DNA of 34,366 nt. Origin: a virus. A program made the position numbers and the translations under genes. This document shows positions 1 to 34,366 of this stretch, in pieces. The stretch covers positions 1 through 34,366 of the IMG/VR virus record IMGVR_UViG_3300046542_000485. The stretch is one strand, 5' to 3'. Under the pieces are notes generated by a model. That model was not told the origin of the DNA, did not search any database, and worked only from the letters and a program-made list of their open reading frames with translations. How positions within the stretch are numbered: position 1 is the stretch's first letter; the number at the start of each line of letters is the position of its first letter.

Positions 1-7
1 CGTGCAT
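1..7 (-). CDS. First codons of a host gene leaving the left edge (partial)
   Basis: An ATG on the minus strand (7-5) is preceded by a perfect GAGGAG Shine-Dalgarno (20-15) at a spacing of seven bases. Only two codons (Met-His) are visible, so the product is unknown. It reads away from the prophage. If the proposed attachment cores are right, its natural upstream region now lies beyond 33831 at the other end of the prophage. The start call rests on the ribosome binding site alone. Confidence 0.4.
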
Positions 8-91
8 GGTCGCGCTCCTCGCTAAGTCTGTTGATAGATCTGGTCGATCCGCGCTTTCAAAAAAGCCTGGGAAGGATACAGGAGTAAAAAT

Positions 92-102
92 GACAAATAG
101 AC
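92..102. other. Candidate attL core
   Basis: GACAAATAGAC occurs here and again at 33821-33831, just after the integrase gene. An 11-base identity between two roughly 100-base windows is unlikely by chance. Flanking bases do not extend the match, so the core is short. Its distance to the TGTGGAC arm-like repeats at 195-214 mirrors the distance seen on the other end. Confidence 0.5.
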
Positions 103-194
103 GTTATTTTCGTTAAGTGATCAGCGGTCGGTCCAACGGCTACCGGAAACTGACGTAGCGGTTTCCTAGGATTTCAGAACATATGCCCCCAAGG

Positions 195-214
195 TGTGGA
201 CGTAATGTGGACGT
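195..214 (+). repeat. Direct repeat TGTGGACGT x2, candidate integrase arm sites
   Basis: TGTGGACGT occurs at 195-203 and again at 206-214, a period of 11 bases, about one helical turn. The same TGTGGAC pair at the same period and orientation lies at 33694-33711 at the other prophage end. Paired same-face repeats flanking the attachment core on both sides are what arm-type binding sites of a tyrosine integrase look like. Binding itself is inferred. Confidence 0.5.
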
Positions 215-1113
215 TTTTTGCCACTTTGGCGGGGGTAATTATCATGTGCGTGACCACTATGTTTGTCATAGCCAGTCGTTGAAAATCTTGAAGTCCCCAT
301 GTGCTGCTCTGTAGAGCGCAAGCCCTTGTCAGGCAAAGGTCTCCAGCCCTATCCAGTCGATTACCACATTGAGCAGTTCGTTGATGAAAACGATGTGATT
401 ATTTCTTGAAAATACACTGAGGCGGTCTTTTTCTGGCGTTGACCGCTCTATTTCAGGCTCTTCGTCCTTCTGCTGAATTCACTTCCTATCCCGATCAAGG
501 TGTCACGTCGCTTCCATCTCTTTCCAGAACTCTCACGGTGTGAAATCACCTATTTACGCCAGCGCCTGCAGCCTACTTGCTCTGCAGGTTAGGTTTCACC
601 CCACGAGTGTTTGCACAAAAAAATCATGCAAGGCCCGTCGGCGGGAGGGGGAAAAGTGCGTTCCTTGGCCAAATTTTCTTGTCGCGTGTCTTTCCCCGTG
701 ATGTGGTCGGCGACTTGATGAGGAACTTGGCGGCGTTACTGGGGTTGTCCTCGGACCGCCCCGGGCACGACGTTCAAAGATGGCAGCAAGGCGCCCCCCG
801 TATAGCGTCTGGCGGCGCTTCCTGGTGCTGACTGGGCGGGTGCCGCAAGAGATTATTCCGGCGCTAGCCTTTATGGCTTAGCGTGCTTCCAGCTCAAAAG
901 AAAGTTGATTAGTTCGTTGATGCTAAGGCTGGGAGGTGTGTGGCGCTAGGCTGAGCTAAAACAATACATTTGACTAGGTGTTTGTTGGTATGGATTCATA
1001 TGTAAGAAAGAGGGGGCGACGAGACTTATGCTATGCAAAGTGGAGGTCTGCCAATAGCTAGTGTGCGTCTCTCAAAAGGTATGAAAAACGCACACCAGAA
1101 ATATTGCTTGGCT

Positions 1114-1158
1114 TCGCTATCAATGGAGTTCTGGCCAACAGAGTTACATTGATAGCGA
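1114..1158. repeat. 12-bp perfect inverted repeat
   Basis: TCGCTATCAATG (1114-1125) is matched exactly by its reverse complement at 1147-1158, with a 21-base spacer. It lies about 50 bases beyond the end of the acetyltransferase toxin gene in its transcription direction. There is no T-tract, so it is a poor intrinsic terminator. It could be an operator, an RNA stem, or the relic of a small mobile element. Confidence 0.5.
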
Positions 1159-1209
1159 CATAGGCAAGCCTGCTATAGCTGAGCTGATGCAGGCGAATCA
1201 ACATTGATA

Positions 1210-1755
1210 CTAGGAGGCTGCAATCGCCTTCAGGATCACTTTGATTCCGATCAGCATTGGCGTGCTTTGATTGATGTCTGGCTCGCCAATGATTTTAAAT
1301 CCAAGCTCCTCATAAAATGAGACGGCATTGGGTGCTGCATCCAAGTAGATCCCCTTGATCGGGACTTCTTTGTGGACCCTAGCCGCTTGCTTGAAAGCTT
1401 CCATCAAGATTTTTTGGCCTATGCCCAAACCTTGATAATTCGAATCAACCCCGAGCATCACCAGCCGTATCACAGGTACGCGTGATGGCAAGTTGGTGTC
1501 GTCGATGCCCTTCTGAGCCATTACCTTGTCGATGTCAGACAGAGTGATCGTACAGAAACCAACAACCTCCATTGTCGGTGCAATCGCTCCAATTGCGTTA
1601 ATATTCTCGCTTTTAAGAGCGCGTTTAAGACTGCCCTTATAGTACGAGTCAATTACACTGACTCCACAACTAAACGCCTTGGAATATTTGTACTTTTCGA
1701 AATTGGCAAGCAGGTTGCTGTCAATTTCACATGCCGGCGTCTCTTCTGTTCTCAT
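1210..1755 (-). CDS. tacT: GNAT acetyltransferase toxin (TacT-like)
   Basis: A 181-residue Gcn5-type N-acetyltransferase. The acetyl-CoA loop is visible as Q108-GLGIG-113, and Y148 in the FYEELGF segment is placed like the catalytic tyrosine of TacT/AtaT toxins. The N-terminal stretch FSCGVSVIDSYY is also typical of the family. Toxins of this type acetylate the amino group of aminoacyl-tRNA and stop translation (family knowledge). The gene overlaps the upstream antitoxin gene by 29 bases, so translation is coupled. The start is the first ATG of the frame; a later start cannot be excluded. It is lower in G+C than the structural genes and reads as prophage cargo that may stabilise the lysogen. 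Confidence 0.85.
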   Translation of the reverse strand: MRTEETPACEIDSNLLANFEKYKYSKAFSCGVSVIDSYYKGSLKRALKSENINAIGAIAPTMEVVGFCTITLSDIDKVMAQKGIDDTNLPSRVPVIRLVMLGVDSNYQGLGIGQKILMEAFKQAARVHKEVPIKGIYLDAAPNAVSFYEELGFKIIGEPDINQSTPMLIGIKVILKAIAAS

Positions 1756-2044
1756 GTTGCCCTCGCATTAGTCTAAGTAGCGCGCTTGATGGCGCGGCTG
1801 TTTCATCCTCTAAGAGGATTTGTTGCACTCGGGAAAAAGCTTCTTCCGAAACTTCTATCCTTCTGTGGCTTTCTATAACGGCTTCTGCTTTTTCGAAGGC
1901 GGAAGCCATTATGAAAGATGTCATGTCTAAACCTTGAAGTGATGCAGCTTTTTTTATGAACTCCTTTGCAAAGTCAGTGGTTTTAATTTCAAGTCGTGCG
2001 CTTTTGGCTGATTTAAGTGTTTCGTCTAAAGTTGTCATTTTCAT
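1727..2044 (-). CDS. tacA: DUF1778 ribbon-helix-helix antitoxin (TacA-like)
   Basis: A 105-residue protein directly upstream of the GNAT toxin gene. The N-terminal segment (about 15-55: RLEIKTTDFAKEFIKKAA, then LQGLDMTSFIMASAFEKAE) is the DUF1778 ribbon-helix-helix pattern. The C-terminal tail would be the toxin-neutralising part. In known TacAT pairs the antitoxin dimer, alone and with toxin, represses its own promoter. The start at 2044 has a weak AGGT ribosome binding site; Met3 is an alternative. No other gene shares the unit. Identity of the pair is strong; its activity is untested. Confidence 0.85.
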   Translation of the reverse strand: MKMTTLDETLKSAKSARLEIKTTDFAKEFIKKAASLQGLDMTSFIMASAFEKAEAVIESHRRIEVSEEAFSRVQQILLEDETAAPSSALLRLMRGQHENRRDAGM

Positions 2045-2106
2045 ACCTACTAATTTTCTTACAGGTTGTTTTCCTTTTTAATTTAGTTAGTTTCACTTTC
2101 GTTTTC

Positions 2107-2125
2107 GGGCCTGATTGGCCCTTTT
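2107..2125 (+). terminator. Short GC hairpin with T-run, plus strand
   Basis: GGGCC (2107-2111), a five-base loop and GGCCC (2117-2121) are followed by four T on the plus strand. It lies in the leader side of tacA, in antisense orientation. The stem is only five base pairs, so terminator function is uncertain; it may protect the tacA promoter region from plus-strand readthrough. Confidence 0.3.
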
Positions 2126-2206
2126 GATCGCCATGGTCGCTCCTCTCATTGATGTGGGCATTTCAAATTCTTGCGCTGTCATTTCACTTACTTTTTTCGC
2201 TAGCGA

Positions 2207-2270
2207 TACGGATGGTATCCGTACAGGGCGGTTTCGTCAACGCCTCGTACGGATGTTATCCGTACGAGGC
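2207..2270. promoter_or_regulatory. Two palindromes TACGGAT-N3-ATCCGTA, likely operator pair
   Basis: The first palindrome is at 2207-2223 (arms of seven, spacer GGT). The second is at 2242-2270, where the same core is extended to 13-bp arms (GCCTCGTACGGAT, spacer GTT). Centres are 41 bp apart, close to four helical turns. They sit between the end of dcm and the tacA leader. The second could also fold as an RNA hairpin after dcm, but no T-run follows on either strand. A dimeric repressor site is the better reading; the cognate protein is unknown. Confidence 0.5.
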
Positions 2271-2289
2271 ATGATAGATTGTCTTGCTA

Positions 2290-3141
2290 TCAGCCCGCCC
2301 TGATCAACCCCCGCCCAACCCACTCCGCCACCTGCGTAACAACGGCGTTTCCGGCAGCGAAAGCCTCCGCAAGGTTGGCCGCATCCAGTCCGAGGCAAAA
2401 CCCATCATCCTCAGACGCTCGCTGCCGCTCAGCCATCTGATCCCATCCGTGCGGGTGAGCGACGAAAGTGGTACAGCCCATAGTGATCTGAGATCCGGCT
2501 TTGTTTGCCAATAGAGTATTGGCAGCCCAGGCATCCGCTGGGAGTGGCCACTGGATCGCGCGAGACGCTGGAGGTATTGCATCCACTGGCGCGGCGTCAG
2601 CCAGGAACTCGATGGGGGGCATTCGTCGATAACCTGCGACCAGGAATACTCGGCGACGCTGCTGGGGGACTCCGAAATATTGAGCATTAAGCACTCGCCA
2701 AAATCCCACATACCCGCAGTCCGCAAGGGCCCGGATGACTGTTTCAAAGTCACGGCTATCGTTGACAGCGAGCAGGTTAACGACGTTCTCAAGGACCACC
2801 CAGCGAGGTTGAATTTCTTTGAGGATTCGTATGACTTCCCAGAACAGGCCGCTGCGTGCGCCGCGCAGCCCGCGGCTGTCTCGGTTGCTTTCCCGGCAAC
2901 CGGCGACACTGATGTCCTGACAGGGAAATCCGGCGGTAATGACATCGACGGGGCTGAGGTTGTGAGCGCCGCACTGGCGCACGTCTTCAAATTGCTGTGC
3001 ATGGGGAAATCGATCGGCAAGCACAGCCCGATTGACCGGGTTGAGCTCAACTTGCCAGGCGCTGCGGTATCCCGCGTTTTCAAATCCGACATCAAAACCT
3101 CCTATACCTGCGAACAGGCTTCCAATGGTGGGCTTTTGCAT
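2290..3141 (-). CDS. dcm: DNA (cytosine-5) methyltransferase
   Basis: A 283-residue C5-methyltransferase. Motif I is FAGIGGF (10-16), the catalytic loop is GFPCQD with Cys74, motif VI is LENV (117-120), motif VIII is QRRR (161-164), and a motif X-like GNAV lies at 264-267. The target recognition region is very short, so this is a compact phage form. It probably methylates phage and host DNA to escape restriction (inference from family). The start lies inside com, overlapping it by 40 bases, as mom overlaps com in phage Mu, and a hairpin at 3138-3165 would cover the start codon. Oddity: motif IX is not seen in this frame, while a neighbouring frame encodes a motif IX-like stretch near 2370-2440. 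Confidence 0.88.
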   Translation of the reverse strand: MQKPTIGSLFAGIGGFDVGFENAGYRSAWQVELNPVNRAVLADRFPHAQQFEDVRQCGAHNLSPVDVITAGFPCQDISVAGCRESNRDSRGLRGARSGLFWEVIRILKEIQPRWVVLENVVNLLAVNDSRDFETVIRALADCGYVGFWRVLNAQYFGVPQQRRRVFLVAGYRRMPPIEFLADAAPVDAIPPASRAIQWPLPADAWAANTLLANKAGSQITMGCTTFVAHPHGWDQMAERQRASEDDGFCLGLDAANLAEAFAAGNAVVTQVAEWVGRGLIRAG

Positions 3142-3311
3142 TCATGAACTCGCTGTTCTGGATGCTCGCGGCACGCTTGGGGGAGGCTCTGGGCCTTCAG
3201 GTGGTTGAGTGTCCGGCAACGCGGGCACTTGATCTGTAATTCAATGAAGCCGCTTGCGGCGGCGATTTTGCGGTGGCACTGCCCGCAGCGAATGTCTTGT
3301 AATGTCAGCAT
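3102..3311 (-). CDS. com: Com family zinc-finger translational activator
   Basis: A 69-residue protein with the Com pattern: IRCGQC (Cys9, Cys12) and, 16 residues on, IKCPRC (Cys29, Cys32), a four-cysteine zinc knuckle. Mu Com has the same IRCxxC...IRCPRC arrangement and activates translation of mom by binding its messenger RNA. Here the downstream gene is a cytosine methyltransferase rather than mom, and the two genes overlap by 40 bases. The start at 3311 has AGGGA about nine bases upstream. It follows the baseplate V gene by 35 bases and is therefore part of the late transcript. Confidence 0.8.
   Translation of the reverse strand: MLTLQDIRCGQCHRKIAAASGFIELQIKCPRCRTLNHLKAQSLPQACREHPEQRVHECKSPPLEACSQV
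3138..3165 (-). promoter_or_regulatory. RNA hairpin over the dcm start codon
   Basis: On the minus strand, GCAT (3165-3162) pairs with AUGC (3141-3138), which is the dcm start codon plus one base. After a C-A mismatch the stem continues with CA/TG and, past one bulged A, GAAC/GTTC. The loop is AGCGA. The dcm start would thus be hidden in the com-dcm message. In phage Mu, Com binds the mom leader and exposes a masked start; the same logic is inferred here. Confidence 0.45.
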
Positions 3312-3346
3312 GTCTGTTCGTCCCTGATGATGCTGGAATGGAATGG

Positions 3347-4318
3347 TTACTGGGTTATCGGCTTTAGTTTTGCCGTTAGCGCTTTGGCCTGCGCGGCGCC
3401 GGCGGAAAAGTCCCCGGCGTTGTCCGGTGGTGGAGTCGGTCCGTGTTTATGAATGGCGATCGCCGTATTCATTTGTTCAACCAGGTCGATCAGATCGCAC
3501 AGCACCTGCAGCACGTTTACTGCTTCGGAGCCCAGCCATGTTTTGGGCGCCTGCAGGCGTTGTCCGATCGCGGTGACACTTTCGCGTAACCCCTGTATCC
3601 GCTCCTGCATATCGCCGCCGACGGTCGCGTTGTGCTTCTGGCCGACCACCAGGTTCAAATCCCTGCCAGTGGCCATGTGCAGATCGTCGACAGCTGCCAG
3701 GCTGGCCGATCCGCCCGACAACAGCTTAAGCGCACCCAGCGCCTCGATTGTTTTGATCCCTCCCACGGACTCCGTGCTGTGGTCGTCGACCTCTATGGTG
3801 CTGCTCTGGTAGCGCTCGGCATTGTCCAGCGCTTCCACCTGGCGCTCGCTCGCTCGATCTGTGATCTTCGCGTCTGTCTGGCGGGTCCAATTGCCCTCAG
3901 TGTCGGCGCGCTGTTGGACGGCGTCGCTGTGTTGCCATAGCTGATCGCCTTTCGGCACCTTGGGCAGGCTGAGGCCGTGAGGCAGGATCTGTAAAATAAA
4001 CGGTTTGTTCGGCAAGCCGTAGGCGAAGCTAATCACCACCGTGGTGCCTTCCTCTGGAAAGGCATAAAACCCCATCTCGGTACCGGCGCCGGGCACCGGC
4101 AAGGCAACGCCCAGCAGGTGGGGTAGCTGCGGGTCTGCCTCGCCGTTTGGGCCCAGCACCTCCAGGTCAACGCCATAGCGCGGGCGGAAGTCGTCGCACA
4201 TGCCAGCGCCTGTCGGAGGATCAGCCACGGCCAACACTCGGGCAAAGCGCGGTAGGTGATAGGCGCCGACCAGTTCAGGAAAGCGCCGCTCAACGATGCG
4301 GGTTACGGCCTCTTCCAT
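3347..4318 (-). CDS. V: Baseplate assembly protein V / tail spike
   Basis: A 323-residue protein of the gpV / gp45 / T4 gp5 OB-fold family. Residues about 25-110 hold the typical segments for the OB domain (RFARVLAVADP, RYGVDLEVLG, FYAFPEEGTTVVISF, NKPFILQIL). The part after about residue 180 is rich in short repeating Gly/Asp/Val strands, as in the beta-helical needle that pierces the outer membrane. It is longer than P2 gpV (about 210 residues), which fits the HP1-like branch. It overlaps the upstream hub gene by 16 bases. Confidence 0.78.
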   Translation of the reverse strand: MEEAVTRIVERRFPELVGAYHLPRFARVLAVADPPTGAGMCDDFRPRYGVDLEVLGPNGEADPQLPHLLGVALPVPGAGTEMGFYAFPEEGTTVVISFAYGLPNKPFILQILPHGLSLPKVPKGDQLWQHSDAVQQRADTEGNWTRQTDAKITDRASERQVEALDNAERYQSSTIEVDDHSTESVGGIKTIEALGALKLLSGGSASLAAVDDLHMATGRDLNLVVGQKHNATVGGDMQERIQGLRESVTAIGQRLQAPKTWLGSEAVNVLQVLCDLIDLVEQMNTAIAIHKHGPTPPPDNAGDFSAGAAQAKALTAKLKPITQ

Positions 4319-4995
4319 TTGAGCACCATCTGCGTGCCGGTCAGCGTCACGGAGGTGATGCGCTGACCTTGGTTGATTGTTGCGCCGGGGCGCAGCCCGG
4401 GCAGGGCGGTCATCTCGGCACTTTGGTTGCCCTGATAGCTGTCGAATAGCTCGACCGGCAGTTGCAGCGCGGGCCTGGTGCCCCAGTAGCTATCGGCCCA
4501 GCTACCTACGTACACCTCGCCGTTGCCTTGCTGGTGCCACAGGAAATCGGAAATGTTGTACACCTGGGCCAAGCTATCCAATGCTTGAATTCCACCACCG
4601 AGGGAATAGAAATACGGTGCTCTGACCTTGGCATAAGCCACGTCCGGCACCCGAAAGCGCAGGCCGGTCAATCGGCTGACCTCGTTCAGTACTGTGTTCA
4701 GGTCGACATGACGCAGCGCCATGGGCAGGGGATAGCTCAGGATGGCTGCCAGCTCCCGACAGAACATCACCTGTTCCTGGCTATTGGCTGTTGTACAGCG
4801 TTCGATATAGCCGACGAAGTGGCGCTGCAGCGGGCTGTTGTTGTAGCCCAGATCCAGCGTCACCAGCCCGCGCTGCGTCGTTGAGGATTTGACCGTGAAG
4901 CAGGCTCGCCCCGGGTTGCGCAAGTCCAGACGCACCTCGTCGCTCACCAGGTCAAAGGGTTGGCCGTTGATGCTCAACACTTTGTGCAGCTTCAT
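4303..4995 (-). CDS. Baseplate hub-like protein
   Basis: A 230-residue protein directly upstream of the spike gene. The segments DLVSDEVRLDLRNPGRACFTV, GYIERCT and LSYPLPMALRHVDLNTVLNEV with a following LTGLRF stretch resemble the fold of phage hub proteins (P2 gpD / T4 gp27 type), and position supports this: the hub and spike are normally adjacent. Family membership was judged by pattern, not by search. Start ATG overlaps the previous stop codon (ATGA). Confidence 0.55.
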   Translation of the reverse strand: MKLHKVLSINGQPFDLVSDEVRLDLRNPGRACFTVKSSTTQRGLVTLDLGYNNSPLQRHFVGYIERCTTANSQEQVMFCRELAAILSYPLPMALRHVDLNTVLNEVSRLTGLRFRVPDVAYAKVRAPYFYSLGGGIQALDSLAQVYNISDFLWHQQGNGEVYVGSWADSYWGTRPALQLPVELFDSYQGNQSAEMTALPGLRPGATINQGQRITSVTLTGTQMVLKWKRP

Positions 4996-5543
4996 GGGGT
5001 AGGGGCCAAGTAGTCGTCAACACGTTTCAAAATGCCCTCGAAGCCGCTCAGCTCCGGCGCTGTAGAGCCTGGCTCGGTTTCAGATGTCACCGAGGGATCG
5101 GCCACCGCATTCCCGGTACCGCCCTGTTGTTGCACCTTGTTCCCGGGGCGGCGGGTCTCGACCCGTTCCGGGTTTGACAGTTTTTCGGTAAGGGTGAATT
5201 GCACCCGCCAGGCCGACAGACTGTCATCCTCCCGGGCGCTGATGGTGTCGCTGAACTGCACTTGGCGCACGCCGAAGGCCTCGGCCGTGTCATTGACCAC
5301 CCGGTACGTCTTGAGCTGTCCGCCGTCGGCCGTGGTTTCTGCCAGACGCATGATGTCCACAAGGTGAGTCCGGTTGAGGTAAGGGATCAACAGCGAGACC
5401 GTCAGCGCTTTGGGCTTGAATCCCTTGTGTGAACTGTCGGTGTTGCTAGTCTGGCCGGACATGTCGCCGCTTTCGATCCGTAGGTTGGCCGTCACCTTGA
5501 GCGACTTGCCGTTGACCTTCTGGCCATCGAGCAGCAGCGTCAT
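4992..5543 (-). CDS. Baseplate complex protein
   Basis: A 183-residue protein. The start chosen is the ATG at 5543-5541 because it forms an ATGA overlap with the preceding gene, the rule throughout this operon; the longer frame to 5618 adds residues unlike a protein start. The first 130 residues (MTLLLDGQKVNGKSLKV, FKPKALTVSLLIPY, WRVQFTLTEK) form a compact beta-rich domain typical of baseplate wedge or LysM-bridging proteins. The tail from residue 135 is low-complexity Gly/Pro/Ser. Exact role unknown. Confidence 0.6.
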   Translation of the reverse strand: MTLLLDGQKVNGKSLKVTANLRIESGDMSGQTSNTDSSHKGFKPKALTVSLLIPYLNRTHLVDIMRLAETTADGGQLKTYRVVNDTAEAFGVRQVQFSDTISAREDDSLSAWRVQFTLTEKLSNPERVETRRPGNKVQQQGGTGNAVADPSVTSETEPGSTAPELSGFEGILKRVDDYLAPTP

Positions 5544-6463
5544 AGGCCCACCAGTTCCTGAACGAAACTCAGGCCCTCTTTCGACCCGACCAGCATCAAG
5601 CCAGCGCAGAGTACCCATTCGTGACCTGGTGCTGATCCTGTGAGCAAAGCCCGGCGTAGCTCGGCCATATTCCCAGGGCCGATCAAACGGACGACCATGG
5701 CCGTGTCCGGACTGGGGCTGGCCAACTGATCCTGCAGGTCTTTTAACTGCTGATCACGCGCGGCGGCCTGCGCCACCTTGCGCGCAGCCAGGGCGGACAA
5801 GTCCGCCAAGGGTGAGCTGTCCGCCGTATAGCTATCCAGGGCCGCTAACTGACCGGACAGTGACTGTTTGGCCGCTTTGGTGATTGTGCAACGCTCCAGG
5901 GGCAGGGTGCTCCAGCGTGGAACCGACCCGGCGCTGAGCAATTCCCACTTTTCGGCCTCAAGGCGCGACAGGTGCCGGGCGCGCTTCTCACTGCGCTCGA
6001 GCTCCGGTACCGGCATTAGCGCGTTGAAACGTGACAACGCAGTGGCCAATTGGTCATAGCGGGTGGCCAGGAAAATCACCACCAATGCGTATTGGTTACC
6101 CTCGGTCCTGCGAATGTTGGAGCCATCCAGCAGCTTGTCGGCGAGCAGCTGCAGCAGATTGGGCGCGGACAAAAAACGCTGATACCCGCGCCCCTGGCCC
6201 ACGCCACTTTGAAATGGGGTCATGGCGATGCAGGCCGGTGCCTGACCCATCTGTCCGGCCATGGCGGCACGCCCGGCTTCTACAGCGGCTTTTGCGATGG
6301 GGCCCACCGGGCCCGGGTTGGTGGTGGCGAGCCCGTCGAGGTCTGCCAGGCGCTTGGCGGTGCCCACCAGCTCGGTACCAGCCAGGTCCTTTGCCGGCCC
6401 CAGGTCGTCCATCCACTTTGTTGACTGTGCGGGCCAGCGCATTGCTACGGGTGTCCAGGTCAT
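5540..6463 (-). CDS. Tail/baseplate-associated protein of unknown function
   Basis: A 307-residue protein, counted from the ATG at 6463-6461 that gives an ATGA overlap with the gene before it. The middle part (about 120-240) is helical and charged with coiled-coil character (LERSEKRARHLSRLEAEKW, ALAARKVAQAAARDQQLKDL). The end (VRLIGPGNMAELRRALL) has no catalytic motif I recognise. Homologues in HP1-like pseudomonad prophages occupy the same position between fibre assembly and baseplate hub genes. A DNA-circulation or tail-assembly role is a guess only. Confidence 0.5.
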   Translation of the reverse strand: MTWTPVAMRWPAQSTKWMDDLGPAKDLAGTELVGTAKRLADLDGLATTNPGPVGPIAKAAVEAGRAAMAGQMGQAPACIAMTPFQSGVGQGRGYQRFLSAPNLLQLLADKLLDGSNIRRTEGNQYALVVIFLATRYDQLATALSRFNALMPVPELERSEKRARHLSRLEAEKWELLSAGSVPRWSTLPLERCTITKAAKQSLSGQLAALDSYTADSSPLADLSALAARKVAQAAARDQQLKDLQDQLASPSPDTAMVVRLIGPGNMAELRRALLTGSAPGHEWVLCAGLMLVGSKEGLSFVQELVGL

Positions 6464-7170
6464 GCCGGTGGACTCCATTCAATAGCCCTCATCGCCGGCA
6501 GGTCGCGATCAGCCAGTGTTTTCGCCAAGGCCCGCTTGAGGCTTTCTGCTTGCTGCAAGGTGGCTTGCTTATGTTTGACCAAGTGCTGGCCAACGACATG
6601 TAATTGGTCGGAGGTGTGTTCGCGAAAAGCTTTTTCGTTGTCACTGCCGTAACAGGCACAAAGCGCGTCGAGCCGGCTCACAACCAACCCGGTCAGGTTC
6701 ACCTGGTCTTCCAGGGCGCTGTCATAGCGGTATGATTCCCCCAAGGCGTCGGAGTTAAACCCGGATTCAATGTATTGGGCACAGCCGCTGTTGATCGCTT
6801 CCAGCTTTTGTAGGTAGAGCTTGGCCAGCATCGTGTCCAGGTCATCAATCCAGCGGCCGTTTTTCCAGATTTGCCCGGGTTCCGGCTTTTTCACGGTATA
6901 GCCGTTGGGGATAGGGCCTACACCAGTCAGGGTTCGTGGTTCTTGGGTGATCGTGTTGTAGACGATCAATCCGTTGAAGTAATCCAGTAGTTGCCAGATC
7001 TTGCCAGTCCAGCAGGCAGCCTTGAACGGTGGTACGTCTGTCGGCGGCGGAAGTTCCACGCAACCACCGGGAACCAAAAATACTCCAGGCTCCAGGGGGG
7101 ACTCTTCGGCCACGACCGGTCCGACGTACAGGCCATGGTAGTTGGTTTGGTAGACGATTTTGCGGTTCAT
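6460..7170 (-). CDS. DUF4376 protein, likely tail fibre assembly factor
   Basis: A 236-residue protein right after the tail fibre gene. The N-terminal part (PGVFLVPGGCVELPPP, QIWKNGRWI) resembles tail fibre assembly proteins, and the C-terminal half (about 115-225, LYLQKLEAINSGCAQYIESGF ... ALCACYGSD) matches the DUF4376 pattern with its conserved cysteine and helical repeats. Genes of this kind act as fibre chaperones or adopt a fibre tip position (family knowledge). Gap of eight bases to the fibre gene; stop overlaps the next start. Confidence 0.65.
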   Translation of the reverse strand: MNRKIVYQTNYHGLYVGPVVAEESPLEPGVFLVPGGCVELPPPTDVPPFKAACWTGKIWQLLDYFNGLIVYNTITQEPRTLTGVGPIPNGYTVKKPEPGQIWKNGRWIDDLDTMLAKLYLQKLEAINSGCAQYIESGFNSDALGESYRYDSALEDQVNLTGLVVSRLDALCACYGSDNEKAFREHTSDQLHVVGQHLVKHKQATLQQAESLKRALAKTLADRDLPAMRAIEWSPPA

Positions 7171-7178
7171 GAACCACC

Positions 7179-8843
7179 TCAGTACTTGATACAGACCAGC
7201 AGAGCTTCGTTGATCGGACGGGCTTCATCGCCTCCGGCGAAGTTCACAGTGATGACGTGGGAGTGGGTTCCGCCACCACCGATGCTGACGTTGTGTCCAT
7301 GTGCACCGGCAGCTCCGATGCCAACGTTATGTGAATGGTTTCCCGCCCAATCGGTGGCACTTGCCCACCCATTTGCGCCGTTGGCAGTGGTCAAATTTGG
7401 ACCACCATTACCCACGTTGCTATTTTCTGCCCTGAAATTGCCATGTTGGTGATTTCCCTGAGCATCAGTCGAGGCACTGTGGACATGATCGCCCTGGGCA
7501 TCAGTCCAGGCACCATGAACGTGGTCTCCCACTGCTACTGCTGACGCCCCGTGATCATGAGCGAGGTTCTGGTTTTGCTGGGTCGTGCCCAGGGCGCGAT
7601 TGGAATCAATCCCGCGTGCGTCGTCCCAGGCACGCAGAAAAAGTCCGCGACTGTCGCCGATGTTAAAGGTGGTGCTCCCATCACCAGCGCCGTACCGGGT
7701 GCCAATCACCGCAAATAGTTTGGCGTAGACTGTGCGCGATACGTTGGCACCGTTGCGCTTGAGCCATCCTGGTGGTGCAGTCGCCATGTCAAAGGCGGCG
7801 ACCATGCCCACCAGCGAGTCGCTGATTTGTTGATTGAGGTTATTCAGTGCGGCGGTGGTGGCCAGCACCTCACTGCTATTGGTCTCCGGGTCATCGCTCT
7901 TTGCGTTTGGGAGCTGGTCCAGGCCCACATCGGCCTTGGTCGTGGCACGGGCGCGCAACTTTTCGTAGTCCCCGACTTTGGCTGCAAAGTGCTGCACCAA
8001 GGGGCCGCTAATAGGCTCAACATTCCGTAGGTCAGTGACGATGACTGAATCCGGCAGATCGGCGAGGGGGATCAGGTAGTGCTGCACGCCGGCACTGTCG
8101 ATATAGTCGCTGAGCGTGTCGCCCCATTCGATTTGGAACCCTACACTCGCACTGCTTTCCTGGCGGACCAGGGCGACATCGAGCCATACCTTACTCGGCA
8201 GGGTTGGCGGGACTACAGGCAAGGCACTGACCAGTTCCACGCGCAGGCCTTCCAGATAGGCCAATCCTGGCTTGAGGTGATAGTCGCCCTCGAGGTTGAC
8301 CAACTGCAGGCTGTCCATAAAAAAACAGGTTCGCCCGAAAACGTCTCGGTTTGATAGCCGTTCACGCTCATCGATGTCGTGCAAGCGCACGGTAAAATCG
8401 TGCTGCCAAGTACTGGCGTCGATCGTCACGGCCGTCAAAGCCTGGGCGCCGTCGAACACCAGCATCATATTGCGGGTGACGTTATTGCCGACCTGGTGGG
8501 GCGGGATGTTTTTGCGCTTCTGCTGCACCGGCACGTACCCAACCGACAGCAGCACGTTTTCAGCGGTCTCCAGTCCAATCCAGTTCCAGTCGAAGTCGCC
8601 GATATCACTACCCATCATCAGGCTGTAGACCACCTGGTTCGGGTTCACAAACCCTTTCTGGGTGTAGACCTGGGTGTGCACGATTTGCTCGGGCGGCGGC
8701 AGAGGGGCGTCACGGTCTACCGGGTTGTCCGGGTCCAGATCAGGCACCAGCGCGAGAATAAAACGCACGACCTCCAGCGCCTCATGAGCAGCTTGTTTCT
8801 CGGCGATCAGCCGTTCACCGGCTTTGGTAATACTGGCAGCCAT
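7179..8843 (-). CDS. H: Tail fibre with collar domain and HxH tip
   Basis: A 554-residue receptor-binding fibre. Residues about 1-160 match the phage tail-collar fibre N-terminus that attaches to the baseplate. Residues about 340-405 hold the tail collar domain (GMVAAFDMATAPPGWLKRNG, FNIGDSRGLFLRAWD). The C-terminal 140 residues are Gly/Asn/His rich with repeated HxH pairs (DHVH, DHVH, HQH, HSH, HGH, HSH), like the metal-binding needle of T4 gp37, and end in the usual RPINEALLVCIKY. The tip decides host range. It follows baseplate gene I by eight bases. Confidence 0.85.
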   Translation of the reverse strand: MAASITKAGERLIAEKQAAHEALEVVRFILALVPDLDPDNPVDRDAPLPPPEQIVHTQVYTQKGFVNPNQVVYSLMMGSDIGDFDWNWIGLETAENVLLSVGYVPVQQKRKNIPPHQVGNNVTRNMMLVFDGAQALTAVTIDASTWQHDFTVRLHDIDERERLSNRDVFGRTCFFMDSLQLVNLEGDYHLKPGLAYLEGLRVELVSALPVVPPTLPSKVWLDVALVRQESSASVGFQIEWGDTLSDYIDSAGVQHYLIPLADLPDSVIVTDLRNVEPISGPLVQHFAAKVGDYEKLRARATTKADVGLDQLPNAKSDDPETNSSEVLATTAALNNLNQQISDSLVGMVAAFDMATAPPGWLKRNGANVSRTVYAKLFAVIGTRYGAGDGSTTFNIGDSRGLFLRAWDDARGIDSNRALGTTQQNQNLAHDHGASAVAVGDHVHGAWTDAQGDHVHSASTDAQGNHQHGNFRAENSNVGNGGPNLTTANGANGWASATDWAGNHSHNVGIGAAGAHGHNVSIGGGGTHSHVITVNFAGGDEARPINEALLVCIKY

Positions 8844-8851
8844 GGGGGCTC

Positions 8852-9376
8852 CTACAGCGTGGCGACCAGCGTTTGCTGGTCGTCGTTGAAGTCGACCAGG
8901 GCCACAAGCAGGGTCACTGGGGTGATGGTCACAAAGTCATAGCGTCGGCACGTGCGTCCGTACTGCAGCACGATCACCCGCAGCAGCTCAGGGTTATCCG
9001 AGATTTGCGAGTCACTGAGCTTGAGCAGCACCACGTCCCAGTCCCGATCGGGCAGGCGCTCCTCGATCTCGACATAGCCCACACCGAGGCGGTGCAGGAT
9101 CCGCATCAGCCCGGCCGTTGAGCCGGCGTCTACTGAATTGATAAAGGCGAACTTGACCCGCAAGCGGTACAAACTCTCGGGTTCGCCGCGAAAGCGGGTA
9201 ATGTCCCGCTGCCAGGCCAGCAGATCGAGAATGGTCAAATGGCAGCGTTCGGGGTCCATCTGCAGCAACGGCCATTGCATCCAGTTTTCGACGGCTTCCC
9301 ACCAGGCTTGGGCGGTGGCTTTGAGCTTGGCCAGTTCGCCGGCACTGAGCCAGAACGGCAGATCGAGCTTAAGCAT
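8852..9376 (-). CDS. I: Tail protein I (baseplate)
   Basis: A 174-residue protein of the P2 gpI family. The stretch WPLLQMDPERCHLTILDLLAW followed by FRGEPESLYRLRVKFA is the conserved core (cf. gpI: positions that pack at the fibre-baseplate junction). It sits between baseplate J and the fibre gene, the same order as P2 J-I-H, and overlaps J by eight bases. It links the fibres to the baseplate periphery. Confidence 0.75.
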   Translation of the reverse strand: MLKLDLPFWLSAGELAKLKATAQAWWEAVENWMQWPLLQMDPERCHLTILDLLAWQRDITRFRGEPESLYRLRVKFAFINSVDAGSTAGLMRILHRLGVGYVEIEERLPDRDWDVVLLKLSDSQISDNPELLRVIVLQYGRTCRRYDFVTITPVTLLVALVDFNDDQQTLVATL

Positions 9377-10544
9377 CCAGCACCACCTCCAGGCTTTCGA
9401 TCCGCGGAATGTTCAGCTCGGACAAAATGTCGGTGTTGGTGAACTGCAGCGATTCGATTCGTGGGAACCGCTCGTGCAGCTCCTCGCCCAGGCGGCTGAA
9501 CGAAAATCGCGACTGGGGATAGGTCAGGGTGGGCTGGTAGTCGCTGGTGGTGCTTTCGCGGAATGCGGCGCGGATGAACTGCTCGACCTGAGTCTGCAGT
9601 TGGGTGCGTTGCTCGGTACTCAGATTCGACCGTGGCCACAGGCTCAGGCGGATGGCGTGCTGGGTCTCTGGCATGACCATCACCAACAAATCATCCCCAT
9701 GACCGTGGTTGCCGCCTTCGCGAATAAAAGCGTTGATCAGTTGCAAATACTCGTCCGCCGGCACACCGGCCTCGAACAACACAAAGGCATTGGCGCTGCC
9801 CGGACCACGTGGAGCCCCGTGCTCGAAATACACACCATCCAGACGCACGCCGGGGAAGGACGCAATCATGGCGCGGTAGACCGCGTCAGTATGGTACTGA
9901 TTGACCGCTGAAAACTGGTTGCGGGTGCGCAGCCGTAACTGATCGTTGGGCTCCGAGTCAGCCCCGGGCTGACTCAGCCAGTTGTCAGCGTTCACCACCT
10001 GGACAATCCCCGGTACCGGCACCGGCAAAATCGCGTAATACCCCGGTGCCAGATTGTAGCCACTGCCGGCTTCGATCGCCTCAACCGGGATGGCCAACTG
10101 TGATTCACCGTCACCAAAGATACCGGGCAGGGTGGTTTTCAACTCGTAGATATGGCTATTGATCGCCGCCGATTGCACCCGGGTACCGGCGGGCACTTCC
10201 AGCGCTCCGGCCGCTGTGGCTCGAGTGAACAGCAGTTCACCCTGGGCTTTGGTCGAGGTCTTGCGCTCGACATTCACCGCCCAGGCCAGCATGTCCAACC
10301 AGCCATCCACGGCGGTCCTGACGAAAAAGTTCGGCAGCACGGTGTCGACGATGAACTGCAGCAGCCACAGCACTGGCCGGGTCACGAGGGCCGTGATGAT
10401 TCGCCAGAACGGCGACCAGGCACTGGTGTTGCTGATCTTGCTGCCCTGCTCGGCAGCCACTTTTTCCCAGGCTTTTTTCAGTTCGGCCTCGGTGGTCGGG
10501 ATGCCGGCCTCACGCAGCGCCTCTTTAAAATCCACGTCGCTCAC
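9369..10544 (-). CDS. J: Baseplate J family protein
   Basis: A 391-residue baseplate wedge protein. Visible family landmarks are ARATAAG-type strand LLFTRATAAGALEVPAGTRV (about 110-130), EAIEAGSGYNLAPGYY (about 153-168) and the central AVNQYHTDAVYRAMIASFPGV segment, all typical of Baseplate_J / T4 gp6. It builds the baseplate periphery. The start overlaps the stop of the DUF2590 gene (ATGA). Longer than P2 gpJ (302), matching the HP1-like type. Confidence 0.82.
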   Translation of the reverse strand: MSDVDFKEALREAGIPTTEAELKKAWEKVAAEQGSKISNTSAWSPFWRIITALVTRPVLWLLQFIVDTVLPNFFVRTAVDGWLDMLAWAVNVERKTSTKAQGELLFTRATAAGALEVPAGTRVQSAAINSHIYELKTTLPGIFGDGESQLAIPVEAIEAGSGYNLAPGYYAILPVPVPGIVQVVNADNWLSQPGADSEPNDQLRLRTRNQFSAVNQYHTDAVYRAMIASFPGVRLDGVYFEHGAPRGPGSANAFVLFEAGVPADEYLQLINAFIREGGNHGHGDDLLVMVMPETQHAIRLSLWPRSNLSTEQRTQLQTQVEQFIRAAFRESTTSDYQPTLTYPQSRFSFSRLGEELHERFPRIESLQFTNTDILSELNIPRIESLEVVLDA

Positions 10545-10858
10545 ACCGTTACCTTCATATGGCCAAATTTCACCGTGGTTGCAGTCACCAGGTACCTGCC
10601 GGGTACCTCGGGCAGGATTCGCGCCGTGCCGGGCACCAGGCGTTCGTCCGCCTCCACCAGTAGTTCCATCTGTTGCCGACAGTCGCGCTGACGCAGCGGA
10701 TCGCGCTCGGCCACCAGGGTCACCAACAAACCGCTGTCGCGGATCATGTGCGCGATGTCTTGGGCAATGCTTGCGCGATCGTCCACCAGCAATGGCTGGT
10801 GAGACGGGTCCAACATCAGGTCATTGCCGGCAATCAGCAGGTCGACGTATTCACTCAT
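10541..10858 (-). CDS. DUF2590 baseplate protein
   Basis: A 105-residue protein between tape measure and baseplate J. The segments VDLLIAGNDLMLD, DRASIAQDIAHMIRDSGLL and RQQMELLVEADERLVPGTARI match the DUF2590 pattern, which resembles gpW/gp25 baseplate wedge proteins in size, location and the IAQDI-helix. A gp25-like wedge role is inferred. Overlaps on both sides are four bases. Confidence 0.72.
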   Translation of the reverse strand: MSEYVDLLIAGNDLMLDPSHQPLLVDDRASIAQDIAHMIRDSGLLVTLVAERDPLRQRDCRQQMELLVEADERLVPGTARILPEVPGRYLVTATTVKFGHMKVTV

Positions 10859-12759
10859 CCTGCCATCTCCATCAGCCCTTCCAGCTCGTGGGTGGTCATG
10901 GGTTTACTGGTGTGGATCTCCACTTTTTCCACGTGGGTACCCCGGTTTTGCGTGGCGTTGTTCTGGATACTGGTGAGCAAACCGCCTGGCGGTACCGCCG
11001 TGGCTCGGTTGGGGGACAGTGATGGGATGGCGGCGTTGATGGTTTGCTGGGCACGTTGCGCGGCGCTGGCCTGCTCGGCAATGTTCATGGTTGCGGTACC
11101 GCCTTGCAGCGCCGGCAGTTCGGCAAAACTGGTGTTGATTTCCACGCCGGGGATCATGTTCAGCAGAGTAATCACACCCTTAAAGGCGTTTCCCAGCAGG
11201 GCGAAAGGCGAAAGGTTGGCGAAGACCAGCAACAGATCTTCCCAGCCGCTTTTGGCTCCGGTGACGACACCCAATACTTCGCTCAGCCAGGTGATGAAGC
11301 GAAGTCCCATATCAACCAGCTGTTCCAAGCCTCGCCACAGGACCTGCACCACGGCCCACATGATTTTCAGGCTCAGTATCACAGGGGTGATCATCACCAA
11401 GAGGGCCTGGAACCAGGCGGTTTGGCCGAACTTCATTTTCAGTTCATCCCACCAGAAAATGGCGGCGCCGATGGCCACGACCAGCGCCGCGATCCCAAAC
11501 ACGATCAAGGCCAGCGGGCTGAAAAGTAGTGACAACACACCATACAACCCCGCGAATACGGTCAGGCCCGCGGTAGCGGCTACCAATCCCAGTACGCCGA
11601 GGCTGATGTAGCCCATCCAGCGAGCCACATTGGGAAATAACTTGATCCACCGTTGAAATGTTGCGGTGGCCACCGTTAACCGATCGATCAATGGATTGAG
11701 TACCGGCAACAGGATCTGACCGAAGGAAATGCGCACCGCCATGATGGCGCTGCCGAAACGTTCCCATGGATCGGCAATGGCGCTGGCCATCTTTTCGGCC
11801 TGCTCCAGGCCTTTGACTTTGCCTAATTGGTCGATGCTGTTCCCCAAGTCGCCCACTTTTGGAAGAAGTTGGGTGATTAACCCCATGGCCTGTTTGCCGC
11901 CAAACGCCTTGCTGATCAGGTCGGTTTCCGCTGCATCCAACTCGCCAAACCTGGTGTTGAGCTTGCCCAGAATGTCCAACATCGGCAGTAGGCGGCCTTG
12001 GCTGTCGGTAAAGGACAGGCCGAGTTTTTCCTGAGCACCGTAGGCGCCGGCCAGAAAGGCCCGATACTTGGTTCCGGCCTCGCCGCCACTCATCGTCGCC
12101 TGCAGCGTGCCAAGGATGGCCATCTGTTCGGCCGCACCTATTCCGGCGGAGGCCGCACTGGCGCCCAGGGAGGTAAAGGCATTACTCATGCCTTGCCCGG
12201 TTGTCTTGAACATCTGCACCGCTGTGGCGGTCTGCCCAGTCAATTGCTCGACCCACGCGCCTTTGCCCATGGCGTCGGCTTGTTTCTGGAAGATCCCGTA
12301 CATCGTTCCGACGTAGTTGGTAATGGTGCCGGCATCAGCCTTGGTGGCCTTGGCCAATAGGTTGGATGCCCCGGTGAAAGTCGCCAGTTGGGTGCCGGTC
12401 AATCCGGCGATGGCGCTTTGGATGTCATAGGCCGAGCTGACAAAGGCGGTGGCGCTCTCGCCGTAGGCGATGCTGAACTCCAGCGACTTTTGATTGAGCA
12501 GGTCCAAGGCGTCCGCTGCCACGCCCAAGCTTTGAACTTCGCCAAGTGCCGCGTTCTGCCCCAGAGCGGGTGCCATCGCGGTTTTTAGCGTGAACGCCGC
12601 GCCAACCATTCCCGCCATGCCGACACCCATCTGCTTGATGCCGTTCTGGCCCTTTGTCGCCAAGTCGCTGAACCCAGCTTTCACCTTACCCAGGGGTTGG
12701 CTCACGCGGTCAACCAAGCGCAGGATAAAGTCGAGTTTGCTGGTGGCGGAGGTGCTCAT
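10855..12759 (-). CDS. T: Tail tape measure protein
   Basis: A 634-residue tape measure protein. The start at 12759 is chosen for its AAGGA ribosome binding site and because the family begins with a SKLDFILRLVDRVSQPL-like helix. The N-terminal 350 residues hold the TP901-type core (IQSAIAGLTGTQLATFTGASNLLAKATKADAGTI, AYGAQEKLGLSFTD). Residues about 390-460 carry hydrophobic membrane-spanning helices, as usual for proteins ejected into the host envelope. Length sets tail length: 634 residues predict roughly a 90-100 nm tail (rule of about 0.15 nm per residue). Located after the frameshifted chaperone pair, as in lambda, P2 and HP1. Confidence 0.85.
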   Translation of the reverse strand: MSTSATSKLDFILRLVDRVSQPLGKVKAGFSDLATKGQNGIKQMGVGMAGMVGAAFTLKTAMAPALGQNAALGEVQSLGVAADALDLLNQKSLEFSIAYGESATAFVSSAYDIQSAIAGLTGTQLATFTGASNLLAKATKADAGTITNYVGTMYGIFQKQADAMGKGAWVEQLTGQTATAVQMFKTTGQGMSNAFTSLGASAASAGIGAAEQMAILGTLQATMSGGEAGTKYRAFLAGAYGAQEKLGLSFTDSQGRLLPMLDILGKLNTRFGELDAAETDLISKAFGGKQAMGLITQLLPKVGDLGNSIDQLGKVKGLEQAEKMASAIADPWERFGSAIMAVRISFGQILLPVLNPLIDRLTVATATFQRWIKLFPNVARWMGYISLGVLGLVAATAGLTVFAGLYGVLSLLFSPLALIVFGIAALVVAIGAAIFWWDELKMKFGQTAWFQALLVMITPVILSLKIMWAVVQVLWRGLEQLVDMGLRFITWLSEVLGVVTGAKSGWEDLLLVFANLSPFALLGNAFKGVITLLNMIPGVEINTSFAELPALQGGTATMNIAEQASAAQRAQQTINAAIPSLSPNRATAVPPGGLLTSIQNNATQNRGTHVEKVEIHTSKPMTTHELEGLMEMAG

Positions 12760-12775
12760 TTCCCAAAATCCTTGG

Positions 12776-13227
12776 CTAACCTTTGAACGCAATTGCAATA
12801 CCGTTGGCTACGGCGATTTCCATGCGTTTCCAATGTTCATCTTCCAGCCACTTGGCGGTGCCCAGATTGTCGGCCGAGGGCTCGGCGCCGGGTAGCCAGC
12901 GTTCAGTCAGTGCCATCAACTGGCCCAGGCTGTCATCACTCAGGCGGTCAGCACGGCCGAGGGCTTTTTTACGATGATTTCAACGTCAGGCGCGTACTCT
13001 TCCAGCAGCGTGCCAGCCAGTTGCATGACGAATACCGGGTTGGCCAGTAGCGGTCGCAGCGCATCCTTATGGGCCGGCAGCACAGTGGTGGTCAGCAGGT
13101 TGTTGGACGGTGCCACCTTGTTGTTGGGGGTGACGGCGTTGAAGTACTTGGTCACGTCCTGGGGCGCCAGGCTGAAAGTGAATTCCTGCTCACCGATTTC
13201 CAGGGTGATGTCGCGACGGTCGCTCAT
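12776..13227 (-). CDS. Tail assembly chaperone, -1 frameshift fusion product
   Basis: The upstream frame (starting at 13227) reaches GTA AAA AAG at 12972-12964. If the ribosome slips back one base on A AAA AAG, the message continues with GCC CTC GGC and stays open for 62 codons to a TAG at 12778-12776, giving about 150 residues. The added part (ALGRADRLSDDSLGQLMALT ... WLEDEHWKRMEIAVANG) is clearly protein-like. P2 E/E' and lambda G/GT make a long chaperone the same way, and the gene lies directly before the tape measure gene, as required. Confidence 0.8.
12940..13227 (-). CDS. Tail assembly chaperone, unshifted product
   Basis: A 95-residue protein (SDRRDITLEIGEQEFTFSL ... KYFNAVTPNNKVAPSNNLL) of the putative phage tail assembly chaperone type. 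It holds tape measure protein in a form suited to tube assembly. AAAGGAAC forms a good ribosome binding site; the ATG overlaps the previous stop (ATGA). The unshifted frame ends seven codons after the slippery site. Most ribosomes should make this short form. Confidence 0.78.
   Translation of the reverse strand: MSDRRDITLEIGEQEFTFSLAPQDVTKYFNAVTPNNKVAPSNNLLTTTVLPAHKDALRPLLANPVFVMQLAGTLLEEYAPDVEIIVKKPSAVLTA
12964..12970 (-). promoter_or_regulatory. Slippery heptamer A AAA AAG
   Basis: In the reading frame of the chaperone the codons are xxA AAA AAG, the canonical bacterial -1 frameshift heptamer also used by dnaX. Directly downstream a short stem (CTC-GGC pairing with GCC-U-GAG, ten-base loop) could act as stimulator. 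The -1 frame is open across the next 62 codons, which supports real use. Confidence 0.8.
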
Positions 13228-13502
13228 GGCGTGTTCCTTTTGTTGAGATTGGCGAAATAGGCGTCAAGGCAATGCTCCAGGCGCTTTTCAAAACGGTGTT
13301 CGAGCTTCAGTAGCGCCTTGTCGAAGGCCTCCTGCTTGCCGCTGTGTTTAGCCATATCGATGCGCAGTTCCATGTTTTCCCGGCGCGCCGTGTTGACTTG
13401 GCGAAACAGGTAAATCTGGAAGCCCGCGACACCGGTCAGTACCGCCTCGGTCAGCAGCAACATCACGCTGATGTGCATCGGCGTCAGGTCCATCATGGCC
13501 AT
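13224..13502 (-). CDS. Small membrane protein with coiled-coil tail
   Basis: A 92-residue protein with one membrane segment near the N-terminus (about 12-33, SVMLLLTEAVLTGVAGFQIYLF) and then a charged helix (ENMELRIDMAKHSG, LLKLEHRFEKRLEHCLDAY). It follows the DUF1353 and endopeptidase genes, so a lysis role (holin, pinholin or spanin-like) is possible. N-terminal anchor with a cytoplasmic or periplasmic helix also suits an accessory envelope protein. First ATG overlaps the DUF1353 gene by ten bases; Met3 or Met4 are alternative starts. Confidence 0.55.
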   Translation of the reverse strand: MAMMDLTPMHISVMLLLTEAVLTGVAGFQIYLFRQVNTARRENMELRIDMAKHSGKQEAFDKALLKLEHRFEKRLEHCLDAYFANLNKRNTP

Positions 13503-13903
13503 TTCCCCCGGCCGCCGAAGCGCACGGCTTGCCGCATCAGCCAGGCCAGCGGCTTGGCGGTGCCCTCCTCGAGCAGGGCGTCGTAAAAGATCCGATCGGC
13601 CTCGCGCTTGGTAAAGCGCCGGGTCAGGTCGGTGTAGATGTAGTCATGCACCACCGATGGCCTGCGGGTGGTTGAGCTCTGGGCGTCCACCAGGCGGCGC
13701 GCCAGGCGGCGCGCCAGGCGCGGGATGCTGGCCAGGTCCGACAGATAGCCAACCGGAACCACGATCAATTGCGACGCCCGGGGCTGGTAACCATTGGGCA
13801 ATGCCGGTGTCGAGGTGTAGTGGCGGTATTGCAGCGGCTGGATCACTTCCCAACGGTAATGGCCAGGGCGGTGACGCAGTTCCAGATGGCTTTCAAAGGG
13901 CAT
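13493..13903 (-). CDS. DUF1353 protein
   Basis: A 136-residue protein of the DUF1353 family. The pattern VPVGYLSDLASIPR (about 50-63), then SVVHDYIYTD (about 83-92) and READRIFYDALLEEG is diagnostic. DUF1353 genes accompany lysis genes in many phages; the role is unknown. Oddity: a 12-bp tandem repeat (13691-13714) duplicates the residues LARR inside the loop between the two motifs. Confidence 0.8.
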   Translation of the reverse strand: MPFESHLELRHRPGHYRWEVIQPLQYRHYTSTPALPNGYQPRASQLIVVPVGYLSDLASIPRLARRLARRLVDAQSSTTRRPSVVHDYIYTDLTRRFTKREADRIFYDALLEEGTAKPLAWLMRQAVRFGGRGKWP

Positions 13904-13906
13904 CGC

Positions 13907-14302
13907 TCAGTAGCTCCAGATCGTCGGGCTGGGTAGGCGTCCGTCTTGCGGCGCCAGACCCAGGTGCAAGAAACGGGCAGGCCCTTTTTGATTGATCCCG
14001 ATCCGGACAAAGCCCAGGTTCAGGGCCATGTGTAAAATCCTTAGGGCGTCCTGCCCACTGCATCGCACGTCAACTGCCAAGCCTTGGGTATGTTCGCCGG
14101 GCACCGCCTTGTACCGTTCCTCGGGGTGCTCGGGGCAGCGGTAGGCACTGCTCAGGACCAGGGGTTTGCCATAGACCTGGCGCAGACGCTGTAACAGCGC
14201 CATGAATACGGGATCCATCTCGCTGCCGTCGCTGTCGCAATGACCACAGCGGCACCACAGCTCCGAGGCGTGAAAGTTGGGCCAGTGGGCCTGGTTATCC
14301 AT
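13907..14302 (-). CDS. M15 family peptidase, likely endolysin
   Basis: A 131-residue zinc peptidase of the M15A (VanY / D-Ala-D-Ala carboxypeptidase-like) type. Motif SSAYRCPEHP (51-60) is the substrate loop; zinc ligands are His71 and Asp78 in HTQGLAVD and His113 in FLHLGL. It would cut peptide cross-links of peptidoglycan at lysis. No signal sequence is seen, so export needs a holin. A muramidase (P2 K-like) is absent, which makes this the best endolysin candidate. The start overlaps the tube gene stop by one base (TGATG). Confidence 0.8.
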   Translation of the reverse strand: MDNQAHWPNFHASELWCRCGHCDSDGSEMDPVFMALLQRLRQVYGKPLVLSSAYRCPEHPEERYKAVPGEHTQGLAVDVRCSGQDALRILHMALNLGFVRIGINQKGPARFLHLGLAPQDGRLPSPTIWSY

Positions 14303-14751
14303 CAGCTCAGGCCCTCGATCTCACTGGCGTCTAGGTACGGCACACCGTTGATGCGGATAAAGTCCGGGCTGGTTACGTCGAACGGTATTTTGTGGGTGCT
14401 CTTCTGCCCTCCCTTGGGGTCGATATCCAGCAGGCTGGAGATTTTCAGCCGGCAGCCAAAGGCCTCCACGCGCAGTTCGTCGGTGGCGGTCTTGGCAAAG
14501 AACAGGGTGTCGAATGGCGCCAGCTTGCGGAACGAACCGGCGCGGCCCGCTGCTTGGATCAACAGTCCGAGGTTGGCGCTATCCAGCTCGAATTCACCGC
14601 TGGCCGCAACGTCGCCGTCGACGTGGCCATCGGGCACGCCCTTGGTCTGGGCCACGGCGCTGTTGTCGGTGATGTCCAGGGTGGCTTTTTCGATATGTAC
14701 CTGCAGGTCACCGAGGTTCACGTCAAAGTTCATGCCGCTGATTCGGGCCAT
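14302..14751 (-). CDS. DUF2597 protein, probable tail tube
   Basis: A 149-residue protein (ARISGMNFDVNLGDLQVHIE, ATLDITDNSAVAQTKGVPDG) of the DUF2597 family. It lies just after the sheath gene and before the lysis genes, has the size and beta-rich pattern of a tube monomer, and no other tube gene is present. In HP1-like phages this family is the tail tube equivalent of P2 FII. Confidence 0.75.
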   Translation of the reverse strand: MARISGMNFDVNLGDLQVHIEKATLDITDNSAVAQTKGVPDGHVDGDVAASGEFELDSANLGLLIQAAGRAGSFRKLAPFDTLFFAKTATDELRVEAFGCRLKISSLLDIDPKGGQKSTHKIPFDVTSPDFIRINGVPYLDASEIEGLS

Positions 14752-14755
14752 GGCG

Positions 14756-15871
14756 TTATTCCTCGTCGTCCAGAGACAGGTCTAGGGCGATGTTCGCCGT
14801 CAGATCCTTGGGGCAGTTGTAGGGGCGGATCAGCAGATACGCTTCAATGGTGGTGCGGTTCTTCCACAGTAGGGTGATGTCACCATCCCGTGGTGGTTGG
14901 ATATCGCCTGGAAACTGCTTGCCGGCAAAGTTCGCGGAACGGGACATCTCGCGCAGCGGGCGCATCAGCGTCAGCTTGGTGGCGGCCATGCTATTGGGGG
15001 TGCTGTTCACTTTGCGGTCAGCCACCATCTGGATCAGCAGGATCCGCACGCGGCGGGCGGCCTTGTCGACGATGCGCAGGTTTTCCACCACGGTGTAGTC
15101 GCTGCCCGGGGCGTCGAGCATGTTCGCGTCACCCCAGAACATGCCGGGATAATCTGGGTAACTTTGCGGTACCGAGAGGCGCACTTTGTCCAGCTCAGAC
15201 AGGGTTGAGGAGGGCAGCGGGATACCGTCCTTGTCCACCGGGGTCGGACCCAGGCCGACCAGGGCACCGGTGGCCACTCGCATGGGGCTGTCGGCAATAC
15301 TGACCTCTGCGTTGGCCAAGCGACCGGCGAGCACGCCGAGGTTGTTACCATGCAGCTGGGGCACCACCAGTACTCGGGGCGCAGCTACCTCTCGGGTGAT
15401 TTGGCTTTGTTCGATCCGGTAGAGTGCCCAGTCCGATGCAGGTGTGATGCCCGCACTGGCGGCCATCACAAACACTCTGCGGCCGTAGCGATTGTTCAGA
15501 TTGACGGCGGCGTTGTTCATGGCCTGTACGTCTGGACTGCCAGTCACCGGTTTGGTGATGATCACGGCTTCCACCGAAATATCCGCACCCTGGGCCATGT
15601 CCAGTGCCTCTTTCCAGTCTCCGTCGGCGGCCAAGGGCACAGCCATGCAAGCCCAGCGGCTTCCACCATTGAGGCGGGCGGCGGTGATCTGGGTTTTCAA
15701 GTCGCTGCTCGGCACACCCAGTTCGGTGTCTAGATCGCTTTGAGTGTTGAGTGCCAGCAACTTGCCGACGTTCTTCGCCGCCGGGCCGATAAACAGAAAG
15801 TAGCGCTCGATCTCGGTGACCGGGCCTTGGCCCAGGTTGAGGTTGTTGACGCTGACTTGACCTTGAGCCAT
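14756..15871 (-). CDS. DUF2586 protein, tail sheath
   Basis: A 371-residue protein of the DUF2586 family. Landmarks are QGQVSVNNLNLGQGPVTEIE at the start, AVIITKPVTGSPDVQAMNNA, and a final VENLRIVDKAARRVRILLIQ then LLIRPYNCPKDLTANIALDL. These are typical sheath features with the conserved N-terminal arm. It replaces P2 FI in the HP1/K139 branch. Contracts to drive the tube into the cell. Four-base gap to the tube gene. Confidence 0.8.
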   Translation of the reverse strand: MAQGQVSVNNLNLGQGPVTEIERYFLFIGPAAKNVGKLLALNTQSDLDTELGVPSSDLKTQITAARLNGGSRWACMAVPLAADGDWKEALDMAQGADISVEAVIITKPVTGSPDVQAMNNAAVNLNNRYGRRVFVMAASAGITPASDWALYRIEQSQITREVAAPRVLVVPQLHGNNLGVLAGRLANAEVSIADSPMRVATGALVGLGPTPVDKDGIPLPSSTLSELDKVRLSVPQSYPDYPGMFWGDANMLDAPGSDYTVVENLRIVDKAARRVRILLIQMVADRKVNSTPNSMAATKLTLMRPLREMSRSANFAGKQFPGDIQPPRDGDITLLWKNRTTIEAYLLIRPYNCPKDLTANIALDLSLDDEE

Positions 15872-15883
15872 GGGTAGGCCTCG

Positions 15884-16540
15884 TTACGTGGGCGAATTGA
15901 GGGTTTGTTGCAACACGGCACTGACGATTTCGCGAATGTCACGCGGGCCGGCGCCGAGTGCGTCACGGGCGGGAAGATCGATCTTCCAGCTTTGTTTTTT
16001 GGTCTGTCCCTCCAGCTGAGCGAGGATCAAACCGGCCTGCCCACTTTTGAGGTTTTCCACGATCCAGCCCAGGGTTGGCCGCTTCCAACGCTTGCCGTGG
16101 CGGGTCTGGTAACCGGCTTTCAGCAGGGCGCGGGCCTGGCGTCGTGTGGCTGATCCAGCGTAATCCGGCGGTTTGCCCAGGTTGCGCATGCGAGAGGCGG
16201 TCATGGCGGTGGACAGCCCCGCCTGGTGCTCACCGGCAATACGCATGTTTCGCCGTTGCCGCCACCCCAGGACCGCCTGATTGGCCGTCAACTGAGTCAC
16301 CTGCAGGCGCTTGCCCAAGCCCCGCAACATCTTGCGTTTGCCCGAGCCTTTGCGTTTATCAAAGGGCGAACCATCCAGGTTGCGTTGATCACCCACCCGC
16401 CGATTGTTCCGAGTCCGCAGGCGTTTGCTGGCGTTGTTCAGCAGGCGTCGACGTTTCGCCGCCGGCAGCGCCAGCAACTGCAACTGCTGTGCGGCCTCGA
16501 TCAAGCCGCGGATGTCGACACTAAACGTCGGGGTGGTCAT
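15884..16540 (-). CDS. S: Virion morphogenesis / tail completion protein (S-like)
   Basis: A 218-residue basic protein. The region RRLLNNASKRLRTRNNRR with FDKRKGSGKRKMLRGLGKR is characteristic of phage virion morphogenesis proteins (P2 gpS, Mu gpG), where the long basic arm is common. It completes the tail for joining to the head. Overlaps the R-like gene by 20 bases. The C-terminal half (about 125-175) is an insertion not present in P2 gpS. Confidence 0.72.
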   Translation of the reverse strand: MTTPTFSVDIRGLIEAAQQLQLLALPAAKRRRLLNNASKRLRTRNNRRVGDQRNLDGSPFDKRKGSGKRKMLRGLGKRLQVTQLTANQAVLGWRQRRNMRIAGEHQAGLSTAMTASRMRNLGKPPDYAGSATRRQARALLKAGYQTRHGKRWKRPTLGWIVENLKSGQAGLILAQLEGQTKKQSWKIDLPARDALGAGPRDIREIVSAVLQQTLNSPT

Positions 16541-16976
16541 GGCTGACGGCTCCTTGTTCGGCTATCCACAGGTCAAATGGCACGAATGCCCAGCGCTTGC
16601 CGAAGGCATTGATTTCGCCGTCGTCGGACTCGGCCAGGTGCAGCGGTTCGATAAAGTCCAGCTGCAGCTCGATGTCGGCGACATCCGGGGTGAGCTGATC
16701 GATCTCAAACACAGGGGCGGTCAACTGGTCGTCCTCGCGGCCTGAATCGTTGACCTCAAGCCAGGAACCCAGCAACGCCATCAGCCGCCCGGGGCTGTCG
16801 GCGAAACGTGCGATGACGATCACCGCCCGGTAGCGCATGTCGCCCATGTGTAGCCCTTGTTCGCTGGGCTTCCATTTCAAGGTCAGCGTGACCTGCTCGG
16901 CCCAGCTGTCGAACTGCTCGGACGGGACCATGAACCGTTCCACCAGGTCGCGGGTGAGGGCGCGCAGTTTTTCCAT
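16521..16976 (-). CDS. R: Tail completion protein (R-like)
   Basis: A 151-residue protein of the P2 gpR type (KLRALTRDLVERFM at the start, MGDMRYRAVIVIARFADSPGRL in the middle, DVADIELQLDFIEPLHL near the end). It is needed for stable tails. Order L-R-S matches P2 L-X-Y-K-lysABC-R-S with the P2 lysis genes missing between them. Start and previous stop share a base (TGATG). Confidence 0.78.
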   Translation of the reverse strand: MEKLRALTRDLVERFMVPSEQFDSWAEQVTLTLKWKPSEQGLHMGDMRYRAVIVIARFADSPGRLMALLGSWLEVNDSGREDDQLTAPVFEIDQLTPDVADIELQLDFIEPLHLAESDDGEINAFGKRWAFVPFDLWIAEQGAVSHDHPDV

Positions 16977-17437
16977 CAGAGCAACTCCGCCGTGATTCGG
17001 CTGCGCCCTTGGATCAGGCGCACGGCTTGCTGACTGAATGACAGGAACTTGTCCGAGGTTTCGGGGGCTTCCTTGGCCAGGTTCTCGGCCGAGTCACGGC
17101 GGATGAAGGTCGCGAACTGGCTCAGCAAAAAGGCCTTGGCCCGGCAATACACCGCGCGCTTGTAGCTGGCGGCCATGAAGGTCCGCTCTGGCAAAATCAT
17201 CAGGTCAGCCTTTTCAACGTTGGTGATACCGGCGCTCTGCCATTGGGTTTTGCGTCGGGCCAAGTCGCTGTTCACTTCACCCATTGCCAGCGAGATACCG
17301 TCCACCAGCAGCTCCAGCAGGTACTCCGCTGGCAACCGGTAACCTTTCTGAAACTCAGCCACGTCCAGGTCTGGCCAGAAGCCGTCATTGACGATCGGTT
17401 GAGCGATCAGGGCGGTGGGTCTACCGGAAAAGCTCAT
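16976..17437 (-). CDS. L: Head completion protein L
   Basis: A 153-residue gpL homologue. Conserved stretches are IVNDGFWPDLDVAEFQKGYRLP, VNSDLARRKTQW and YKRAVYCRAKAFLLSQFATFIRRDSAENLAKE. gpL joins the portal and completes DNA-filled heads. It follows the interrupted gpM gene with about 100 bases between the two frames; the ATG at 17437 is chosen by family match, and another ATG at 17444 is in a different frame. Confidence 0.85.
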   Translation of the reverse strand: MSFSGRPTALIAQPIVNDGFWPDLDVAEFQKGYRLPAEYLLELLVDGISLAMGEVNSDLARRKTQWQSAGITNVEKADLMILPERTFMAASYKRAVYCRAKAFLLSQFATFIRRDSAENLAKEAPETSDKFLSFSQQAVRLIQGRSRITAELL

Positions 17438-17535
17438 GGTTCATGGCTCACTCAAAAAAAACGCGGGGGTGACTGCGTGTGGTCATTGGCACAGGGCCAT
17501 GGCCTCGGCAGGTCCCCGCTGGGGGGGGAAGTCTT

Positions 17536-18225
17536 TCAACCCGTGGGGTTGGTCCGACGCAACGCTTTGGTCGCGTCCTCAAGCCGGGTTTTCACACCGA
17601 TCTCGGGGTAAAGCGCGGTGGCACGTTCCAAGTGAGTAATGGCCTGCGTCCACTGTTCCTGGTCCATGGCGATCATCCCCAGTAACTTGTGGTAGCGCGC
17701 CGGGATTCGCTCATAGAGCTGCCATTCGCCGTCCACCCGAGGCAGTAGCCGCGACAGGTAGGGTTCGGGACTGCGTTTGGCCTTGTACTCGGCATCGGCC
17801 CACTCGATCACCGTATCTGCGATAAAGGTCGGAATGTCCCGCCTGAAGCGCTGCGGCATCACCTGGCCTTGCTGCAACGCAAAGTCCGCCAGTTCCAGGG
17901 CCGGCTCGAACTGTTCGGTGTCGAACAACCAGACCAGCACCTGCATTAGCACCGGGTTGGGGTGGTTCAACCCCGACTCGCGGTAGCGCTACACATAGTC
18001 CAGGTACTTGGGTAGCAGTTCTTCACGTTTGAGGCGTTGCCGATCGGCCATGGCGTTGAGGTCCGACAGCCGAGCGCAGTCTTCAGCCAGCGCAGTGGTC
18101 ATCAGCGCCAGGTGTTTTTGCGCGTTGGCCGGGCCTGCCAAGGCGGTGGTGGGGGTATAGACCTCGCCGGTGATAGCGGGGCCTTGTTCCAACAGGCGCT
18201 GTTTGTGTTTCAGGGCCAGGCTCAT
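17536..18225 (-). pseudogene. M: Terminase small subunit gpM, interrupted by an amber codon
   Basis: A P2 gpM-like endonuclease subunit of 229 residues if read through. The first 78 codons (ALKHKQRLLEQGPAITGEVY ... KREELLPKYLDYV) end at a TAG (17991-17989). The same frame then continues RYRESGL, HPNPVLMQVLVWLFDTEQFE and on to 17536, matching gpM (LPFWLPWV ... VMLWRLDTGDIAGALEIARYAL). So a single codon is changed and both halves are otherwise open. A TTG six codons after the stop could restart the second part. Without suppression the terminase should not package DNA. The start overlaps the N gene stop (ATGA). After 17536 a run of eight C and, at 17454-17461, a run of eight T (coding strand) suggest a worn 3' end. 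Confidence 0.85.
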
Positions 18226-19277
18226 GACTCTGTGGACTCGGTGACGACCGGCGCTACATCGGCCACGAACTCAACATTGGCCGCTTCGATCGCCGCGAAC
18301 TTGCCCAGCTGCTCGACGACATAGCCTTCGTTGCGGCTGTTGTAGTCCTCGGTCTGCGAGCGTTTCGGGTTTTCCATCAGGTGACGACGCCACGAGGTGT
18401 CCTGAAAGTAGATCGACAGGTTCTTGAAGCTAGTGACCACCACGCCTTTGCTCGGAAAGAACGGGCAGGTGTAGGACGGCAAGCCGCCGTAGGTGGCAAT
18501 CACCTGGGCCAGCTCCAGACGTTCTTTCTCGGTTGGGGTCTGGCCTTGGGCGGCGTACAGCTTGCCCTTGTCATGGGCCAGCAGGTCGCGGCCGATGATC
18601 GCCACCAGGTCGCCGCCATCGCGATATTCCTCGTCGATCATCAAGGACACGTCGAACACCAGGGCGTCGAGGTTCTTGTAGTCGCCCAGGCCACCGATCT
18701 GGATTTTTCCGGGTGTCGCGCCTTCTGTCAGGATTTGCTGTGGGGCTTGGTCACGGACGATCTGCAGCCAGCCCTTGTTCACGTCCTGCAGTAGTGGGTT
18801 GGCGCTGCGGTCGGTGTCTGCGGCGGCCTTGGTCCCGTTCCAGCCGATCATCAGCCGGTCGAGGCCAATCTGGCGTTGCACAGCGGCGCTGTAGCGTTGG
18901 GCGAAGTCCTTGAACTTGGCCCAGGCGTCGATACTGGAGTACTTCAAGGCCACGTCGCTGTGGGTGTCGAACAGCTCGTAGTCCAGGCCATCCAGGCCCA
19001 GCAGGTGATGGGCCTCGCGGTCTTTGTTGTTGGTGTTGGTGCGTCCGGTGACGGGACCGCTCAACCCCAGCATGACCTTTTGGCCTTTGATCTCGCTGAC
19101 GCCCAGGACGTTGATACGCTGCAGGAACGCCGAGGTCAGGGTGATTTTATCGTTCAAGGTCTGGGCCATGGTGGGCTCGACGTTGAATTCCTCGCGCACC
19201 GAGGTCACCGCGTAAGTGCGGGCCATGGTGGTTTGCATTGCGTGGTAGCACTGGCGTGCTTCGTTGCTCAGGCTCAT
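18222..19277 (-). CDS. N: Major capsid protein N
   Basis: A 351-residue P2-family major capsid protein, close to the 357 of P2 gpN. Landmarks are FNVEPTMAQTLNDKITLTSA (N-terminal processing region), GQKVMLGLSGPVTGRTNT, ALKYSSIDAWAKFKDFAQRY and the C-terminal EGYVVEQLGKFAAIEAANVE. It forms the T=7 shell and is processed by gpO. Start and gpO stop share one base (TGATG). Confidence 0.92.
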   Translation of the reverse strand: MSLSNEARQCYHAMQTTMARTYAVTSVREEFNVEPTMAQTLNDKITLTSAFLQRINVLGVSEIKGQKVMLGLSGPVTGRTNTNNKDREAHHLLGLDGLDYELFDTHSDVALKYSSIDAWAKFKDFAQRYSAAVQRQIGLDRLMIGWNGTKAAADTDRSANPLLQDVNKGWLQIVRDQAPQQILTEGATPGKIQIGGLGDYKNLDALVFDVSLMIDEEYRDGGDLVAIIGRDLLAHDKGKLYAAQGQTPTEKERLELAQVIATYGGLPSYTCPFFPSKGVVVTSFKNLSIYFQDTSWRRHLMENPKRSQTEDYNSRNEGYVVEQLGKFAAIEAANVEFVADVAPVVTESTES

Positions 19278-20167
19278 CAGTAGACTTCCTCTTGGCTGTC
19301 TTCGACGGCGCCAGTGGTTTTAGGCACGTCCTTGCCCTTGCCATGGTTCAGCGCGGTGTTGAACGATTCAGTCAGCTTTTCCATGGACCCTTTGAGCTCT
19401 GTGAATTGCTCGCTGGTGATGCTGGCCGGCAGTTCGGTGTTGGCTTTAACGACTGGAGAGGTGGTTGTGGTATCCGTGGGATTTTCAGTGCTGGCCGGTG
19501 TGACAGGCTTTTGCGTAGCAAAGGTAGCGGCGCTTTTTTCCAGGCTCGTGGCCACGTTGCTGAGCTTGTCCACCGCAGCGGCAAAGGCCTCGGTAGTTTT
19601 CGGGTCCATAGGGGGCATCTCGGTCTTCAGGGGGGCGGGGGATTCTTTGAGACCCATCTGGCTAAACAGTCGGGCGAAAAAGGACAGGGCCGATTCGTCG
19701 CCTACGTCGGCGGGGGCGAGGTCTCCAAGGGGCTCCAGTGAGCCGAAATGGTTTCCAGCGTCGGCACGTCTCGAAAAGTGCAGGGGCTGGGTGCCGAGGC
19801 TGGACGGGTCATCGGTGACCGCCAAGCCACGCAAGTAGGGTTTACCGGTATCAGCGAACTGCGGCTGGATCTCAATGCTGGTGAACAGCTTCTGAGCTTC
19901 TTTGTTGAGCTGTAGCAGCCGATCATTGGGTGCCAGTTTGGCGAACAGGGCGACCTTACCGCCGTCTATGTCCTCGGATTTGACCTCGGTCACGCTGCCG
20001 AAATTGCCCATGTAGCGGATGTGCTCGAACCAGATGACCGCGGTATAAATATCCGGGTCATAGGCGGCGGCCATGTCGCGCAGATCCTGCGGATCGATGT
20101 TACGTCCGTCGGCAGTTTTGCCGCTGGTGGCGACACGTTTCCAGTCAGAAACAAGGGTGCGGGGCAT
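19277..20167 (-). CDS. O: Capsid scaffold and protease O
   Basis: A 296-residue gpO homologue counted from the ATG at 20167, where homology starts (PRTLVSDWKRVATSGKTADG). The N-terminal half is a serine protease: Asp20, His49 (FEH) and Ser97 (TSIEIQP) align with the P2 triad Asp19, His48, Ser107. The C-terminal part (about 180-296) is the Ala/Thr/Lys-rich scaffold with a final helix (ELKGSMEKLTESFNTALN). It shapes the shell and cleaves N, L and itself. First gene of the late operon. Confidence 0.88.
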   Translation of the reverse strand: MPRTLVSDWKRVATSGKTADGRNIDPQDLRDMAAAYDPDIYTAVIWFEHIRYMGNFGSVTEVKSEDIDGGKVALFAKLAPNDRLLQLNKEAQKLFTSIEIQPQFADTGKPYLRGLAVTDDPSSLGTQPLHFSRRADAGNHFGSLEPLGDLAPADVGDESALSFFARLFSQMGLKESPAPLKTEMPPMDPKTTEAFAAAVDKLSNVATSLEKSAATFATQKPVTPASTENPTDTTTTSPVVKANTELPASITSEQFTELKGSMEKLTESFNTALNHGKGKDVPKTTGAVEDSQEEVY

Positions 20168-20329
20168 GGGCGATTCGCTCGGTTTGCATTGCAGTTGGCG
20201 CCACGATAGGCAGTGCAAACGCACCGAACAATCAGTTCAAATCCTTGGAGTTCCTATTTCTGGAATCTAGGAATTTCAAGGAATTGAAGCGCGGGTTTTA
20301 GAGGGGAAGGGCTGCATAAACTGCGGTCC
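20168..20329. promoter_or_regulatory. Divergent O / P promoter region with dyad
   Basis: The divergent head and terminase operons start here, so late promoters on both strands are expected. The region has an imperfect dyad with 14-bp arms: CCTTGGAGTTCCTA (20243-20256) and TAGGAATTTCAAGG (20268-20281), 12 of 14 matching, 11-base spacer. A second inverted repeat (GTTTGCA and TGCAAAC) lies near 20180-20220. I see no clear TGT-N12-ACA Ogr box. The dyad is a candidate site for the Ogr-like activator or another late regulator. Confidence 0.5.
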
Positions 20330-22369
20330 ATGCCTTATTCAATCGAAGTCAAAGACACCGCTAAACGCTTGTACTTGCGCCGCTGCAAGCCACGAGAAAT
20401 CCAGGCGCAACTCAAGCTGCCCAATATTCGAATCGTCTATTACTGGATCGCCCGGGGCGGTTGGGACGAGATGTTGACGGATGAGGAGCCGCTGACGGCG
20501 GTCAGCCGGCGCATCACGTTGCTCCTGGAGAGACCAGGCGCCTTGGGCAAAGGGGATCTAGACGAACTCGACCGTCTCACCACCGTGCGTGAGCGACTGT
20601 TGAAACAGTGCGCCAAGCCAAATGGTCGTGCGAGCGACCCGGCGCAGACGGACCAGGATCCGAGAAAGGATAAAGGTGACCGGGAAGCGCAAAGAAAGCG
20701 TAAGTCCAAGCCGGTTAAAAACGATATTTCGCACCTGACGGAAGTGGACTTTCTCGACAAGTTCATCAGCAAGCTGTTTGGCTATCAGAAAGAACTGCTG
20801 GCTGCCAAACAGAATCCGCTGACGCGTCGGATTCGCAACGTCCTGAAGTGTCGCCAGTCGGGCCTGACCTACTACTTCGCCGGTGAAGCATTCATGGACG
20901 CGGTGCTGACCGGTGACAATCAGATGTTTCTGTCGGCTAGCCGGGCCCAATCGGAACTGTTCCGCGGCTACATCGTAGGTTTTGCCCGCGAGTGGTTCGG
21001 CATCGAGCTGACCGGCAATCCGATTACGCTGAGCAACGGCGCCGAGCTGCGCTTTATGAGCACCAATAGCAGCACCGCCCAAGGGCCGCACGGGCACGTC
21101 TATATCGACGAGTACTTCTGGATCCGTGACTTCGACAAGCTCAGCAGTTTGGCCGGGGCCATGGCCACCCATAAAAAATGGCGAAAAACCTACTTTTCCA
21201 CCCCCAGCGCGGTCAGCCATCAGGCCTATCCATTCTGGACCGGCGACACCTTCAAGCGCGGCAAACACAAAAAGGCCAGCTTGCCATTCCCGAGCGAGCC
21301 CGAGTTGCGCAAGGGCGTGCTCTGTCCCGATGGCCAGTGGCGCAAGATCATCACCATTCACGACGCCATTGCCGGTGGCTGCGACCTGTTCGACCTCGAG
21401 CAGCTGCGGCTGGAAAACTCCGATGATGTGTTTGACCAGCTCTACCTGTGTCAATTCATCGATAGCAGTCAGAGCGCGTTCAACCTGGCCGACCTGGAGC
21501 GCTGTTATTCGGACCTCTCGCTATGGTCCGACTTCAACCCCGACCCGAAAGCCGATCGCCCCTTCGGCAACGCGCCAGTTTGGATCGGTTACGACCCCAG
21601 TCGCACCCGCGACGACGCCACCTGCGTGGTGGTCGGGCCGCCACTGGAGCAGGGCGGCAGGTTCCGGATCCTGGAGAAACATTCCTGGCGCGGACATTCA
21701 TTCACTTACCAAGCGGCCCAGGTCAAAAAAATCTGCGAGCGCTTCAACGTGCAGCACATCGGAATCGATGTCACTGGCGTGGGTTACGGCGTATTCGACC
21801 TGGTGCGCGACTTCTTCCCCCGGGCCACGCCGATCCACTACAGCTTGGAGACCAAAAATACCCTGGTGCTCAAGGCACAGGACACGATCCAGGGGCGCCG
21901 CATCGAATGGGACGCTGGTTGGAACGACATCGCCGCGGCCTTCCTGACCATCAAACGCGGCGCCACCAGCAGCGGCCAGATCACCTACAGCGCTTCCCGC
22001 ACCGATGCCACCGGCCATGCCGACATCGCCTGGGCGGTCATGCACGCGCTGGCCAATGAACCCCTCAACGTCAACAAGAAGCGGCGCAGCCGCTGGTCAA
22101 CTCTCGAAGGTAGTCATGAACGATCCCAAGCCCCAGACCCGACCGGTCAATCAGGACCAACCCGCGCCGCACAAAGTGCAGGCATTCAGCTTCGGCGCGC
22201 CCGAGTCGGTGCTGGCCGGCAACATGGGCGAGTACCTGGGCGTGTTCGCCAGCGACGATGGCCAGATCTATACGCCACCGGTATCGCGTACTGGCCTGGC
22301 CAAGCTGCTGCGAGCCAACGCGCACCACGGCACCATCCCGCGTTTCAAACGCAACCTGCTACTGCGTGA
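20330..22369 (+). CDS. P: Terminase large subunit, ATPase P
   Basis: A P2 gpP homologue. N-terminal helix-turn-helix (about 8-45, AKRLYLRRCKPREIQAQLKL), Walker A-like KCRQSGLT (173-180), Walker B VYIDEY (257-262), then the nuclease domain with Asp422 (YDPSRTRDDA), Asp480 (GIDVTGVGYG) and Asp565 (GHADIAW). It powers DNA packaging with gpM. Homology ends near residue 595, exactly where the portal start codon lies; P2 gpP is 590 residues. The remaining 84 residues are Arg/Gln/Ala-rich, come from out-of-frame portal sequence (254-base overlap), and are probably an artefact of a lost stop. Confidence 0.88.
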   Translation: MPYSIEVKDTAKRLYLRRCKPREIQAQLKLPNIRIVYYWIARGGWDEMLTDEEPLTAVSRRITLLLERPGALGKGDLDELDRLTTVRERLLKQCAKPNGRASDPAQTDQDPRKDKGDREAQRKRKSKPVKNDISHLTEVDFLDKFISKLFGYQKELLAAKQNPLTRRIRNVLKCRQSGLTYYFAGEAFMDAVLTGDNQMFLSASRAQSELFRGYIVGFAREWFGIELTGNPITLSNGAELRFMSTNSSTAQGPHGHVYIDEYFWIRDFDKLSSLAGAMATHKKWRKTYFSTPSAVSHQAYPFWTGDTFKRGKHKKASLPFPSEPELRKGVLCPDGQWRKIITIHDAIAGGCDLFDLEQLRLENSDDVFDQLYLCQFIDSSQSAFNLADLERCYSDLSLWSDFNPDPKADRPFGNAPVWIGYDPSRTRDDATCVVVGPPLEQGGRFRILEKHSWRGHSFTYQAAQVKKICERFNVQHIGIDVTGVGYGVFDLVRDFFPRATPIHYSLETKNTLVLKAQDTIQGRRIEWDAGWNDIAAAFLTIKRGATSSGQITYSASRTDATGHADIAWAVMHALANEPLNVNKKRRSRWSTLEGSHERSQAPDPTGQSGPTRAAQSAGIQLRRARVGAGRQHGRVPGRVRQRRWPDLYATGIAYWPGQAAASQRAPRHHPAFQTQPATA

Positions 22370-23135
22370 CTTCCTGCCCTCGGGCGGTTGTAGCGCGCAG
22401 ACGATGGGGCGGGCAGCGCTGGATTTTATGGTGTTTGGCGAGGCGTACTTCCAGCGCAAGGCTAACATCATTGGTCAGGTGCTGGAGCTGGAGCACCTGC
22501 CCGCGCTGAACATGCGCTGTAAGGTTGGTGGTGGCTTCGTGATGCTGCTGCGTGACGGCAAGCAGCTGCATTTCCGCGATGACGAGATTGAACACGTCAT
22601 GGACTACGACGTGGAACAGAACATCTACGGTGTGCCTGATTACCTGGGTGGTATGCATGCGCTGCTGCTCAACGAGTCTGCCACCTTGTTCCGGCGCCGG
22701 TATTACAACAACGGGGCCCATGCCGGTTTCGTGTTCTACACCAATGACCCAAACCTCACTGAGGAGGACGAGAACGCGCTGAAAAGCCAGATCGGCTCCA
22801 GCAAGGGCGTGGGCAACTTCCGTTCGTTGTTCGTGAATATCCCAGGTGGGAGTGACAAGGCAATCCAGATCATTCCCGTGGGTGATATCGCGACGAAAGA
22901 TGAGTTCGAGCGGATCAAGAACATCACCCGTAACGACGTGATCGCCGCCTGGCGAATGAACCCGGCGCTGGCCGGGGTGATGCCGGAGAACGCAGCGGGG
23001 TTTGGGGATATCGAGAAGATTGATCGGGTGTATACGAACAACGAGATTCGGCCGATCAGTCAGCTATTTTTGCAGATTAATCAGACATTGCGTGGAGATC
23101 GACGGGTTGGGTGGTGGGAGGCTGATCAACGGTGA
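22116..23135 (+). CDS. Q: Portal protein Q
   Basis: A 339-residue P2-family portal. The ATG at 22116 (GAAGG six bases upstream) begins the homologous part; earlier in-frame codons are the out-of-frame P gene. Landmarks: FSFGAPESVLAGNMGEYLGV, YTPPVSRTGLAKLLRANAHH, FMVFGEAYFQR, HVMDYDVEQNIYGVPDYLG, YYNNGAHAGFVFYTNDP, and RNDVIAAWRMNPALAGVMPE. It forms the 12-mer vertex through which DNA enters. Confidence 0.92.
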   Translation: MNDPKPQTRPVNQDQPAPHKVQAFSFGAPESVLAGNMGEYLGVFASDDGQIYTPPVSRTGLAKLLRANAHHGTIPRFKRNLLLRDFLPSGGCSAQTMGRAALDFMVFGEAYFQRKANIIGQVLELEHLPALNMRCKVGGGFVMLLRDGKQLHFRDDEIEHVMDYDVEQNIYGVPDYLGGMHALLLNESATLFRRRYYNNGAHAGFVFYTNDPNLTEEDENALKSQIGSSKGVGNFRSLFVNIPGGSDKAIQIIPVGDIATKDEFERIKNITRNDVIAAWRMNPALAGVMPENAAGFGDIEKIDRVYTNNEIRPISQLFLQINQTLRGDRRVGWWEADQR

Positions 23136-23458
23136 GCGATGGAGGTTGTTGGAACAGCGAAATTGCACTCGGCTGTGGGTCACCAATTCCCGCCGGTAGC
23201 CGAAGGCAGCAAAGAATCAGGAGAGGACTATCGCTCTAGTCATTGGGATTGATACTGTCTTTCATCAGGGTTAGCATTCGGCTTGGCGAATTGCCATCAT
23301 CAAGGGGTAGTTGTCAGGTCTAAGCTTAGTAATGACGCGAAGTTTTTGGCCCCAGCCTCACTATCGCGCAAGCAGTCCGCTTTACTGCCTTATGATCCGA
23401 ACTTCTGGTGCATTTGTTGCATTAGCTTTATAAATTAAATGGGGCTTAAAGTAGTCGC
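23136..23458. other. Gene-free stretch between portal and DUF4145 gene
   Basis: No credible gene or clear terminator hairpin is visible. G+C falls from phage-like to AT-rich across it, with the drop near 23400. It marks the left border of an inserted cargo gene, and the promoter of that gene should lie in its last 60 bases; TATAAA at about 23429 is a possible -10 without a good -35 partner. Confidence 0.4.
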
Positions 23459-24331
23459 ATGACAAAAAATACCGTTTGGAATTATTGTGTAAGTTGTAGG
23501 CAGAAGACTAATCACGATATTGAGGGGACTCACGAGCACCAAGGACATCCGGATGACTACTCTTGCATGGTTGAGCATTCAGTAGTTAAATGCCGTGGTT
23601 GTAATACTGTTTCGTTTCGTCAAGTTTTTCATGATTATGAAGGCGCCTACCCTGGAGAAAACGACGAGTGGGTTGTACCCACTGAAGTTGAGACATATCC
23701 GAAAGCAAAAACGGGGAATCTTAAAGCGACACATTTGCCAGATATAGTTGCAAGTATTTATCAAGAAACTTGCGATGCGTATCGAGATGGCGCTTTGACT
23801 CTGGCGGGAATTGGTTTTCGTGCAACTATCGAAGCGATCTGTAATGATCAAGGGATTTTAGGAAAAGAACTGAGTACTAGAATCAATAATCTAGCCAGTA
23901 AGGGGCTGATTTCTAAGAAAGACTCAACTCGCTTGCATTCTATTAGATTCATGGGGAATGATGCCGCTCATGACATAAAGAAGCCGTCGCAAAAAACTCT
24001 TCAGGCGGCTTTAGTTATTGTTGAGCATCTTATAACGACTGTCTATATTATTGATCGAGAATCTGAAGGGAAACTTGATGCGGTTATTGAAGAGTATTCG
24101 AAGTTCGAAGAGTTGCTTGATAAAAAGTTAAAAGATTTTGCTGTTGGTGAAGAGCATCCATTGCCCAAATTTTTAGGAAAGGATACGAGGCTGATAAGTG
24201 GATCAACAAAGAAGATCGAAGATACGTTAAACACAAAAATCGGGAAGGGTGAATATCTAAAGCTTAAGTTCGGTAAGAAAGAAAAATATCTAGATTCGAA
24301 AGAAGAGTTGCAGCATTACGTTGTCGCCTGA
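23459..24331 (+). CDS. DUF4145 protein with zinc ribbon, candidate defence cargo
   Basis: A 290-residue protein. The N-terminus has two cysteine pairs (Cys10-Cys13 and Cys45-Cys48) forming a likely zinc ribbon. Residues about 88-195 fit DUF4145: LPDIVASIYQETCDAYRDGA, GIGFRATIEAIC, then RFMGNDAAHD with Arg163 and His171. The C-terminal 90 residues are lysine/glutamate rich. DUF4145 domains occur with restriction and other anti-phage genes (family knowledge), and the Arg/His pair recalls HEPN-type nucleases, though spacing differs from R-x4-6-H. The gene is AT-rich, unlike its neighbours, and sits between portal and ogr, a cargo position in P2-like phages. It likely has its own promoter and stays on in lysogens. 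Function not shown. Confidence 0.75.
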   Translation: MTKNTVWNYCVSCRQKTNHDIEGTHEHQGHPDDYSCMVEHSVVKCRGCNTVSFRQVFHDYEGAYPGENDEWVVPTEVETYPKAKTGNLKATHLPDIVASIYQETCDAYRDGALTLAGIGFRATIEAICNDQGILGKELSTRINNLASKGLISKKDSTRLHSIRFMGNDAAHDIKKPSQKTLQAALVIVEHLITTVYIIDRESEGKLDAVIEEYSKFEELLDKKLKDFAVGEEHPLPKFLGKDTRLISGSTKKIEDTLNTKIGKGEYLKLKFGKKEKYLDSKEELQHYVVA

Positions 24332-24448
24332 TTTCGACACCAATCTACGAAATAAAAAAATGCAATGGGTGCAAATCAGCTTGATACAAATGTCTCATTA
24401 GATCGAGTGGAGCGGACAGACGAATAGTACAATTACGCAAAAGATCCA

Positions 24449-24490
24449 GTCCTACATTTTGTATGGCAAAATAGGACCCGTTTGGGTCCT
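24449..24490 (+). promoter_or_regulatory. Two overlapping, mutually exclusive hairpins before ogr
   Basis: Hairpin A: GTCCTA (24449-24454) plus TTTTG (24457-24461) pairs with CAAAA (24467-24471) plus TAGGAC (24472-24477), loop TATGG, two-base bulge. Hairpin B: AGGACCC (24473-24479), loop GTTT, GGGTCCT (24484-24490). They share bases 24473-24477, so only one can form. The ogr start lies 13 bases beyond B. This resembles an attenuator or a translational switch; no T-run follows B. Confidence 0.45.
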
Positions 24491-24503
24491 TGGGGTGTGT
24501 GGC

Positions 24504-24761
24504 ATGCGGGTGTATTGCAAGTGCGGAGAAAAAGGGCGGATCGCCTCGCGGGATGATTTGTCGCCGGACTTCGCGAAACTCTATTGCCAGTGCACGTCAG
24601 TGACCTGCGGCCACACCTGGGTGGCCAATCTGACCTTTTCCCACACCCTGAGCCCATCGGCCCAAACGTTCGACCGACTGCTGTTCGAGCGCCTGCGCAC
24701 ATTGTCCCGGGCTCAGCAACGGGATCTATTTGATCAGTTGGGTGCGGTGCCGATTTCGTAG
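24504..24761 (+). CDS. ogr: Ogr/Delta-like late transcription activator
   Basis: An 85-residue protein of the P2 Ogr / P4 Delta family. Start at 24504 chosen because the family begins MRVxC. The zinc finger has Cys5-x-Cys7 and Cys30-x4-Cys35 (CQCTSVTCGHTW), followed by LTFSHTLSPSAQTF. In P2 the first pair is Cys-x2-Cys, so the one-residue spacing here is unusual. It would bind upstream of late promoters and recruit host RNA polymerase through its alpha subunit. It converges on the next gene and overlaps it by 28 bases. Confidence 0.82.
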   Translation: MRVYCKCGEKGRIASRDDLSPDFAKLYCQCTSVTCGHTWVANLTFSHTLSPSAQTFDRLLFERLRTLSRAQQRDLFDQLGAVPIS

Positions 24762-24949
24762 TCCCGCAGCATTGCTTCGGCATGTTCAAAGCGATCCAGG
24801 CTGTGCTTTCCATATTGCGTCAATGCCAGCTTGCTGCGTTCAGTCAGTTGCACATCTGAGGTGCACAGATCAATGAGAAGGGATAGGGAGTGACCGCACT
24901 CTTGAAACTCATCGCGTATTTCAACTGCCTGAATTTTAGATTTGCACAT
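24734..24949 (-). CDS. Small protein of unknown function, convergent with ogr
   Basis: A 71-residue protein (KSKIQAVEIRDEFQECGHSL, LLIDLCTSDVQLTERSKLAL) that I do not recognise; all helical by pattern. It has a consensus-like promoter of its own (24988-25016) and lies beyond the early operon terminator, so it is expressed separately. GGAG sits ten bases before the ATG. Its 3' end overlaps the 3' end of ogr, which may allow transcript interference. Confidence 0.6.
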   Translation of the reverse strand: MCKSKIQAVEIRDEFQECGHSLSLLIDLCTSDVQLTERSKLALTQYGKHSLDRFEHAEAMLRDYEIGTAPN

Positions 24950-24987
24950 AACGGACGCTCCATTATTACGATATATAAGACTGATCG

Positions 24988-25016
24988 ATTTAAGTTGGTA
25001 GAAAAATAGGCGTCAA
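24988..25016 (-). promoter_or_regulatory. Promoter of the 71-residue gene
   Basis: Minus strand: TTGACG (25016-25011), 17 bases, TTAAAT (24993-24988). This is a good sigma-70 fit about 40 bases before the ATG at 24949. Confidence 0.6.
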
Positions 25017-25185
25017 GGCGTTATTGGATGAACGTTTCGAATTAGTCGGATCCTATTTGATTGGTCGAATAATCTTGCATTGATTTCGGATCAATCCCTA
25101 TTTTAAGAGAAGGCGCGACGTGGTAAGGGCTGATGAGAGGGTGAAGCCTGTTGGAATTGCCTTCACTATGCCTCAAGCACCTTCG

Positions 25186-25212
25186 CAAAAATAAAGGGCG
25201 CCTGAGCGCCCT
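25186..25212 (-). terminator. Intrinsic terminator of the early operon
   Basis: On the minus strand AGGGCGC (25212-25206), loop TCAG and GCGCCCT (25201-25195) are followed by TTATTTTT. It lies about 50 bases after the last early gene. The plus-strand side has AAATAATA after the stem, so it acts mainly on minus-strand transcripts. Confidence 0.75.
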
Positions 25213-25261
25213 AAATAATATGTAGCAATTTGTTTTATGGCTGAAGGCTTGTGACTTATGA

Positions 25262-25498
25262 CTAGTGCTTCAGCCCTTCTATATTCACGACGCCATAACA
25301 ACGTTTCCCGCCAGAATTTTCAAAGGCTGCGACCACCTGAGTACCTGGCAGGACAATTTGTACAAGCCCGTTGCCGGTGTCGTGCTGCAGGACGCGTGTG
25401 GCTTCTATCAGGTGAAAGTCCGCCGGCAGGTCCAGTTGCTGGCGAGCCATTTTGAATTGCTCATCTGATATCACAATGAATTGACCGTCGATGTACAT
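25262..25498 (-). CDS. Small early protein of unknown function
   Basis: A 78-residue protein (YIDGQFIVISDEQFKMARQQ, VLQHDTGNGLVQIVLPGTQVV), not recognised. Beta-rich C-terminal half. It is the last gene of the early operon, one base after the stop of the preceding gene. An 8-bp inverted repeat (GGCTGAAG / CTTCAGCC) spans its stop codon. Confidence 0.6.
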   Translation of the reverse strand: MYIDGQFIVISDEQFKMARQQLDLPADFHLIEATRVLQHDTGNGLVQIVLPGTQVVAAFENSGGKRCYGVVNIEGLKH

Positions 25499-25499
25499 G

Positions 25500-26000
25500 C
25501 TATGGCCTCCCTGGCAGGCGCTTACTGTCGTCAGGAATGAACCCAGACCCTAAGGACGAACCCGCGACCTTGAGGTGTTCCACCTCGGCCTTGGCGCGAT
25601 CAATATCCAACGGCTTTTCGAGATCCAACAGCCCCTTTATGGTCCCCCGCGATTTTTCAATGGCGGTATCAAGGTTGTGGCTTTCGCGCAGGAATTGATA
25701 ACGGTCGGCGTTGCTGACCAACTCGGCATGGTCGGATAAGTGGACCATGGGCCTTGGGTTATCGTCGATTTTGGACCTGAGGTGGGTGGCTGGCTGACCG
25801 AATGAAACAGGCAGTTCAATGAGAAATGTCCCATCGTCCTTCACTTGGGAATTGTCCCTTGTGAGATAAAAGAGCTGGACGCCAACCGAGGCGCACAGAT
25901 GCAGTTCCCTTGTTTCCACAGCGACCTCTCGGGCTACGGTACATAGCCGGCCAATTAGCTGGTGTGCTGTGATGGTGTTGTCTTCGATTGAGCTATGCAT
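25500..26000 (-). CDS. Early protein of unknown function
   Basis: A 166-residue protein counted from the ATG at 26000, which overlaps the DUF2528 gene end by eight bases; a start at 26027 would add nine residues. The N-terminal part has short strands (ELHLCASVGVQLFYL, TFLIELPVSFG), the rest is helical (YQFLRESHNLDTAIEKS, KPLDIDRAKAEVEHL). No domain is recognised. Its place with other small genes between primase and terminator suggests a phage takeover or DNA metabolism role. Confidence 0.6.
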   Translation of the reverse strand: MHSSIEDNTITAHQLIGRLCTVAREVAVETRELHLCASVGVQLFYLTRDNSQVKDDGTFLIELPVSFGQPATHLRSKIDDNPRPMVHLSDHAELVSNADRYQFLRESHNLDTAIEKSRGTIKGLLDLEKPLDIDRAKAEVEHLKVAGSSLGSGFIPDDSKRLPGRP

Positions 26001-26433
26001 GACCGATAGCCTCCAGTTCAACATCATCGAAACTCAACTCTTCCACGTCGGCCGCGATCACGCGGATTCCGCAAAAGCCATACGGTGTGCCGCTTTGTGT
26101 GCCGCCCCATCCCTCTATGTTGTGTAAGTCTGCGGTCCAGTAGGGACCGGGGTTATCGCCGGACTTGGGCGCGCAGCTGAAACTGGAGCCGCCTTCACCG
26201 AGCATGATTTTGATCATGCTGGAGCCGAACAAGCGGATCACGGTACGTACCACATCGCCGTTTTCCGCAGCCAGCCGCCAGTGATCGTCCGACCAAAACT
26301 GATTGATCATCGTGGCGACCTCTTCGGTCAGAATGGTGTGGTCGACCTCAAGGGTGACTTCATAGTCTTTCCAGACCTCTTTGACTTTGTACTGGATTAT
26401 TCCGCTGTACTTAGGCGTTGAATCAGAAGACAT
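25993..26433 (-). CDS. DUF2528 family protein
   Basis: A 146-residue protein. The pattern QYKVKEVWKDYEVTLEVDH, ATMINQFWSDDHWRLAAENG and DVVRTVIRLFG is that of DUF2528, a family of phage proteins of unknown function often found in the early region of Pseudomonas and related P2-like prophages. The conserved EGW in HNIEGWGG supports it. Overlaps both neighbours. Confidence 0.7.
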   Translation of the reverse strand: MSSDSTPKYSGIIQYKVKEVWKDYEVTLEVDHTILTEEVATMINQFWSDDHWRLAAENGDVVRTVIRLFGSSMIKIMLGEGGSSFSCAPKSGDNPGPYWTADLHNIEGWGGTQSGTPYGFCGIRVIAADVEELSFDDVELEAIGHA

Positions 26434-26719
26434 AACGGTGTTCCCCTTGCGTGACAGTCAAAGTGGTCGGTTTGGCCAGAAGTTCGGCGACGACCGCTGC
26501 ATCACGCTCGGTCAGATCGCCCAGGGTATGGGCAATGCTGACCAGGCACTCCAGGTGCAAGCGTGCGTCCGGGGTTTTGTGAACCAGGTAACCGATCAGC
26601 GCGGTACCGATAACGGCGGTGGCCAGCAGTGGTCGGGATGGTTTGAAAATGCTGGACCCACCCTTCTCCGGAGGGGTGATATCCTTGCTGCCGCTGCTAC
26701 TGTGGTGTTCTGCTTTCAT
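26423..26719 (-). CDS. Small membrane protein
   Basis: A 98-residue protein from the ATG at 26719, which has AAGGAG eight bases upstream. One membrane segment (about 31-47, PLLATAVIGTALIGYLV) lies between a hydrophilic start and a helical C-terminal part (HLECLVSIAHTLGDLTERDA). Unknown family; may act at the cell envelope. Confidence 0.55.
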   Translation of the reverse strand: MKAEHHSSSGSKDITPPEKGGSSIFKPSRPLLATAVIGTALIGYLVHKTPDARLHLECLVSIAHTLGDLTERDAAVVAELLAKPTTLTVTQGEHRYVF

Positions 26720-26798
26720 CAGTTTTGCTCCTTGGTGGTAGTGGTGTCGGGGAGGTGCGAACTCCTCGACACCCTTCATTTACCGACGATCGCCGGTG

Positions 26799-27194
26799 TT
26801 ACTGAATCCGGTGAAACTCCCCGTCCCGCTTGAACAGCAGGTCCACGTCCTCAAGTCGGTAGCAGCCACCGACGCCACCCTTCACGACGTAACCCGAAGG
26901 GTCTTGCTCAAAGCGAATTGGAAAGGGATAACCGTTGCGCAGTTGCATCCAGCCGATCTGGGAAGCGTATTTGCTGTCGGCTTTGATCTCCGCGTACAAC
27001 TGCTGGCCAAGGACCCGTGCCGGATTTGGCTTAGCCCCTTCCAGATAGCCTTCAAACACCAACTGGACGGTTTTGCTTTCGAAGCGCTCGCCGTTGTCAG
27101 CCAAGTTTTCAGGCCCGATTTTGTGAAACATCGCCTCTTTAAAAGCGCTGATGTACAGCTGCTGCTCCAGTTGCTGCTTTTCGTCTTCATGCAT
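26799..27194 (-). CDS. Early protein of unknown function
   Basis: A 131-residue protein starting at the ATG at 27194, with GAGGAG upstream (the longer frame to 27329 lacks such a site). Middle helix NGERFESKTVQLVFEGYLEG; C-terminal part KYASQIGWMQLRNGYPFPIR. I know of no family. Conserved gene size and strong ribosome binding site make it real. Confidence 0.6.
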   Translation of the reverse strand: MHEDEKQQLEQQLYISAFKEAMFHKIGPENLADNGERFESKTVQLVFEGYLEGAKPNPARVLGQQLYAEIKADSKYASQIGWMQLRNGYPFPIRFEQDPSGYVVKGGVGGCYRLEDVDLLFKRDGEFHRIQ

Positions 27195-27258
27195 GGTGTT
27201 ACTCCTCAGTGATGTTGGTGTGGGACGGGTCAACTCCTCTACATCGTCCTTGTCAGGC

Positions 27259-27504
27259 TTACCGCAATTGGCTTGCCGTGAATACAGGGCGCTGTTCACA
27301 GCGCACTTCAAACAATCCCAGGTCTTCACCGTTCACGTTGTGCAGGTGCACCACGGTGATAAGGGCTGGGATGTCACTCGGGTGATCTCGCCAGTGGTCT
27401 GCCGCGGCCAGCTCGGCCAGATCCTCGGCGCTGCACTGATCGACGTATTGCGTTGGCAGGCAGAATTCCCCTGGCAGGGTGTTCGCGCAGTAGTAGAGGT
27501 TCAT
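27259..27504 (-). CDS. Small early protein of unknown function
   Basis: An 81-residue acidic protein (NLYYCANTLPGEFCLPTQYV, DQCSAEDLAELAAADHWRDH). Not recognised. The start overlaps the previous stop (ATGA), so it is translated with the DUF7673-like gene. Confidence 0.55.
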   Translation of the reverse strand: MNLYYCANTLPGEFCLPTQYVDQCSAEDLAELAAADHWRDHPSDIPALITVVHLHNVNGEDLGLFEVRCEQRPVFTASQLR

Positions 27505-27854
27505 GGCCCCACCGCCTTATATCCCCACCGGACTAACAGTTCTTTCCAGAAGCGGCTGCCGTTGGGGACGCGGTCCTGCACCTCAACCTCTGGCGCGTAG
27601 TCCATCTTCAGCACCTTCACGCAGTCTTCGAACAGATCGAGGTCGAGCCGTCGTAACGCGGTCAGGTCGAAAGGGTGTTCAACGCCGTCGTACAGGCCAA
27701 TCAGAAAGCGGCCAATGACTCCGCTTTGTCCTGAGTGATCTTGCGCAATTGAAACCAAGCGGTTCAGTGCCTGGGTGCCAGCAGTGACGATGGCGGGGCG
27801 CTGTTGCTGGTAGGCCATAACTTTGGCGAAGGCATTGCTGAGTGAGTCCTTCAT
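27501..27854 (-). CDS. DUF7673-like early protein
   Basis: A 117-residue protein. The core (QALNRLVSIAQDHSGQSGVI then FLIGLYDGVEHPFDLTALRR, LDLDLFEDCVKVLKMD) is found in many Pseudomonas phages and I associate it with DUF7673, from memory. GGAGAAAC lies upstream of the ATG. Function unknown. Confidence 0.6.
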   Translation of the reverse strand: MKDSLSNAFAKVMAYQQQRPAIVTAGTQALNRLVSIAQDHSGQSGVIGRFLIGLYDGVEHPFDLTALRRLDLDLFEDCVKVLKMDYAPEVEVQDRVPNGSRFWKELLVRWGYKAVGP

Positions 27855-27881
27855 GGTGTTTCTCCTTTTCTTGGACGGGGG

Positions 27882-28175
27882 TTAAGCCTGGCGCACCAGA
27901 TGCGCAATGAAGGTGATGGGCAATCTGGAGCTCCTTCCCTGTGCGACCCGCTCCTGTACGGCCTTGATTTGGAACTGGGTGCAATTGTCGGCCAGAAAGT
28001 GAGTTGCGCCGGCCAGCACCTGGTCGTTGATCAGGTTGAGGAAGTAGGGCGTGGTGAAGCGTTCGCCGACGATGATGGGCACATCGATGCCTCGGGCCTT
28101 CAGCTCGGCCTGGATGGCTTTCAATTGAGCAGTTTTGCCGGTGCCTTGAGCGCCTTTGATGACGGTTACTCGCAT
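27882..28175 (-). CDS. Small P-loop NTP-binding protein
   Basis: A 97-residue protein from the ATG at 28175 (AAAAGGAGC upstream). Walker A motif GAQGTGKT at residues 8-15, directly after the first strand (VTVIK). It is too short for a full ATPase domain: a Walker B-like LADN is near residue 63. It may be an ATPase domain fragment or kinase-like regulator of phage replication. An alternative start at 28193 overlaps the previous gene. Confidence 0.65.
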   Translation of the reverse strand: MRVTVIKGAQGTGKTAQLKAIQAELKARGIDVPIIVGERFTTPYFLNLINDQVLAGATHFLADNCTQFQIKAVQERVAQGRSSRLPITFIAHLVRQA

Positions 28176-28189
28176 GGTGAAGCTCCTTT

Positions 28190-28369
28190 TCATGGGGATT
28201 TGATGGGGTGTCGCTGGGTGTTCAGTCGCTCGCGCATGTCTTCGCGAAAGCGGTCGGTTTTCTTCGGGTCGTTGAGCCAGTCGACGATTTCCTGTCGGGA
28301 CCAGCGTTGCAGCAAGTGGCGGGCGAGGCAGTCCCTCCGATGGACTTCCTGGGTTGAAAGTTCGGGCAT
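28190..28369 (-). CDS. 59-residue early protein
   Basis: A short open frame: PELSTQEVHRRDCLARHLLQ, then RWSRQEIVDWLNDPKKTDRF and a final RERLNTQRHP segment. The amphipathic helical pattern and its TGA overlapping the ATG at 28193 point to a real gene. Conserved small phage proteins with this HRRxCLARHLL start occur in Pseudomonas prophages (recalled). The ribosome binding site is weak (GCGAG). Confidence 0.6.
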   Translation of the reverse strand: MPELSTQEVHRRDCLARHLLQRWSRQEIVDWLNDPKKTDRFREDMRERLNTQRHPIKSP

Positions 28370-28793
28370 GGGGTGGCTCGCGTTAAAGGTGTTGCGCGTG
28401 GGGCTGGCTGCGTCTGGAATGTTTGAACTATTACCGTATTTGCTGGGCTGGAAGCCTTGTTTTTACTGATTCCAACTGGCCGAAAAAGTAGTTCAGTGCT
28501 AATGGAATGTGCTGAACTATGGTGCTGTGGATAGATGGCTATATCCCTTGTATTTAAAGGCTTGCAGCGGGCATCGATTGAAAGTCTGGAAATGGAATGT
28601 TGCTGGAATGAAAAGTAGTTCAGTGCCTTCCACTGACATACCAGTAAGATTTTTTTATAAGTAGCTGTATTCATTAAATAATTACCTAATAGTTCAAAAA
28701 TTACAGACGGTTTATGGGGCAACACGCAGGCTCTTTGGTAAAACGCAGGCGACACTCATCCAATGACAAAACTCGTTGGAGATCAGTTAGTTG
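28370..28793. other. Gene-free AT-rich segment with TAGTTCA repeats
   Basis: This 424-base gap interrupts the early operon. It holds five copies of TAGTTCA or its reverse complement (28424, 28489, 28513, 28616, 28690), a 16-bp exact direct repeat (28484-28499 and 28611-28626), a second repeat AATGGAATGT(T)GCTG (28501 and 28591), and an AT-rich tract at 28640-28700. A long open frame crosses it on the minus strand but encodes no protein-like sequence. Iteron-type replication origin or regulatory region is likely. Confidence 0.55.
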
Positions 28794-31481
28794 TCAGGCT
28801 TTTTTGAACAGCCAGCAGTTAATGGTTCGGCGTTCAATCCGGGAGTAGGCTTTTCGGGTCTCCAGGAACTTGTAGGTGGTGCTTTGGGGAAGGGCGCGTT
28901 GCAGCTGAGCCCGCGTGAGAACTTCCTGACCGGCTTTGCGGCAGACTTCCTGGAAGTGCTCGATGTTGATGGCCACCACACCCCGCTCGGCGCTGTGATT
29001 CAGGGTTTCGTGAATCTCTTCCCGATCGCCGTCGGCGTCACTGATCTTCACCACTCGCTCATTGAGGTAGTGATAGATCTGCCAGAAGGTGGCCGCGTCG
29101 GGATGCTCCGATCGGCAGCGTTGCTGACGAACGATTGCACGCTGCTCCAGGTGCTTGGCCAGGCTTTCCATGTTGGCGTCTGTCCAGTCCGGGAACAGCG
29201 CCTGAGTGGCGTAGGCGGCTGCCAACACTTGGGCATGACAGGTGACGATGCGAGCCTCTGTAATCGCGCCAACGGCTTGCAGGCGCTGTTCAAAACGCGG
29301 GAAGGCGTCGAAATAGCGGGTCAACCATTCCTGTTCGAATGACAGGCAGCGGCGCAGGTAGCCCCCCAAGACCTTGGCGTCCATAGCTTTGAGCCGGTCA
29401 GCGAGTGGTTTAAGGTCCAGCGTGTGATGGTCCTTTGTCGCGTGCAGCTCCACGATGCGTGAGAGCGTCGCCTCAGAGCTGTCCACGCTGTTGTTTTGTG
29501 AAATGCCCAGCGCGCCACGCCAGAACGTACTCCGCGTTTCGTTGCCAGTGGTTTTGGCACCGGTGACCCTGAGGGTCGCGTGGTAGTCGAACAGCCTTTT
29601 CAGTTCGTCCCAGTTGAACTGCACCGTGACTTTGCGCCCCTGGCTGTCGGTGGACTCTTTGTCCGATTCGATCAGGATCACGGGCAGGTTGCTCACATCA
29701 GCGAACGAGCGTGACAGACCGATCGCACTGGCGCCTGCGCCGCTGGGTTGTATCCCTTCGTAGTTTTCCCGACCGGTGAGCCGCCAGAGAAAGCGTAACA
29801 AGGTGGACTTGCCTGCCCCGGGTTTTCCTGTGAACTCCAGAAAAGGGAAGGACGCCTGCTTTTCGCCGATCTGCTGGACGAAGTACGTCGCGGTCCACCA
29901 GGCCAAGATAGCCAGGCCATTGAGCCCGTTCACAGCGAGGAAGTCTGAGAACCATTCTGGGTCGAAGTCCTGACCACGCTCCAGTGTGAAATTGGCCAAA
30001 GTGGTCTTGACGCCATTGCCGTTGATATCAATGAAACCATGGCTATTGACCGGCAGTTCTTTGCCTTGGTGAAAGCCGAAGGTGGGGTAGCAATAGAGCC
30101 CACAGCTTTCGTCATAGCCCACAAATGGCAGGCTACGCACGGTGCGCACGGCGCGGTGTTCGTCGTTGAGCCACTTGGCCTTGAGCATGGCCAGCACCGC
30201 TTCACCGCCTTCGAAGTTGCCACCCGGTGTGTGCTCGAGCAGCGAGCGGGCGAATCCCCGTGGGTCGGTGATGGCGTTGGGGGACAGCGGCGCCTTGCAA
30301 CTGCGGCTCTTGTCAGGGAACTTGAAGTCGAAGAAGTAGCGTTGCTCGCTGGTGACGATGTCCTTTTCCAGGTATTCCAGGTTGGGGATGCAGTTGGCCA
30401 CCTGTTTGATCTTCACGTTTTTGATGAAGATCTCGCGGTTGCCATCGAGCTTGTCTTCGCCCAGGTCGGTAGTCAGATCGCTCTGGTGAACCTTGGCCGA
30501 GTACAGACGGTTGCGAAACTCCATCAGGAAAAACGGTACCGGCCGGCGCAGGTACATCAGGTAGGCCAGTTTGTTGGTGTTTTCGGCGGTAAACAGCCGG
30601 CCCTGGTATTCGGCCTCGGCCATGAACACCTGGTCCAGTTGGCCGTCTCGGTACACGTCGTCCCAGTCGCGCTCGCCGGCGAGGGCCACCCAGCCGATTT
30701 CCTTTTGATCGCGGATCCGGCGCAAGTATTTTGGAATCATCAGGTGCCCGGCCGGGTCATCATCCAGGCCAATGACCCAGGTGATGGACTTGCCTTTATG
30801 CAGCTCGATCAGGTTCCAGGGGAAGTTGTTCGCCGAGATTGAGGCGACGGCCTTGAAACCAGCCAGCCACAAGGCGATGGCGTGGAAAATTCCCTCGACA
30901 ACGTAGATGCGATCGCCTTTTTCGATCGTCATTCCGGGTGGTGTCCAGCAGTCGGCCAGGTAGCTCATACCCTTTTTGATGCCGGCTTTTTTGCCGCCAT
31001 TGGCTTTCACGGCCGTCGCGTCTATCAGGCGCTCCCAGTGACCATCGCACAGCGGGAAGCGCACGGTGTCGGCCCATTGGCCATCCTTGAGCTTGCGCCG
31101 ACCTTGGGTGTACCAGCCTTGCATTTGGCTGATGTCGAACCCGCGGTTGCGCTGCAGGTAGGCGTCGGCCGTGGCGTTAGGGTTTTCCTCGGTTTTGGGA
31201 AAGCGCTCACTGAGGTTTTCGAACAGGTAGCTGTAACGCTCGCGGGTTTTTTCCTCGTATTGGCATTGGTTGAGCCGGTTGCACTTGAGTTGAAAGGGCT
31301 GGGCCCGAGCGATGTACACCGTACGTTCGCCGCACTTGGGGTTGGGGCACTTGCCCTTCTGCAGGTACTTGGTGCCGATGTCTTCGAAGTCGAGCTGGGT
31401 GTCGTGTTCCAGGGCCTCGACAACTTCCTTGAGGTAGATGTCGTCGAAAAACTTCTGATCGAGTTTTCTGCGCGAGGTCAT
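28794..31481 (-). CDS. Primase-helicase (zinc, TOPRIM and P-loop domains)
   Basis: An 895-residue replication protein. A zinc-binding domain (Cys45, Cys50, Cys67, Cys73) comes first. The TOPRIM core has VVEGIFHAIAL with Glu196 and GLDDDPAG with Asp240-Asp242. The helicase part has Walker A GKPGAGKST (552-560) and a second acidic strand (LPVILIESDKE, about 608-618). This resembles P4-alpha or T7 gp4-like primase-helicases. It replaces the rolling-circle endonuclease gpA of P2 and implies theta-type replication with its own origin. The start shares a base with the Cox-like gene stop (TAATG). Confidence 0.85.
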   Translation of the reverse strand: MTSRRKLDQKFFDDIYLKEVVEALEHDTQLDFEDIGTKYLQKGKCPNPKCGERTVYIARAQPFQLKCNRLNQCQYEEKTRERYSYLFENLSERFPKTEENPNATADAYLQRNRGFDISQMQGWYTQGRRKLKDGQWADTVRFPLCDGHWERLIDATAVKANGGKKAGIKKGMSYLADCWTPPGMTIEKGDRIYVVEGIFHAIALWLAGFKAVASISANNFPWNLIELHKGKSITWVIGLDDDPAGHLMIPKYLRRIRDQKEIGWVALAGERDWDDVYRDGQLDQVFMAEAEYQGRLFTAENTNKLAYLMYLRRPVPFFLMEFRNRLYSAKVHQSDLTTDLGEDKLDGNREIFIKNVKIKQVANCIPNLEYLEKDIVTSEQRYFFDFKFPDKSRSCKAPLSPNAITDPRGFARSLLEHTPGGNFEGGEAVLAMLKAKWLNDEHRAVRTVRSLPFVGYDESCGLYCYPTFGFHQGKELPVNSHGFIDINGNGVKTTLANFTLERGQDFDPEWFSDFLAVNGLNGLAILAWWTATYFVQQIGEKQASFPFLEFTGKPGAGKSTLLRFLWRLTGRENYEGIQPSGAGASAIGLSRSFADVSNLPVILIESDKESTDSQGRKVTVQFNWDELKRLFDYHATLRVTGAKTTGNETRSTFWRGALGISQNNSVDSSEATLSRIVELHATKDHHTLDLKPLADRLKAMDAKVLGGYLRRCLSFEQEWLTRYFDAFPRFEQRLQAVGAITEARIVTCHAQVLAAAYATQALFPDWTDANMESLAKHLEQRAIVRQQRCRSEHPDAATFWQIYHYLNERVVKISDADGDREEIHETLNHSAERGVVAINIEHFQEVCRKAGQEVLTRAQLQRALPQSTTYKFLETRKAYSRIERRTINCWLFKKA

Positions 31482-31708
31482 TAGCGTGAACCGTCTTTCT
31501 TGATGCCGAGGACGCGTTCTGCTTGGTCGGCTGCTTCCATGGCCAGGTGGATCATGTTGATAAAGACGGTGCCCTTTTCGCCTTCCTTCTTCTCCCGAAC
31601 CAGGATCAGTCCTTGGTCGATCTTGTGCCGTACGGAGCGTTCGCTCAGCCCGGCCCTACGAGCGAACTCGTTTGGGGTCATGTATGGCGTGTCGACGGTG
31701 ATCTGCAT
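31481..31708 (-). CDS. cox: Cox-like early regulator / excisionase
   Basis: A 75-residue protein from the ATG at 31708 (GGAG upstream); the frame reading into the palindrome is not used. Helix-turn-helix MTPNEFARRAGLSERSVRHK (10-29) and a beta-wing (EKGTVFINM) match the P2 Cox / P4 Vis class. It is the first gene of the early operon, opposite the c repressor. It should turn off repressor transcription and direct integrase to excision (P2 paradigm). Confidence 0.75.
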   Translation of the reverse strand: MQITVDTPYMTPNEFARRAGLSERSVRHKIDQGLILVREKKEGEKGTVFINMIHLAMEAADQAERVLGIKKDGSR

Positions 31709-31738
31709 TTGATAAGCTCCATGTATCATTTTCTGAAA

Positions 31739-31782
31739 AGGTGTACGAACGCGACCTAAATTTAGGTCGCGTTCGTACACCT
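31739..31782. promoter_or_regulatory. Perfect 44-bp palindrome, switch operator
   Basis: Each half is 22 bases, from AGGTGTACGAACGCGACC plus TAAA, and the right half is its exact reverse complement, centred at 31760/31761. It lies between the divergent cox-like and c genes and covers the early promoter. It can be one large operator or two inverted operators bound by the C repressor. Confidence 0.8.
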
Positions 31783-31787
31783 GTCAA
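31759..31787 (-). promoter_or_regulatory. Early promoter (Pe)
   Basis: Minus strand: TTGACA (31787-31782), 17-base spacer, TAAATT (31764-31759). This is a full consensus -35 and a good -10, whose spacer is one half of the palindrome. On the plus strand the palindrome centre also provides TAAATT as -10, but with no good -35, so the repressor promoter should be weak. Confidence 0.78.
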
Positions 31788-31795
31788 GAGGGGCT

Positions 31796-32035
31796 ATGGA
31801 GCTTTTTGAAAAACTGAAGGTGATGCGTCAGGCGGAAGGCCTCACGCAGATGCAGCTGTGTGAGCTGACGGGTATCAATATTTCGACTTGGAAAAGTTAC
31901 GAGCTACAGAGACGAAAAGAGGTCAGTTCACTTGAACTACTCAAGATCACTGGGCACCCACGGTTCAAGAAATACACCCTGTGGATAATGTGTGACGAAA
32001 CCGCAACGGAATGCGGCCAGGTCAGCCCGGTTTAA
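31796..32035 (+). CDS. C: C-type XRE repressor
   Basis: A 79-residue helix-turn-helix protein (LKVMRQAEGLTQMQLCELTG at 7-26, then INISTWKSYELQRRKEVSSL). Size and arrangement match the short dimeric P2 C repressor, which lacks a RecA-cleavable domain; so direct LexA-like cleavage is unlikely here. It should hold the palindrome and block the early promoter. AGAGGGG gives a ribosome binding site seven bases before the ATG. Confidence 0.8.
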   Translation: MELFEKLKVMRQAEGLTQMQLCELTGINISTWKSYELQRRKEVSSLELLKITGHPRFKKYTLWIMCDETATECGQVSPV

Positions 32036-32068
32036 CTAATAAAATTTGAAAAAAAGCAGGGAGCAATC

Positions 32069-32668
32069 ATGAGCAAGACAGATGCGGAAAGTCGTGTTGT
32101 AACCACCTATTGCCTAACTGGCAGTTTTGCTTCTGGTACTCGCCGTGATGTTGCGGCGGTGCTGGAGCACATGGGTTCCAAGGTGGTCGAGGACTTGAGT
32201 GGCAATGTAGATTTTTTGTTGGTTGGGGCAAAGACGGAGTCAGGCAATAGCACCGTCCAATCGGCACTCGACTTTTTGTATCGAGGTCATCGCATCACTC
32301 TGTTACATGAAGGTCATTGGTTGGAGTGGATCGGGAGTGACCAGGCAGCCACGTCCTTACTTCCGCAGGCCAAAACGCTTGACGATGCCGGGGCGTTCAA
32401 GCGCCCACCGAGCAAGGCCAAAAGAGTTTTGTGGGAAGGGGCGCATATGGTTCGGTGCCAATACCGCAACGCTAAGGGTGAAGAGAGCGAACGGGATGTG
32501 CGACTTCAGAAGGTCACCGGTGAGAGTGACGGCCAGCCAGCGGCGCTGGTTGGTTACTGCATGCTTCGCAAAATGAACCGAACGTTCAAAGCGGCCAATG
32601 TGGTGTCGTGTGAGTTGATCGACGATCAGCCAGATAGCGAGCTGCAGGCGGTTTTATCTCGCCTATGA
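32069..32668 (+). CDS. BRCT and WYL-like domain protein
   Basis: A 199-residue protein. Residues about 13-88 form a BRCT domain: [39 protein letters not shown], and Trp84 in the last helix. Residues about 127-185 resemble a WYL fold: [49 protein letters not shown] binds DNA ends or phosphopeptides, WYL binds nucleic acid ligands in regulators (family knowledge). Between C and int, co-transcribed with both (ATGA overlap with int). A regulator of induction or a defence factor are both possible. GGGAG ribosome binding site. Confidence 0.72.
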
Positions 32669-33768
32669 CGATCAAAAAGCTGGAAGACGGCCGGTATGAA
32701 GTTGACTGCCGGCCCGAAGGCCGTAATGGTCCCAGGATCCGGAAGAAGTTTCGTACCAAGAACGAAGCCATGGTGTACGAGCGCCAGATCTTGGGCGACG
32801 GCGCCCATGGGGCGTTCGAGAAAAAATTAAAACTTGATGAGCGCCGTCTGTCGGAGTTGGTGGAGCTTTGGTATTCATTACATGGCCAAGGACTCAAGAG
32901 CGGTACCCACACACATCGCGAATTGCGGAATATGGTGGCACGGATGGGAAATCCGATGGCTTGCAACTTCACGGCCGATAACTTCGCGGATTACCGTTCC
33001 GATCGTCTGGCGGGAAAGTGTAGGAAGCCTGGTTCGAAAACAGGCACGGTGTTTTTAAAGCCCGTCACCATCATTACGACAAACCATGAATTGACTTACC
33101 TGTCGGCGATGTTCAATGAGCTGGAACGTCTGGGGAAGTGGGACAAGGAAAATCCGTTGCGCAAGGTGCGCTCACTCAAGTTTGACGAAACCGAGATGAG
33201 CTACCTATCACTTGAGCAGATCCAGTTGCTATTGGCCCACCTCGATCAGATCCCGTCTGATGTGGGGTTGGTAGCGCGCGTCTGCCTGGCAACTGGAGCC
33301 AGATGGGCAGAGGCGATTAACTTGCGTCCGGAGCGGGTGAGAGATGGGAGAATTTATTTCGTTCGGACCAAGTCCGCCAAGAATCGGACGGTGCCAATTT
33401 CTGCTGAGCTGGCGCAGATGTTGGAGAAGCGTTTGCCCTGGGTATCGACCTACAGAAAGGCCTACTACGAGTTTCGCGATGGGGTGATTGCTACGGGCAT
33501 TGAATTACCTAAGGGGCAACTCACACACGTTCTGCGGCACACGTTCGCCAGTCACTACATGATGAACGGCGGTGACATCCTGACGTTGCAACAAGTGCTG
33601 GGGCATTCGTCCCTCATGATGACCATGCGGTATGCCCACTTTAGCCCTGGTCATCTGGCTGAGGTGGTGTTGCTCAACCCTTTGGCGCAGGGGTGTGGAC
33701 ACTTTGTGGACAATTCGAGGTGGTTGGTGGCCGGGAAAGAAACGGCGGAATTCGTTGAAGCCATCTAA
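32665..33768 (+). CDS. int: Tyrosine integrase
   Basis: A 367-residue site-specific recombinase. N-terminal arm-binding region ([15 protein letters not shown]), a core-binding helical domain, then the catalytic residues Arg213 (GARWAEA), Lys236, His288 and Arg291 (THVLRHTF), His314 (LGHSS) and Tyr323 (MRYAHF). It inserts and excises the phage. P2 places int behind C in the same transcript, as here. Its 3' end contains the TGTGGAC pair that I take as arm sites. Confidence 0.93.
33694..33711 (+). repeat. TGTGGAC direct repeat in int 3' end, candidate arm sites
   Basis: TGTGGAC at 33694-33700 and 33705-33711, period 11, same orientation as the pair at 195-214. They lie 110 bases from the proposed attR core. 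Confidence 0.5.
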
Positions 33769-33820
33769 ATACGTGGCTTGTAGAGGTGTCTGTGTTTTTT
33801 TTGGATTGGGCTGGGGAAAC

Positions 33821-33831
33821 GACAAATAGAC
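33821..33831. other. Candidate attR core
   Basis: GACAAATAGAC, matching 92-102. It is also the left arm of a 9-bp inverted repeat (ACAAATAGA ... TCTATTTGT, 33822-33847) that may end the integrase transcript. Confidence 0.5.
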
Positions 33832-33861
33832 TTTTATATCTATTTGTTTCGACGAATGGGG

Positions 33862-33873
33862 TTGTCTATACAA
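33862..33873. promoter_or_regulatory. HutC/GntR-type operator in host DNA
   Basis: TTGTCTATACAA contains GTCTATAC, an exact fit to GT-N-TA-N-AC, the HutC-subfamily GntR operator. A promoter-like TTGTGT and TATAGA (15 apart, minus strand) overlap it. On the empty chromosome it would lie about 125 bases before the gene that now starts at position 7. Confidence 0.45.
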
Positions 33874-33898
33874 ATCTGGAGGGCGACACAAAACAAAT

Positions 33899-33987
33899 GT
33901 GGGAGCGGGCTTGCTCACGAAAGCGGAGAGTCAGTCGACGAAAATGTTGACTGTTACACCGCATTCGCGAGCAAGCCCGCTCCCACA
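33899..33987. repeat. REP doublet (REPIN)
   Basis: Two inverted copies of the Pseudomonas REP unit: TGTGGGAGCGGGCTTGCTC (33899 on) and its reverse-complement form GAGCAAGCCCGCTCCCACA (to 33987), separated by a spacer. Typical for the intergenic regions of fluorescent pseudomonads, where RAYT transposases spread them. It lies between the aminotransferase end and the proposed operator, so outside the prophage. Confidence 0.88.
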
Positions 33988-34010
33988 AGGGCTCTACAGC
34001 GTGCTTGAGG

Positions 34011-34366
34011 TTATTTGCAGACCTTGGCAATCGCCTCGGCCAACAGGTCAAGACGCGACGCATCGATCCCCGCCACGTTCGCCCTGCCCGAGCTGACCAT
34101 GTACACGCTGTGGTTATCCCGCAGGTCTTTCACTTGTTCAGGTGACAACCCGGTGTAGGAAAACATCCCGCGCTGCACGCCGATGTGCGCAAAGCGCTCA
34201 CGCAAACCGTAGGCCTCCAGCGCTTCGAGCAAACCGCTACGCAGTTGTGCAATGCGCAAGCGCATGGTTTCCACTTCGTCGGCCCAGAGGTTTTTCAGCT
34301 CCGGGTCGCCGAGGATGGTCGCCACCACGGCAGCGCCGTGATCGGGCGGCGTCGACCACAGGTTGC
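34011..34366 (-). CDS. Aromatic amino acid aminotransferase, C-terminal part (partial)
   Basis: The frame runs from the right edge to a TAA at 34011. The visible end (NLWSTPPDHGAAVVATIL, HIGVQRGMFSYTGLSPEQV, HSVYMVSSGRANVAGID and a final ALAKVCK-like helix) is typical of the class I aspartate/tyrosine aminotransferases (AspC/TyrB), with Arg in SSGRANVAG as the substrate carboxylate ligand. Host gene; its N-terminal two-thirds lie outside. It marks the right flank of the prophage. Confidence 0.88.
   Translation of the reverse strand, partial: NLWSTPPDHGAAVVATILGDPELKNLWADEVETMRLRIAQLRSGLLEALEAYGLRERFAHIGVQRGMFSYTGLSPEQVKDLRDNHSVYMVSSGRANVAGIDASRLDLLAEAIAKVCK

Follow-up and report, generated by a model that had tools for sequence, protein, structure and literature searches.

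What is a single AT-rich gene doing between the portal gene Q and ogr of a P2-like phage, and could it defend a lysogen against other phages? We addressed this question in a 34,366-nucleotide stretch of viral DNA from an IMG/VR record (hereafter, the window), whose source phage is P2-like, with a portal 70% identical to the portals of Pseudomonas P2-like phages. The AT-rich open reading frame (hereafter, the cargo gene) that a preliminary description placed between Q and ogr is indeed there, and it is foreign by composition: its GC at third codon positions (GC3) is 0.35, compared to 0.74 for Q, 0.72 for P, 0.70 for ogr, and 0.76 for the primase gene (Table 1). The start codon of ogr is probably the ATG at 24504. 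The same description gave the gene its own leader, and this stands in part. The 323 bp upstream (23136–23458) have no counterpart in any locus that we fetched; a promoter within them is unproven because a scan that picked out TTGATA-17-TAGCAT at 23249 found 5 sites against 2.8 ± 1.7 expected, a count not clearly above chance. A terminator scan returned nothing clearly exceeding chance, and the 3′ flank showed no unusual folding (z −0.6).

Table 1 Coordinates of the cargo gene, the domains of its product, and other features of the window.
Feature	Position	Strand	Basis
C5-cytosine methyltransferase, 283 aa, tail-end slot	2290..3141	−	Pfam DNA_methylase, E 7.3e-51; PADLOC MTase_II
Portal gene Q, left border of the slot	22005..23135	+	phrog_68, E 1.6e-123
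Leader brought in with the insert	23136..23458	+	No counterpart in fetched loci
DUF4145/HEPN cargo gene	23459..24331	+	Single ORF, 290 aa; Pfam, phrog_1305, and PADLOC matches
N-terminal zinc ribbon, C10-x2-C13 ... C45-x2-C48	23486..23602	+	Four Cys invariant in 16 homologs; also in PD-T7-4 and other relatives
HEPN-fold domain (DUF4145), residues 91–204	23729..24070	+	AlphaFold model, fold matches
R163-F-M-G-N-D-A-A-H171, putative HEPN active-site motif (R-x7-H), end of HEPN helix 3	23945..23971	+	Invariant in 16
Conserved C-terminal domain, residues 205–290, possibly winged-helix-like	24071..24328	+	Alpha-beta-alpha-alpha-beta-beta; weak winged-helix matches
ogr (Ogr/Delta zinc finger activator), right border of the slot	24504..24761	+	Ogr_Delta, E 8.5e-12
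Primase-like replication gene, far side of the P2 hotspot #1 interval	28794..31481	−	phrog_1139, E 8.2e-211

Sequence comparison indicates that the cargo ORF encodes a selected protein under purifying selection. Against its 57% identical homologs, pN was 0.29 and pS 0.87–0.89 (saturated), and the close homolog pair L012/L016 gave a dN/dS of ~0.18. We aligned 16 sequences from Gamma-, Beta-, and Alphaproteobacteria, Desulfurivibrio, Campylobacterales, Bacteroidetes, and Gemmatimonadetes, in which the homologs were 34–57% identical to the window protein, and 35 columns were invariant across phyla. The idea of a passenger gene that now does nothing, or of an ORF that is decaying or arose by chance, would suit the sporadic distribution and foreign composition, but it is already contradicted by the conservation of the gene, in the form of strong purifying selection, the invariant columns, and reading frames that stay intact in prophage remnants, and we consider it extremely improbable. 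A tblastn search of the phage collection found no close relative of the cargo protein, and NCBIfam gave it no assignment.

The cargo protein matches the Pfam family DUF4145 (PF13643) with an E-value of 2.5e-16 and 60 bits, against a gathering cut-off of 23.1, and phrog_1305 covers its residues 2–201 (E 6.9e-32). In an AlphaFold model (mean pLDDT 78, pTM 0.47), a beta-rich ribbon at the N-terminus is followed by a helical core and then, at the C-terminus, by an alpha/beta unit. While a sequence search of solved structures gave a best E-value of only 0.33, the modeled core (residues 91–204) superimposed on the HEPN protein AF0298 (2hsb) with Z 13.2 and an rmsd of 2.9 over 113 aa; its 23 best PDB matches were all HEPN proteins or HEPN homologs, and the first unrelated fold appeared at about Z 7.3. 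The model thus indicates that residues 91–204 adopt a HEPN fold, and DUF4145 has been assigned to the HEPN superfamily (PMC3710099).

Both the zinc ribbon and the DUF4145 core with Arg163 and His171, as proposed in the preliminary description, were confirmed: C10, C13, C45, C48, R121, E125, and the R163-FMGNDAA-H171 block are invariant across the 16 aligned sequences. In the published description, the HEPN RNase motif, R-x4-6-H, lies where helix 3 ends, and helix 2 contributes an acidic residue (PMC3710099). In our model R163 and H171 fall in the helix formed by residues 153–170 and the loop that follows it, and E125 in the helix of residues 113–130, positions that agree with the published placement. 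The spacing in the cargo protein, R-x7-H, is wider than R-x4-6-H, which makes catalysis likely rather than certain, and the residue after the arginine is phenylalanine instead of a polar one. Other HEPN domains matched the core with Z 11.5–11.9 (MntA-HepT), 8.7 (Csm6), and 8.0 (AbiV). The closest folds are HEPN toxins that are paired with MNT antitoxins, a relationship that, along with persistence in decayed prophages, would fit a role as the toxin in a toxin-antitoxin pair or addiction system that stabilizes the prophage. Neither an MNT gene nor any other conserved partner adjoins the gene in the window or across its homologs, however, and one homolog is a one-gene cassette (in L011), so that we view an addiction role as very unlikely.

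The C-terminal residues had been described as a lysine-rich tail, a view that we abandon. Although the last 85 residues contain 16 lysines and one arginine, these are offset by 17 acidic residues (D/E), and residues 205–290 are conserved among homologs and yielded a pLDDT of 88 when modeled alone; the charge balance and the confident fold of the model argue against a merely lysine-rich, disordered tail. The topology of this domain fits a winged helix, and its fold matches were mostly winged-helix proteins, with weak scores: the best had Z 6.2 and an rmsd of 5.5 over 77 aa, and none of the listed matches exceeded a Foldseek probability of 0.47. We read residues 205–290 from the model as a conserved folded domain, possibly of the winged-helix type. 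Z-alpha nucleic-acid sensor domains were among its best fold matches, also with weak scores (Foldseek 0.33–0.47, Z 5.6) that were tied with those of many other winged helices; a Z-alpha identity finds no support beyond these scores.

An arrangement of this kind could also belong to an RNA-binding regulator whose HEPN domain is non-catalytic, the role proposed for MtlR, or to a host-fitness gene unrelated to phage defense. The ribbon and the winged-helix-like domain of the model suggest nucleic-acid binding, the R-x7-H spacing is non-canonical, and some homologs lie in metabolic surroundings. We nevertheless think such a role unlikely: R163, H171, E125, and the motif's GN are invariant, which sets the protein apart from degenerate HEPN families, and no metabolic gene accompanies it constantly. 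The gene is also patchily distributed and mobile.

The position of the gene was examined by comparison with relatives that share the portal. In 79 of 80 portal-related viral contigs ogr follows Q, and in 66 of the 79 scored relatives the gap between them is 33–148 bp, that is, empty; the other 13 have gaps of 527–4795 bp, filled with unrelated genes that differ among relatives. The insert of the window, ~1.3 kb, lies upstream of a conserved TTGTRTGGCAAAATA block (~24458–24472, just 5′ of ogr) that the empty-slot relatives retain. One relative (L039, 9844–11610) holds a 588-aa RT-Toprim retron protein in the slot (PADLOC RT-Toprim_I-C, E 5e-229), which supports the Q–ogr slot as a defense site. 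Elsewhere the slot is filled by a nucleotidyltransferase and a pentapeptide-repeat membrane protein (L028, 9811–11579), by short unknown genes in some other relatives, and by a three-gene insert encoding proteins of 497 aa, 263 aa, and 268 aa, the last with DUF5677 (L026, 9677–12789); this last insert had no PADLOC match and is a candidate for an uncharacterized defense locus. A YidD-like ORF, GC-matched to the phage, occupies the slot at 4718–5239 of L031 and also in L030, L038, L041, and L048.

In E. coli P2-like phages the Q–A interval is a known anti-phage hotspot (PMC9122126; PMC9519451). The cargo gene shares what characterizes this P2 hotspot #1, a place in the portal-to-replication interval and interchange with other, often defensive, genes, and the earlier suggestion of cargo at the P2 portal/replication hotspot is well supported by these comparisons. 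Pseudomonas-type P2-like phages appear to use the Q–ogr interval as a slot for defense cargo, like the E. coli P2 phages.

The nearest homologs (57% identity; L012, L016, and L099) all lie outside the Q–ogr slot: in related P2-like prophages they stand past a baseplate-V-like gene, at the tail end. This baseplate-V-like gene is 70% identical to window positions 3347–4318, and the tail-end slot that holds a DUF4145 homolog in the three prophages holds a methyltransferase in the window. In this methyltransferase, the match to the MTase profile is confined to the first 170 residues, which may reflect truncation or a C-terminus of unusual type. The methyltransferase gene is adjoined by a GNAT acetyltransferase gene (1210–1755, minus strand) in an AT-richer end region (GC 0.46–0.52), and this region with its acetyltransferase and methylase genes is likely a second cargo stretch. 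The integrase gene of the window is directly preceded by an ORF (32069–32668, plus strand) whose 199-aa product matches BRCT and WYL weakly. Two of the three prophages, L012 and L099, are remnants in which the DUF4145 ORF is still intact. In L012 (8942–9802) and L016 (2722–3582), a co-directional gene for a 286-aa membrane-protein-like product lies directly 3′ of the homolog; it is missing from the window and is possibly an accessory gene.

Homologs were also found well beyond these prophages. Three more viral contigs carry homologs of 44–47% identity among tail or head genes; that of L123 adjoins a gene-D-like ORF, ~2.3 kb from a type II restriction-modification/Vsr cassette (REase, E 7.6e-129; MTase, E 2.8e-174; Vsr), and those of L122 and L124 are among tail and head genes. 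In Pectobacterium (L002) the homolog lies 3′ of a recombinase module, 4 kb from a homolog of P2 Tin (40% identity, E 3e-51), in Alteromonas (L011) it forms a one-gene cassette within an integron array of repeated attC-like elements, and in Shewanella (L006) it lies between two copies of a 133-bp repeat that are 94% identical. Other surroundings are ordinary, with a hut operon adjoining the homolog on a Bartonella plasmid, an FAD oxidase gene near that of L009, and trigger factor/ClpP-like genes near that of L008. Of the 195 relatives of the L012 genome, just 6 had any match; the gene is patchily distributed and mobile. Homologs are therefore not confined to metabolic loci, since many are phage-borne, lie in cassette arrays, or adjoin recombinase or defense genes.

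A PADLOC scan of 95 neighbors of the non-Pseudomonas homologs matched 40 families, and each of the 25 families listed was matched by a single member; the matches assigned to a locus were Tin in L002 and an Aga helical-REase in L007 alone. We do not claim from this neighbor count an enrichment of defense genes near the homologs. Near the homolog of L004, on an integrase-bearing contig, a 527-aa protein (10475–12055) is probably the source of a DUF6119 match (E 1e-135) among the scanned neighbors and had no PADLOC match. DUF4145 relatives on enteric plasmids (L105–L107; 25–28% identity) keep the ribbon, and we left them out of the functional argument because L105 and L107 are without R163.

At least six phage contexts other than the window carry the gene, and it might serve the prophage itself instead of giving broad host defense, by superinfection exclusion of P2-like relatives or by counter-defense that shields phage RNA or DNA. 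Genes of the P2 hotspot can act on close P2 relatives (PMC9122126), and phrog_1305 is labeled "DNA binding protein". We judge this rather unlikely in view of the homologs outside phages (integron array, plasmid, recombinase island), the strictly conserved active-site-like motif, and a profile search that gave no resemblance to known anti-defense proteins.

We favor, with moderate confidence, the interpretation that the cargo gene is a lysogenic-conversion ("moron") gene, a single-gene PD-T7-4-like anti-phage system of a P2-like prophage. This defense reading is based on conservation, the HEPN model, the hotspot position, exchangeable cargo, mobility, the company of defense genes, and a PD-T7-4 architecture; counting against it are the low similarity to PD-T7-4, the R-x7-H spacing, the phenylalanine after the arginine, some ordinary loci, and the lack in the window of the gene that neighbors the L012 and L016 homologs. 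Beyond the presence and conservation of the gene, the scheme that we propose draws on HEPN biology. A lysogen would make the cargo protein from its own leader and its putative promoter, and the ribbon, the winged-helix-like C-terminal domain, or both would probably bind either nucleic acid or some phage product, which upon infection by another phage would release or direct the RNase. The HEPN endoribonuclease, probably a dimer with an active site of E125, R163, and H171, would then cut host or phage RNA, so that translation would halt and phage production end, with protection in the manner of abortive infection.

A bolder version, which we consider doubtful, has the C-terminal domain and the ribbon act as a dedicated sensor of phage nucleic acid (e.g., double-stranded or structured RNA) that activates the HEPN RNase within one polypeptide. 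If so, the protein would be a self-contained sensor-effector type of defense, undescribed for PD-T7-4. Mechanistic work can start from defined residues: the cysteines C10, C13, C45, and C48, the putative catalytic residues E125, R163, and H171, and the domain 205–290.

The closest known system is PD-T7-4, a one-gene defense of E. coli that was recovered by selecting experimentally for protection from phage (Vassallo 2022, PMC9519451). The PADLOC PD-T7-4 profile matched the cargo protein with 31.6 bits (E 2.5e-8, positions 16–155 of 211), profile-profile comparison of the two families gave an hhalign probability of 92% (E 5.9e-7), and identities were 17–21%, which suggests that the cargo protein is a distant PD-T7-4 relative. 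Like PD-T7-4 (PDLC04109), it is encoded by a single gene on mobile DNA and combines a CxxC...CxxC N-terminal ribbon with a DUF4145/HEPN core in which R-x2-GN-x3-H has the same place and spacing. By this analogy it probably works like PD-T7-4. Unlike PD-T7-4, it has 290 aa instead of about 211 aa, with a further conserved domain of ~85 aa, and the cargo gene does not overlap an integrase gene, as PD-T7-4 often does (two true members overlap or abut one). We did not file it as PD-T7-4 because it is longer and scores far below full-length true members, which reach 230–332 bits (relatives of the Pectobacterium genome). The preliminary view that a single-gene defense is plausible is well supported by the comparative evidence. 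"New" holds only in part, as the ribbon and DUF4145 are known together from PD-T7-4, from which the cargo protein differs by the extra C-terminal domain.

Other known families share parts of this arrangement. The phrog_1305 family, whose label is putative, has the ribbon and HEPN core on phages, but is a 226-position family without the C-terminal domain. BxaP, an anti-T4 gene product, has an N-terminal DUF4145 in a gene with shown anti-phage activity (PMC10799925); it differs in being BREX-associated and in a C-terminus likened to a HEAT domain, and the part of its description available to us mentions no zinc ribbon. P2 tin and old in the Q–A interval (PMC9122126) share the slot between portal gene Q and the replication gene, but belong to other protein families, and in the phage group of the window the cargo lies on the Q side, between Q and ogr. 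HEPN toxins (MntA-HepT, MNT-HEPN) and the HEPN domains of Csm6 and AbiV share the predicted fold of residues 91–204 (Z 8.0–13.2), but are controlled by a partner or ligand, have R-x4-6-H, and are without the ribbon and winged-helix arrangement. Set against these systems, the cargo protein would widen the PD-T7-4 type (zinc ribbon plus HEPN), validated as a defense but open in its mechanism, by a mobile subfamily with an added domain.
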